From Pseudoxanthomonas sp. J35 (GTDB lineage: Bacteria; Pseudomonadota; Gammaproteobacteria; Xanthomonadales; Xanthomonadaceae), in contig NZ_AZVB01000020.1 of the NCBI RefSeq assembly GCF_000513995.1, forward strand, positions 1 through 64,000: a stretch of 64,000 nt of DNA. Direction: 5' to 3'. Positions 1-64,000 of this stretch are shown in pieces (within the stretch, counting starts at the first letter, position 1; each line of letters opens with the position of its first letter). Made by a program: the position numbers and the translations under genes. The notes beneath the pieces were generated by a model that did not search any database, was not told the origin of the DNA, and saw only the letters and a program-made list of their open reading frames with translations.

Positions 1-149
1 ACCAACTGAGATGGTTGCCGCCTAACAGTTCCGTGGGGAGCTTCCCGTCAACCCGGGGTGCATGACGTCCTTGCCTTGAGCTTCAGGCATTGCTGCTTCC
101 TCGTTGTGGTGTTGTTGCTCTGCTGCTCTGCTGCGGTGCTGCTGTTCGC

Positions 150-527
150 TCAGTGGTCGGTGGCAACGAAAGCCAGACTGCATTTCCGTGGACGGTCTTG
201 TTGGATCGATGTCGCCGATCCGGACCAGGGCAAAAACCGCACCCGAAGGCCTCTCTCATTCATCGGGTCGCGAACCCGGGTGTAGAGCGCGCTGCCCTCG
301 ACCAGCTTGCAGGCCCGTCCGCAGGCCTCGCGGCGCTCGCGGTAGGCCCTGCCGGCGAGCGTCGCATCGTAACGCCCGCCCTGCGCATTGCGCCGCAGCT
401 CGCGCGCCACCGTCGACGGGAAACGACCCAGCATCCGGGCAATCGCCGCCCCGGTGCTCCCTCGGAGCGTCTCGGCCATGATCAAGCCGCGCTCCTCGGC
501 TGACAGGTGTGTGTATGCTCGAGCCAT
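150..527 (-). mobile_element. IS30-family transposase, N-terminal remnant
   Basis: The first ~90 residues look like the start of an IS30-type DDE transposase. An opening MARAYTHLSAEERGLI and an ARMLGRFPSTVARELRRN stretch form the N-terminal helix-turn-helix that binds the terminal inverted repeat. After about residue 95 the frame runs into unrelated sequence and stops at 125 residues, whereas intact family members are about 320-350 residues and carry the DDE catalytic core. That core is missing, so this is a dead fragment. The tract at about 550-572 (ttgcacttggaagttgaga), just before the next gene's stop codon, could be the old IS terminus, which is inference. Nothing recognisable lies in 1-149. 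Confidence 0.75.
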
Positions 528-575
528 GCCTGAACCTTAAGGGTTAGGCGTTGCACTTGGAAGTTGAGACTAGCC

Positions 576-1802
576 TCAATCGTGCGGCACGTCCGCGTCC
601 GCGTCCGGCTGCAGGCCGGTGTAGCGGGCGCGCGGCCGGATCAGGCGGCCCAGGCTCTGCTGCTCCAGCGCATGCGCGAGCCAGCCGGCAAGACGTCCGG
701 CGGCGAACATCGACAGCGCCGGCGCCGGTCCGAGGTCGTGGGTCCAGCAGATCGCGGCGAGCAGGAAATCGACGTTCGGCTTGCGCCCGCTGGCCTTGGC
801 CGCCGCTTCGATCACCGCTTCGAGCAGGCACATCTTCCCCGGGTCCACCGGCGCCTCGCGCAGCATCGCCAGCAGCGCGCCGGCGCGCGGGTCGCCGTGC
901 GGGTACAGCGCGTGGCCGAAGCCGGGCAGGTCCTCCCCGCGCTGCCAGCGGCTGGCGATGAAGCGCTCGAGGACGTGGCTGGCGCTGGCGTCCTCGACCA
1001 GGGCGAATGCGCGCGCAGTGGCGCCACCATGGCGCGGGCCGGACAGCGCGGCCAGGCCGGCGCAGACGGTGGCATGCAGGTGCGCGCCGGTGGAGGCGAC
1101 CACGCGCGCGGCGAATGCGGACACGTTGAGCTCGTGGTCGGCGCACAGCACCAGCGCCGCGCGGACCAGGTTGGCGAAGGCCGCGTCGCCGGGGCGCCAG
1201 GCTTCGCCAAGCAGGTGGTGCACCGGGCCGGCCGGGCGCTGCGCGACCAGCAGCGCGGCGTTCTGCCGGAGCAGCGTCGCGGCCACCGCGCGGCGGGTGG
1301 GCTGGTCGGCCTGGAAGGAGTGGGGCACGTGCAGGGCCAGCAGCGGGATCGCCGCCATGGCCCGGCTCAGCGGCGGCAGCGAGGTGTCGCCGGCCAGCGG
1401 AGCGACCCGCGCCGGCCAGTCGCCGGGCGGGCTGGCGAACGGGTCCTGGCTGCCGCAGTCCCACAGCAGGCGGGCGGTGTCCTCGAGGGTGGCGCCGGCG
1501 TGGGCGGCGGCCACCGCCGAGCGGCCGCGGTAGTAGGGGCCGTCAGGGCGGATCAGCGAGATCCGGGTCTCCAGCACCGGCAGGCCGCGGTCCAGGCTCT
1601 GCGCGGCGCCGCGCGCCGGACCGCGGCCCAGGCGCTTGCGCTGGGCCAGCCGCTCGACGTCCTGGCGCCGGTACACCCGGCTGCGGTGGTCGTGTCCTGG
1701 GCGCGACTCGAGCAGGCCGCGGCTCACGTAGGCGTAGAGCGTGGCCGGGCTGATGCCGAGGATCCGGCAGGCTTCGCGGGCCGGGATCAGGTCGCTGTCC
1801 AT
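576..1802 (-). CDS. HTH-citrate synthase fusion, probable propionate-locus regulator
   Basis: A 408-residue protein with a MerR/excisionase-like helix-turn-helix at residues 6-31 (ACRILGISPATLYAYV) followed by a full citrate synthase fold. The three catalytic positions of citrate synthases are present: His258 in GPRHGG, His297 in GFGH and Asp345 in NVDF. It could therefore still bind, or even turn over, acyl-CoA and oxaloacetate. It is divergent from prpB and prpC, so I infer a regulator that senses methylcitrate-cycle metabolites. The ATG at 1802 is preferred over an upstream TTG at 1829, because the longer form would be translated through the TTGATC-type inverted repeats at 1813-1839. The stop codon lies directly beside the IS30 remnant. 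Alternative: a catalytically active paralogous citrate synthase. Confidence 0.85.
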   Translation of the reverse strand: MDSDLIPAREACRILGISPATLYAYVSRGLLESRPGHDHRSRVYRRQDVERLAQRKRLGRGPARGAAQSLDRGLPVLETRISLIRPDGPYYRGRSAVAAAHAGATLEDTARLLWDCGSQDPFASPPGDWPARVAPLAGDTSLPPLSRAMAAIPLLALHVPHSFQADQPTRRAVAATLLRQNAALLVAQRPAGPVHHLLGEAWRPGDAAFANLVRAALVLCADHELNVSAFAARVVASTGAHLHATVCAGLAALSGPRHGGATARAFALVEDASASHVLERFIASRWQRGEDLPGFGHALYPHGDPRAGALLAMLREAPVDPGKMCLLEAVIEAAAKASGRKPNVDFLLAAICWTHDLGPAPALSMFAAGRLAGWLAHALEQQSLGRLIRPRARYTGLQPDADADVPHD

Positions 1803-1812
1803 ACCGGAATCA

Positions 1813-1839
1813 TTGATTGGAACGATCAAGATTGATCAA
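1813..1839. promoter_or_regulatory. Candidate operator in the divergent prp promoter region
   Basis: Between the divergent starts at 1802 and 1904 lie TTGAT (1813-1817), GATCAA (1824-1829) and the perfect palindrome TTGATCAA (1832-1839). The first two make an inverted repeat with a short spacer, and the third repeats the same half-sites. The region is much more AT-rich than its surroundings. The likely ligand is the HTH-citrate synthase protein encoded next to it, which is inference from position. Confidence 0.5.
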
Positions 1840-1903
1840 CCGGTGACAGGGTGACACATTGCCGGCGTCGCGTGCACTCCCCGCGCGCGCTGGAAATCCT
1901 CCG

Positions 1904-2788
1904 ATGGCCATCTCTTCCCCGGGCGCGAAGTTCCGCGCCGCCCTCGCCGCCGAATCCCCGCTGCAGGTGATCGGCGCGATCAACGCCAACCACGCCCTGC
2001 TGGCCAGGCGCGCCGGCTACAGGGCGATCTACCTGTCCGGTGGCGGCGTCGCCGCCGGTTCGCTCGGCCTGCCGGACCTGGGCATCAACACGCTCGAGGA
2101 CGTGCTGGTCGACACCCGCCGCATCACCGACGTGTGCGACCTGCCGCTGATGGTCGACATCGACACCGGCTTCGGCCCGAGCGCGTTCAACATCGAGCGC
2201 ACGATCAAGTCGCTGATCAAGGCCGGCGCCGCGGCATGCCACATCGAGGACCAGGTCGGCGCCAAGCGCTGCGGCCACCGCCCGGGCAAGGAGATCGTGA
2301 GCCAGGGCGAGATGGTCGACCGGGTCAAGGCCGCCGCCGACGCCAAGACCGATCCGGACTTCTTCCTGGTCGCGCGCACCGACGCGATCCAGGTCGACGG
2401 CGTGGACGCGGCGATCGAGCGCGCCATCGCCTGCGTCGAGGCCGGCGCCGACGGCATCTTCGCCGAGGCCGCCTACGACCTGGACACCTACCGCCGCTTC
2501 GTCGACGCGGTGAAGGTGCCGGTGCTGGCCAACATCACCGAGTTCGGCAAGACCCCGCTGTTCTCGCGCGAGGAACTGGCTTCGGCCGGCGTGGCCATCC
2601 AGCTGTTCCCGCTGTCGGCGTTCCGCGCCGCCAACAAGGCCGCCGAGAACGTGTACGAATCGATCCGCCGCGACGGCCACCAGAAGAACGTGGTCGACAC
2701 GATGCAGACCCGCGAGGAGCTGTACGAGCGCATCGGCTACCACGCCTTCGAACAGAAGCTCGACGCGCTGTTCGCCGCGAAGAAGTAA
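1904..2788 (+). CDS. prpB: Methylisocitrate lyase
   Basis: Cytosolic lyase that splits 2-methylisocitrate into pyruvate and succinate, the last step of the 2-methylcitrate cycle for propionyl-CoA. It has 294 residues, the usual family length. The isocitrate-lyase signature KRCGH, with the catalytic Cys123, is at residues 121-125, and the metal-binding Asp pair is in MVDIDTGFG at residues 83-91. The start was set at ATG 1904, 8-10 bases after ggaaa, rather than an in-frame TTG at 1859 whose extra residues do not resemble the family. It is followed 46 bases later by prpC, almost certainly in one operon, and is divergent from the HTH-citrate synthase gene. Confidence 0.95.
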
Positions 2789-2834
2789 CGCATCCAGCCC
2801 GACGCCGAGGCGGCCGGGCCCCCGAGCCAGGAGC

Positions 2835-4001
2835 ATGAAGATGAGCGAGACCACCGCCACCGCCACGCCGTTCAAGCCGAAGAAGTCCGTGGCCCTGTCC
2901 GGCACCGCCGCCGGCAACACCGCGCTGTGCACCGTCGGCCGCAGCGGCAACGACCTGCATTACCGTGGCTACGACATCCTCGACCTGGCCCGCGCCTGCG
3001 AATTCGAGGAAATCGCCTACCTGCTGGTCCACGGCAAGCTGCCCAACCGCGCAGAACTGGCCGGCTACAAGGCCAAGCTGAAGTCGCTGCGCGGCGTGCC
3101 GGCCGGCGTGCGCGCCGCGCTGGAACAGCTGCCGCCGTCGGCGCACCCGATGGACGTGATGCGCACCGGCGTGTCGGTGCTCGGCTGCCTGGCGCCGGAG
3201 AAGGACGACCACAACCATCCCGGCGCGCGCGACATCGCCGACAAGCTGATGGCCTCGCTGGGCCCGATGCTGCTGTACTGGTACCACTACAGCCACAACG
3301 GCGTGCGCATCGGACTGGACAGCGACGAGGATTCGATCGGCGGCCACTTCCTGTACCTGCTGCACGGCGAGAAGCCGCCCGAGTCGTGGATCAAGGCGAT
3401 GCACACCTCGCTGATCCTGTACGCCGAGCACGAGTTCAACGCCTCGACCTTCACCTCGCGCGTCATCGCCGGCACCGGCTCGGACATGTACAGCTGCATC
3501 GCCGGCGCGATCGGCGCGCTGCGCGGTCCCAAGCACGGCGGCGCCAACGAGGTCGCGTTCGAGGTGCAGAAGCGCTACGAGACCCCGGACGAGGCCGAAG
3601 CCGACATACGCGCCCGTGTGGAACGCAAGGAAGTGGTGATCGGCTTCGGCCACCCGGTGTACACCGTTTCCGATCCGCGCAACGAGGTCATCAAGCAGGT
3701 CGCCCGGGAACTGTCCGCCGAGCAGTCGAACATGAAGATGTACGACATTGCCGAGCGGTTGGAGGCGGTTATGTGGGAGATCAAGAAGATGTTCCCCAAC
3801 CTCGACTGGTTCAGCGCGGTCAGCTACCACATGATGGGCGTACCCACGAGCATGTTTACCCCGCTTTTCGTGATCGCCCGTACTGCCGGCTGGAGCGCCC
3901 ATGTGATCGAGCAACGGATCGATGGCAAGATCATCCGGCCCAGTGCCAACTACACCGGGCCCGAGGACCAGGAATTCGTTCCGTTGGATCGGCGGGGATG
4001 A
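2835..4001 (+). CDS. prpC: 2-methylcitrate synthase
   Basis: Condenses propionyl-CoA with oxaloacetate to 2-methylcitrate. It is a 388-residue citrate-synthase-family enzyme with His234 (GPKHGG), His273 (GFGHPVY) and Asp324 (PNLDWF) as the catalytic triad. The N-terminal [17 protein letters not shown] stretch is typical of the short PrpC/CitA-type enzymes, not of the long hexameric GltA type. An aggag-like ribosome site precedes ATG 2835, and a second in-frame ATG lies at 2841. The methylcitrate dehydratase (acnD/prpF or prpD) that normally follows is absent; a frameshifted unrelated gene lies downstream. An ordinary citrate synthase is unlikely given prpB next door. Confidence 0.94.
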
Positions 4002-4039
4002 AGAGGATCACGGCAATGCGCAGACGCCTTAGGGGGGCC

Positions 4040-4608
4040 ATGCGCGAGGTGATGTATCGAAAGACAGAGGCCGGTAGGGAAGAAATCAGCCAGAGAACGC
4101 GCAAGCTGCCGACGCAGCTGCGCACGATTTTGTTGATGGTCGATGGCCAGCGCAGCTGCGTGCGCTCATCAACGACATGAAGGCTCCACCGGATGCGCTG
4201 GAGCAGCTGGCCCTAGAGGGCCTGATCGAACTGGTGCCGGCCGGCTTCAATGCCGCCGGCGTGCTGGACGTGGTGACGCCGCGCGGGGGCGCGGCGGCGG
4301 CACCGGAGCCTGCGGAAGCGGCGGCCGTCGCCGCCCTCGAGGCGCAGGCGGTCGTCGACGCGGAGGCGACCGACGACGCCTCGGCGGCGCAGTCGGGCAA
4401 GTACATCCTGCTCTACGAGAAGATGAGCGAGGCCGTGCGCGCCCACCTCGGCCTGCGCGGCTACTTCATGCAGCTGAAGATCGAACGCTGCACGACCGCC
4501 GACGAACTGGAAGCGCTGCTGCCGGAATTCCGCGAGGCCCTGGCCAAGGGCAAGGGCGAAACCTTCGCGGCGGACTGGCTGCGCGCGTTGTCGCCGGTCG
4601 CCTCGTAG
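4040..4608 (+). pseudogene. Conserved winged-helix-like hypothetical protein, frameshifted
   Basis: The N-terminal part (RKTEAGREEISQRTRKL...LRTILLMVDGQRS) reads in one frame. The continuation (QLRALINDMKAPPDALEQL and onward to the stop) reads in another, with the switch near 4152-4157. The N-terminal pattern, KT..G.EEI..R...L..RLR.LL..VDG, is one I recognise from a common proteobacterial protein of unknown function with a predicted small helical DNA-binding-like domain. The middle is Ala/Glu-rich and the C-terminus (about residues 130-185) is helical. The span lacks one base of a multiple of three, consistent with a single deletion. The start could be 4040 (after aggggggcc) or 4052. An ATG at 3998 also overlaps the prpC stop. 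No specific function is assigned. Confidence 0.6.
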
Positions 4609-4611
4609 CGT

Positions 4612-4637
4612 CCGCGGCCGGCGCGCGCCGGCCGCGG
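4612..4637. terminator. Perfect 26-bp GC palindrome, likely bidirectional terminator
   Basis: A perfect palindrome (ccgcggccggcgc and its complement) sits in the 52-base gap between two convergent genes, ending at 4608 on plus and 4661 on minus. It is followed by ggtctttg on the plus strand. It has no strong T-run, so termination is inferred from position and stem strength. Confidence 0.5.
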
Positions 4638-4660
4638 GGTCTTTGCCGGGGCCGGCCCGC

Positions 4661-5272
4661 TCAGGCCAGGCCTTCGGCCTTCAACGCCTGCTGCACGCCG
4701 GCGTCGGCATCCATGCGCGCGCGGAACGCGGCCAGGTTGTCCAGGCCGGACAGGTCGACGCCGGTGCGCTCGGCCCAGCGCGTGGTGACGTACAGGTACG
4801 GATCGGCGTAGCTGCGGAAGCCGGCCAGCCAGGTGCGGCCGGCCAGCTGGCGGTCGGCCACTTCGAACAGGCTGCGCACGCGCTTGCGCGCGGCGGCCCT
4901 GAGCGCGTCGTGCTGGGCCGCGTCCTCGATGTAGTTGCCGGGGCCGAAGATCGGCTTGAACGCCGGATGCAGGTCCGAATTGACGAAGGCCAGCCAGCGG
5001 GCCGCCTCGGCGCGCTGGCGCACGCTGCCATCGCCGGCCAGGCCTGCCTGCGGGAAGCTGTCGGCCACGTAGCCGACGATGGCGGCGTTCTGGGTCAGGA
5101 CGAAGTCGCCGTCGACCAGGACCGGCACCGCGCCGGACGGGTTGAGCGCGCGGAACTCCGGCGACTTCATGTAGTCGGCGTCGACCACCTGGAGTTCGAA
5201 CGCCTGGCCGGTCCAGCACAGGTCGATGTGGACGGCGGTGGAGCAGGCGCCGGGCTTGGTGTAGAGCTTCAT
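4661..5272 (-). CDS. Glutathione S-transferase (beta-class-like)
   Basis: A 203-residue cytosolic glutathione transferase. The N-terminal thioredoxin-like domain starts MKLYTKPGACSTAVHI, in which Cys10 and Ser11 match the glutathione-contact residues of bacterial beta-class enzymes. NPSGAVPVLV holds the cis-proline and TQNAAIVGYV the Ser/Asn turn seen in the family. The helical C-terminal domain follows from about residue 85. The start was set at ATG 5272; an upstream extension to 5353 would add residues unlike the family. The physiological substrate cannot be read from sequence. The gene stands alone, convergent with the frameshifted gene and downstream of the cell-wall hydrolase on the same strand. 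Confidence 0.9.
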   Translation of the reverse strand: MKLYTKPGACSTAVHIDLCWTGQAFELQVVDADYMKSPEFRALNPSGAVPVLVDGDFVLTQNAAIVGYVADSFPQAGLAGDGSVRQRAEAARWLAFVNSDLHPAFKPIFGPGNYIEDAAQHDALRAAARKRVRSLFEVADRQLAGRTWLAGFRSYADPYLYVTTRWAERTGVDLSGLDNLAAFRARMDADAGVQQALKAEGLA

Positions 5273-5302
5273 GTGTTCCCCTGCACTTGGGATGGACAAG
5301 GA

Positions 5303-5319
5303 CCCGCGATTATCGCGGG
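5303..5319 (-). terminator. Small hairpin between hydrolase and GST genes
   Basis: The arms cccgcga and tcgcggg with a 3-base loop lie downstream of the hydrolase stop at 5387 and 31 bases before the GST start. On the minus strand the stem is followed by a pyrimidine-rich tccttgtcc. It may be a weak terminator or mRNA end. Confidence 0.3.
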
Positions 5320-5386
5320 CCGGCCATCGTTCGTGCATGGCGGGGCGGCGCAACGGCCCGTTGCACGGGCCCGGCTTGCGCGGCCG

Positions 5387-5851
5387 TCAGGTGCGGGGGG
5401 GCTGGGGCTTGAGGCGCTGCACCCGGTAGAAGGTGTGGTCGCCGATCGTGGCCACCTGGTAGGCATTGCTCCACGCCGGGCTCGCGATGGCATGCGCGGC
5501 GAAGTGGCTGGCGCCGGGCACGATCTCGCGGCGCTGGCCCACCGGCAGGGCCCAGTTGCGCTCGGCGCGCAGGGCCACGTCCACGGACCGGTCCCAGGCC
5601 TTGAGGTTGGCCAGGCGGGTGTTGGGCGAGACGATGGTCGGCGCGAACTGCTTGCGCGCGGTGACCACGTCGCACATCGAATTGCCCCACAGGCCGCTGT
5701 CGCGGCGACGCAGGGCGACCTCGGCGACCGCTTCCTGGCCGCGCACGCTCTGGTCGCGCGCTTCCAGGTACACGGTGGTGCTCAGGCACAACGAGTCGGC
5801 GGCCGGCTGGGGCAGGAGCTGCGACAGCCAGAGGATCCACGCCAGTTTCAT
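5387..5851 (-). CDS. SleB-like cell-wall hydrolase, exported
   Basis: A 154-residue protein with a short N-terminal signal segment (MKLAWILWLSQLLPQPAA) followed by a Hydrolase_2/SleB catalytic domain. The typical E-A-R-x-[EQ] centre is visible in VYLEARDQSVRGQEAVAEV, and GASHFAAHA matches the later conserved His/aromatic patch. The family cleaves peptidoglycan glycan strands (lytic transglycosylase-type activity in spore SleB). In Gram-negative bacteria these proteins are periplasmic and mostly uncharacterised. The start at 5851 follows a clear ggagacaat ribosome site. Upstream on its strand is 490 bases of repeat-bearing intergenic DNA, so it probably has its own promoter. Confidence 0.82.
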   Translation of the reverse strand: MKLAWILWLSQLLPQPAADSLCLSTTVYLEARDQSVRGQEAVAEVALRRRDSGLWGNSMCDVVTARKQFAPTIVSPNTRLANLKAWDRSVDVALRAERNWALPVGQRREIVPGASHFAAHAIASPAWSNAYQVATIGDHTFYRVQRLKPQPPRT

Positions 5852-6230
5852 ATTGTCTCCTTGCTCCGTCTGCGCGACGCCTTGCCGTGGACACGGGGTC
5901 CGTGGCGGGGCGACGCGGGGCGTCATGGGGAGGCGGCCATTGGTTCCGGGGCCGCCCGGGTTGCCGGCGAATATGGAGGGCCGGCGTGGCCTGCCAGAAG
6001 GGGGGGGCAGGCCCGAGATGGCGCGCACGATAGGTGCCGGTTTCCCAACGGAAACTGAACGAGCCAGCTTGAAATGAGCTCCGGGCATGGGCTCCGGAAA
6101 TGAGACGCGCGGAAAATCTCCTGCGTATTCAGTCGGTTGCGCAAAACGGATGCCGCCGCCCCCGGCGGCCATCACGGCTGAACGACGACGCCTTCACCCC
6201 GAACCCACGTGGAGGCGGGGCCGGGAAGCC

Positions 6231-6249
6231 CCTCTCCCGCCGGGAGAGG
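6231..6249. repeat. CCTCTCCCG inverted repeat
   Basis: Arms CCTCTCCCG and CGGGAGAGG are separated by one base. Related palindromes occur at about 8467-8485 and 48423-48442. This motif is a frequent intergenic hairpin in Xanthomonadaceae and may form RNA stem-loops at transcript ends. Confidence 0.6.
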
Positions 6250-6287
6250 AGCCGGTGGAGAGGCCGGCGCCGAAACAGACCGCCCCG

Positions 6288-6309
6288 GTAGAGTCGGGCT
6301 TGCCCGACT
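6288..6309. repeat. GTAG-type REP element
   Basis: A single copy with a GTAG head followed by the imperfect palindrome agtcgggcttgcccgact, just downstream of the fadH stop. Such elements are dispersed by REP-associated tyrosine transposases (RAYTs), none of which is in this window. Confidence 0.8.
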
Positions 6310-6342
6310 GCCAGCGCATGAGCTCCCGCGCCCTCAGCGCCC

Positions 6343-8769
<2,427 letters not shown>

Positions 8770-9810
8770 TCAGTCCCACCCCACCAGCACCAGCTTGCCG
8801 ATGGTGGCGCCGGATTCCATGCGGCGGTGGGCCTCGCGCAGGTTGGTTGCGTTGATCGGCCCCAGTACCTCGGTAAGGGTGGTGCGCAATTCGCCGGCCT
8901 CGACCAGGCTGCCGGCGCGGGACAGGATGCGGTGGTGGCAGATCATGTCGGCGGTGCGGAATTTCGGCCGGGCGAACATGAACTCCCAGTGGATGCCGAT
9001 GCACTTGGCCTTGTACGGGTTGCCGATGCGCAGCGCGCCGGTGGGCTCCACGACCAGGCCGACATGGCCCTGCGGCGCCAGCAGTTCGCCCAGCGGCTCC
9101 CAGTAGCGGTCGGTGTCGGCCAGGTTGATCGCCGCCTCGACGTTGTCGAAGCCCAGCGCCTGCAGCTGCGGCGCCAGCGGCTGGCGGTGGTCGACCACGT
9201 GGTGCGCGCCCATCTGCTCGCACCACTGCCGCGTCTGCGGACGCGAGGCGGTGGCGATCACCTTGAAACCGGCGCGCCGGGCCAGCTGGATCGCGATCGA
9301 GCCGACCCCGCCGGCACCGGCGATGACCAGCAGGCTGCGCCCGTTTTCCTCGGCGTCGAAATCGAACGGCATGCGTTCGAACAGCAGTTCCCAGGCGGTG
9401 ATGGTGGTCAGCGGCAGCGCCGCGGCCTCGGCGAAATCCAGGGTGGTGGGCTTCGGCCCGGCCAGGCGCTCGTCGACCAGCTGGTACTGCGCATTGCAGC
9501 CGGGACGGGTGACGTCGCCGGCGTAATAGACCTCGTCGCCGGGCTGGAACAGCTCCACTTCCCCGCCCACCGCCTCGACCACGCCGGCGGCGTCGAAACC
9601 GAGGATCCGCGGCGGATCCAGGATCGCCGGCGCGCCGGCCTTCGGCGCCCGCAGCTTGGCGTCGACCGGGTTGACCGAGACCGCCTCGACGCGGACCAGC
9701 AGGTCGCGCGGGCCGGGCTGGGGCCGCGGCAGGCGCAGGTCCTGCAGCGCGTCCGGGTCGTCGATCGGCAGGTGGCGGGTCAGGGCGACGGCTTTCATTT
9801 CCTCGGCCAT
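8770..9810 (-). CDS. Zinc-less quinone-oxidoreductase-like alcohol dehydrogenase family protein
   Basis: A 346-residue medium-chain dehydrogenase/reductase. The GroES-like N-domain runs to about residue 130 (GPRDLLVRVEAVSVNPVDAK, GFDAAGVVEAVG), and the NAD(P)-binding Rossmann domain has the motif IAGAGGVGSIAIQLAR. The NPVDAK context and the lack of the catalytic and structural zinc cysteines point to the zinc-independent quinone-oxidoreductase-like branch, which uses NADPH to reduce quinones or enones. The name 'zinc-type alcohol dehydrogenase-like' in databases refers only to family. The start at 9810 (MAEEMKAV) was chosen; an ATG at 9798 is the alternative. Substrate unknown. Confidence 0.85.
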   Translation of the reverse strand: MAEEMKAVALTRHLPIDDPDALQDLRLPRPQPGPRDLLVRVEAVSVNPVDAKLRAPKAGAPAILDPPRILGFDAAGVVEAVGGEVELFQPGDEVYYAGDVTRPGCNAQYQLVDERLAGPKPTTLDFAEAAALPLTTITAWELLFERMPFDFDAEENGRSLLVIAGAGGVGSIAIQLARRAGFKVIATASRPQTRQWCEQMGAHHVVDHRQPLAPQLQALGFDNVEAAINLADTDRYWEPLGELLAPQGHVGLVVEPTGALRIGNPYKAKCIGIHWEFMFARPKFRTADMICHHRILSRAGSLVEAGELRTTLTEVLGPINATNLREAHRRMESGATIGKLVLVGWD

Positions 9811-10149
9811 GGCGGTGTCCGGTCTGGGGGAAGAAAGCGACCGAGTATGCGCCGGCCGGGCATAAAGGTGGCCGCCGGACTCCGCGCCATGCGTTTGCCC
9901 GTTTCCAGACCCCGGGGAAACCCTTGGAACGCTTGCGCATCCGGGGCGCAATAAGCAGAGTGAGAACGGATCGACGGTTTTCACATGTTATGTTACTGTT
10001 AACACTGTCTTCACCTGGTCCCGAATAGGCTTCCGCGGGACGACGTGCAGCACGGCCGTCTGGATGTCTGCCGCAAAGATTCGTTTTCGTATTGATGCGT
10101 TAAATCGGCAATCCGGTTTCCAAACCCCGAATCAGCAAGGAGCTACACG
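9811..10149. promoter_or_regulatory. Divergent intergenic region and ompA promoter region
   Basis: 339 bases between the divergent dehydrogenase and ompA. The segment from about 9977 to 10015 (ttcacatgttatgtt, then actgttaacactg) is strikingly AT-rich for this genome, and a second AT-rich patch lies at 10080-10125. Both fit a strong outer-membrane-protein promoter and 5' leader. An aaggag site at about 10138-10143 precedes the ompA ATG. I cannot place the -10 and -35 boxes with certainty. Confidence 0.5.
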
Positions 10150-11238
10150 ATGAACAAGAAACTTCTGACCGCTGCGCTGCTCGGCGGCCTCGCCGTTGCG
10201 CAGGCTGCTTCCGCGCAGGAGTTCGACGACCGCTGGTACCTGACCGGTTCGGCGGGATTCAACTTCCAGGACAGCGACCGCGGCACCGAGGACGTTCCCT
10301 TCCTGACCCTGGGCATGGGCAAGTTCATCAGCCCGAACTGGTCGCTCGATGCCGAGCTGAACCACCAGAACCCGGGCCTGAACAGCAACAAGCACCTCAA
10401 CTGGAGCCAGTACGGCGTCTCGCTGGATTTCCGCCGCCACCTGATCCAGGAAGGCCGCGCGTACAACCCGTACTTCCTGTTCGGCGTCGGCTACCAGCGC
10501 GCCGAGGAAGAGTGGGACGCGTTCCCGAGCCCGGATTCGCCGCAGCAGCGCGAGGAAGGCAACCTGGCCGCCAAGGTCGGCGTCGGCCTGCAGACCACCT
10601 TCGACAGCCGCGTCGCCGTGCGCGCTGAAGTCGCCTACCGCGCCGACTTCGACGACCGCAGCGTCAACGCCCCGAACGAAGACTGGTTCGGCGACGTCCT
10701 GGCCTCGATCGGCCTGGTGATCCCGCTGGGCCCGGCCCCGGTCGCCGCCCCGCCGCCGGCTCCGACCCCGGTCGCCCCGAGCTGTGCCGACCTGGACGAC
10801 GACGGCGACGGCGTCAACAACTGCGACGACAAGTGCCCGGGCACCGCTGCCGGCACCATCGTCGGTCCGGACGGCTGCCCGGTCCCGGTCTCGATCGACC
10901 TGAAGGGCGTGAACTTCGACTTCGACAAGGCCACCCTGCGTCCGGACGCCCTGGCGATCCTGGGCGAGGCGACCGAGATCCTGCGTCGTTATCCGGAGCT
11001 GCGCGTTGAAGTCGCCGGCCACACCGACCTGTGCGGTCCGGACGCCTACAACCAGAAGCTGTCGGAGCGTCGCGCCAAGACCGTGTACGACTACCTGACC
11101 AGCAACGGCATCGACGCCTCGCGTCTGGCCGGTCCGGTTGGCTACGGCGAGAGCCGTCCGCTGGAGCCGACCCCGCAGACCCTGCCGGGCTGCAAGAGCG
11201 AGACCAACCGCCGTACCGAGCTGAACGTCCAGAACTGA
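10150..11238 (+). CDS. ompA: OmpA-family outer membrane protein
   Basis: A 362-residue outer membrane protein with a signal peptide (residues 1-22, cleavage after ASA). An N-terminal beta-barrel of about 180 residues is followed by a Pro/Ala-rich hinge and then a Cys-containing calcium-type repeat (CADLDDDGDGVNNCDDKCPG). The C-terminal OmpA-like peptidoglycan-binding domain (FDFDKATLRPDA, VAGHTDLCG, NQKLSERRAKTV, YGESRPL) carries the conserved Asp and Arg that contact diaminopimelate. It anchors the outer membrane to the wall, as in E. coli OmpA or Pseudomonas OprF, and is closest in layout to OprF. A strong ribosome site (caaggagctacacg) and a strong terminator suggest high expression as a single gene. 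Confidence 0.92.
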   Translation: MNKKLLTAALLGGLAVAQAASAQEFDDRWYLTGSAGFNFQDSDRGTEDVPFLTLGMGKFISPNWSLDAELNHQNPGLNSNKHLNWSQYGVSLDFRRHLIQEGRAYNPYFLFGVGYQRAEEEWDAFPSPDSPQQREEGNLAAKVGVGLQTTFDSRVAVRAEVAYRADFDDRSVNAPNEDWFGDVLASIGLVIPLGPAPVAAPPPAPTPVAPSCADLDDDGDGVNNCDDKCPGTAAGTIVGPDGCPVPVSIDLKGVNFDFDKATLRPDALAILGEATEILRRYPELRVEVAGHTDLCGPDAYNQKLSERRAKTVYDYLTSNGIDASRLAGPVGYGESRPLEPTPQTLPGCKSETNRRTELNVQN

Positions 11239-11261
11239 TCGGACGCCAAGCTGCAAGACCA

Positions 11262-11293
11262 CAAGGCCCGGCATCGCCGGGCCTTGTTTTTTT
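11262..11293 (+). terminator. Rho-independent terminator of ompA
   Basis: Arms caaggcccggc (11262-11272) and gccgggccttg (11276-11286) with a 3-base loop are followed by an uninterrupted run of Ts at 11287-11293. A textbook intrinsic terminator, 24 bases after the ompA stop. Confidence 0.92.
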
Positions 11294-11390
11294 CCGGGCG
11301 GCGGCGCGGCGCCGCGCGCGAAAACGTGCGCGCGCTGGCAACTGCACGCTCCGGCCTGCATTCGTCCTTGAATCGACCCCGGGCGCTGCC

Positions 11391-11396
11391 TACACT
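11391..11396 (+). promoter_or_regulatory. Probable -10 box (TACACT)
   Basis: TACACT followed by a CG-rich cggtcg lies 35 bases before the ATG at 11426. The same arrangement (TAGACT) precedes two other members of this protein family at 12866 and 13376. Confidence 0.45.
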
Positions 11397-11425
11397 CGGT
11401 CGCATTCCTGTCCTGGAGCATCCCC

Positions 11426-11893
11426 ATGCGCGCTCTTGCCGCCGCCTTCTTCGGCCTCGCCCTCATGCCGGCCGCCGCGATCGCCGCGCCGGACTGCTCC
11501 GGCTCCTCGCTGCAGCAGCCACTGCCGCTGGCGTCGACCGCGGTCGTGCCGGTGGCCATGGAACTGGGTTCGCGTACCTCGCAGCTGGGCATGCCCAGCG
11601 GCGTGCTGACCCCGGAGTTCGACAGCGCGCAGTCGCTGGACCGCGTGCTGCTGCGCCTGCGCATCGAGAACTGCCGCAACGTCGCCAAAGCGCTGCCGGC
11701 GGCCTACAAGCCGAAGACCGAGTTCGACAACACGCCGTGGCGCTTCAACATGACCCAGGACGGCAAGCGCATGACCGTCGACGAGTTCGAGGCGTGGATG
11801 AAGGCCCGCGGCGCGCGCGTGGCCACCGGCAAGCCGACCACCGCCACCCCGGCGGCCGCGCCTGCGGCAGCGACCGCGGCGCCGGCGAACTGA
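11426..11893 (+). CDS. Exported hypothetical protein with WRFNMTQ...WMKARG motif (paralog 1)
   Basis: A 155-residue protein with a Sec signal peptide (residues 1-20, AIA cleavage) and Cys at residues 24 and 83 that could pair in the periplasm. The C-terminal motif WRFNMTQDGKRMTVDEF, then EAWMKARG, lies at residues 105-130, ahead of an Ala/Thr/Pro-rich tail. I do not recognise a domain family. The motif is repeated in two lipoproteins at 12964 and 13412, so the three form a paralog set. This copy has an extra ~80-residue N-terminal domain not seen in the others. It ends 16 bases before the pseudouridine synthase gene and may be cotranscribed with it. A tggag ribosome site precedes the ATG. Confidence 0.8.
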   Translation: MRALAAAFFGLALMPAAAIAAPDCSGSSLQQPLPLASTAVVPVAMELGSRTSQLGMPSGVLTPEFDSAQSLDRVLLRLRIENCRNVAKALPAAYKPKTEFDNTPWRFNMTQDGKRMTVDEFEAWMKARGARVATGKPTTATPAAAPAAATAAPAN

Positions 11894-11909
11894 ACCTTCC
11901 CGGTCTGCC

Positions 11910-12728
11910 ATGAAGGGCGGGACGCGCTCCCGTCCGCCGGGGCCAAAGCCTTCGGGTAAACCCGCCGATGCACCGCGCCGGCATGGCCTGGCGCGGGTGC
12001 TGTCGAAGGCGGGCGTGTGTTCGCGCAGCGAGGCCGAGCGCTGGGTCCGTGCCGGGCGCGTGCGCGTTGGCGGCCGCGTGGTCCTCGATCCGGAGCATCC
12101 GATCGATGACGGCATGCGCCGGGTCCAGGTCGAAGGCCTCGACGCCCAGCCGCCGCGGCGACATTACCTGGTGCTCAACAAGCCGCGCGGCCTGGTCACC
12201 ACCGCGCGCGACGAGCGTGGCCGCGACACGGTCTACCGCTGCCTCGACGGCAGCGGCCTGCCATGGCTGGCGCCGGTCGGGCGGCTGGACAAGGCCAGCG
12301 AAGGCCTGCTGCTCTTCAGTAACGATCCGGAGTGGGCGGCGCGGGTACTGGATCCGCAGCACGGCCCGGAGAAGACCTACCACGTGCAGGTCGACCAGGT
12401 GCCCGATGCGGCGCTGCTGGCGGCGCTGTGCGAGGGCGTGGGGGAAGAGGGCGAGCGGCTGCGTGCGAGGTCGGCGGTCTTGTTGCGCAGCGGCACGCGC
12501 AATGCATGGCTGGAGATCGTGCTCGACGAGGGCCGCAACCGGCAGATCCGCCGCCTGCTGGCGGCCTTCGGGGTTGGCGTGATGCGCCTGGTGCGGGTGG
12601 CCATCGGCGACCTGCAGCTGGGCACGCTGGGCAAGGGCCAGTGGCGGGAACTCGACGCGGGCGAACGCGATGCGCTGGCGCCGGCCTCCGCCGATGCCGG
12701 CGAATCCGCACGCGGCGCCGCGAACTGA
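11910..12728 (+). CDS. RsuA/RluB/E/F-family rRNA pseudouridine synthase
   Basis: A 272-residue cytosolic enzyme that isomerises one uridine in ribosomal RNA. After a basic N-terminal tail comes an S4 RNA-binding domain (residues ~27-75, LSKAGVCSRSEAERWV), then the catalytic domain. The family motif VGRLDKASEGLLLF contains the catalytic Asp, NKPRGLVTT is the motif I region, and GRNRQIRRLLAAFG is the RsuA-family C-terminal signature. I cannot say whether it acts on 16S (RsuA) or 23S (RluB, RluE, RluF) rRNA. It follows paralog 1 of the exported family by 16 bases, which may be incidental. Confidence 0.88.
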   Translation: MKGGTRSRPPGPKPSGKPADAPRRHGLARVLSKAGVCSRSEAERWVRAGRVRVGGRVVLDPEHPIDDGMRRVQVEGLDAQPPRRHYLVLNKPRGLVTTARDERGRDTVYRCLDGSGLPWLAPVGRLDKASEGLLLFSNDPEWAARVLDPQHGPEKTYHVQVDQVPDAALLAALCEGVGEEGERLRARSAVLLRSGTRNAWLEIVLDEGRNRQIRRLLAAFGVGVMRLVRVAIGDLQLGTLGKGQWRELDAGERDALAPASADAGESARGAAN

Positions 12729-12865
12729 ATCCGCCGTCATTTCCCGCGTCCCCGGAAGCGGGGAGGGGACGGACTTTCCACCGCGCACGCTTGCCAGCTT
12801 TCTTCCGCATTAACGGCTTCCCGGCCCGCCATCGCCGCCGACGCTGGCGTCGCGCATCCAGCGCC

Positions 12866-12871
12866 TAGACT
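12866..12871 (+). promoter_or_regulatory. Probable -10 box (TAGACT)
   Basis: TAGACT lies 98 bases before the lipoprotein ATG at 12964, with a REP element between them. Without the REP-bearing insert the spacing would be close to the 35-36 bases seen for the two related genes. Confidence 0.4.
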
Positions 12872-12919
12872 GCGGTATCGCCCGCGGCTCCCCCATGCGC
12901 CCACGCACATCCGGCGTGG

Positions 12920-12942
12920 GAGTCGGGCAAGCCCGACTCTAC
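12920..12942. repeat. GTAG-type REP element in a 5' leader
   Basis: The inverse-orientation REP gagtcgggcaagcccgact, then ctac, sits between a predicted -10 box and the start codon of a lipoprotein gene. The transcript should carry this stem-loop in its 5' untranslated region. Confidence 0.8.
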
Positions 12943-12963
12943 GGGCGCACCGCCGGAGCCGCC

Positions 12964-13278
12964 ATGCCCACGACAATCGCGCCCGCACGCCTTCTGGCCA
13001 CGCTTGCACTCGCCGCACTGGTGGCCGGCTGCGCCGGCAACCGTGTCCGCGAACCGGTGGTGGCCGAGGTCGTGGAGGAGGATCCGGAAGCGGTCATCCT
13101 GCTCGACCCGGACGACCCGTACGCCTACCGCTTCGACATGGAGCAGGAGGGGGTGCAGATGACCGCCGACGACTTCGATGCCTGGATGAAGCGCCATGGC
13201 ATGAAGATCAGCAAGGGCGCGCCCGCCATGGCGCTGCCCGATCCGCCCCCGGCCCTGCCGGAACCGCCGGCGGACTGA
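12964..13278 (+). CDS. Lipoprotein with YRFDMEQ...WMKRHG motif (paralog 2)
   Basis: A 104-residue predicted lipoprotein. Its signal peptide ends in the lipobox LVAGC, with Cys23 as the lipidated residue. An acidic linker (EVVEEDPEAVILLDPDD) leads to the motif YRFDMEQEGVQMTADDF, then DAWMKRHG, at residues 55-79, and a Pro-rich end. The ATG at 12964 is preferred to one at 12895, because the longer version would be translated through the REP element and would bury the signal peptide. A cggagccgcc site precedes it. It belongs with the genes at 11426 and 13412. Function is unknown; the Asp after the lipidated Cys that favours inner-membrane retention is absent (Ala follows), so outer membrane is likely. 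Confidence 0.78.
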   Translation: MPTTIAPARLLATLALAALVAGCAGNRVREPVVAEVVEEDPEAVILLDPDDPYAYRFDMEQEGVQMTADDFDAWMKRHGMKISKGAPAMALPDPPPALPEPPAD

Positions 13279-13375
13279 GCGCGGGCGCACGCTTCGCGCG
13301 GGACGCCGGTGGCAAGCTGCGAATCCGCTTGGGCGCCGGGGCTTGCAGGCATGTTTTTCCGCTCCCGGACGAGGC

Positions 13376-13381
13376 TAGACT
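13376..13381 (+). promoter_or_regulatory. Probable -10 box (TAGACT)
   Basis: TAGACT followed by cgcctcgcc lies 36 bases before the ATG of paralog 3 at 13412. It has the same sequence as the box before paralog 2. Confidence 0.45.
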
Positions 13382-13411
13382 CGCCTCGCCGCATCTCCGG
13401 GGGAAGTCCGT

Positions 13412-13750
13412 ATGTCCAGCACCGAACGCGTCGTCCGCGCCTGGCTGATCCTGTCCGCCACGGCCATGCTCGCCGCCTGCGCCAGCATCCGCGAACAGCC
13501 CGGCGCGCAGGCCGCACAGGCCGTGCCAGCGCCGGCCGCCAAGGCGGCCGATGCGAAGGACGCATACACCTACCGCTTCAACATGACCCAGAACGGCAAG
13601 GCCATGAGCGCCGACGACTTCGACGACTGGATGAAGGCCCGTGGCCTGCGCGTGTCCAAGGGCCCGGAAGAGGGCAAGAAGGACGGCAAGCTCGTCGCGC
13701 AGAACCCGGACAGGAACAAGTCGAAGAGCCGCGACAAGGGCTCCGACTGA
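13412..13750 (+). CDS. Lipoprotein with YRFNMTQ...WMKARG motif (paralog 3)
   Basis: A 112-residue predicted lipoprotein with a signal segment ending MLAAC (Cys23). An Ala/Pro-rich linker leads to YRFNMTQNGKAMSADDF, then DDWMKARG, at residues 54-77, and a very basic, Lys-rich tail (about 35 residues). The ATG follows a good gggggaag site. Of the three paralogs this one is closest in motif sequence to that at 11426 and closest in architecture to that at 12964. The basic tail could contact lipopolysaccharide or nucleic acid, which is speculation. No known domain was recognised. Confidence 0.8.
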   Translation: MSSTERVVRAWLILSATAMLAACASIREQPGAQAAQAVPAPAAKAADAKDAYTYRFNMTQNGKAMSADDFDDWMKARGLRVSKGPEEGKKDGKLVAQNPDRNKSKSRDKGSD

Positions 13751-13768
13751 ACCGCGGCGCATGAGGGC

Positions 13769-13795
13769 GGGGCGCGCCGGAGTCCGGCACGCCCC
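13769..13795. terminator. Hairpin between convergent genes
   Basis: Arms ggggcgcgccgg and ccggcacgcccc, with one mismatch and a 3-base loop, lie in the 50-base gap between the lipoprotein gene and kbl, which converge here. Likely a shared terminator. Confidence 0.5.
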
Positions 13796-13800
13796 TGTCG

Positions 13801-15000
<1,200 letters not shown>

Positions 15001-15171
15001 CACAGATCCTTGTTCGGAAAGGGAAAGCGCCCATTCTAAGCCGGCCGCCCGGGCCACGCCGGCTTAATGGCCATCGGCTATAAGGGGTGGCCCCTGATTC
15101 ATTTCCCGTGGTCAAGCTGAATAGGGACTATCCTGTTACCGGCCATGGGCCATGACGCAGGGGCAAGGGCA

Positions 15172-16623
15172 ATGCAGCGACACAATCGAGTGCAGGGTGC
15201 CGGCGGGAGGTCGCCGCTGTGGCTGACCGGGGCGCTGGCCTGCGCCTTGGCGGTGCCGGCGGCGGCCCAGCAGCAGGCGCCGACCCTGGAGGAGCTGGCG
15301 CGACGGCTCGCACAGCTGGAGCAGCGCTACGGCGCAGGCACTGCCGCAGCGGAAGGTGGGGAAGAGGGGCTCGACCTGGCCGCGCTGGACCAGCGCCTGC
15401 GCGCGCTGGAACGCAACCTCGAGCTGCAGGAGGAGGCGCGCCAGGCCAGGGAGAAGGAAGCCCCGGTAGTGGCGGTCGGCAGCCGTGGCGCCTCGCTGAA
15501 GTCGGCCAACGGCGACTACGAGTTCCGCTTCCGCGGTCTGCTGCAGGGCGACGGCCGCTTCTTCAACAGCGGCGCCCCCGGTGCCAACGACACCTTCCTG
15601 CTGCGCACCGCGCGCCCGACCATCGAGGGCACGCTGGGCAAGTGGATCGGCTACCGCTTCACCCCGGAATTCGCCGGCGACAGCGCCAGCATCGTCGACG
15701 CCTACGCCGACCTGAAGTTCTCGCCGGCCGCCACGGTGCGGCTGGGCAAGTTCACCTCGCCGGTCGGCCTGGAGCGGCTGCAGTCCTCGTCCGCGCTGTC
15801 GGCGGTGGAGCGCGGCATCGCCAGCGAGCTGGCGCCCAACCGCGACATCGGCGTGCAGCTGCAGGGCGAACTGGCGAAGGGCACGGTGTCCTATGCGGTC
15901 GGCGTGTTCAACGGCGCGGTCGACGGCCGCGACGCGGTCACCACCAACCCGGACGACGAGTTCGAGTACGGCACGCGCCTGTTCTTCGAGCCGTTCCGCA
16001 ACGACCCGGGCTTCTGGTCCGGGCTGGGCTTCGGCATCGGCGGCAGCGTCGGCGACGTCAGCGGCAGCGGCAACAACTTCCTGCCGCGCTACCGCACCCC
16101 GGGCCAGCAGCAGTTCTTCGGCTACCGCGGCACGGTCGCCGCCGATGGCCGCCGCACGCGCTGGTCGCCGCAGGGCTACTTCTACCGCAACCGCTTCGGC
16201 GTGCTGGCCGAGTACATCGAGTCGGCGCAGGAAGTGGCGGTGGCCGGCACCCGCGCCGAGCTCGAGCACGACGCCTGGCAGGCCACGGTCAGCTGGGTCC
16301 TGACCGGCGAGGACGCCTCCTACCGCGGCGTGGCCAAGCCCGCCAGCCCGTTCAACCCGGGCAAGGGTGGCTGGGGCGCGTGGGAACTGGTCGGCCGCTA
16401 CGGCGAGCTGGACGTCGACGCCGCCGCCTTCCCGCTGTTCGCCGATCCTGCGGTGTCGGCGCGCGGCGCCCAGACCTGGACGGTGGGCGTGAACTGGTAC
16501 CTCAACAGCAACCTCAAACTGGTCGCCAACTACCTGCAGACGAGCTTCGACGGCGGCGCCGCCGGCGGCGCGGACCGCAGGGACGAGAAGGCGGTGTTCA
16601 CCCGGCTGCAGGTCGCGTTCTGA
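15172..16623 (+). CDS. Phosphate/anion-selective porin, OprO/OprP family
   Basis: A 483-residue outer membrane porin with a signal peptide ending AAAQ at about residue 33. A coiled-coil-like segment (about residues 40-95, rich in Leu/Glu/Arg heptads) is of the kind that precedes many OprO/P barrels. The barrel then runs to a C-terminal aromatic, LQVAF. The family forms trimeric anion channels; Pseudomonas OprP and OprO carry phosphate and polyphosphate. Here the gene lies 26 bases before the sulfate-binding protein gene and probably opens that operon, so I infer sulfate or general oxyanion uptake. The start at 15172 fits the signal peptide best; an ATG at 15145 is possible. Confidence 0.87.
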
Positions 16624-16649
16624 CCTGGCGCCACAACCGGAGCATGCAC

Positions 16650-17675
16650 ATGAAGAAGTCCAACCTGCGCAGGTCCGCGATCCGGATCGGTGCCGCCGTC
16701 TTCGGCCTGGTGCTGGCCGTGGGCGCGCTGGCCAAGGACGCGCAGCTGCTCAACGTCTCCTACGACCCGACCCGCGAGCTGTACCGCGAGTTCAACGCCG
16801 TCTTCGCCAGGCACTGGCAGGCGACCAAGGGCCAGAAGGTGGCGATCGAGGCCTCGCACGGCGGTTCGGGCAAGCAGGCCCGCGCGGTGATCGACGGCCT
16901 GGAGGCCGACGTGGTCACCCTGGCCCTGGCCTACGACATCGACTCGATCGCCGAGCGCTCGAAGCTGCTGCCGGCCAACTGGCAGCAGCGGCTGCCGGAG
17001 AACAGCGCGCCGTACACCTCGACCATCGTGTTCCTGGTGCGCAAGGGCAACCCGAAGAACATCAAGGACTGGCCGGACCTGCTGCGCTCCAACGTAAAGG
17101 TCATCACGCCCAACCCCAAGACCTCTGGCGGCGCGCGCTGGAACTACCTTGCCGCCTGGGCCTTCGGCCTGAAGATCTTCAAGGGCGACGAGGACAAGAC
17201 CCGCAACTTCGTCGCCGCGCTGTTCCGCAACGTGCCGGTGCTGGATACCGGCGCGCGCGGCTCGACCACCACCTTCGTCCAGCGCGGCATCGGCGACGTG
17301 CTGCTGGCCTGGGAGAACGAGGCGTTCCTGTCGATCGAGGAGCTGGGCCCGGACAAGTTCGACATCGTCGTGCCCTCGCTGTCGATCCTGGCCGAGCCGC
17401 CGGTGGCGCTGGTCGACCGCAACGTCGACAAGCACGGCACCCGCGAGGTCGCGCAGGCCTACCTGCAGTACCTGTACTCGCCGGAAGGCCAGCGGATCGC
17501 GGCGAAGAACTACTACCGCCCGCGCTATCCGCAGCATGCCGACCCGGCCGACGTGGCGCGCTTCCCCAAGGTCGAGCTGGTGACCATCGACCAGGTGTTC
17601 GGCTCCTGGGCCGCGGCGCAGAAGAAGCACTTCGCCGACGGCGGCGTGTTCGACCAGATCCAGGCGAAGAAGTGA
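16650..17675 (+). CDS. sbp: Periplasmic sulfate-binding protein
   Basis: A 341-residue solute-binding protein that captures sulfate in the periplasm for the CysTWA transporter. The signal peptide ends at about ALAKDAQ. Family motifs are [40 protein letters not shown] and WENEAF, covering the sulfate-contacting Ser/Gly/Trp positions of Sbp/CysP proteins. The start at 16650 has GGAG 7 bases upstream; ATG 16644 is in frame. It lies between the porin and cysT with short gaps, so one operon is likely. Thiosulfate could also be a ligand. Confidence 0.94.
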
Positions 17676-17709
17676 CCGGCGGCCGCCACCCGATGCAGCG
17701 GAACGACCC

Positions 17710-18609
17710 ATGAGTTCGAACCCGGCCCTCCCGCGCCGGGACGCCACGCCGCCGCCGGGCGGCGTGGCCGTGCGTGCGCGCCGCCGTCGCCGCGTCGTCC
17801 CGGGCTTCGGCCTGAGCCTGGGCTACACGCTCACCTGGCTGGGCCTGATCGTGCTGATCCCGCTGGCCGGCGTGTTCGTGTATTCCTCGCAGCTGGGCTG
17901 GGACGGCCTGTGGCGCGCCTGGACCGAGCCGCGGGTGCTGGCGGCGTTGAAGATCAGCTTCGGCACCGCGCTGGCGGCGGCGGCGTTCAACGCGGTGATG
18001 GGCACGCTGGTGGCGTGGGTGTTCGTGCGCTACCGCTTCCCGGGCCGGCGCCTGTTCGACGCGATGATCGATCTGCCGTTTGCCCTGCCCACCGCGGTGG
18101 CCGGCATCGCCCTGACCGCGCTGTACGGCCCAACCGGCTGGATCGGCCGCTGGCTGGAGGCGGCCGGGATCAAGGTCGCATACACCCCGCTGGGCATCAC
18201 CGTGGCGCTGGTGTTCATCGGCCTGCCGTTCGTGGTCCGGGTGGTGCAGCCGGTGCTGGCCGAGGTCGAGCGCGAGCTGGAGGAGGCGGCGGCCACGCTC
18301 GGCGCCAGCCGTTGGCAGATCGTGCGCAAGGTGGTGCTGCCGGCGACCTGGCCGGCGGTGCTGGCCGGCTTCGCCCTGGCCTTCGCCCGCGGCGTGGGCG
18401 AGTACGGCTCGGTGATCTTCATCGCCGGCAACATCCCGCAGGTGTCGGAGATCGCGCCGCTGCTGATCACGATCAAGCTCGAGGAATTCGACTACGCCGG
18501 CGCGACCGCGATCGCGGTGGCGATGCTGCTGCTGTCGTTCGCGCTGCTGCTGGTGATCAACACCCTGCAGTCGCGGCTGGCCCGCCGCGAGCGCGGCAGG
18601 GGGAACTGA
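17710..18609 (+). CDS. cysT: Sulfate ABC transporter permease CysT
   Basis: A 299-residue inner-membrane permease (also called CysU). A basic cytoplasmic N-terminus (RARRRRRV) is followed by about six membrane segments. The binding-protein-dependent transport signature with the EAA loop is visible near [21 protein letters not shown]. It pairs with CysW to form the sulfate channel energised by CysA. It lies 34 bases after sbp and only one base before cysW. Confidence 0.94.
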
Positions 18610-18610
18610 C

Positions 18611-19576
18611 ATGGGTGGTACAGTGCATGGCGTCCTTGCCGTAGACGCGGGTGAGCAGGTGCTGGAGCGCAGACACGGTCGCAGTTCCGCCAGGCCGGCC
18701 TCGCCGACCACCGAGCCGCGCTGGGTGCAGGTTCTGCTGATCCTGGCCGCGCTGGGCTTCCTGCTGGCCTTCCTGCTGCTGCCGCTGGTGCTGGTGTTCG
18801 CCGAGGCGCTGCGCGGCGGCGTGGAGGCGTTCGCCCGCGCCGTCACCGACCCGGACGCGATGGCGGCGATCCGCCTGACCCTGCTGGTGACCGCGATCGT
18901 GGTGCCGCTGAACCTGGTGTTCGGCGTGGCCGCGGCCTGGGTGGTGACCAAGCACGAATTCCCCGGCAAGCGCTGGCTGGTGACCCTGATCGACCTGCCG
19001 TTCGCGGTGTCGCCGGTGGTGGCCGGCCTGATCTTCGTGCTGATCTTCGGCGCGCAGGGCTGGGCCTGGCCGCTGATCGACGAGGGCTGGCGTGGCAGCC
19101 TGCCGCTGCTGGGCGAGGTCCACCTCCACCTGCCGAAGATCATCTTCGCCCTGCCGGGCATCGTCCTGGCCACGGTGTTCGTGACCTTCCCGTTCATCGC
19201 CCGCGAGCTGATGCCGCTGATGGAGCAGCAGGGCACCGACGAGGAGCTGGCCGCGCTGAGCCTGGGCGCCAGCGGCTGGCAGGCGTTCTGGCGGGTCACC
19301 CTGCCCAACATCCGCTGGGCGCTGCTGTACGGCGTGCTCCTGTGCGGGGCACGGGCGATGGGCGAGTTCGGGGCGGTGTCGGTGGTCTCCGGCCACATCC
19401 GCGGCCGCACCAACACGCTGCCGCTGCACGTGGAGATCCTCTACAACGAATACGCGTACAGCGCCGCCTTCGCCGCCGCTTCGCTGCTGGCCCTGAGCGC
19501 GCTGGTCACGCTGGTGCTGAAGACCTGGCTGGAGTGGCGCCACGGCGAATCGCTGGCCGCCAACCACCGCCATTGA
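18611..19576 (+). CDS. cysW: Sulfate ABC transporter permease CysW
   Basis: A 321-residue second permease subunit with about six membrane helices and an EAA-type loop ([20 protein letters not shown]). The first ~35 residues ([19 protein letters not shown]) are hydrophilic and longer than I expect for the family; an internal start after them is possible, though the ATG at 18611 has a good aggggga site. The cysT stop is one base upstream, so translation is probably coupled. Confidence 0.93.
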
Positions 19577-19586
19577 GGACGACCCG

Positions 19587-20630
19587 ATGACGATCAAGAT
19601 CGAGAACCTGCGCAAGCGCTTCGACGCCTTCCCGGCGCTGGACGGGATCGACCTGGAGATCCGCCAGGGCGAACTGCTGGCGCTGCTGGGGCCGTCGGGT
19701 TCGGGCAAGACCACCCTGCTGCGGGTGATCGCCGGCCTCGAGCATCCGGACGCCGGCCGCGTGCTGTTCGGGGGCGAGGACGCCACCGGGCTGGGCGTGC
19801 AGGAGCGCCGGGTGGGCTTCGTGTTCCAGCACTACGCGCTGTTCCGCCACCTGACCGTGGCCGACAACATCGGCTTCGGCCTGAAGGTGCGGCGCGGCAG
19901 GGAGCGCTGGCCGAGGGCGAAGATCGACGCGCGGGTGGAGGAGCTGCTCTCGCTGGTGCAGCTGCAGGGCCTGGGCGGGCGCTATCCGGCGCAGCTGTCC
20001 GGTGGCCAGCGCCAGCGCGTGGCCCTGGCGCGCGCGCTGGCGATCGAGCCGCGCGTGCTGCTGCTGGACGAACCGTTCGGCGCGCTGGACGCGCAGGTGC
20101 GTCGTGACCTGCGCGGCTGGCTGCGCGAGCTGCACGAGCGCACCGGCCTGACCACGGTGTTCGTCACCCACGACCAGGAAGAAGCGCTGGAACTGGCCGA
20201 CCGCGTCGCCATCCTCAACCATGGTCGCATCGAGCAGCTGGGCACGCCGGCGGACGCCTACGACCGCCCGGCCTCGCCGTTCGTGTACTCGTTCGTCGGC
20301 GCGGTGAACCGCCTGCGTGGACGCCGCCAGGGCGAGCGCATCGAGGTGGCGGGCCTGGCCCTGCCGGCGCCGGTGGACAACACGCCGGCCGAGGGCGAGC
20401 TGGACCTGTTCGTGCGTCCGGAGGACCTGCGCGTGGGCGAGGGCGGCTGGTCGGCGACGGTGGTGGCCGCGCAGCGCAGCGGTCCGCGCATGCGGGTCCG
20501 CGCGCGCCTGGACGAAGGCGAGGGCCAGGAGCTGGAGATCGAACTGCCGGTGGATGCCGGTCGCGTGCACACCCCGGGCAGCCGCGTCGGCCTGCTGCCG
20601 GTGCGCTTCGGCGCCTTCCCCGCGGGCTGA
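19587..20630 (+). CDS. cysA: Sulfate/thiosulfate ABC transporter ATPase CysA
   Basis: A 347-residue ATPase subunit. It has Walker [10 protein letters not shown] (residues ~35-43), the ABC signature LSGGQRQR, Walker [13 protein letters not shown] and the switch His in [10 protein letters not shown]. The C-terminal ~100 residues form the regulatory TOBE-like domain typical of CysA/MalK ATPases. It is the last gene of the porin-sbp-cysT-cysW-cysA set, 10 bases after cysW. Expression is probably governed by CysB and cysteine status, but I could not pick out a CysB site with confidence. Confidence 0.94.
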
Positions 20631-20830
20631 GCGCGGCCCGTCGTGGCCCGCGCGTCGCCGCCGCGACGCGCGCGCCTGGCATGAGGTGGCGCACGCGGCT
20701 GCGGTCATGACGTGTGGCGATGTGCTCGTGCCGAATCGTTCTCGCCGGCATGGCCGCAAATAACCCCGCCTTTACCTGCTGCGACGCGCGCGGCGCTTAA
20801 CTGCCCTCCGGACTGGCGGAGGGCGAGGCG

Positions 20831-22245
20831 ATGCGGATAGCGATCATCGGTGCGGGTTTCAGCGGCAGCGTGCTGGCCACGGAACTGGCGCGCAGCGCCC
20901 CGGCCAGCGTCGACCTGTGCCTGGTGGGCATGCCGGAGAGCTTCGGCCGCGGCGTGGCCTACGGCGAGGCGCGGCCGGAACACCTGCTCAACGTCCGTGC
21001 CCGCGACATGGGCGCCACCCAGGACAAGCCGGTGGAGTTCGCGCGCTGGCTCAACCTCACCCGCCGCGCGGAGGAAGGCTTCCTGCCGCGCCTGGTCTAC
21101 GGCGAGTACCTGTATTCGAGGCTGCAGCCGGCCGCGCAGACTTCGCTGGCCAGCTTCACCCAGGTGCAGCAGGAGGTGGTGGCGATCGACCGCGAAGGCA
21201 CGGCCTTCCGCGTCATGCTGGCCGACGGTTCGGACTTCATCGCCGACAAGGTGGTGCGGGCGGTGGGCGCACTGCCGCCGCAGCGGCTGCAGGGCGTCGG
21301 GCCGCGGTTGCTGGTCGATCCGGGCTACATCGCCTGGCCGTGGCAGCGCGACCTGCGCGGACGCGACGCGCTGGCCCAGGTGCCGGCCGAGGCGCGCGTG
21401 CTGGTGATCGGGAGCGGCCTGACCATGGCCGGCACCGTGGTCACCCTGCTGCGCCGCGGCCACCGCGGGCCGATCACCGCGCTGTCGCGGCACGGGCTGC
21501 TGCCGCGGCCGCACCTGGAGGAGCCGGGCCCGCCGGTGGCGCTGCCGCCGAACGTGCTGCACGTGCTCAACAGCGCCGACGTGCGCCTGCTGTTGCGCAC
21601 CCTGCGCGCGCTGGCGCCGATCGTGCCGGACTGGCGCGGCCTGGTCGACGCGCTGCGTCCCTGCCTGCAGGGCTACTGGAAGACCCTCCCGGACGAGGAA
21701 CGCAGCCGTTTCATGCGCCATCTGCGTTCCTACTGGGAAGTGTTCCGCCACCGCCTGGCGCCGAGCGTGCACCGCGAGCTGGAGGAGCTGCGCCGGCAGG
21801 GCCAGCTGAAGATCCGTGCCGGCCGCCTGCTGCGCGCGCGCCGCGGCGAGACCGCGATCGAGGTGGTGCTGCGCGAGCGCGGCCGGTCGCACGCGGAGTT
21901 CGAGCAGTACGACGTGCTGGTCCGCGCCACCGGCCTGGACACCGACATCGAACGGACCAGCCACCCGCTGGTCGGCCAGCTGCGCGACGCCGGCACGATC
22001 AGCGCCGATCCGTTCGGCCTGGGCCTGCGCGCCAACGCGCGCTACGAGGTCCTCGATCGGCACGGCGCGCCGGTACGCGGGCTGTACTGCCTGGGGCCGC
22101 TGCTGCGCGGGCAGCTGTGGGAGACCCCGCGGTCCCCGGGCTGCGGGTGGCCGCGTGCGAGCTGGCCGCGCAGCTGCTGCGGGCGGTGGAGGCCGCCGGG
22201 ATCACGGCGGGGGCGGGGCCGAGGTTGGCCGCGTCCGCCGGTTAG
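20831..22245 (+). CDS. FAD/NAD(P)-binding oxidoreductase, C-terminus frameshifted
   Basis: An NAD_binding_9-type flavoprotein of about 471 residues in its original form. Residues 1-14 carry the FAD Rossmann motif AIIGAGFSGSVLA, ESFGRGVAYG follows, and a second dinucleotide motif LVIGSGLTMAGTVV lies near residue 195. The frame stays coding to about LLRGQLWETP (22125). There the natural continuation (GLRVAACELAAQLLRAVEAA) switches to the frame that stops at 22245. As sequenced the open frame instead runs to 22396 through unrelated Arg/Gly-rich residues. The 20831-22245 span is one base short of a multiple of three. The family includes YdhS-like proteins of unknown substrate. It lies 200 bases after cysA; a sulfur role is only a guess. 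Confidence 0.75.
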
Positions 22246-22478
22246 GCGGAGGGGTTTCCGGGGAGCCTGCGGGCAGGCAAGCCTCGCAGGCCAGGGGCGC
22301 GGAGCGCAGGTGGGGCGGGGGTTCCCGTGCCGCCGACGCTCTCGCGCCCGGCACTTGACGCGGGAAATGTTGCATCGCAGTATCGGGCTGGGTTAATTAT
22401 TCGTGAAACCGTGATCGCGACCGAGGTCGCGGCCCCGGCCCCGCCGCCCGCAACATCCCCACCGCCAGGAGATCCAGG

Positions 22479-23180
22479 ATGAAGCCGTTCAAGCTTGCCG
22501 CCTCGCTTGCCCTCGCGCTGTCCGCACTGCCGTTCGTCGCCTTCGCCCAGGACGCGGAGGAAGAATCCTCGCCGCTGACCTGGTCGGTCGCCGCGACTTC
22601 GGACTACGTCTGGCGCGGTGTCTCGCAGAGCAACGAAACCTCGACCGGCCAGGCCGGCCTGACCTACAACTCGCCGGTGGGCCTGTACGTGGGTACCTGG
22701 GCCTCGGGCGTGGACTTCGGTCCCGGCGATCCGGACTTCGAAGTCGACTACTTCGTCGGCTACAACGTCGACTTCAGCGACTCGGTCAACTTCGACATCA
22801 TGCTCAACCGCTACACCTACCCGGATGCGAGCGAGCTGAACTTCAACGAGCTGATCACCACCACCACCTTCGCCGAGAACTACAGCCTGACCGTCGCCTA
22901 CAGCGACGACTTCGGCGGTTCCGACACCGACGCGTGGTACGTGGCCGGCGGCGCCAGCATCGGCCTGCCGAACGACTTCAGCCTGGACCTGGGCGTTGGC
23001 CGCAGCATGTTCGAGAAGGACTACGGCGAGGACTACACCGACTGGACCGTCGGCGTGAGCCGCAGCTGGGGCCTGGTCTCCGCCTCGCTGGCCTACGTCG
23101 GCACCGACGGCAACGGCCGCGATGCCTTCGGCGAGATCGCCGACAACCGCCTGGTCCTGACCCTCAGCGTGGGCAACTGA
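22479..23180 (+). CDS. TorF-family putative porin
   Basis: A 233-residue exported protein with a signal peptide ending FAFAQ (about residue 23). A repeating beta-strand barrel follows, with the Gcw_chp/TorF motif WSVAATSDYVWRGVSQS at the mature N-terminus. Proteins of this family are outer-membrane barrels of unclear substrate found across Proteobacteria. A ggagatccagg site precedes the ATG, a bidirectional terminator follows, and the gene is probably monocistronic. No functional link to the neighbours is evident. Confidence 0.85.
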   Translation: MKPFKLAASLALALSALPFVAFAQDAEEESSPLTWSVAATSDYVWRGVSQSNETSTGQAGLTYNSPVGLYVGTWASGVDFGPGDPDFEVDYFVGYNVDFSDSVNFDIMLNRYTYPDASELNFNELITTTTFAENYSLTVAYSDDFGGSDTDAWYVAGGASIGLPNDFSLDLGVGRSMFEKDYGEDYTDWTVGVSRSWGLVSASLAYVGTDGNGRDAFGEIADNRLVLTLSVGN

Positions 23181-23208
23181 TCGACGCCGGGCGGCCACGC
23201 CATCCACG

Positions 23209-23234
23209 AAAAAGGCGCCGCGAGGCGCCTTTTT
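23209..23234. terminator. Bidirectional intrinsic terminator
   Basis: Arms aaaaaggcgcc and ggcgccttttt with a 4-base loop give a GC stem flanked by A5 and T5. It serves both the TorF-type porin on plus and tdh on minus, which converge here. Confidence 0.9.
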
Positions 23235-23258
23235 CCTTTCCCGGGTTCGCCTGGTCGC

Positions 23259-24293
23259 TCAGTTCCAGCTGAGCACGACCTTGCCGGCCTTGCCCTGTTC
23301 CATCAGGTCGAAGCCGTGCTGGAACTCGTCCACGTGCAGCTGGTGGGTAAGCACCTTGCCCAGCGGGAAGCCGGACAGCACCAGCTGGGTCATCTTGTAC
23401 CAGGTCTCGTACATCTTCCTGCCGTAGATGCCCTGCACGGTCAGGCCCTTGAAGATGATCTTGTCCCAGTCGCAGCCGGCGCCCTTGGGCATGATCCCGA
23501 GCATGGCGATCCTGCCGCCGTGGTACATGCACTCGAGCATGTCGTTGAAGGCGCGCGGGTTGCCGCTCATCTCCAGGCCGACGTCGAAGCCTTCCATGTG
23601 TAGGTCGGCCATCACCTCGCGCAGCGAGGTGTTGGCGACGTTGACCACGCGGGTGGCGCCCATGTCGGCGGCCAGCTTCAGGCGGAAGTCGTTGACGTCG
23701 GTGACGACGACGTTGCGCGCGCCGATGTGCTTGCAGATGCCGGCGGCGATGATGCCTATCGGGCCGGCGCCGGTGATCAGCACGTCCTCGCCGACCACGT
23801 CGAACTCCAGCGCGCAGTGCGCGGCGTTGCCGTAGGGATCGAAGAACGCGGCCAGCTCCGACGGGATCGGGTCCGGGATCGGCCACAGGTTGGTGGCCGG
23901 CATGACGATGTACTCGGCGAAGGCACCGTCGCGGTTCACGCCGATGCCCACGGTGTGCGGGCACAGGTGCGGACGGCCGCCGCGGCAGTTGCGGCAGTGG
24001 CCGCAGACGATGTGGCCTTCGGCCGAGACGCGCTGGCCGATCCTGTAGCCGGTCACGCCCGGGCCGAGCGCGGCGATGCGGCCGACGAACTCGTGGCCGA
24101 TGACCAGGCCCGGCCTGATCGTGCGCTGGCTCCACTCGTCCCACAGGTAGATGTGCAGGTCGGTGCCGCAGATGGCGGTCTTCTCGACCTTGATCAGGAC
24201 CTCGTTGGGGCCGGCCTCCGGCACGGGCACCTCTTCCATCCAGATGCCCTTGGTGGCTTCGCGCTTGACCAGCGCCTTCATGGTTGCGGACAT
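23259..24293 (-). CDS. tdh: L-threonine 3-dehydrogenase
   Basis: A 344-residue NAD- and zinc-dependent enzyme that oxidises threonine to 2-amino-3-ketobutyrate, the substrate of Kbl at 13801-15000. The catalytic zinc Cys42 is in [14 protein letters not shown], the structural zinc cluster in [15 protein letters not shown] and the NAD motif in [14 protein letters not shown]. The length and motifs match E. coli Tdh, not sorbitol or butanediol dehydrogenases. The start at 24293 gives [11 protein letters not shown] 24281 is the alternative. Its transcript ends at the shared terminator with the TorF porin. The separation from kbl is unusual. Confidence 0.94.
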
Positions 24294-24430
24294 CGATCGG
24301 CCTTGCGAGGGAAACAGGGGCGGACATTATAGGTTGCGGGGGTAACCATCGCCCGTGGTGGCATGGCCGCGACCGGGGAAGCCCGGAGCCCCTGCCGAAA
24401 GTCATGGGCCGGCGGGGTCCGGGCGGCCGC

Positions 24431-24436
24431 TAGAAT
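24431..24436 (+). promoter_or_regulatory. Probable -10 box (TAGAAT)
   Basis: TAGAAT followed by cggg lies 30 bases before the S46 peptidase ATG at 24466. Confidence 0.45.
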
Positions 24437-24465
24437 CGGGAATCCTTTCAGCTGGAACCGTCCTG

Positions 24466-26628
<2,163 letters not shown>

Positions 26629-26687
26629 CCGGCGGGCCGGGGCGTGAGGCATTCCCGCCCCGGAGACCCTGGCCAGTGCGGCCCACG

Positions 26688-26718
26688 GGACGGGAGCGGG
26701 TATCATCCGCTCCCGTCC
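26688..26718. promoter_or_regulatory. 12-bp inverted repeat enclosing a TATCAT box
   Basis: The perfect arms ggacgggagcgg and ccgctcccgtcc flank g-TATCAT (26701-26706). TATCAT is a plausible -10 box for the phosphatase gene at 26786. The stem could alternatively be the transcript end of the S46 peptidase gene, although no T-run follows. Confidence 0.4.
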
Positions 26719-26785
26719 TCGCGTCCGGACCCCGGCAACGGGCAGGTCCAGGCCGGGTCGCCACCCCTACCGGAAACACTGCTGC

Positions 26786-27430
26786 ATGCGCATCCTGCTT
26801 GCCCGCCACGGCGAAACCCCGTGGAACGCCGAAGGCCGCTACCAGGGCCAGATCGACATCCCGCTTTCGCCCGTCGGCGAAGCCCAGGCCCGCGCGCTGG
26901 GCGAGCGCCTGCGCGACGTCCCGGTCAGCCGCGCCGTCGCCTCGCCGCTGTCGCGCGCGCGCCGCACCGCCGAACTGGCGCTGGGCGAAGAGCGTGCCGG
27001 CCTGCTGCAGCTGGATCCGGACGTGCAGGAAATCGCCCACGGCGAATGGGAAGGCCTGCTGGCCGCCGAGATCGGCGAGAAGGACCCGGCCCGCCTGCGC
27101 GCCTGGCGCGAGGAGCCGGACACGGTGCTGATGCCCGGCGGCGAATCGCTGCGCCAGGTGCTGGACCGTTCCTGGCGCGGCCTGGTGCGCGCCACCGAGG
27201 GCCTGGGCGAGGACGACACCCTGCTGCTGGTGGCGCACGACGCGGTCAACCGCGTGCTGCTGTGCCGGATCCTCGGCCTGCCGATCGGCAAGCTGTGGAC
27301 CTTCCGCCAGGCCCCGACGACGCTCAACCTGCTCGAAGGCCCGGACGTGGACCGCCTGGAAGTCGTGCGCCTGAACGACTGCTCGCACCACACCCCGTTC
27401 TTCGGCGAAGCGAAGCACCGCGCGCTGTAA
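26786..27430 (+). CDS. Histidine phosphatase family protein (phosphoglycerate-mutase-like)
   Basis: A 214-residue cytosolic enzyme of the branch-2 histidine phosphatase/PGM-like superfamily. LLARHGETPWNAEGRYQG holds the phosphorylated His (residue 8) and Arg7. ASPLSRARRTAELA supplies the second Arg, and LLVAHDAVNRVLL the second catalytic His. Members include cofactor-dependent phosphoglycerate mutase, alpha-ribazole phosphatase (CobC) and general sugar phosphatases. The sequence alone does not decide among them. It is followed by folC 137 bases later but appears to have its own promoter. Confidence 0.87.
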   Translation: MRILLARHGETPWNAEGRYQGQIDIPLSPVGEAQARALGERLRDVPVSRAVASPLSRARRTAELALGEERAGLLQLDPDVQEIAHGEWEGLLAAEIGEKDPARLRAWREEPDTVLMPGGESLRQVLDRSWRGLVRATEGLGEDDTLLLVAHDAVNRVLLCRILGLPIGKLWTFRQAPTTLNLLEGPDVDRLEVVRLNDCSHHTPFFGEAKHRAL

Positions 27431-27567
27431 GGCGCACCGGACCGCGGCGAAGTGGGACGCGGCGGGGACGCGGCGCGCCTGCGCGCGCGTGGCACGCCAC
27501 GGGGCGTCGGCGGTATCGTCGCCGCGTGCCCGCACCGAAGGAATGACCTGGGCGGAAGTCCGAACCG

Positions 27568-28824
27568 ATGAACCTGCAGCAGTGGCTCGACCATATCGAG
27601 CGCCAGCATCCCCGCAACATCGAACTGGGCCTGGATCGCGTGCGCGAGGTCGCCGGGCGGCTGGGCCTGCGGCGTCCGGCCGCGCAGGTGGTCACCGTCG
27701 CCGGCACCAACGGCAAGGGCTCGACCGTGGCCTTCATCGAGGCCATCGCCCGCGCCGGCGGCTGGAAAGTCGGCGCCTACACCTCGCCGCACCTGCTGCG
27801 CTACAACGAGCGGGTGCGCATCGACGGCGACGAGGCCGGCGACGAGGCGTTGGCGCAGGCCTTCGCCGCGGTCGACGCCGCGCGCGGCGATACGCCGCTG
27901 ACCTATTTCGAGTACGGCACCCTGGCGGCGCTGTGGCTGTTCGATCGCAGCGGGCTGGACCTGGCCGTGCTGGAAGTCGGCCTGGGCGGCCGCCTGGATG
28001 CGGTGAACATCGTCGATCCGGACGTGGCGGTGATCACCACCGTCGACATCGACCACGTCGACTGGCTGGGCCATGACCGCGAGGCCATCGGCGCGGAGAA
28101 GGCTGGCATCGCCCGTGCCTGGAGGCCGCTGGTGCTGGGCGAGATCGATCCGCCGTCCAGCGTGCTGCGCCACGCCTACGCGATCGGCGCCAACGCCATC
28201 CGCCTGGGCAGCGACTTCTTCCACGAACCGGTGGACGCCACGCAATGGCGCTGGCGCGAGGTCGGCGCCGAACTGCTGCTGCCGATGCCGCGCCTGCCGG
28301 CGCCGGCGCAGCTGGCCAACGCCGCCACCGCGATCGCCGCGCTGCGCGCGCTGCCGCGCGAACTGCCGGAGGACGCCTTCGCCGCCGGCGTGGCCGCGGC
28401 GACCCTGCCCGGTCGCCTGCAGCGCTTCGAACGCGACGGCGTCGAGGTGGTGCTCGACGTCGCCCACAACCCGCAGGCCGCCCGCGAGCTGGCCGCCTGG
28501 CTGGCGCTGCAGCCGGCGGCGTCCACCGCGGCGGTGTTCGCGGCGCTGGCGGACAAGGACGTGGCCGGCGTGGTCGCGGCGGTGGCCGGCGCGGTCGCGC
28601 GCTGGCACCTGGCCGGGCTGGACGGCATCGCCCGCGGCGAGGCGGTGGACGCCTTCGCCGCGCGCCTGGCCGGCACCGCGGCGGCCGCTGGCAGCCGCGA
28701 CGCGGTCGTGGCCGATGCGCTGCAGCGTGCGCTGGAGGCTTCGGCGCCGGGGGACCGGGTGCTGGTGTTCGGTTCCTTCCACACCGTGGCCCAGGCGCTG
28801 GAAACGCTGCGTTCAGGCCGCTGA
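27568..28824 (+). CDS. folC: Bifunctional dihydrofolate synthase / folylpolyglutamate synthase
   Basis: A 418-residue Mur-ligase-like ATPase that adds glutamate to dihydropteroate and then to reduced folates. The P-loop VTVAGTNGKGSTVAFIEA is at residues ~43-60, the folate loop has TSPHLLRYNERVRI, and DHVDWLGHDREAIGAEKAGI is the conserved Mg/ATP region. VVLDVAHNPQAA opens the C-terminal domain. It leads the conserved folC-dedD-cvpA-purF order also known from E. coli. The start at 27568 (MNLQQWLDHIE) follows a ggaag site. Confidence 0.95.
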   Translation: MNLQQWLDHIERQHPRNIELGLDRVREVAGRLGLRRPAAQVVTVAGTNGKGSTVAFIEAIARAGGWKVGAYTSPHLLRYNERVRIDGDEAGDEALAQAFAAVDAARGDTPLTYFEYGTLAALWLFDRSGLDLAVLEVGLGGRLDAVNIVDPDVAVITTVDIDHVDWLGHDREAIGAEKAGIARAWRPLVLGEIDPPSSVLRHAYAIGANAIRLGSDFFHEPVDATQWRWREVGAELLLPMPRLPAPAQLANAATAIAALRALPRELPEDAFAAGVAAATLPGRLQRFERDGVEVVLDVAHNPQAARELAAWLALQPAASTAAVFAALADKDVAGVVAAVAGAVARWHLAGLDGIARGEAVDAFAARLAGTAAAAGSRDAVVADALQRALEASAPGDRVLVFGSFHTVAQALETLRSGR

Positions 28825-28847
28825 CGGCAGTCCGGGGGCCTGCAGCC

Positions 28848-28853
28848 TATAAT
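28848..28853 (+). promoter_or_regulatory. Probable -10 box (TATAAT)
   Basis: A perfect TATAAT followed by cgcccgg lies 33 bases before the GTG of the SPOR-domain gene, inside the short gap after folC. It suggests an internal promoter for dedD-cvpA-purF. Confidence 0.5.
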
Positions 28854-28885
28854 CGCCCGGCATTCCCGGCGCGCTGCGAGGCCCA

Positions 28886-29914
28886 GTGGATACCACCCTG
28901 AAACAACGCCTGATCGGCGGCGCGGTCCTGGTCGCGCTGGCGGTCATCTTCCTGCCCATGCTCGTGCAGGGGCCGGCCCCCGACAGCGGCGTGGCCGACG
29001 TCTCGACCCGCGTGCCGCCGACGCCCGGCGGCGAATACGAAACCCGCGAACTGCCGCTGGTGCCCGGTGCCGCGGATCCGGCGTTGCCGGCGCCGGCGAG
29101 CGAAGCGGCGCCCGCTCCGGCCGAAACCACGGCCCAGGACGCGGTCGCGCCTGCGGCAGCCGGCAAGCCCGATCCGGCGGAAGCCGCCGGCCAGTGGGCG
29201 GTGACCTTCGGTGCCTACGCCAGTGCCCGCGACGCCGACACCGTGCTGTCGCGGCTGCGCCAGGCCGGCCTGGAAGGCTTCAAGGAAGAGGCCGAACTCA
29301 ACGGCCGCAAGGCCTGGCGCGTGCGCGTGGGGCCGTACCCGGACCGTGCGCTGGCCGAGGCGGGCCGCCTGCAGGCGGTGCGCATCCGCAGCGACGTCAA
29401 CGCGCAGGTGATCGCGCTGGATGCCGGCAACGCCGCCACCGGCACGGCGTCCGCGCCCGCCACCGCGGCCGCAACCCCCGCTGCCAGCCAGCCGGCGCCG
29501 GCTTCGAGCCAGCCGGCCGCCACGGCACAGGCGTCGGCGACGAAGACCGAAGCCTTGCCGGCGGAAAGCAAGCCAAAGCCCGCCACCCCGCCCGCGCAGC
29601 CGGCGCCGGCGCCGGCGAAGGCCACCACGGCCACCACGGCCACCACGCAGGCACCGCCGCCCACCGCGCCGGCGGCGTCCGGCGTCGGCTTCGCCGTGCA
29701 GCTGGGCGCGTTCTCCAGCGCCACCGAAGCCGACGCGTTGCGCGACCGCCTGCGCGGCGCCGGCTACAGCGCCATCGTGCAGCCGGTGCGCACCGACAAG
29801 GGCACCCTGCATCGCGTGCGCGTCGGCCCGGTGGCCAGCCGCGCCGAGGCCGAGCAGCTGAAGTCGCGCCTGGCCCCGGGCTTCGGCGCCGGCATGGTGG
29901 TGCCGCACCCGTGA
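28886..29914 (+). CDS. dedD: SPOR-domain cell-division protein (DedD-like)
   Basis: A 342-residue single-pass inner-membrane protein with a membrane anchor at residues ~8-27 ([19 protein letters not shown]). The periplasmic part holds two SPOR domains, one at residues ~95-170 ([18 protein letters not shown]) and one at ~265-340 ([18 protein letters not shown]). They are joined by a 90-residue Ala/Thr/Pro linker with short repeats. SPOR domains bind denuded septal glycan strands and recruit the protein to the division site. E. coli DedD has one SPOR domain, so the doubled domain is a lineage feature. The start is GTG 28886 after a gcgagg site. It lies between folC and cvpA. Confidence 0.86.
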
Positions 29915-29948
29915 CCGCAGGGGCCGACGCACGGGAGGGGTGCGCCGC

Positions 29949-30590
29949 GTGAATCCGATCGACCTGGTCCTGTGCGTGCTGGTCCTCGCTTCGGCGCTGT
30001 TCGGCGCGATGCGCGGGCTGGTCGGCGTGGTCGCCTCGCTGGTGGCCTGGATCGGCGCCGCCTGGTTCGCGTTCCGCTACGGCGCCGAGCTGGCTTTCTG
30101 GTTCAGCGACGACGGCCAGCCGGGCGCCACCGAACTGCTGGCCGGCTACGTGGCCGCCTTCATCGGCGTGCTGGTGCTGGTCGGCGTGGTCGGCTGGATC
30201 GTGCGCAAGCTGGTGCATGCGGTCGGCCTGTCCGGCGTGGACCGCTTCCTCGGACTGCTGCTGGGCCTGGCGCGTGGCGCGCTGGTCGCCTGCATCGCGA
30301 TCGTGGTGCTGGCGTTCAGCCGCCTGCCGCAGGAGCCGGCATGGGCCGAATCCCGCGTCGTTGCGGTGTTGTTGCCCGGTGCGCAGTGGCTGGCGCGCTG
30401 GTTGCCGGACTGGGCCGTGCACGAACTGGACTTTGGCAACGGCCGTCCGAGCGGCGATAATGGCGTCCTTGATCGGGCCGGCGCAGTCGTCGGGACGATC
30501 ACCGAGGCGCTGCCCACCCCCGTGGACGAGAACGGACCTCCTCCCCGCGGCGCGGAGCCGCCGCCCCCCCCGTCTTCCCCCGGTCGCTGA
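29949..30590 (+). CDS. cvpA: CvpA-family inner-membrane protein
   Basis: A 213-residue protein with four predicted membrane helices (about residues 5-25, 28-50, 65-88 and 100-122). The tail is Pro-rich and hydrophilic. In E. coli CvpA is needed for colicin V production and for bile/deoxycholate tolerance; its molecular role is not known. The second GTG, at 29949, was chosen because gggagggg is well spaced from it; the GTG at 29940 is too close to that site. It lies between dedD and purF, with 23 bases to purF. Confidence 0.86.
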
Positions 30591-30613
30591 GACCGCAGCG
30601 AGTACCCCCGAAC

Positions 30614-32083
30614 ATGTGCGGCATCGTCGGAATCGTCGGCAACCAGAACGTTGCCGGTCAGCTTTATGACGGCTTGACCGTCCTCCAGCATCGCGGCCAG
30701 GACGCGGCGGGCATCGCCACCGCCGACGGCACCCGCCTGCGCGTGCACAAGGACAACGGCCTGGTCCGCGACGTGTTCAACGCCAAGGCGATGAGCGTGC
30801 TGGAAGGCCGCGTGGGCATCGCCCACTGCCGCTACCCGACCGCGGGCTCGGAAGGGATGGACGAGGCGCAGCCGTTCTACGTCAACTCGCCCTATGGCAT
30901 CGCCCTGGCGCACAACGGCAACCTGATCAACACCGAGGCCCTGCGCCAGCAGGTGTTCGAGCAGGACCGCCGCAACATCAACACCGATTCGGACAGCGAG
31001 GTGCTGCTGAACGTGTTCGCCCACGAGCTGGACGTGCAGCGCACGCTGAGCCCGGAGGCGGCGCTGCGCGCGATCGCCGGCGTGCACAGGCGGGTGAAGG
31101 GCGGCTACGCGGTGGTCAGCGTGGTGCTGGGCCTGGGCCTGGTCGCGTTCCGCGACCCGCACGGCATCCGCCCGCTGGTGCTGGGCAAGCGCGAGCAGGG
31201 CGAGGGCACCGAGTACATCGTCGCCTCCGAATCGGCGGTGCTGGACATCCTCGGCTTCCAGCGCGTGCGCGACGTGCTGCCGGGCGAGGGCATCGTCATC
31301 ACCGCCCGCGGCGAGATGTTCGCCGGGCAGTGCGCCGAGCCGGCCGAGCGCGCGCCGTGCATCTTCGAATACGTGTACTTCGCCCGCCCGGACTCGATGA
31401 TCGACGACGTGTCGGTGCACAAGGCGCGCATGCGCATGGGCATCAAGCTCGGCGAGAAGATCCTGCGCCTGCGCCCGGACCACGACATCGACACGATCAT
31501 CCCGATCCCGGACACCTCGCGCGACGCGGCGCTGGAGATCTCCAACGTGCTGGGCGTGAAGTACCGCGAGGGCTTCATCAAGAACCGCTACGTCGGCCGC
31601 ACCTTCATCATGCCGGGGCAGGGCGAGCGGGTGAAGTCGGTGCGCCGCAAGCTCAACCCGATCCACCTGGAGTTCCGCAACCGCGTGGTGCTGCTGGTCG
31701 ACGACTCGATCGTGCGCGGCACCACCAGCCAGCAGATCGTGCAGATGGCCCGCGACGCCGGCGCGCGCAAGGTGTACCTGGCCTCGGCCGCGCCGCCGGT
31801 GCGCTACCCGAACATCTACGGCATCGACATGCCGTCCTCGGACGAGCTGATCGCGCACGGCCGCAGCGTCGAAGAGATCGAGAAGCTGCTGGGCTGCGAC
31901 TGGCTGATCTACCAGGACCTCGAGGACCTGGAGGCGGCGGTGCGCGAGGGCAACCCGCAGCTGACCCGCTTCGATTCCTCGTGCTTCGACGGCAACTACG
32001 TCACCGGCATCGAGCCGGGCTATTTCGAGCGCATCCAGCAGTTGCGCTCGGACGAGGCCAAGCGCAAGCGCCGCGCCGGCTGA
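30614..32083 (+). CDS. purF: Amidophosphoribosyltransferase
   Basis: A 489-residue enzyme that makes phosphoribosylamine from PRPP and glutamine, the first committed step of purine synthesis. Met1-Cys2 (MCGIVGIVG) supplies the N-terminal nucleophile of the glutaminase domain. The C-terminal phosphoribosyltransferase domain has the PRPP loop [15 protein letters not shown]. There is no long propeptide or iron-sulfur cysteine cluster, so it resembles the E. coli type. It is the last gene of folC-dedD-cvpA-purF. Regulation by PurR-like repressors is usual elsewhere, but no site was identified here. Confidence 0.96.
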
Positions 32084-32122
32084 CGCGAGGGCGTGCCGCG
32101 CCCCCGCGGCCGCCGGTTCCCG

Positions 32123-32926
32123 ATGGATTCGCTGTTCGACGCCGCCCGCCAGTGCCTGGATGCCGCCGATCCGGCGGAGAAGGTCGCGCTCACCCATCGC
32201 CACTTCGCCGCCCTGCAGCGCGGCGGGCTGGCGATCCCGCAGGATGCGCCGCCCCCGGAGCCGATCCGCATGCCAGGCCGCCCGCCGCGGCCGCGGCTGG
32301 TGCATCCGCGCGACCTGCCCAGGCGCGGGCTGGGCAGCGACGAGGGCAAGGCGGCGTTCCTGCACGCCATCGCCCACATCGAACTCAATGCCATCGACCT
32401 GGGCTGGGACGCGGTGTACCGCTTCCGCGGGCTGCCGGAGCAGTTCTACCTCGACTGGGCGCGGGTGGCCGACGACGAGGCGCGCCACTTCGCGATGCTG
32501 CGCCAGCGCCTGCAGGAATGCGGTTACGACTACGGCGACTTCGACGCGCACAACGGCCTGTGGGAGATGTGCGAGAAGACCGCGCAGGACGGCCTGGCGC
32601 GGATGGCGCTGGTGCCGCGCGTGCTGGAGGCGCGCGGGCTGGACGTGACCCCCGGCATGATCGAACGCCTGCGCACCATGGGTGACACGCGCACGGTGGC
32701 GGTGCTGGAGGTGATCCTGCGCGAGGAGGTCTCGCACGTGGCCGCCGGCTCGCGCTGGTACCGCTGGTACTGCGAGCAGCGCGGGGTGGAGCCGCGCCAG
32801 CGCTTCCGCGAGCTGCTGCACGAATACGCCGGCGGCTACCTGCGCGGCCCGTTCAACCTGGAGGCGCGGCTGCTGGCCGGCTTCGACGAGGACGAACTGC
32901 TGGCCCTGCAGCAGCAGGCCGGCTGA
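32123..32926 (+). CDS. DUF455 ferritin-like protein
   Basis: A 267-residue helical protein of the DUF455 family. The Glu/His positions of a ferritin-like diiron site are visible in FLHAIAHIELNAIDLGWDA, VADDEARHFAML and LREEVSHVAAGS. The biochemical role of the family is not established. A four-helix bundle with a possible non-haem diiron centre is the usual prediction. ATG 32123 was chosen; a GTG at 32093 would add ten Arg/Pro residues. It lies 39 bases after purF and may be cotranscribed. Confidence 0.82.
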   Translation: MDSLFDAARQCLDAADPAEKVALTHRHFAALQRGGLAIPQDAPPPEPIRMPGRPPRPRLVHPRDLPRRGLGSDEGKAAFLHAIAHIELNAIDLGWDAVYRFRGLPEQFYLDWARVADDEARHFAMLRQRLQECGYDYGDFDAHNGLWEMCEKTAQDGLARMALVPRVLEARGLDVTPGMIERLRTMGDTRTVAVLEVILREEVSHVAAGSRWYRWYCEQRGVEPRQRFRELLHEYAGGYLRGPFNLEARLLAGFDEDELLALQQQAG

Positions 32927-32933
32927 AGCCGCC

Positions 32934-35656
32934 TCAGCCGACGGCGGCTTCCTCCCCGCGGATCAGCTCCATTGCCGCCTCGGCCTGCAGCGGGCCGCCG
33001 AACAGCACGCCCTGGGCCTCGTCGCTGGCCGCGTCGCCCAGCAGCGCCAGCTGCTCCTCCCGCTCCACGCCCTCGATCACGGTGGCGATGCCCAGCCGCG
33101 CGCACAGCCCGGCGACCGCGTCGATCACCGCCGGGCCCTGGGCGTTGCGTTCCAGGTCGTCGAGGAAGGTGCGGTCGAGCTTGACCTTGTCGAAGACGAA
33201 GCTACGCAGGTAGGCCAGCGAGGAACTGCCGGCGCCGAAGCAGTCGATGACGATGGCTACGCCGGCCGCCTTCAGCTGCGCCAGGCTGGCCTCGGCGGCT
33301 TCGAAGTGCAGGAACAGCGTCTCCTCGGCGAACTCCAGTTCCAGCCGTTGCGGCGGCAGGCCGGCCGCGGCCAGTTCCTGCAGGACCCATTCGTGCAGGC
33401 CCGGGACGAGCTGGCGGCCGGCGAGGTTGACCGACAGGGTCAGCGGCGCCGGCCAGCGCAGCGCCTCGCGGACGGCACCGCGCAGCATCCAGCGGCCGAC
33501 CTGGTCGACCAGGCCCAGTTCCTCCAGCAGCGGCAGGAACTGGTCCGGCGTCTGCAGGCCGCGCCCGGGATGGCGCCAGCGCAGCAGCGCTTCGAAGCCG
33601 CGCAGCCGCCGTTCCGGCAGGCGCACGCGCGGCTGGTAGTGGCCGGTGTCAATCGCCTCGCGCAGCTCCAGCTCCAGCCGGTGGCGTTCCTGCATGCGCC
33701 GGTCCATGGCCGGGTCGAAGAAGCAGAAATGGCCGCGGCCGTCGTTCTTGACTGGTACAGCGCCAGGTCGGCGTTCTGCAGCAGGCGCTCGGCGGTGCCG
33801 GCGTCCTCGCCGGTCAGGGCGATGCCGACGCTGGTGCCGACCACCACGCGGTGCCCGTCCAGGTCGTAGGGCGCCTGCACGGTCTCGACCAGGCGTTGCG
33901 CCAGCTTCGCCACTTCCTCCGCGGCGACCGGCGCTTCCAACAGCACGGCGAATTCGTCGCCGCCCATGCGCGCCACCAGGTCGCCGTCGCGCACCGCCTT
34001 GCGCAGGCGCACGGCCACGGTGCGCAGCAGGGCGTCGCCGAACGGATGGCCCAGGGTGTCGTTCACTTCCTTGAAGCGGTCCAGATCCAGACACAGCAGC
34101 GCGCACTGGCGGCCCTCGCGTCCCGCCTCGACCGCGGCGGCCAGGCGTTCCTTCAGCACGCCGCGGTTGGCCAGGCCGATGAGCGGGTCGTGCTGGGCCA
34201 GGTAGACGATGTGCGCCTGCGCCTGGTGGCGCGCGTCGACGTCTTCCAGCACGCCGACCCAGCCGCCGCCGTCGCCGGCCGGCAGGCGGTCGCCGCGGGC
34301 GCGGACCCAGCGCCACTGCCCGCGGGCGTCGCGCACCCGGAACTCGATGTCGAAGGGTTCCGGTCCGTGGATCACCGCGCTCCAGGAACGGTTGCGTGCG
34401 GGCAGGTCCTCCGGGTGCACGGCGCGCAGCCAGCCGCGGCCCAGCGCGGCCGGTTCCGGCTGGCCGGTCAGTTCGGGCCAGCCGGTGCCGGTGCTGATGG
34501 TGCCGTCCGGGCGCGCCTGCCAGAAGACCAGCGCGCCGGCCTCGGCGACCGTGCGGTAGATGCGCTGGCTGCGGTCCAGGCTGGCGGCGAGGGCGCGGGC
34601 GTCGTCGGCGCGCCGGCGCAGCGCGACCTCGGCGGCGGCAATGCCTTCCTGCAGGGTGGCCAGTTCGCGGATCGTCGGCGGCGTATCGGATTCCAGCGCA
34701 GGCCCCGCATCCTGGCCGTCGACGATCAGGCGCGCGCGCCGGGCCGCCAGGCCGCGCACCGGGCGCAGGATACGGTTGGCCAGGACGTGGCAGGCCAGCA
34801 GGCCCATGGTGCCGGCGAGCAGCGCGCCCAGCACGATGCCCACCAGTGGCCCCTGCCAGCGCGCCTGGAACGCCTCCAGCGGCTCGCCCACCACCAGCGC
34901 CCAGCCGGGCGCAGCGTCCAGCATCCGGAACGCGAACACCACTTCCTGGCCTTCCTTGGAGGTGGCCTCGAACACGCCGCTGCGGGTGCCCAGCGAGGTG
35001 AGGTTGGGCCAGTCCGGGACCGGCTGCCCGAGGTAACGTTCGGGGCTGCGCGAGCGCGCGGCGATGCGGCCTTCCGGATCGGCCACGGCCACCAGCAGGT
35101 GCTGGTCGGTGGCGGCGATGGCCACCGCGTCGATCAGGCGGTTGGAGCGCAGCACCACGGCCAGGCCCGGCGCTCCGGGCGTGGTGCCGGGAACGGCGAT
35201 GGCCACCAGCGGCGCGTGCGGGTCGTCGCCGCCGAAGAACAGCCGCGAGACCTGCGCCCGGCCGCTGGCGCGCGCGGCCTCGATCAGCGGCGACAGGGTC
35301 GCGTCGGCTTCGCCGGCGGCGATCACCCGGGCATCCAGCCCGGAGGCCTTGCTCTGCCGCCACAGGCTGGTGGCGCCAGCGGCGTCGCCCGCGGTGGCGT
35401 CGTGCAGCATGCCCAGGCTGCCGATGTGGTCGCCGATGCTGCGGTCCACCGCGTGGGCCAGCAGCGCGGCGGTTTCGGCGAGGTGGCGGCGCGAGTCCTC
35501 GCGCAGCCGGGTGCCTGACTGCCACAGCGTGAGCAGGACGATGCCCAGCATCGGCAGCGGCGCCGAGGCGACCAGCAGGTAGAGGTGGTTGCGCAGGTCA
35601 AGCAGGGGCCGGGCCGTCGGGGATTGCCGTCCGTCGGGCTGCGCCAAGCCGGTCAT
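32934..35656 (-). pseudogene. Membrane sensor diguanylate cyclase/EAL protein, frameshifted
   Basis: A cyclic-di-GMP signalling protein of about 907 residues. It has a TM helix (about residues 27-47), a periplasmic Cache-like sensor, a second TM (VGIVLGALLAGTMGLLACHV) with a HAMP-like linker and a PAS domain (FWQARPDGTISTGTGW, HPEDLP). The GGDEF domain has an intact ARMGGDEF and an RDGD inhibitory site, and an EAL domain follows. The reading frame breaks at about 33748-33752: LALYQ continues as KNDGRGHFCFFD only after adding one base. The EAL domain keeps EALLRW but the metal pair is IDCFGAG instead of the usual DDFGTG, so phosphodiesterase activity is doubtful. The start follows aggagggggA. 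As sequenced it ends inside the GGDEF domain. A base-calling error is possible. Confidence 0.8.
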
Positions 35657-35924
35657 TCCCCCTCCTGTCGTGCCGGGACCGCGTGGAGGCCCGTCCACGC
35701 CGCCCACGATTCCAGCTTGGGGGCCGCCTGCGCGCGCTGGCAACCGGGGTGCGGGCGCGGACTGGCCCGCGAACCTGGGGCAGCGGATGGACTGGCTCGC
35801 TGCTGCGGAACCGCAAGGCGGGCAGTCCGGGACGGCGGGGACGACGGCGAAGCCAGGGCAGGCGACGGCATTCCCGTCGGCATGGCGCGACGCACAGGCG
35901 CGGTCTCCGGCGGAGGCCCTCGCG

Positions 35925-35946
35925 CGTGCCGCGCCGGCGCGGCACG
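35925..35946. terminator. 22-bp palindrome after lpxH
   Basis: The perfect palindrome cgtgccgcgcc plus its complement lies just past the lpxH stop (minus strand, 35952). Probable transcript end; it lacks a clear T-run. Confidence 0.45.
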
Positions 35947-35951
35947 AACGG

Positions 35952-36689
35952 CTACAGCCGGTCCAGCTGCATTCCGGAGGCATCCACGCGCAGCACCGAA
36001 CCCTGTTCGTACCAGTCGCCGAGCACGACGCGCCGGCACTCGCGGCCGCCGGCCCGCAGCGCATGGATCGCCGGCCTGTGGGTGTGGCCGTGGATGAGCG
36101 TGGCCACGCCGAAGCGGGCGAGGGTGGCTGCCACCGCCGCCGGGTTCACGTCGGTCACCGTCTCGAACGTGCCGCGGTCGCCAGCGAGCATCTGCTTCTG
36201 CCGGGCCATGCTTGCCTGTCGTGCCTGGTTGGCGAAGGCCAGGCGCGCCTGCAGCGGCTGGTCGAGGAAACGCTGCTGCCAGCCCGGGTCGCGGGTCTGC
36301 GCGCGGAACGCCTGGTAGGCGGTGTCGTCGGTGCACAGCAGGTCGCCGTGCATCAGCAGGACCGGTTCCCCGTACAGCGACACCACCGCCGGATCCGGGA
36401 GGATGCGCATGCCGGCGCGGCGCGCGTAGGCCTGGCCGACGAGGAAATCGCGGTTGCCGCGCATGAAATACACCGGCATGCCGGCATCGGCCACCGCGCG
36501 CAGGCCGTGCGCCACCTCCGCGCCGGCTTCGGACGGATCGTCGTCGCCCACCCAGGCCTCGAACAGGTCGCCGAGGATGTACAGCGCGTCGGCGCGCATG
36601 GCCTCCTCGCGCAGGAAGTCCAGGAACAGGGTGGTGATCGCCGGCCGGGCCGGGTCCAGGTGCAGGTCGGAGACGAACAGCGTGGTCAT
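35952..36689 (-). CDS. lpxH: UDP-2,3-diacylglucosamine diphosphatase
   Basis: A 245-residue peripheral membrane metallophosphoesterase that hydrolyses UDP-2,3-diacylglucosamine to lipid X in lipid A synthesis. The dinuclear metal ligands are all visible: FVSDLHLD (residues ~4-11), [34 protein letters not shown] and [12 protein letters not shown]. The start at 36689 gives [11 protein letters not shown], typical of LpxH. It lies between two decayed signalling genes on the same strand. As an essential lipid A gene it should be intact, and it is. Confidence 0.94.
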
Positions 36690-36729
36690 GCGGCGATTGT
36701 AGGACGGCGGCGCGGCGCGCGCCGGGGAT

Positions 36730-38839
<2,110 letters not shown>

Positions 38840-38941
38840 GGCCTTGCTCCCCCGGGGTGCCATGGACGGGCCATGGTATCGGGGTCCGCGGCCGTCTGCG
38901 CGGGGCGGGCGGCGTTCCGCCGGGGGATGGGCGCGGCGGGG

Positions 38942-38947
38942 TAAAAT
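38942..38947 (+). promoter_or_regulatory. Probable -10 box (TAAAAT)
   Basis: TAAAAT followed by ccccgg lies 30 bases before the gltX ATG. Confidence 0.5.
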
Positions 38948-38976
38948 CCCCGGATTCCATCGCTCCCCCCGCCTCC

Positions 38977-40380
38977 ATGACCTGCCGCACCCGCTTCGCC
39001 CCCAGTCCCACCGGCTACCTGCACATCGGTGGCGCCCGCACCGCGCTGTACTGCTGGCTGGAGGCCCGCCACCACGGCGGCAAGTTCATCCTGCGCATCG
39101 AGGACACCGACCGCGAGCGCAGCACCCAGGCGGCGATCGACGCCATCCTCGAGGCCATGGACTGGCTGGGCCTGGACTACGACGAGGGCCCGATCTACCA
39201 GACCCATCGGATCGACCGCTACCGCGAGGTGGCCGAACAGCTGGTCGCCCAGGGCAAGGCCTACTACGCCTACGAGACGAAGGAAGAGCTCGAGGCCATG
39301 CGCGAGGCCGCGATGGCCCGGCAGGAGAAACCGCGCTACAACGGCGCCGCGCGCGAGCTGGGGCTGCCGTACCGCGACGACCCGAACCGGGTGATCCGCT
39401 TCAAGAACCCGCTCGATGGCGTGGTGGTGTTCGACGACCTGATCAAGGGCCGCATCGAGATCGCCAACAGCGAGCTGGACGACATGGTGATCTTCCGCCC
39501 GGACGGCTACCCCACCTACAACTTCGCGGTGGTGGTGGACGACTGGGACATGGGCATCACCGAGGTCATCCGCGGCGACGACCACATCAACAACACCCCG
39601 CGCCAGATCAACCTGTACCACGCCATCGGCGCGCCGGTGCCGAGGTTCGCCCACATCCCGATGATCCTGGACGAGGCCGGCGCCAAGCTGTCCAAGCGCA
39701 CCGGTGCGGCCGACGTGATGCAGTACAGGGACATGGGCTACCTGCCCGACGCGCTGCTGTGCTACCTGGCGCGCCTGGGCTGGTCGCATGGCGACCAGGA
39801 GATCTTCAGCCGCCAGGAGCTGGTCGAGCTGTTCGACGTGCGCGACTGCAACTCCAAGGCCTCGCGACTGGACATGGCCAAGCTGGGCTGGGTCAACCAG
39901 CACTTCCTCAAGACCACCGACCCGGCCGCGATCGCGCCGCAGCTGGTCTACCAGCTGGAAAAGCTGGGCCTGGACCTGGCGAAGGGCCCGAAGCCGGAAG
40001 AGGTGGTCGTGGCCCTGCGCGAACGCGTGCAGACGCTGAAGGAAATGGCCGAGAAGTCGGTGGTATGGTACACGCCGCTGGACACCTACGACGAAGCCGC
40101 CGTCGCCAAGCACCTGAAGGCCGGGGCCGATGCGCCGCTGGCCAGGGCCCGCGAGCTGCTGGCCGCGCTGCCGGAATGGACCGTCGAGGCCGTCGGCCAG
40201 GCCCTGCACGACACCGCCGCCACGCTGGAACTGGGCATGGGCAAGGTCGCCCAGCCGCTGCGCGTGGCCATCACCGGCACCCAGGTCAGCCCGGACATTT
40301 CCTGGACGGTCTACCTGGCCGGCCGCGACGAGGCCTTGAAGCGCATCGATGCGGCCCTCACCAAGGTTCCGAAGGGCTGA
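38977..40380 (+). CDS. gltX: Glutamate--tRNA ligase
   Basis: A 467-residue class I aminoacyl-tRNA synthetase that charges tRNA-Glu. The HIGH-type motif is [15 protein letters not shown] at residues ~8-22, and the KMSKS-type motif is AKLSKRTGA near residue 240. The C-terminal helical anticodon-binding domain is present. The start was set at ATG 38977 ([11 protein letters not shown]), fitting the family. It is followed 13 bases later by the Zur-type gene, so the two may share a transcript. Confidence 0.96.
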
Positions 40381-40393
40381 TTCCGGAGACGCC

Positions 40394-40879
40394 ATGGGCA
40401 AGCCGCACGCCTGCACCGACCCGCACCACCACGTCGACAGCGCCGATGCGTTCGTCTCGGCGGTGGAACGCGCATGCGGCGAGCGTGGCCTGCGGCTGAC
40501 CCCGATCCGCGCCAACGTGCTGCGCCTGATCGCCGACGCCGGCAAGCCGGTGAAGGCCTACGACCTGCTGGAGAAGGTGCGCGAGAGCAAGGGCGCAGGC
40601 GCGGACGCACCGCCGACCGTGTACCGCGCGCTGGATTTCCTGATGGCCAACGGCTTCGTGCACAAGCTGGCCTCGGTGAACGCCTTCGTCGCCTGCCACC
40701 ACCCGGACAGCGCGCAGCACTCGGTGCCGTTCCTGATCTGCGACCGCTGCCATAACGCGGTCGAGCTGGAGGACCGCGAAGTGGTGGCCCAGCTCGATGC
40801 ACGGGCCAAGGCGCTGGGCTTCCAGCCGCAGGCGCAGACCCTGGAGGTGCACGGCCTCTGCGCGCGTTGCGCGGGCTGA
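40394..40879 (+). CDS. zur: Fur-family zinc uptake regulator (Zur-like)
   Basis: A 161-residue metal-dependent repressor. A His-rich N-terminus (HACTDPHHHVDSADAF) is followed by the winged helix (LRLTPIRANVLRLIADAG, then PPTVYRALDFLMANG). The dimerisation/metal domain carries CHHPDSAQHSVPFLICDRC and a terminal CARC; the four Cys make the structural zinc site. The N-terminal and CHHPD patterns look like Zur, not iron-Fur, which is typically shorter in this region and has an HHDH motif. Targets nearby probably include the TonB receptor at 42656-44818, whose promoter carries a Zur-box-like sequence. The start follows cggagacgcc. Confidence 0.87.
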   Translation: MGKPHACTDPHHHVDSADAFVSAVERACGERGLRLTPIRANVLRLIADAGKPVKAYDLLEKVRESKGAGADAPPTVYRALDFLMANGFVHKLASVNAFVACHHPDSAQHSVPFLICDRCHNAVELEDREVVAQLDARAKALGFQPQAQTLEVHGLCARCAG

Positions 40880-40911
40880 GCCGGAACCCGCCCGACTGAC
40901 GCGGCGCGGGC

Positions 40912-42123
40912 TTATGCCGCCGCGGCCGCCAGCCGCCGCTCCCGGATCGGTACGTTGGCCGCCGCGGCCACCAGCGCCAGCGCCATGTCCGCGTACCACA
41001 TCCACTGGTAGCTGCCGGTGGTTTCCAGCGCCATGCCGCCCAGCCACGCGCCGAAGAAGCCGCCGACCTGGTGCGAGAGCAGGGTCAGGCCGAACAGCGT
41101 GCCCAGGTAGCGCGGCCCGAACAGCTTGCCGACCAGGCCCGCGGTCGGCGGCACCGTTGCCAGCCAGGTGAAGCCAAGGCCCGCGGCGAACAGGTAGAAC
41201 GTCCACGCGCTCGGCGGCGCCAGCAGGAACAGCGCGATCAGCACGGCGCGGCTGGCGTACATCGCCGCCAGGAGCCACTTCATCCGGAAGCGTTCGCCCA
41301 GCTTGCCGGCGGCCAGGCTGCCGGCGATGTTGAACAGGCCGATCAGCGCGATGGACACCGCCGAGACGCTGGCCGGCAGTCCGCACAGTGCGACCTCGCC
41401 GGGCAGGTGGGTGACCAGGAAGGCCACGTGCACGCCGCAGGTGAAGAAGCCCAGGTGCAGCAGCCAGTAGCTGCGGTCGCGCAGGGCCACGCCCAGCTGG
41501 TGGCGCAGGCCGCGGTCCTCGAAGCCTTCATGCGCGACCGGCGCCTGGCCTTCGCGGCGGCGGAAGCAGCGCGCCAGCGGCAAGGTCAGCAGCGAGGTGG
41601 CGGCCATGCCGAGCATCGCCACGGTCCAGCCGGCCGCGCCGATCACCAGCTGCAGCAGCGGCGCGAACACGAACTGGCCCAGCGAGCCGCCGGCGTTGAT
41701 GATGCCTGCCGCCGACGAACGCTTTTCCGGCGGCAGGCGCCCGGCGGTGGCGCCGATCAGGATCGAGAAGCTGCCGGCGCCGGCGCCGGCAGCGGTCATC
41801 AGGCCCAGGGTCAGCATCAGGCCCGGCCCCGAAGGCAGGAACGGCACCAGCGCCAGGCCGGCGGCGAGCAGCAGGCCGCCGGCGACGAGCACCGGTTCGG
41901 GGCCATGGCGGTCGGCGATGGCGCCGAACACCGGCTGTACCGCGCCCCACACGAACTGGCCGATCGCCAGCGCCAGGCTGATGGTGGCGATGCCGATGCC
42001 GGTATCGAGGTGGATCGGCGCGACGAACAGGCCGGTGGTCTGCCGCGCGCCCATGGTCAACATCAGGATCACGCCAGCGGCAACGACCAAGCCGGTGGTG
42101 CCGCGGCCGCCGGCCGCGTTCAT
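40912..42123 (-). CDS. MFS transporter
   Basis: A 403-residue inner-membrane carrier with about 12 helices. The major-facilitator loop 2-3 motif is visible as FGAIADRHGPEP, and the N-terminus (LTMGARQTTGLFVAPI) resembles the OFA/nitrate-nitrite-like and 'YbfB/YjiJ-like' uptake branches. The substrate is unknown. Its ATG overlaps the stop codon of the MarR-type regulator gene (ATGA), so the two are translationally coupled and the transporter is probably under that regulator's control. Efflux of a small aromatic compound is a plausible guess for a MarR-linked carrier. Confidence 0.85.
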   Translation of the reverse strand: MNAAGGRGTTGLVVAAGVILMLTMGARQTTGLFVAPIHLDTGIGIATISLALAIGQFVWGAVQPVFGAIADRHGPEPVLVAGGLLLAAGLALVPFLPSGPGLMLTLGLMTAAGAGAGSFSILIGATAGRLPPEKRSSAAGIINAGGSLGQFVFAPLLQLVIGAAGWTVAMLGMAATSLLTLPLARCFRRREGQAPVAHEGFEDRGLRHQLGVALRDRSYWLLHLGFFTCGVHVAFLVTHLPGEVALCGLPASVSAVSIALIGLFNIAGSLAAGKLGERFRMKWLLAAMYASRAVLIALFLLAPPSAWTFYLFAAGLGFTWLATVPPTAGLVGKLFGPRYLGTLFGLTLLSHQVGGFFGAWLGGMALETTGSYQWMWYADMALALVAAAANVPIRERRLAAAAA

Positions 42124-42554
42124 GCCTGCCGCTCCTGCGCCAGCGCCGCATGGAGCGCGTCGAGGCTGGCGTGGAGGCGGTCGCGGCCCCGTTCGCCGAG
42201 CAAGGCGTCGACGCGCTGCTGGGCCTTGCGCCACAGCGGCCGGGCCTGGGCGAGGCGTGCGCGGCCGGCATCGGTGAGCCGGACCAGCCGCTGGCGCGGA
42301 TCCTCGCCGCGCGCGTCCTCGACCAGGCCATCGCGCAGCAGTGGCTGCAGGTTGCGGTTGAGGGTGGTGCGGTCCATGCCCAGGCGCGCGGCCAGTTCAC
42401 CCAGCGCCAGCGGCGCGCGCGCATGGCGCAGCAGCGAGTACTGGTTGACGCCCAGGCCGGCCCCGGCGAGGGCATGGTCATAGACCTGGGAAACCTGCCG
42501 CGCCGCGCGGCGCAGCAGGAAGCAGGTGCAGGGCGAGGACGCGCGTTCGCTCAT
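42120..42554 (-). CDS. MarR-family transcriptional regulator
   Basis: A 144-residue dimeric winged-helix repressor. The N-terminal helix carries CTCFLLRRAARQVSQVYD. The recognition region is LALGELAARLGMDRTTLNRN, and the wing has DPRQRLVRLTDAG. The CxCF N-terminus is reminiscent of redox-sensing OhrR/MarR proteins, but a lone-Cys peroxide mechanism cannot be assumed. It is the first gene of a two-gene operon with the MFS carrier. A perfect 20-bp palindrome 33 bases upstream is the obvious operator. Confidence 0.88.
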   Translation of the reverse strand: MSERASSPCTCFLLRRAARQVSQVYDHALAGAGLGVNQYSLLRHARAPLALGELAARLGMDRTTLNRNLQPLLRDGLVEDARGEDPRQRLVRLTDAGRARLAQARPLWRKAQQRVDALLGERGRDRLHASLDALHAALAQERQA

Positions 42555-42586
42555 CGGCCGGGCCAGGGGAGGTGCGGGCCTTCACT

Positions 42587-42606
42587 ATACGTGCATATGC
42601 ACGTAT
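42587..42606. promoter_or_regulatory. Perfect 20-bp palindromic operator upstream of the MarR gene
   Basis: ATACGTGCATATGCACGTAT reads identically on both strands. It lies 33-52 bases upstream of the MarR start, the usual place for an autoregulatory MarR operator. The local AT content is well above the surroundings. Confidence 0.7.
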
Positions 42607-42655
42607 GCGCGCCCCGGTCCGGCCGGCGCACCGGGCGCCGACCGTGGCCACGCCC

Positions 42656-44818
42656 TCAGAACCAGGCGCGGATACCGAACGCCAGCGCCCGCCCCGGCAG
42701 CGGCGCGTACTCGCGCAGCAGCGAGGTATGCGGACGCGCCTCGCGGTCGCCGAGGTTGCTGCCGTCCAGGAACAGTTCCCAGGCGCGGCCGCCGTCGCGG
42801 TCCCAGCGGTAGGCCAGGTGCGCGTCGACCAGGGTATACGCCGGGCTCGGCTCCTCGTGGCGGGCGACGTCGCGCTGTGCGTGGTACCGGACCGCACCCA
42901 GCGACGCACGCCAGCCGCCCAGTTCCCAGGAAAGGCCCGCGCCGACGCGCGCCGGCGCGATCCGCGGCAGGTGGCCGCCGTTGTCCAGCTCGGCCTCGTA
43001 GGCGTGGCCGTGGTCGCCGTGGGGCACCTCGAACGCGACCGTGCGCGTGCCGCGGCCGTCGAGGCGGCCATGGACGCGGTCGGCGAACAGGCGCAGGTCC
43101 CAGGCGCCGCTGCCGCCATCGGCCAGGTGCAGGACGGCCTCGGCCTCGGCGCCGGTGAACAGGGCGTCAGCCTGGGTCCACAGCCGCACCGGCGTGCCGT
43201 GTTCCTCGATGCCGGTGTCGGCCAGGTAGATGAAGTCGCTGAAGCCGTTGCGGTACACCGACAGCTTCAGGTCCACGCGCTCGTTGTGCGCGTGCAGGCC
43301 GATCTCGCCGCGCAGCGCGCGCTCGGTGTCCATGCTCGCGTCGCCGATCTCGATCGAGGCGGTGGCCACGTGCAGGCCGCCGGCGTACAGCTCCTCCTGG
43401 CTCGGCGCGCGCTCGGAGCGGTCCACGCCGAAGCGCAGGTCGACCCTTTCGTCGAGCTTCCAGATCGCCGCGGCGGACACGCTGGTGGTGTGGAAATGGC
43501 GCGTGGGGCGGGCGCCGTCCGGATCCAGCCGCACGCGGTCGTGGCGCGCACCCAGCTCCAGCTTCACCGGGCCGAAGGCCTTCTCCTGCAACACGAACAG
43601 GCCGTGGTTGCCGGTGACGGTGCCGGGGACGAAGGCTTCCTCGCCCACGGCCGAGAAATCCGTCTGTCCCAGCTGCAGACCGAACACGCCATCCCAGCCG
43701 GCGAGCGTCTGCTGCACCGCCTCGATCCGCGCCTCGTAGCCTTCTCTGGCGAAGCGCGTGCCGACCACGCCGTCCTCCAGCTCGGCGTGCGCGTAGTCGC
43801 TGTAGCTGCCATGCAGCTCCAGGCTCTGCAGGAACGGCAGGGGGTCGTAGACGCCGGCCTTCAGCTCGACGCGGTCCTGGACCATGTCGATGCGTACCGC
43901 CCCGGCGCCGTGCGCGGCGTGGCCGTCGTCGTCATCGTGGTCGTCGTGGCCGTGCGGATCGTGATCGTCGTCGCCATGCACGTGCGCGCCGGCGGGGATG
44001 CCGTAGTCGCTGCGCCAGGTGCTGGCCGCCAGGCCGAAGTAGCCGGCGCTGCCGAACCAGGTCGCGCCGACGGCCCCGGCGCGGGTCTGCAGTTCGCTGT
44101 TGGGCAGGGTGCCTCGCACCCGTTCCTCGCCGTCGTGGTCGCCCGGATGCGCCGCGGCGTACCCGGGAATGTCGTAGTCGCCGGTATCGCGCAGGAGGCC
44201 GTCCACGTGCAGGACCCAGTTCCCGTTGACGCCGTCGAACCGGAACATGCCGCTGCGCTCGTTGTTGACGGTGTTGCCGCGCAGTTCGGCGCGGCCGCTG
44301 AGCGGAGTTTCCGGCAGGGCCAGCGCGATGCGGCCGTTGGCGACGTTGACCGCGCCGCCGATCGCGCCACTGCCGAACAACAGGGTGGCCGGGCCCTTCA
44401 GCACTTCGATCTGGTCGGCCAGGAACGGTTCGACGCTGGTGGCGTGGTCGGCGCTGACCGTGGAGGCGTCCATCACCCCGAGGCCGCCGGCCAGGACCTG
44501 CACGCGCGGGCCGTCGAGGCCGCGCAGGATCGGGCGGCCGACGCCGGGGCCGAAGTAGCTGGTCTGCACGCCGGGCAGCCCGGCCACGGTTTCGCCGAGG
44601 GTGCCGGCCTTGGCCCGGTCCAGCGCGTCCCCGCGCAGGACCTCGACCGGGCGGGCGAGGGATTCGGCATCGCCGGCCAGCGGCGAGGCGGTGACCTGCA
44701 CCGCATCCAGGTCGACCGGCTCGTGGGCCCCGGCGACGCCGGGAAGGGCGGCCAGGACGAGGATCAGGGCGGTGGAAAGGGGGGTGGGGCGGAGGTGATG
44801 CAGAGGGGTGTAAAGCAT
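42656..44818 (-). CDS. TonB-dependent receptor, probable zinc receptor (ZnuD-like)
   Basis: A 720-residue outer-membrane receptor. The signal peptide ends VAGAH (residue ~31). A TonB-box-like DAVQVTASPL is followed by the plug domain (VEVLRGDALDRAKAGTLGETVAGLPG), then a 22-strand barrel ending in Phe (GIRAWF). One extracellular loop near residues 275-305 is extremely His/Asp-rich (HVHGDDDHDPHGHDDHDD), as in zinc receptors such as Neisseria ZnuD. The barrel has further DHGH-type clusters. A Zur-box-like site lies 36 bases upstream. It is divergent from a MerC-domain gene. Nickel or cobalt cannot be excluded. ATG 44818 is preferred to GTG 44827. Confidence 0.87.
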   Translation of the reverse strand: MLYTPLHHLRPTPLSTALILVLAALPGVAGAHEPVDLDAVQVTASPLAGDAESLARPVEVLRGDALDRAKAGTLGETVAGLPGVQTSYFGPGVGRPILRGLDGPRVQVLAGGLGVMDASTVSADHATSVEPFLADQIEVLKGPATLLFGSGAIGGAVNVANGRIALALPETPLSGRAELRGNTVNNERSGMFRFDGVNGNWVLHVDGLLRDTGDYDIPGYAAAHPGDHDGEERVRGTLPNSELQTRAGAVGATWFGSAGYFGLAASTWRSDYGIPAGAHVHGDDDHDPHGHDDHDDDDGHAAHGAGAVRIDMVQDRVELKAGVYDPLPFLQSLELHGSYSDYAHAELEDGVVGTRFAREGYEARIEAVQQTLAGWDGVFGLQLGQTDFSAVGEEAFVPGTVTGNHGLFVLQEKAFGPVKLELGARHDRVRLDPDGARPTRHFHTTSVSAAAIWKLDERVDLRFGVDRSERAPSQEELYAGGLHVATASIEIGDASMDTERALRGEIGLHAHNERVDLKLSVYRNGFSDFIYLADTGIEEHGTPVRLWTQADALFTGAEAEAVLHLADGGSGAWDLRLFADRVHGRLDGRGTRTVAFEVPHGDHGHAYEAELDNGGHLPRIAPARVGAGLSWELGGWRASLGAVRYHAQRDVARHEEPSPAYTLVDAHLAYRWDRDGGRAWELFLDGSNLGDREARPHTSLLREYAPLPGRALAFGIRAWF

Positions 44819-44853
44819 GGAGTCCACGAATGGAGGGCAATGACAACCGGTGC

Positions 44854-44876
44854 GGAATGTTATAATGTATCCAAAT
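44854..44876. promoter_or_regulatory. Zur-box-like operator with TATAAT in a divergent promoter
   Basis: Compared with the gammaproteobacterial Zur consensus as I remember it (GAAATGTTATA, one base, TATAACATTTC), the left half matches at 10 of 11 positions (GGAATGTTATA). The right half keeps T-TA-C. TATAAT at 44861-44866 is also a good -10 box for the plus-strand gene. The site sits 36 bases from the TonB receptor start and 28 bases from the MerC start, so one Zur dimer could shut both. Confidence 0.6.
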
Positions 44877-44903
44877 CAGGCAACACCCCCCAGGACCCGC
44901 GTC

Positions 44904-45314
44904 TTGTCGTTCGATCGCCACAAGGACCTCCTCGACCGCCTCGGCGCCACCGGCTCGCTGCTGTGCGCGGTCCACTGCGCGCTCACGCCGCTGCTGCTGG
45001 CCGCGGTGCCGGCGCTGGGGCTGGGCCTGTGGTTCGATCGCAGCGTGGAGTTGGCGCTGGTGGTGTTCGTCACCCTGCTGGGTGCGTCCAGCCTGGGCTG
45101 GAGCTACCGCCGGCACCGTTCCCTGCGTGCGCTCGGGCTGCTTGTTCCCGGGCTGGCGGCGCTGTGGGCGGGCCTGGTGTACGCGCCCCTGCACGAGTCG
45201 ACGCTGCCGCACGCGCTGGTGATGGCACTCGGCGGCACCCTGGTCGGCGTGGCGCACCTGCTCAACCTGCGGCTCAACCACGGCCACGTCCACGACGCCA
45301 GCTGCGCCCACTGA
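44904..45314 (+). CDS. MerC-domain membrane protein
   Basis: A 136-residue inner-membrane protein with four predicted helices. The MerC-type motif LLCAVHCALTPLLLA is in the first helix (paired Cys). A His-rich tail (LNHGHVHDASCAH) could bind metal. MerC proteins carry mercuric ions across the inner membrane in mer operons. Chromosomal copies next to zinc receptors, as here, more plausibly handle zinc. The TTG at 44904 is preferred, with aggac upstream. Earlier in-frame GTG 44850 or ATG 44865 would put the coding region through the Zur-like operator. Confidence 0.78.
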   Translation: MSFDRHKDLLDRLGATGSLLCAVHCALTPLLLAAVPALGLGLWFDRSVELALVVFVTLLGASSLGWSYRRHRSLRALGLLVPGLAALWAGLVYAPLHESTLPHALVMALGGTLVGVAHLLNLRLNHGHVHDASCAH

Positions 45315-45388
45315 GGGCTGCATGCTAGGCTTGCCGGCCTGCCGTGCGCCGCGCGGCCAGGACTTCATGCGAATCAAGGAGTTGAACA

Positions 45389-45571
45389 ATGGGCAAGGGT
45401 GACCGCAAGACCGCCAAGGGCAAGCGCTACAACGCCAGCTACGGCAACGCGCGCCGCCATGGCGGTACCCGTGCCGCCGCGGGCGCTGCCGCGCCGGCTG
45501 CGAAGAAGACCGTGGCCAAGCCGGCCGCGAAGAAGGCCGTGGCCAAGAAGACCGTGGCGAAGGCCGGCTGA
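45389..45571 (+). CDS. Ribosomal protein bTHX with Lys/Ala-rich tail
   Basis: A 60-residue, very basic protein. Residues 1-30 (MGKGDRKTAKGKRYNASYGN and on to RR) match the small 30S subunit protein bTHX (Thx), which sits in the head of the small subunit. The last 30 residues are a repeated Ala/Lys pattern (AAKKTVAKPAAKKAVAKKT) like histone H1 or AlgP tails, not part of standard bTHX. The ATG follows a strong aaggagttgaaca site, and a strong hairpin terminator follows. The tail may add RNA or DNA binding; that is inference. Confidence 0.82.
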   Translation: MGKGDRKTAKGKRYNASYGNARRHGGTRAAAGAAAPAAKKTVAKPAAKKAVAKKTVAKAG

Positions 45572-45600
45572 TCCCAGCCCCACCACACGGTGTAGCGGAG

Positions 45601-45625
45601 AACGCGGCGCCTGGCGCCGCGTTTT
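45601..45625 (+). terminator. Intrinsic terminator after the bTHX gene
   Basis: Arms aacgcggcgcc and ggcgccgcgtt around a single T are followed by ttc and ttt runs. It also lies just past the hutI stop (45639, minus) and may serve both. Confidence 0.85.
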
Positions 45626-45638
45626 CTTTGGGCGCCGC

Positions 45639-46868
45639 TCAGGCCCGGACCGGGCGGCCGCCGATCCAGCTGGCCAGGCGCAGGTTGCCGCCGAGCCAGT
45701 AGGCCAGTTCCGCCGGCTGGCCGATGTCCCACAGCACGAAGTCGGCGCGCAGGCCCGGCTGCAGGCGGCCGCGGTCGTCCAGGCCGAGGGCGCGGGCCGC
45801 ATGCACGGTGGCCCCGCGCAGCGCCTCCTCCGGGGTCAGGCGGAAGTGGGTGCAGGCCAGCGACATGGCCAGGCGCAGCGACTGCAGCGGCGAAGTGCCG
45901 GGATTGCAGTCGGTGGCCACCGCCATCGGCACGCCATGGCGGCGGAATCCGTCCAGCGGCGGCAGCCGGGTCTCGCGCAGCACGTGGAAGGCGCCAGGCA
46001 GCAGCACCGCGACGGTGCCGGCGCGCGCCATCGCCTCCACGCCGGCAGGCGAGGTGTATTCGACATGGTCGGCCGACAGGCCGCCGAACTCCGCCACCAG
46101 CGCCGCGCCGTCGCCGTCGCCGAGCTGGTCGGCGTGCAGTTTCACCGGCAGGCCGAGCGCGCGCGCGGCCTCGAACACGCGCCGGGTCTGCGCGGCGTCG
46201 AAGCCGATCTTCTCGCAGAAGGCGTCGACCGCGTCGACCAGGCCTTCGGCGTGCAGTTGCGGCAGCCAGGCGCAGACCGCCTCGATATAGGCGTCGGGCC
46301 GCCCGGCAAACTCCGGCGGCAGCGCGTGCGCGCCGAGGAAGGTGGTGCGCACTTCCAGGCCCAGGGTCTCGCCGATGCGGCGCGCGACCTGCAGCATGCG
46401 CCGTTCGCTGTCCAGGTCCAGGCCGTAGCCGGACTTGATCTCGACCGTGGTCGCGCCGTCGGCCAGCAGGGCGCGGGCACGGGGCAGCGACTGCGCCAGC
46501 AGCGCCTCGGCACCGGCGGCGCGGGTGGCGCGCACGGTCGAGACGATGCCGCCGCCGGCGCGGGCGATCTCCTCGTAACTGGCGCCCTGCAGGCGCTGCT
46601 CGAACTCGCCGGCGCGGTCGCCGCCGAACACCAGATGGGTGTGGCAGTCGATGAGCCCGGGGGTGACCCAGCGGCCATGTGCGTGGGTGACCTGCGTGGC
46701 CAGCGTCTCCGGCGCACCGGGAAGGTCGGCCTGCACTCCGGCGAAGACGATGCGTCCGTCCTTCCAGCCCAGCGCGGCATCGGCGATGGCGCCATAGCCG
46801 GCCTCGCCCTGCAGCGTGGCGAGGTTCGCGTCGAGGATGAGGCCGTCCCAGCGGTGGGTGTTGTCCAT
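45639..46868 (-). CDS. hutI: Imidazolonepropionase
   Basis: A 409-residue metal-dependent amidohydrolase that opens imidazolone propionate to N-formimino-L-glutamate, the third step of histidine breakdown. The metal-binding [13 protein letters not shown], the substrate motif [10 protein letters not shown], the later His in KLHADQL and ATDCNPGTS, with the zinc Asp, are all in order. It is divergent from hutF, the next enzyme; the 100-base gap must hold both promoters. hutH and hutU are not in this window. Confidence 0.95.
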
Positions 46869-46968
46869 GCGCCGATTCTATCGGGCCGTCCGCCGGGGCT
46901 GGGGGCCGGTGCGGGGTGCGGCGCGGCACCGGATCGCCAGCGCCACCGGTTCCGGCGAGAATGCGCGC

Positions 46969-48312
46969 ATGCATATCCCGAGCGACGCTTCCCTGATGTG
47001 GACCCGCGCCGGCTGGCGCCGCGATGCCGCGCCGGCAGTGGAGGATGGCTGCGTGGCCGCGCCACCTGCGGCCGGCGGCAATGGCGGCTGGGTGCTGCCT
47101 GGCATCCCCAACCTGCATTCGCACGCCTTCCAGCGGGCGATGGCGGGGCTGGCCGAACGCCAGACCCATCCGCAGGACTCGTTCTGGACCTGGCGCGAGG
47201 CGATGTACCGGATCGCCGCGCGCTTCGATCCGGACAGCCTGTACGCGGTGGCTGCGCAGCTGTACGCAGAGATGCTCGAGGCCGGCTTCACCACGGTGTG
47301 CGAGTTCCACTACCTGCACCACGCGCCGGACGGCAGCGCCTATGCCGATCCGGCGGCGATGTCGCAGGCGCTGGTCGCCGCGGCGCGCGACACCGGCATC
47401 CGCCTGACCCTGTTGCCGGTGCTGTACATGACCGGTGGCTTCGACCGGCGCCCGCTGTCGGCGCGGCAGAGGCGCTTCGGCCACGACCTGGACGGTTTCC
47501 TGCGCCTGTTCGAAACGCTGCGCGCGCAGGAGCACGCGACCCTGCGCGTGGGCGTGGCCTTCCACAGCCTGCGCGCGGTGCCGGCCGAGGCGCTGTCGGC
47601 GGCGCTGGCCGCCCTGCCGGCGGACATCCCGTTGCACATCCACATCGCCGAGCAGGTAGGCGAGGTGCAGGACTGCCTGGCGGTGCGCAATGCGCGGCCG
47701 GTGGAATGGCTGCTGGCGAACGCGCCGGTCGACGCGGGCTGGACCCTGGTGCACGCCACCCACCTCACCGCCGACGAGGTCGCCGGCATCGCGCGCAGCG
47801 GCGCCACGGTGGCGCTGTGTCCGACCACCGAGGCCAACCTCGGCGATGGCCTGTTCCCGCTGCGCGACTACCTGGCCGCTGGCGGACGCTGGGGGGTCGG
47901 CTCGGATTCGCACATCTCGGTGTCGCCGGTCGAGGAACTGCGCTGGCTCGAGTACGGCCAGCGCCTGCAGGCGCGCCGCCGCAACATGGCCGCCGGCGGC
48001 GAGGGCGACAGCGTCGGCGAGGCGCTGCTGCGCGGGACGCTGGCCAGCGGCGCGCAGGCCACCGGCCAGCCGGTGGGCGAGCTGGCGCCGGGGATGGCCG
48101 CCGACTGGATCGTGCTCGACACGGCTTCGCCGGTGTTCGCCGGCGCGCGTGAGCAGGACGTGGTGGACCGCTGGCTGTTCTCCGGCAACCGGCCGCTGGT
48201 GCGCGACGTGTACGTGGCCGGGGAGCAGGTCGTGTCGGACGGCCGCCATCGCGACCGGGAGGCGATCGCGGCGCGCTACCGGGCAGCGGTCGGGCGGCTG
48301 CTGGCGGACTGA
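46969..48312 (+). CDS. hutF: Formimidoylglutamate deiminase
   Basis: A 447-residue amidohydrolase that deaminates N-formimino-L-glutamate to N-formylglutamate, which HutG then cleaves. This is the five-step hut route known from Pseudomonas. Motifs: zinc-binding NLHSHAFQRAM, HIHIAEQ and GSDSHISVSP (metal Asp). The start at 46969 (MHIPSDASLMWTRAG) fits the family. It is divergent from hutI. An unknown deaminase of the ATZ/TRZ group is a less likely alternative. Confidence 0.92.
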   Translation: MHIPSDASLMWTRAGWRRDAAPAVEDGCVAAPPAAGGNGGWVLPGIPNLHSHAFQRAMAGLAERQTHPQDSFWTWREAMYRIAARFDPDSLYAVAAQLYAEMLEAGFTTVCEFHYLHHAPDGSAYADPAAMSQALVAAARDTGIRLTLLPVLYMTGGFDRRPLSARQRRFGHDLDGFLRLFETLRAQEHATLRVGVAFHSLRAVPAEALSAALAALPADIPLHIHIAEQVGEVQDCLAVRNARPVEWLLANAPVDAGWTLVHATHLTADEVAGIARSGATVALCPTTEANLGDGLFPLRDYLAAGGRWGVGSDSHISVSPVEELRWLEYGQRLQARRRNMAAGGEGDSVGEALLRGTLASGAQATGQPVGELAPGMAADWIVLDTASPVFAGAREQDVVDRWLFSGNRPLVRDVYVAGEQVVSDGRHRDREAIAARYRAAVGRLLAD

Positions 48313-48337
48313 ACCGCAGGTCCTTCCTCTGGCCTTC

Positions 48338-48368
48338 GTAGCCCGGATAAGCGCAGCGCATCCGGGAG
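48338..48368. repeat. GTAGCCCGGAT palindromic repeat
   Basis: GTAG followed by cccggat, a 11-base loop (aagcgcagcgc) and atccggg. This widespread proteobacterial REP-like hairpin lies just after hutF and differs from the other REP class in the window. Confidence 0.6.
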
Positions 48369-48422
48369 CGAGGTGCGGCGGGCGCCGGGGGCGGGGAAAA
48401 CAGCGTGGCTTCGTTCGCTGTT

Positions 48423-48442
48423 CCCTCTCCTCGGGGAGAGGG
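48423..48442. repeat. CCCTCTCC inverted repeat
   Basis: Arms CCCTCTCC and GGAGAGGG with a 4-base loop. Same family as the palindromes at 6231 and about 8467. Confidence 0.55.
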
Positions 48443-48458
48443 GCTGTGGCTCGCGTCT

Positions 48459-48565
48459 GTAGAGCGGGGCTTGCCCCGCTGTCTTTCACATGCGCTGGGA
48501 CGTCAGGCGGGGAGTCGGGCAAGCCCGACTCTACGGGCGGGGGGAGTCGGGCAAGCCCGACTCTG
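48459..48565. repeat. Cluster of three REP elements
   Basis: One head-forward copy (gtagagcggggcttgcccc, 48459-48480) is followed by two inverted copies (48512-48534 and 48544-48565, gagtcgggcaagcccgact). The first two form the same inverted pair seen in the tandem array at 52815-53170. Confidence 0.8.
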
Positions 48566-48696
48566 CGGGCGCCTGGCGGGCTCGCCCGGGGATCCTCCCG
48601 CGCGGTTTGTCGCCCGCAGGCGGGTGTTCGTCGCAAGCCCGCACGCTTGCCGGCGGCTCCGGCAGCATGGCCCCATCACGACACAGGAGGTGCTGC

Positions 48697-50358
48697 ATGA
48701 ACATCCGTCCCGCCGTGCTGGCCGCCACCCTCGCCGCCGCGCTGTCCGTTCCCGGCTTCGCCCAGGCGACGACCGACGCCGAGCTGGCCGGCATCGTCCG
48801 CCAGCGCATCGATGGCGACCGCACCGGCGCCTGCATGGCCGTCGCCGTGGTCGAGAAGTCGCACGTCGCCCGCACCTTCCAGTGCGCCAACCCGGCCGAC
48901 GCCGCGCGCATCGGCCCGGATTCGGCGTTCGAGATCGGCTCGGTCAGCAAGACCATGACCGCCGCGCTGCTCGCCGACCTGATCCTGCAGGGCAAGGGCT
49001 CGCTGGACGACACCCTGGCCTCGTGGCTGCCGGAAGGCACCAGGGTGCCCGACTATCAGGGCCAGCCGATCCTGCTGCGCCACGTGGTGACCCACACCTC
49101 GGGCCTGCCGGCGCTGCCGTCGCGGCTGGGCGCCACGACCATGGACGATCCCTACGCCAACCTCGACGAGGCGGCGCTGCTGGCCTCGTTGGGCGATGTG
49201 CAGCTGGCGGCCGCGCCGGGCACGAAGTTCGAGTACTCCAACTTCGCTTCGATGGTGCTGTCGTACGCGGTCACGCGCCGCGCCGGCACCGATTTCGAGA
49301 GCCTGCTGAAGGAGCGCCTGTTCGCGCCGTTGGGCATGGACCGCGCCCACGTCAACCAGCCGCCGGCGGGCGTGCGCGCGGCGACCGGGCACACGCCCGA
49401 TACCCGCGCCACCTCGGCCTGGCACTTCGCCACCAACCTGGCCGGCGTCGGCGGCGTGCGCGCCACCCTGGACGACATGGTGAACTACGTGCAGGGCGGC
49501 CTGGGCTGGACCGGCGCGCCGATCACCGCGGCGCTGGCAAAGACCCACGAGCCGGTGTCGGAGAAGCCGGCGATGGGCATGAACTGGCTGATGATGCCGG
49601 TGGCCGGGCGCACCGTGCTGGCGCACGAAGGCGGCACCGGCGGCTTCTCCTCGTACGTCGCCATCGATCCGCAGCAGCAGCGCGGCGTGGTGATCCTGTC
49701 CGACACCGCGCTGCATTCGATCGGTGGGCTCGGCAGCCTGGGCAACCACCTGGTCGATGCCTCGCTGCCGCTGGGCAAGCCGCGCAAGGTGACCGCGGCC
49801 GACCCGGCGCTGCTGGAAGCGCTGGCCGGCGAATACCAGCTGCAGGGCGCGATGAAGATGACCCTCGGCCACCGCGACGGCAAGCTGTTCGTGCAGCCGG
49901 CCGGGCAGGGCGAGTTCGAGATGGGCCACGACGACGCCGGCGATTTCTTCCCGCTCAAGCTCGATGCAGTCCTGCGTCCGACGCGCAAGGCCGATGGCAG
50001 CTATACCTTCACCTGGCTGCAGATGGGCGGCGTCCTGCCGGCCACGCGGATCGACGCCGCCGCCGCGCCGGCACCCAGCGCCGCGGAGCTGTCCGCGTAC
50101 GCCGGGGACTATCCGCTGATGCCCGGCTTCTCCCTCAACGTGCGCAGCGAAGGCGGCAAGCTGCTGGCGCAGGCGACCGGGCAGGGCGCGTTCGAGCTGG
50201 ATGCCGCGGCGAAGGACCGCTTCGAGGCGCCGGCCTTCGGCATCGAGATCCGCTTCCTGCGCGGCGCCGATGGCCAGGTCGAATCGCTCGAACTGCACCA
50301 GGGCGGGAGGGTGCTGCGTGGTGCGCGCACGCCGGCCGCCGCCGGCGCCGGTCGCTGA
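48697..50358 (+). CDS. Exported serine hydrolase, beta-lactamase/PBP4* type
   Basis: A 553-residue periplasmic protein with a signal peptide ending GFAQ (about residue 23). The class C beta-lactamase fold carries the nucleophile motif SVSK (EIGSVSKTM), the second motif YSN (FEYSNFASM) and the third motif HEGGTGG. Two C-terminal lipocalin-like repeats of ~90 residues (AGEYQLQGAMKM and AGDYPLMPGFSL) resemble DUF3471-type domains. Family members are D-aminopeptidases, esterases or carboxypeptidases, so resistance should not be assumed. The start at 48697 follows a strong caggagg site. A two-component pair lies just downstream. Confidence 0.86.
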   Translation: MNIRPAVLAATLAAALSVPGFAQATTDAELAGIVRQRIDGDRTGACMAVAVVEKSHVARTFQCANPADAARIGPDSAFEIGSVSKTMTAALLADLILQGKGSLDDTLASWLPEGTRVPDYQGQPILLRHVVTHTSGLPALPSRLGATTMDDPYANLDEAALLASLGDVQLAAAPGTKFEYSNFASMVLSYAVTRRAGTDFESLLKERLFAPLGMDRAHVNQPPAGVRAATGHTPDTRATSAWHFATNLAGVGGVRATLDDMVNYVQGGLGWTGAPITAALAKTHEPVSEKPAMGMNWLMMPVAGRTVLAHEGGTGGFSSYVAIDPQQQRGVVILSDTALHSIGGLGSLGNHLVDASLPLGKPRKVTAADPALLEALAGEYQLQGAMKMTLGHRDGKLFVQPAGQGEFEMGHDDAGDFFPLKLDAVLRPTRKADGSYTFTWLQMGGVLPATRIDAAAAPAPSAAELSAYAGDYPLMPGFSLNVRSEGGKLLAQATGQGAFELDAAAKDRFEAPAFGIEIRFLRGADGQVESLELHQGGRVLRGARTPAAAGAGR

Positions 50359-50370
50359 GGGGATACGCCC

Positions 50371-50457
50371 ATGGAGATGCTGACCACCCTGCTGGCGCCG
50401 GCCGCCGCCCTGCTCGCGCTGCTGCTTCCGGGCAGCAGCGGACGCCGTACAGCCTGA
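50371..50457 (+). CDS. Possible 28-residue hydrophobic small protein
   Basis: A short open frame of 28 codons starts 12 bases after the serine hydrolase stop and ends 10 bases before the sensor kinase start. The product would be one hydrophobic helix ([15 protein letters not shown]) with a basic end, preceded by gagggg at a workable distance. It could be a small membrane protein of the operon or only a spacer. The support is position, ribosome site and composition. Confidence 0.35.
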   Translation: MEMLTTLLAPAAALLALLLPGSSGRRTA

Positions 50458-50467
50458 GGACTGATCG

Positions 50468-51694
50468 ATGAGCGGACGTTCCGGTTATCCGTTGGGCCAG
50501 GTATTGCCTCCGGCCGTGCTGCTGGGCGGCAACGCGGTGTGGAGCCGCTACCGCCAGTACCCGGTGTTCAGCCTGCGCTGGCTGGCCGGACGCAGCCTGC
50601 TGGTGTGCAGCATCATCGCGCTGTTCTCGACGTTCACCGCCACCGGCATGGGTCTGGCGATGCAGGACTGGGGCGGCGGCCTGCGTGGCGGCCTGGCCCA
50701 CTTCATCGCCTTCAGCCTGATGGCCACGCTTGGCCCGGCGATGGCCACGGCGGTGCGTCACCGCCGCTGGCCGGAAGCCACCGAGCGCCGCGCCGTGGTG
50801 CTGGCGGTCCTGGCCGGCATGGTGATCAGCTACGGCGTCGACAAGGTCGCTTCCGCCTACGTGGCCGAGCTGATGCAGCCCCACCTGGCGGCGATGGGCC
50901 TGAAGTCCACGCCGGGCCCGCAGCTGGGGCCGGTGGCCAAGGCGGTCGGCCTGGCCTTGAACGTGGCCGCGCTGGTGGTGATCTACGGACTGTTCGGCGG
51001 CGGCCTGGCGCTGCGTGCGTACTTCAGCGAGCGCCGCCGCTGGGAAGCCGACCAGCACGCGCGCGAGGTGGGTGAGCTCGAGTCGCGGGTACGCGAGGCC
51101 GACCTGCGCCTGGGCGTGCTGCAGGCGCAGGTGGAGCCGCATTTCCTGTTCAACACGCTGGCTTCGGTGCGCGCGCTGGTGCGGCAGGATCCGGCGCAGG
51201 CCGAGGCCACCCTCGACGCGCTGGTCGGCTTCCTGCGCGCGACCATTCCCAAGCTGCGCGATGGCCAGTGCCTGCATGCGACCCTTGGGCAGCAGCTGGA
51301 CATCTGCGCCAGCTACCTTGAGCTGATGCGGGTGCGCATGGGCGGGCGGCTCACGTACACGATGTCGGTGGCGCCGGACCTGCGCGCGCATCCGTTCCCG
51401 CCGTCGCTGCTGATCACCCTGGTGGAGAACGCGATCAAGCACGGCATCGAGCCGCGCCCCGGCCCCGGCCGCATCGACGTGGTGGCCGAGCGCGAGGGTG
51501 GGCGGCTGCGCGTGCGGGTGGTCGATGATGGCGCTGGCCTCAAGCCGGGCGTCGGCGGCGGCATGGGCCTGGCGAACGTGCGCGAGCAGCTGGCGCATCG
51601 TTTCGGCGAGCAGGCCAGCCTGTCGCTGCAGCCCGGGCCCGATGGCGGGGTGGTGGCGCAGGTGGAAGTGCCGTACACGATGGGGGACGCATGA
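50468..51694 (+). CDS. LytS/YehU-type sensor histidine kinase
   Basis: A 408-residue inner-membrane kinase with four predicted helices in the first ~190 residues. A coiled segment is followed by the His_kinase domain (PF06580 type), with the phospho-accepting His in QVEPHFLFNTLAS. The ATPase N-box is ITLVENAIKHGIEP and a G-box is GGGMGLANVREQL. It is coupled to the next gene by an ATGA overlap. The signal is unknown; AlgZ and BtsS are characterised relatives of the type. It may respond to something linked to the upstream serine hydrolase. Confidence 0.9.
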   Translation: MSGRSGYPLGQVLPPAVLLGGNAVWSRYRQYPVFSLRWLAGRSLLVCSIIALFSTFTATGMGLAMQDWGGGLRGGLAHFIAFSLMATLGPAMATAVRHRRWPEATERRAVVLAVLAGMVISYGVDKVASAYVAELMQPHLAAMGLKSTPGPQLGPVAKAVGLALNVAALVVIYGLFGGGLALRAYFSERRRWEADQHAREVGELESRVREADLRLGVLQAQVEPHFLFNTLASVRALVRQDPAQAEATLDALVGFLRATIPKLRDGQCLHATLGQQLDICASYLELMRVRMGGRLTYTMSVAPDLRAHPFPPSLLITLVENAIKHGIEPRPGPGRIDVVAEREGGRLRVRVVDDGAGLKPGVGGGMGLANVREQLAHRFGEQASLSLQPGPDGGVVAQVEVPYTMGDA

Positions 51695-52479
51695 CGGACA
51701 ACGGGGAAGCGCGCGTCACCGCGCTGGTCGCCGAGGACGAGGCGCCGCAGCGCCGCGCACTGCACGAGCAGCTGCTGCAGGCGTGGCCGGGGCTGGAGGT
51801 GGTGGCGGTCTGCGAGGACGGGATCTCGGCGCTGGAAGCGGTGCAGGAGCGGTGTCCGGACGTGGCCTTCCTCGACATCCGCATGCCCGGCGTCAGCGGG
51901 CTGGACGTGGCGCGGGAGGTGGTAGCGCGCGGCGGGCTGGTGGTGTTCACCACGGCCTACGACGACTATGCGGTGAAGGCGTTCGAGGCTGGTGCCGCCG
52001 ACTACCTGCTCAAGCCGGTGCAGATGGGGCGCCTGGAGCAGGCGGTGGAGCGCCTGCGCGAGCGGCTGGCGGGACGCCAGGCGCGCGACGGTGGCGCGGA
52101 CCTGCGTTCGCTGATCGACGACCTGGATGCGCGGCTGCGTCCGCAGGGCGAGCGGCTGATCCGCTGGATCACCGCCAGCGCCGGCGACAGCGTGCGCATG
52201 ATCGGCATCGACGAGGTGCTGTTCTTCCAGGCCAGCGAGAAGTACGTGCGGGTGGTGACGGCCAGCGGCGAGGGCGTGATCCGCACGCCGCTGAAGGAGC
52301 TGCTGGCGGGGCTGGATCCGGACGAATTCTGGCAGGTGCACCGGGGGACGGTGGTGCGGGTGCAGGCGATCGACCGGGTGACGCGCAACGAGCTGGGCCG
52401 CTACGTGCTGAGCCTGAAGAACCACGGGGAACGCCTGGTGGTCAGCGCGGCGTTCGTGCACAGGTTCCGGGGGATGTAG
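51691..52479 (+). CDS. LytTR response regulator
   Basis: A 262-residue response regulator. The N-terminal receiver domain has acidic residues in VAEDEAPQRR, the phospho-acceptor Asp in VAFLDIRMPG and the conserved Lys in YLLKPVQ. The C-terminal LytTR DNA-binding domain (residues ~165-260) has FFQASEKYVRVV and FWQVHRGTVVRV. The ATG overlaps the stop of the kinase gene. LytTR proteins bind paired direct repeats; none was located with confidence near 48600-48690. Confidence 0.92.
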   Translation: MTDNGEARVTALVAEDEAPQRRALHEQLLQAWPGLEVVAVCEDGISALEAVQERCPDVAFLDIRMPGVSGLDVAREVVARGGLVVFTTAYDDYAVKAFEAGAADYLLKPVQMGRLEQAVERLRERLAGRQARDGGADLRSLIDDLDARLRPQGERLIRWITASAGDSVRMIGIDEVLFFQASEKYVRVVTASGEGVIRTPLKELLAGLDPDEFWQVHRGTVVRVQAIDRVTRNELGRYVLSLKNHGERLVVSAAFVHRFRGM

Positions 52480-52530
52480 CGGCGGCGCGGCCGGTGCTGC
52501 GGCGAAGGTGATGGTGGGTGGCCACGGCGG

Positions 52531-52608
52531 CTGCAACTGCGTTTGCGACTGCGGCTGCGGCTGCAACTGCAACTGCAACTGCAACTGCAACTGCAACTGC
52601 AACTGCAA
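52531..52608. repeat. Hexanucleotide microsatellite (CTGCAA)8 with degenerate flank
   Basis: Eight perfect CTGCAA units occupy 52561-52608. They are preceded by decayed units (ctgcaactgcgtttgcgactgcggctgcgg) from 52531. The tract starts 52 bases after the response regulator stop. Slippage would change copy number without affecting a recognised gene. Confidence 0.9.
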
Positions 52609-52640
52609 AGGCGTTGGCGTGCGCCAGCTCCGGACGGAGC

Positions 52641-52746
52641 CGCGGCAGCGCGGGGGTATCGCGCATCGCGCGGTTCCGCGTCCTGCTCCAACACGCGAAC
52701 GCAGCACATCCATGTGCTGCTTGCGCGATACCCCCGCGCTACCGCG
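52641..52746. repeat. Long inverted repeat, nested hairpins
   Basis: The arms 52641-52665 and 52722-52746 are complementary over 25 positions with one mismatch (core agcgcgggggtatcgcgca). Inside lies a second perfect hairpin, gcagcacat and its complement around cc, at 52701-52720. It would form a strong cruciform or RNA structure. Confidence 0.75.
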
Positions 52747-52893
52747 TCTTCGAGCGCGTCGAGGGCGTGGCTTCGTTCTTTGCCCGAAGGAAGAGCGGCT
52801 ATCGGCGAGGCTGTTGTAGAGCGGGGCTTGCCCCGCTGCTTTGTCGCGCGAGGTCGGGTATCAGGCGGGGGAGTCGGGCGAGCCCGACTCTAC
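52701..52893 (+). repeat. Composite dispersed repeat, copy 1
   Basis: In order: the cacatccatgtg hairpin, a segment ending cgtggcttcgttctttg, a spacer, then a REP pair in inverted arrangement. The same order and much of the sequence recur on the opposite strand at 59509-59715. Confidence 0.65.
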
Positions 52894-53170
52894 GAGGTTG
52901 CCCTCGGTTCCATGGCACCGCGCCTTCCGGCGGGGCGGGGCCTCGATGGGTCTGTAGAGCGGGGCTTGCCCCGCTGCTTTGTCGCGCGAAGTCGGGCATC
53001 AGGCGGGGGAGTCGGGCAAGCCCGACTCTACGAGGTTGCGTTCCGTTCCGTGGCACCGCGCCTTCCGGTGGGAGCGGTGCCTCGATGCGTCTGTAGAGCG
53101 GGGCTTGCCCCGCTGCTCTTGGCGTGTGCGGGGACATCAGGCGGGAGAGTCGGGCAGGCCCGACTCTACG
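52815..53170. repeat. Tandem array of ~139-bp units, each with an inverted REP pair
   Basis: Units start at 52815, 52953 and 53092. Each contains gtagagcggggcttgcccc, a ~35-base spacer with tcaggcggg, and an inverted gagtcgggc-type REP (52871-52893, 53009-53031, 53147-53169). The first two also share a linker with ccgcgccttccgg. The third is truncated at the thioredoxin gene's 3' end. The periods are 138 and 139 bases. Confidence 0.88.
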
Positions 53171-53208
53171 GCGCGCCTCACGGCGGGGAGGGCCGCTGCC
53201 GGCGGGGC

Positions 53209-54066
53209 TCAGAACAGCAGCGACGCCATCCGGCGGCGGTACTGGCCGACCAGGTCTTCGTCCTCGACCACGCGGAAAGCGTCGATGAGGGCCTTCTTGG
53301 GCAGGCCGTCCTCGTAGGCGCGGTCGCGGCGCAGCATCTCCAGCAGCTGCTCCAGGCCGGCGGCGGCGTCGCCGCCGACCAGGTGGTGCACGGCCAGGAG
53401 ATGGCGGGCCTTGAGGTCGTCGGGGTTGGCGGCGATGGCCTGTTCCAGCACCGGCACCGGCGGGGCATCCTTGAGCAGGGCGGCGAAGCCGAGGCGGGCG
53501 CGGGCGCGCACGGCGCGGTCGTCGGTGGAGAGGTTGGCCGGCAGGCCGTCGAGCAGCTGGGTGGCTTCGGCGGTGCCGCCGATCTTCAGCAGGGCCAGGG
53601 CCAGGTCGAGCTTGAGACCGTCGTTGTCCGGTGCGGCTTCGACTTCGCGGCGCAGGCGCACGACTTCGGCGTGCGGGTCGATCGGCGCGGCCTCGTCGGG
53701 TGCCTGTTCGGCGGCGGCGAGGGGTTCGATGCCGTGCTGCTGCAGGAACTGGCGCAGCTGGCCTTCCGGCAGGGCGCCCTGGAAGGCGTCGACCGGCTGG
53801 CCGCCGACGAGCAGGAACACGGTCGGCACCGAGCGGATCTGGAACGCGGCGGCGATCTGCTGCTGCTGGTCCACGTCGACCTTGGCGAGGACGAAGGCGC
53901 CGCCGTACTCGGCGGCCAGTTTCTCCAGGATCGGAGTCAGCGACTTGCACGGACCGCACCAGGTCGCCCAGAAGTCGACCAGCACCGGCGTCTGCAGCGA
54001 CTGCTGCAGGACCGCGCTTTCGAAGGTGTCGGTGGTGACGTCGATGACGTGGGGCAGGTCGGCCAT
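53209..54066 (-). CDS. Thioredoxin-domain co-chaperone, YbbN/CnoX-like
   Basis: A 285-residue cytosolic protein with an N-terminal thioredoxin domain whose active site is intact (DFWATWCGPCKSL, residues ~31-43). The cis-Pro is in SVPTVFLL. After residue ~115 come helical tetratricopeptide-like repeats, the layout of YbbN/CnoX, which protects substrates under oxidative stress and hands them to chaperones. E. coli CnoX lacks the second Cys of the CxxC motif whereas this one has both, so it may be redox-active. It is divergent from the small HTH gene, with two palindromic sites between. Confidence 0.88.
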   Translation of the reverse strand: MADLPHVIDVTTDTFESAVLQQSLQTPVLVDFWATWCGPCKSLTPILEKLAAEYGGAFVLAKVDVDQQQQIAAAFQIRSVPTVFLLVGGQPVDAFQGALPEGQLRQFLQQHGIEPLAAAEQAPDEAAPIDPHAEVVRLRREVEAAPDNDGLKLDLALALLKIGGTAEATQLLDGLPANLSTDDRAVRARARLGFAALLKDAPPVPVLEQAIAANPDDLKARHLLAVHHLVGGDAAAGLEQLLEMLRRDRAYEDGLPKKALIDAFRVVEDEDLVGQYRRRMASLLF

Positions 54067-54132
54067 GAAGGGTTCCGTGGGGGAGTGGGCGAATGGCGCC
54101 GAGATGGAGCCTGGGGGCGCAGCTTACAAGCC

Positions 54133-54186
54133 GATGTAAGGTCGACTTGACATCACAGGGCGCGGATGTAAGGTGGATTTTACATC
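54133..54186. promoter_or_regulatory. Twin palindromic operators upstream of the Xre-type gene
   Basis: Two near-identical 22-bp imperfect palindromes, each starting gatgtaaggt and ending acatc, lie at 54133-54154 and 54165-54186, 32 bases apart (about three helical turns). The first contains TTGACA (54147-54152), a perfect -35 hexamer. The second ends 23 bases before the HTH start. This fits autorepression by the HTH protein. Confidence 0.6.
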
Positions 54187-54208
54187 CTGTCCACCATGGA
54201 CGACGTCG

Positions 54209-54433
54209 ATGGCCTCCACGCCCGGCACTCCCGTCGGCAACGACATCCGCCGCTGGCGCGCCGAGCGCGGCGGGATGACCCAGCAGGCGCTGGCCGAGGC
54301 CTGCGGGGTCACCCGGCAGACCATCATCGCGCTGGAAGCGGGGCGTTACGCGCCGTCGCTGGAACTGGCCTTCCGCATCGCACGCGCGCTCGGGGCCGGC
54401 ATCGAGGACGTATTCCACTGGAGGGACGCATGA
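54209..54433 (+). CDS. Small Xre-family HTH regulator
   Basis: A 74-residue single-domain helix-turn-helix protein ([20 protein letters not shown], then [20 protein letters not shown]). The length and the ending IEDVFHW are typical of the compact YozG-like Cro/C1 group. ATG 54209 was chosen; a start at 54173 would be translated from inside the second palindrome. Its stop overlaps the next gene's ATG (ATGA), so it is coupled to the DUF998-like membrane protein. It probably represses its own operon through the twin upstream sites. Confidence 0.85.
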
Positions 54434-55053
54434 ACACCATCGACCGGTTGCGCCTGCCGCTGGCCCTGGCCGCGCTGGCCAGCGCCGTGGTGGCGGCGCT
54501 GGTCGCCGGACTGGCGACCGAGGGCTTCTCGCACCTGCGCCATCCGCTGGCCGTCCTTGGCGCGCAGCAGCTGGAATGGCGCGGCAGCCTGTTCGGCCTG
54601 TTCGGCTTCGTCGTGCCGGGGCTGGTCGGCGCCTGGCTGGCGCTGGACCTGCGCCGGCGGCTGCCGCAGGGCAGCGGCTGGCCGGCGCGGATCGGTGCGC
54701 AGCTGCTGTTGCTGGCGGCGCTGGCTTTCGCCGCGCAGAGTGTGCTGCCGCTGGACCTGGAATCGCTGGACGGCGGCATCGGCCGCTACCACGCCACCGC
54801 CTGGCTGCTGTGGGCGCTGGCCTTCCCGCTGGGCGGGCTGCTGCTGGCCGGCGGCTTGTGGCACGCGCCGGGCTGGCGTGGCTTCGCGCTGGCCAGCCTG
54901 GTGGCCGCGATCGTGGTCGTCGCCTGCGGCTTCCTCGGCAGCGGCTGGATCGGCGCGGCGCTGGCGCAGCGCATCGCCTTTTTCGCGTGGCTGGCGTGGG
55001 GCGTGCTGGCGGCCACCGCGCCGGTGCCCCCGCTCAGCCGTGGCGCAGCTTGA
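54430..55053 (+). CDS. DUF998-like membrane protein
   Basis: A 207-residue protein with about six membrane helices (near residues 8-28, 50-70, 82-103, 118-140, 148-170 and 176-196). The pattern [14 protein letters not shown], then a short loop and GFVVPG, fits the DUF998/Frp-like group of unknown function. It is translationally coupled to the small HTH gene. Such HTH-plus-membrane-protein pairs are common, and some respond to membrane stress. The 3' end overlaps the convergent SemiSWEET gene by 20 bases. Confidence 0.75.
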
Positions 55054-55281
55054 ACGCGAGGATCAGCAGCGCCAGCGCCAGGGTCACGCAGTTGGACAGG
55101 ATCATCGGCCAGGAACCGAGCACGATCCCGTAGGCCAGCCAGAAGCACAGGCCCACGGTGAATATCAGGTACATGCCCAGCGAGATCGAGCGGGTGTCGC
55201 GGCTGCGCAGGGTCTTCACCGCCTGCGGCACGAACGCCGCGGTGGTCAGCGCGGCGGCCACGTAGCCGAGCCATTCGCCGC

Positions 55282-55285
<4 letters not shown>
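55034..55285 (-). CDS. SemiSWEET-type sugar transporter
   Basis: An 83-residue, three-helix protein that dimerises to make a small sugar channel. The PQ-loop motif is clear in [19 protein letters not shown] and is followed by the [21 protein letters not shown] helix. The ATG overlaps the stop of the upstream amidohydrolase gene (ATGA on the minus strand), so the two are cotranslated. The sugar specificity is unknown. Confidence 0.9.
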
Positions 55286-59411
<4,126 letters not shown>

Positions 59412-59998
59412 CGGCCACGATGCCGGCGGAGCACCCCTGACCCGGGGTGCCTTGTGTCCGATCGCTCCCGACCAGGGCGGTCTTGCGTCCGATCGCAACC
59501 GCCCCCCTGTAGACTCGGGCTTGCCCGACTCCCCCGCCTGATACTCCAGCGCGCATGAAAAGCAGCGGGGCAAGCCCCGCTCTACAGAAGCGGCGCGTGC
59601 CGACAGCCCCTATCTCCCCGGGAAAGGGGGAAACAAAGAACGGAGCCACGGCCTCAAGGCGCCCGAAGACGCGGTGCTCCGGGGGCATGGGGCAAGCGGC
59701 ACATGGATGTGCTGCGGTCGCCAACGCAGTACGAGCGGTGAGAAGGCTGGCGTGGCGACGCACCGGACGGCGCCAGCGCCCATGCTCAGTCCTGCGCGGA
59801 TGGCGGAACCGCGCGATGCCCCATGCCCCCGGAGTGCCGCGGCTCCGTCCGAAGCCGGCGCAGCCCAACGCCCGGACGTCCGCGTGTGTCCGCTCCAGTT
59901 GCCGAATCCGCCCTGGACCCCGCCTACAACGCCTGTTCACGCCCACTCGGGCAGGCTGCCGGTTGCCGCTGCCTGCCGGCTCGTCCAGACTTGCGCCC
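59412..59998. other. Repeat-bearing gap between leuS and lptE
   Basis: 587 bases without a convincing gene. It contains composite repeat copy 2 (59509-59715). The remaining 280 bases before lptE show no recognisable protein or RNA. In many gammaproteobacteria lptE follows leuS closely, so this looks like an insertion. Confidence 0.65.
59509..59715 (-). repeat. Composite dispersed repeat, copy 2
   Basis: On the minus strand: the cacatccatgtg hairpin (about 59700-59715), the gaagacgcggtg and cgtggctccgttctttg segment (to 59634), a ~45-base spacer, then REPs at 59564-59585 and 59509-59530 in inverted arrangement. It matches copy 1 at 52701-52893 in order, spacing and most bases. Confidence 0.65.
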
Positions 59999-60586
59999 AT
60001 GATCCGATACGTGTTGCCTGTCCTCCTTGCCCTGGCCCTGGCCGGCTGCGGCTTCCACCTGCGCGACAGCCTGGCGCTCCCGGAGGACACGCCGCCGGTG
60101 CTGGTCTCCTCGACCACGCCCTTCAGCGAACTGGTGACCACCCTGGAGCGCAACCTGCGCAACGCCGGTGCCACCGTGGCCTCGCGCGAGCAGGTCGCCG
60201 TGGACAAGAAGGCGCGCGTGGCGCGGCTGGAGATCCTGTCCGAGCGCTGGGGCGACCTGCCCATCGCCATCGACGACCAGGGCCGCGCCCAGGAATTCAG
60301 CCTGCGCTACGCCACCATCTTCACCTTCCGCCTGGCCGACGGCCGCGAACTGGTGCCGCAGCAGGTGGTGGAACTGTCGCGCGACTACGTGTCGCCGCCG
60401 GAGGACGCCACCGGCACCAGCACCGAGCGCGAGATCCTCGCCGACGAACTGCGCCGCGAGATGGCCGCCTCGATCCTGCGCCGCATCGACAGCGTGGTGC
60501 GCGCCGAAGCCGCACACGGCGCCATCCTGGCCCCGGCCGCGGCCGACGCTCCGCTGCCGGCCCCGCCGCCGTCGCCCACGCCCTGA
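59999..60586 (+). CDS. lptE: LPS-assembly lipoprotein LptE
   Basis: A 195-residue outer-membrane lipoprotein that plugs the LptD barrel and helps insert lipopolysaccharide. The signal peptide ends in LALAGC with Cys16 lipidated, followed directly by the family opening GFHLRDS. RYATIFTFRLADGREL lies mid-protein and a Pro/Ala-rich tail ends it. The start at 59999 gives MIRYVLPVLL. It lies 22 bases before holA. Confidence 0.93.
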   Translation: MIRYVLPVLLALALAGCGFHLRDSLALPEDTPPVLVSSTTPFSELVTTLERNLRNAGATVASREQVAVDKKARVARLEILSERWGDLPIAIDDQGRAQEFSLRYATIFTFRLADGRELVPQQVVELSRDYVSPPEDATGTSTEREILADELRREMAASILRRIDSVVRAEAAHGAILAPAAADAPLPAPPPSPTP

Positions 60587-60608
60587 TGGCGTCGATGGAC
60601 GCGTCCTG

Positions 60609-61646
60609 ATGGAACTGCGGCCCGACCAGCTGGCGACGCAGGCCGCCGCGCAGCCGTTGCAGCCGGCGTACCTCATCGCCGGCCCCGAGACCCTGCACGT
60701 GATCGAGGCCGCCGATGCGGTGCGCGCCCGCGCGCGCGCCGACGGCGCCGAGCGCGAGGTCTTCGACGGCGACGGCCGCGACCCGGACTGGGACGCGCTG
60801 GCCGCCAGCTTCAACGCCCCCAGCCTGTTCAGCAGCCGCCGGCTGCTGGAAGTGCGCCTGCCCAGCGGCAAGCCGGGCAAGACCGGCGCGGAGGTGATCG
60901 GCAGCTTCTGCGAGAACCCGCCCGCCGACGTCACCCTGCTCATCGTCGCCGGCGACTGGAGCAAGGCCCACCAGGGCAAGTGGGTCGAGGCGATCAACCG
61001 CCGCGGCGTGGTCTCCATCGCCTGGGCGGTCAAGCCGCACGAACTGCCGGGCTGGATCGACCGGCGCCTGCGCGAACGTGGCCTGCGCGCCTCGCCCGAG
61101 GCGGTGCAGGGCCTGGCCGAGCGCGTGGAAGGCAACCTGCTGGCCGCCGCGCAGGAAATCGACAAGCTGGCGCTGCTGGCGCCGGAAGGCGTGCTCGACC
61201 TGGCGGCGATGCAGTCGCTGGTCGCCGACGCGGCGCGCTACGACGTGTTCCGCCTGCTGGAAGCGACCCTCTCCGGCCAGGCCGCGCAGGTGCGGCGCAT
61301 GCTCGCCGGCCTGCGCGCCGAGGGCGAGCAGGTGGCCGGGCTGATGCCGATGGTGATCCGCGAACTGCTGCGCGCCGCCGCACTGTCGCGGGCGCAGGCG
61401 CGCGGCGCCAACCTGACCGCGGAAATGAAGTCGCAGGGGCTGTGGGAAGCCCGCCAGGCGCCGTTCAAGCGCGCCTTGCAGCGCCATGCCACGCCGCTGC
61501 GCTGGAACCGCTTCGTCGCCTACGCCTCGCGCATCGACCGCGCGGCCAAGGGGCGCGGCCCGGGCGAGCCGTGGCAGCTGCTGGAGCGGCTGCTGCTGGC
61601 CATCGCCGAAACCCCGGCCACCCGGCTGCTGGCCGCCAACCGCTGA
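60609..61646 (+). CDS. holA: DNA polymerase III delta subunit
   Basis: A 345-residue clamp-loader subunit that opens the beta clamp. The AAA-like N-domain starts ELRPDQLATQ and contains YLIAGPETLHVIEAADAVR. FSSRRLLEVRLPSGKPG is the usual beta-contacting region, and VAYASRIDRAAKGRG is in the C-terminal collar domain. The spacing fits the conserved lptE-holA-nadD order. Confidence 0.93.
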   Translation: MELRPDQLATQAAAQPLQPAYLIAGPETLHVIEAADAVRARARADGAEREVFDGDGRDPDWDALAASFNAPSLFSSRRLLEVRLPSGKPGKTGAEVIGSFCENPPADVTLLIVAGDWSKAHQGKWVEAINRRGVVSIAWAVKPHELPGWIDRRLRERGLRASPEAVQGLAERVEGNLLAAAQEIDKLALLAPEGVLDLAAMQSLVADAARYDVFRLLEATLSGQAAQVRRMLAGLRAEGEQVAGLMPMVIRELLRAAALSRAQARGANLTAEMKSQGLWEARQAPFKRALQRHATPLRWNRFVAYASRIDRAAKGRGPGEPWQLLERLLLAIAETPATRLLAANR

Positions 61647-61662
61647 GCCGGGCGTGCATGGC

Positions 61663-62304
61663 GTGCTGACCCTCTGGTACGGCGGCACCTTCGATCCGGT
61701 GCACGAAGGCCACCTGGCCATCGCCCGCAGCGCCGCCGACGCCTTCGGCGTGCCGGTGACGCTGGCGCCGGCGGCCGATCCGCCGCACCGTGACGCCACC
61801 GGCGCCTCGGCCGGACAGCGCGCCCGCATGCTGGAACTGGCCATCGCCGGCGATCCGCGCCTGCGCGTCGACCGTCGCGAACTGCATCGCGACGGCCCGT
61901 CCTGGACGGTGGACACGCTGCTGGAACTGCGCGCCGAACTGGGCAAGGACGCGCCGCTGGCGCTGCTCCTTGGTGCCGACAGCTTCCGCTCGCTGCCCAC
62001 CTGGCACCGCTGGTGTGAGCTCCTGCCGCTGGCGCACCTGGTCGTGGCCGCGCGCGGAGACGCGGACCTGGCCGAACTGCCCGGCGCGCTGGCCGCCGAA
62101 GCCTCTGGCCGCTGGACCGACGATCCGGCCCGGCTCGCCGCCGCCCCGGCCGGGGCCATCCATGCCCTGAAGCAACCGCTGCGCCCGGAATCGGCCACCG
62201 CCGTGCGCCAGGCCATCGCCGGCGGCGATCCGGCCTGGCGCCGACAGGTGCCGGCCGCCGTCGCCGCCTACATCGAGGCCCACGGCCTGTACCGCCAGCC
62301 GTGA
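61663..62304 (+). CDS. nadD: Nicotinate-nucleotide adenylyltransferase
   Basis: A 213-residue enzyme of NAD synthesis. The nucleotidyltransferase motif GGTFDPVHEGHLAIA comes at residues ~7-21, and LRPESATAVRQAI is the ISSTxxR-like C-terminal motif in degenerate form. The start is one of two GTG codons, 61663 (MLTLWYGGTFDP) or 61654. I prefer the first because family members begin close to the GGTFDP motif. No strong ribosome site is seen, and coupling to holA is likely. Confidence 0.9.
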   Translation: MLTLWYGGTFDPVHEGHLAIARSAADAFGVPVTLAPAADPPHRDATGASAGQRARMLELAIAGDPRLRVDRRELHRDGPSWTVDTLLELRAELGKDAPLALLLGADSFRSLPTWHRWCELLPLAHLVVAARGDADLAELPGALAAEASGRWTDDPARLAAAPAGAIHALKQPLRPESATAVRQAIAGGDPAWRRQVPAAVAAYIEAHGLYRQP

Positions 62305-62328
62305 AGGCGGGGCCCCGCCCACGACCGG

Positions 62329-62334
62329 TATAAT
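62329..62334 (+). promoter_or_regulatory. Probable -10 box (TATAAT)
   Basis: A perfect TATAAT followed by cggcccc lies 37 bases before the rsfS TTG start, in the gap after nadD. It suggests a separate promoter for rsfS. Confidence 0.5.
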
Positions 62335-62370
62335 CGGCCCCCTGTTTCCGCCCGTTCCGCAGAGCCTTCC

Positions 62371-62769
62371 TTGAGCAGCCAAGCCCACGTCATCAAGACC
62401 CGCCTTCCCGAACCGCCGCCGTCCGCCGAGAGCCTGCTGGCGACCGTGCGCGCCGCGGTGGAGGAGATCAAGGCCAAGGATGTCGTCGAGATCGACGTGC
62501 GCGGCAAGACCAGCGTCACCGACCACATGGTGATCGCCTCGGGCACCTCGACCCGCCACGTGAAGTCCATCGCCGACGAGGTGATCAAGTTCGCCAAGAA
62601 GCTCGGCGCGATGCCGCTGGGCGTGGAAGGCGAGCGCGAGGCCGAGTGGGTGCTGGTCGACCTGGGCGACGTGGTCGTCCACGTGATGCTGCCGCGGGTG
62701 CGCGAGTTCTACGCGCTGGAGCGGCTGTGGACCGTCGGCGACCAGGCCCAGGCGCAGGACGCCGGCTGA
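62371..62769 (+). CDS. rsfS: Ribosomal silencing factor RsfS
   Basis: A 132-residue protein that binds uL14 on the 50S subunit and blocks subunit joining when nutrients are scarce. Family motifs: [58 protein letters not shown] and the terminal [10 protein letters not shown]. The start is TTG 62371 ([10 protein letters not shown]). rlmH, often next, is not found; the following gene is on the other strand. Confidence 0.94.
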
Positions 62770-62867
62770 GCCGCCGCGCCCCGTGCGTATCGCGCCGGGC
62801 GCCTCCTTCCTGATCTCCCGCGCGCCAGGCGGCGCGCTTCCGCTTCGCCAAGCGGCGCGGCGCCGCC

Positions 62868-64000
62868 TTAACGTGCTTTGCCCTGGCGCGCCGCGTAGAT
62901 CCCGAACACCGCGCCGGTGAAGCCGCCGGCCACCGCGGTGCTGAGCAGGGTGCCGTCGACGCCTTCGGCCAGCGTGCGCCAGTCGCCCTCGCCGATGGCG
63001 TACTGGAAATCGCAGGTCGCGCCGCGGGCGCGGATGCGCAGCCGCAGCTCTTCCATCGCCTGCGCCGGCAGCGTCGCCGACGCCAGCCGCGTCCCGGTGG
63101 CCGGCTCGTCGCGCTGGCGGCCGTCACGGCGGTCGAGCACGATCTTCAGCGCGCCGTCCTCGCGGGTGAGCGCCAGCAGGTACCAGTAGGCCTCGTTCTG
63201 GAACGCGACCAGTCCGGCGATGTCGCCATCGCGTCGAGGCGCGAAGCGCATCGCGGTGGTGGCGGTGGCGTGCTGGTGCTGCTGGCGCCGGGCCAGGAAC
63301 GAGGGATTGTCGCGCTGGCCCAGCAGGATGCCGCGCGCGCGCAGGTGCAGCGCGCCGTCGTCGAGGCGGTACCAGGCCTCGCGCGGGTTGCGCACCGTCA
63401 TCCAGTACAGCGGCAGCGTGTGGCCATCGAATTCATCGCGGAGCGTGAAGTTGCCGCTGGTCGGCAGCGCCGCGCTGCCGCGCGGCAGGCGCGGCGCGTC
63501 GAGCACGTAGGGTACGGTTTCGCCGGGCGCGGTGATGCGCGGCCAGCCGTCCTCCCAGCGCACCGGCATCAGGAAGGTCTCGCGGCCGGTGTTGACGTAA
63601 TGGCCTTCGGCCGGCGGATAGGGCCGGTTGCCGAGGAACAGCGCCCACCAGTCGCCGTCCTGCGTGCCGACGAGGTCGGCGTGCCCGGCGGAGGTGACCG
63701 GGAACGGGCGTTCGCGCGGCAGGTCGCGCTGGGTCAGGATCGGGTTGCCTGCCCACGGCTCGTACGGGCCGGTGACCTGGCGGCTGCGCAGGATCACCTG
63801 GCGGTGCATCTCGCCGGTGCCACCCTCGGCGGCGGTGAGGTAGTACCAGTCGCCGTGGCGGAACAGGTGCGGGCCTTCGACGTACTCGGGCTTTTCCGCC
63901 GGATCGATGCCGCCGTCGAGGATCACCTTGCGCGGGCCGATGGTGCGCAGGGCCTTCGCGTCGAATTCCTGCAGCCAGATCGCGCGGTGGCCGTTCCAGC
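62868..64000 (-). CDS. Glycoside hydrolase family 43 protein, 5' end beyond the window
   Basis: The last ~377 residues of a longer protein; the frame stays open to position 64000. The five-bladed propeller part shows EGPHLFRHGDWYYLTAAEGG (with the general-acid Glu), TSAGHADLVGTQDG and GRETFLMPVRWEDGWP. These are typical of GH43 beta-xylosidases and arabinofuranosidases. The C-terminal ~180 residues form a beta-sandwich domain (LRDEFDGHTLPLYWMTVR) that supplies part of the substrate pocket in the beta-xylosidase subgroup. It probably acts on xylan- or arabinan-derived oligosaccharides. A GTG at 63926 is not the true start. Confidence 0.85.
   Translation of the reverse strand, partial: WNGHRAIWLQEFDAKALRTIGPRKVILDGGIDPAEKPEYVEGPHLFRHGDWYYLTAAEGGTGEMHRQVILRSRQVTGPYEPWAGNPILTQRDLPRERPFPVTSAGHADLVGTQDGDWWALFLGNRPYPPAEGHYVNTGRETFLMPVRWEDGWPRITAPGETVPYVLDAPRLPRGSAALPTSGNFTLRDEFDGHTLPLYWMTVRNPREAWYRLDDGALHLRARGILLGQRDNPSFLARRQQHQHATATTAMRFAPRRDGDIAGLVAFQNEAYWYLLALTREDGALKIVLDRRDGRQRDEPATGTRLASATLPAQAMEELRLRIRARGATCDFQYAIGEGDWRTLAEGVDGTLLSTAVAGGFTGAVFGIYAARQGKAR

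Follow-up and report, generated by a model that had tools for sequence, protein, structure and literature searches.

A protein module of about 35 residues, almost certainly genuine and not described in any of the libraries searched, is encoded by three genes (here A, B and C) of the window, i.e., the whole 64-kb stretch of DNA that was analysed, and was found in 147 of 149 sampled Xanthomonadaceae genomes (135/135 of those of good quality), usually in one to three copies. At least four different carriers were observed, namely protein A, the small proteins B and C, the septal lytic transglycosylase RlpA (rare lipoprotein A), and a lipoprotein with an OmpA_C domain. The family, including Xanthomonas, Stenotrophomonas and Lysobacter, thus gains a defined, nearly universal and previously unannotated module, and several 'hypothetical' exported proteins are tied to the well-studied RlpA and OmpA, which makes the function of these proteins directly testable.

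Four genes are encoded on the plus strand between ompA and a gene that, from its sequence, we take to be kbl: A, an RsuA/RluB-type pseudouridine synthase, B and C (Table 1). The start positions given for A, B and C in the preliminary description are correct, and signal sequences and lipoboxes were read as it proposed, for one Sec-exported protein and two lipoproteins. The three genes do cluster; however, they are not strictly adjacent as described there, because the pseudouridine synthase, a conserved neighbour that does not carry the module, separates A from B. Protein A consists of a conserved N-terminal part, the module at residues 98-134 (approximately) and an Ala/Pro-rich tail; its orthologs share a predicted helix (residues 67-89, in the conserved N-terminal part) as well as a pair of conserved cysteines (C24 and C83) that may form a disulfide in the exported protein. 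B and C each have a signal peptide with a lipobox ending in Cys and are predicted from sequence to be lipidated, and the orthologs of C in the family are lipoproteins or Sec-exported proteins. The leader of B contains a GTAG-tagged palindromic repeat, GTAGAGTCGGGCTTGCCCGACT (12921-12942, minus strand), present in 245 copies genome-wide at ≤2 mismatches (reversed control, 0), and repeats of this kind belong to the described REP/SMAG type (PMC3733652). Terminator-like hairpin sites, one of which lies between ompA and A, are as numerous in the region as expected by chance.

Table 1. Coordinates of genes, module copies and putative regulatory elements in the ompA-kbl region of the window.
Feature	Position	Strand	Basis and remarks
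ompA	10150..11238	+	Pfam: OMP barrel, TSP3-like, OmpA_C; found upstream of A in conserved synteny
Terminator-like hairpin and T run, between ompA and A	11261..11287	+	12 pairs
Probable sigma-70 promoter of A (TTGAAT, 17 nt, TACACT)	11368..11396 (box 11391-11396)	+	sequence
Gene A	11426..11893	+	ORF, 155 aa, Sec signal; orthologs aligned; present in almost every family genome
Module copy in A (TEFDNTPWRFNMTQDGKRMTVDEFEAWMKARGARVATG region)	11717..11827	+	profile match, E 5e-26
Pseudouridine synthase, RsuA/RluB-type	11910..12728	+	Pfam PseudoU_synth_2 and S4; TIGR00093; synteny
TAGACT box upstream of B	12866..12871	+	
Gene B	12964..13278	+	ORF from ATG 12964, GGAG upstream; 104-aa lipoprotein, lipobox LVAGC
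Module copy in B	13108..13227	+	profile match, E 3.2e-23
TAGACT box upstream of C	13376..13381	+	
Gene C	13412..13750	+	ORF, 112-aa lipoprotein, lipobox LAAC
Module copy in C	13553..13669	+	profile match, E 4.7e-25; predicted beta-hairpin plus helix
kbl (presumed)	13801-15057	-	downstream of C

The pattern by which the module was originally noticed, [YW]RF[ND]M.Q.G..M[ST].D followed by [DE]F[DE].WMK.[RH]G near the C-terminus, is present letter for letter in A, B and C (WRFNMTQDGKRMTVDEFEAWMKARG, YRFDMEQEGVQMTADDFDAWMKRHG and YRFNMTQNGKAMSADDFDDWMKARG, respectively). The core of the module reads RFxMxQxGxxM[TS]AxEFDxWMKxRGxRVA[TK]G; this core spans about 30 residues, and the conserved unit in A, at about 37, is longer than the 25-30 residues first assigned to the motif. 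When the C motif was used as query against the 3.24-Mb genome from which the window derives, A (E 2.7e-10) and B (E 7e-11) were recovered and nothing beyond them fell below E 0.28, and motif search and profile search agreed on exactly three copies in this genome. Chance resemblance of the three motifs was ruled out by these E-values together with the conservation of the module.

Searches for known domains bore out the statement that no named domain has this pattern. Comparison of A, B and C with Pfam and NCBIfam gave only sub-threshold noise and nothing above cut-off, so that the Pfam match named in the preliminary description as the finding that would count against it did not appear; domain scans of 34 A orthologs gave no credible family (two isolated sub-threshold matches), and a sequence search of the PDB returned noise, the best match being PvdO at E 0.17. 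None of the three proteins matched SPOR or LysM profiles at E up to 1, and DPBB_1 is absent from all three in Pfam, which places them outside the RlpA family. The family libraries searched thus offer no annotation for A, B or C, and they show no domain in the RlpA segment that carries the module. Fold searches with structure models gave nothing credible, as expected from weak models, and text searches, in a coverage that excludes most subscription journals, found no paper on proteins of the A/B/C type. A phage or plasmid origin of the module was considered and set aside: no credible match was obtained in PHROG, and no copy of the module was found in IMG/VR contigs, phage records or plasmids.

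The module was found in Xanthomonas, Stenotrophomonas, Pseudoxanthomonas, Luteimonas, Lysobacter, Arenimonas, Silanimonas, Thermomonas and Vulcaniibacterium, and its absence from related genera, the second finding that would have weighed against the preliminary description, was thus not observed. In the rest of the order, only one genome, from another family (G152), gave a credible match, with the A profile at E 2.4e-6. This outlier homolog (L165/L224, 6392-6931) is apparently exported, is encoded directly behind an ompA homolog, and may represent the ancestral form. Because the pair of ompA and A is also seen in this other family, the pair seems to be older than the Xanthomonadaceae, and the module itself seems to have spread inside the family. 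A search of 369 genomes of the class yielded nothing further apart from one cytoplasmic chance match. Among individual matches outside the family, reading of the translations identified one as a cytoplasmic HTH-type protein (G631) and one as an unrelated protein (G000:C14), and three others (G183, G211 and G355) were noise.

The named genera share the gene order ompA, A, pseudouridine synthase, (C), kbl. At 75/80 named loci ompA lies upstream of the module gene; at four of the five exceptions (L082, L085, L095 and L147) a contig end is close to the gene, and the fifth (L115) has no ompA in the stretch examined. The pseudouridine synthase and kbl usually follow downstream, and many genomes have a C-type gene between these two. 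A B-like second copy was present at one of five sampled loci of the same genus (G136), the others having a single copy, and B is probably a duplicate of C.

Among the 34 A orthologs, pN/pS was 0.16 in the module compared with 0.68 in the signal, 0.55 in the N-terminal part and 0.65 in the tail, and this contrast, along with the ortholog comparisons, agrees with the original observation that the motif is conserved while N-termini and linkers differ. Synonymous sites in the A orthologs vary freely (pS 0.47), which indicates that selection acts on the protein and rules out conservation at the level of DNA. The identity of the A and C modules was 0.68 both within and between loci, as counted with an approximate typing of A and C by a simple pattern in the N-terminal part; this equality indicates old paralogs that have been kept separately rather than converted copies, and recent copying of the module was rejected on the same ground.

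The window contains four copies of TA[GC]ACT, and three of them precede A, B and C, as the preliminary description had stated. The box of B lies 93 nt before the likely start of the gene, with the repeated palindrome in between. Among module genes classed as A, TACACT or TAGACT was found 15-70 nt upstream in 40/65, and in many other A orthologs this place is taken by TAAACT, TAAGCT or TATGCT, which TTGAA often precedes at a distance of about 17 nt. No clear -35 accompanies the boxes of B and C, and a strict sigma-70 promoter scan reported no promoter for any of the three genes. Judged by sequence, the boxes look like -10 elements of ordinary sigma-70 promoters. A special regulon box was considered and rejected; although TA[GC]ACT is rare in the window, its variation among orthologs is that of a -10 element. 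The boxes lend no support to the co-regulation raised in the preliminary description, as they fit a generic -10 and orthologs often carry variant hexamers.

The profile also matched RlpA, where the module is placed after the DPBB transglycosylase domain and before SPOR. RlpA-type matches were obtained in 26/54 family genomes of the profile search; 23 of these 26 coincide with RlpA coordinates, and the remaining three genomes fall outside the set with such coordinates. In one such carrier (L153) the module is flanked by DPBB_1 (5e-24) and SPOR (2.4e-9), the domain composition of the RlpA family. The core in RlpA is RFDMxQDGxxMTADEFDAWMKxRxVRVATGKP, and the DNTPW part that precedes it elsewhere is missing. 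In the genome of the window RlpA has lost the module, and when a module-bearing RlpA is aligned with it, the alignment skips exactly that segment; the loss extends to RlpA of the same genus, and the RlpA module has decayed in several other lineages and genera, which indicates that it is dispensable there. At 28886-29914 (plus strand) the window itself encodes a DedD-like protein with two SPOR-like segments, in the order folC, DedD-like, CvpA-like, and this protein was matched twice by the SPOR part of RlpA.

The position of A is occupied, in Lysobacter spongiicola, in L. arseniciresistens and in a relative, by a lipoprotein in which the module is followed by a TSP3-like stretch and OmpA_C. Furthermore, the end piece of the module, [VI]ATG[KQR]P, is repeated alone up to six extra times in the linkers of RlpA and of the OmpA_C fusion. 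Such extra hexapeptides were seen at L110 and L234 and at the RlpA loci L155, L192, L193, L200 and L218. The occurrence of one module in the unrelated envelope proteins RlpA and OmpA_C fusion is a new point that favours a docking module.

AlphaFold models were poor overall (pLDDT 59-60). Part of the motif in the C model reached pLDDT 81-85 in a chain that is otherwise of low confidence, and it consists of two short strands followed by a helix; the A model gave a helix only. The module is accordingly predicted to form a beta-hairpin plus helix, with moderate model confidence for the motif part alone. The salt-bridged helical hairpin proposed initially is not what the sole confident stretch of the C model gives, and the model speaks weakly against it.

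The chances appear evenly balanced that the module serves as a dock by which its carriers all attach to the same partner, at the interface of outer membrane and peptidoglycan. According to this model, the module would be a small independent unit of about 35 residues, set on flexible Ala/Pro-rich linkers of proteins that, from their export signals and lipoboxes, are expected in the periplasm and outer membrane of Xanthomonadaceae. The partner would more likely be a protein than a glycan, since two carriers have a wall-binding domain already (SPOR and OmpA_C), since the module is confined to a single lineage, and since the RlpA of P. aeruginosa acts through many protein partners (PMC9712689). 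A and B/C would then carry the same dock in free or membrane-tethered form, and might act as adaptors for RlpA and the OmpA-type anchor or compete with them. As for the cell-envelope binding module on different stalks first suggested, its envelope part is strengthened by the RlpA and OmpA_C carriers, and binding itself is still a conjecture. More tentatively, and on balance doubtfully, soluble A, the lipoproteins B and C, septal RlpA and the OmpA-type anchor could form a Xanthomonadaceae-specific, family-wide docking system that converges on one receptor and coordinates outer-membrane attachment with wall cutting. Weighing against docking are the loss and decay of the module in RlpA described above and the weakness of the structure models, and gene shuffling, instead of one common function, could account for the envelope context that the carriers share.

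The main rival to docking on a common partner, though a rather unlikely one, is that the module binds peptidoglycan (or LPS) directly and serves as an extra wall anchor, as LysM, SPOR and OmpA_C do for peptidoglycan. Every carrier is periplasmic or in the outer membrane, two of them own known wall-binding domains, and wall-binding modules are often found in combination, all of which is consistent with direct binding; however, the module has no similarity to any known wall-binding domain, it is strongly restricted to one lineage whereas peptidoglycan is not, and the search of phage genomes, in which wall-binding domains are frequent, did not find it. It is improbable that the module is instead a regulatory or proteolytic recognition segment that governs the turnover or activity of carriers such as RlpA, because near-invariance over about 30 residues and a predicted fold exceed what a cleavage site or degron needs, even though the module of RlpA sits in the linker between catalytic and targeting domains and the linkers of RlpA and of the OmpA fusion contain separate repeats of its short end piece, VATG[KQ]P. 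A terminal sorting or secretion signal for a lineage-specific export system would suit the near-C-terminal position of the module in A, B and C, but is very hard to reconcile with variable tails of roughly 15-60 residues after the module and with its internal position in RlpA and the OmpA fusion. Least credible of all is a degenerate EF-hand-like calcium site, which N-G..M[TS]..EF..WM resembles by eye (second half of the loop plus helix), since there is no Pfam match at E up to 1, the loop is one residue too long for the 12-residue loop with acidic positions 1, 3 and 5 and Glu 12, the third loop position is T/S/N/H/E with no conserved acidic residue, and a strand rather than a helix precedes the loop.

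Among known systems, RlpA (DPBB plus SPOR) itself carries the module in about half of the sampled Xanthomonadaceae genomes, whereas RlpA outside the family gave no module match in the class search, and both DPBB and SPOR are missing from A, B and C. With the OmpA family the association is one of gene neighbourhood at the 75 loci noted above and, in some Lysobacter, of fusion to OmpA_C (PF00691); no sequence relation between OmpA_C and the module was detected, and A lacks both barrel and OmpA_C. Although the module differs from SPOR and LysM in giving no profile match, in length, in the predicted order of strands and helix, and in its confinement to one family plus one outlier, it resembles them in being a small, repeatable unit hung on the linkers of periplasmic proteins.
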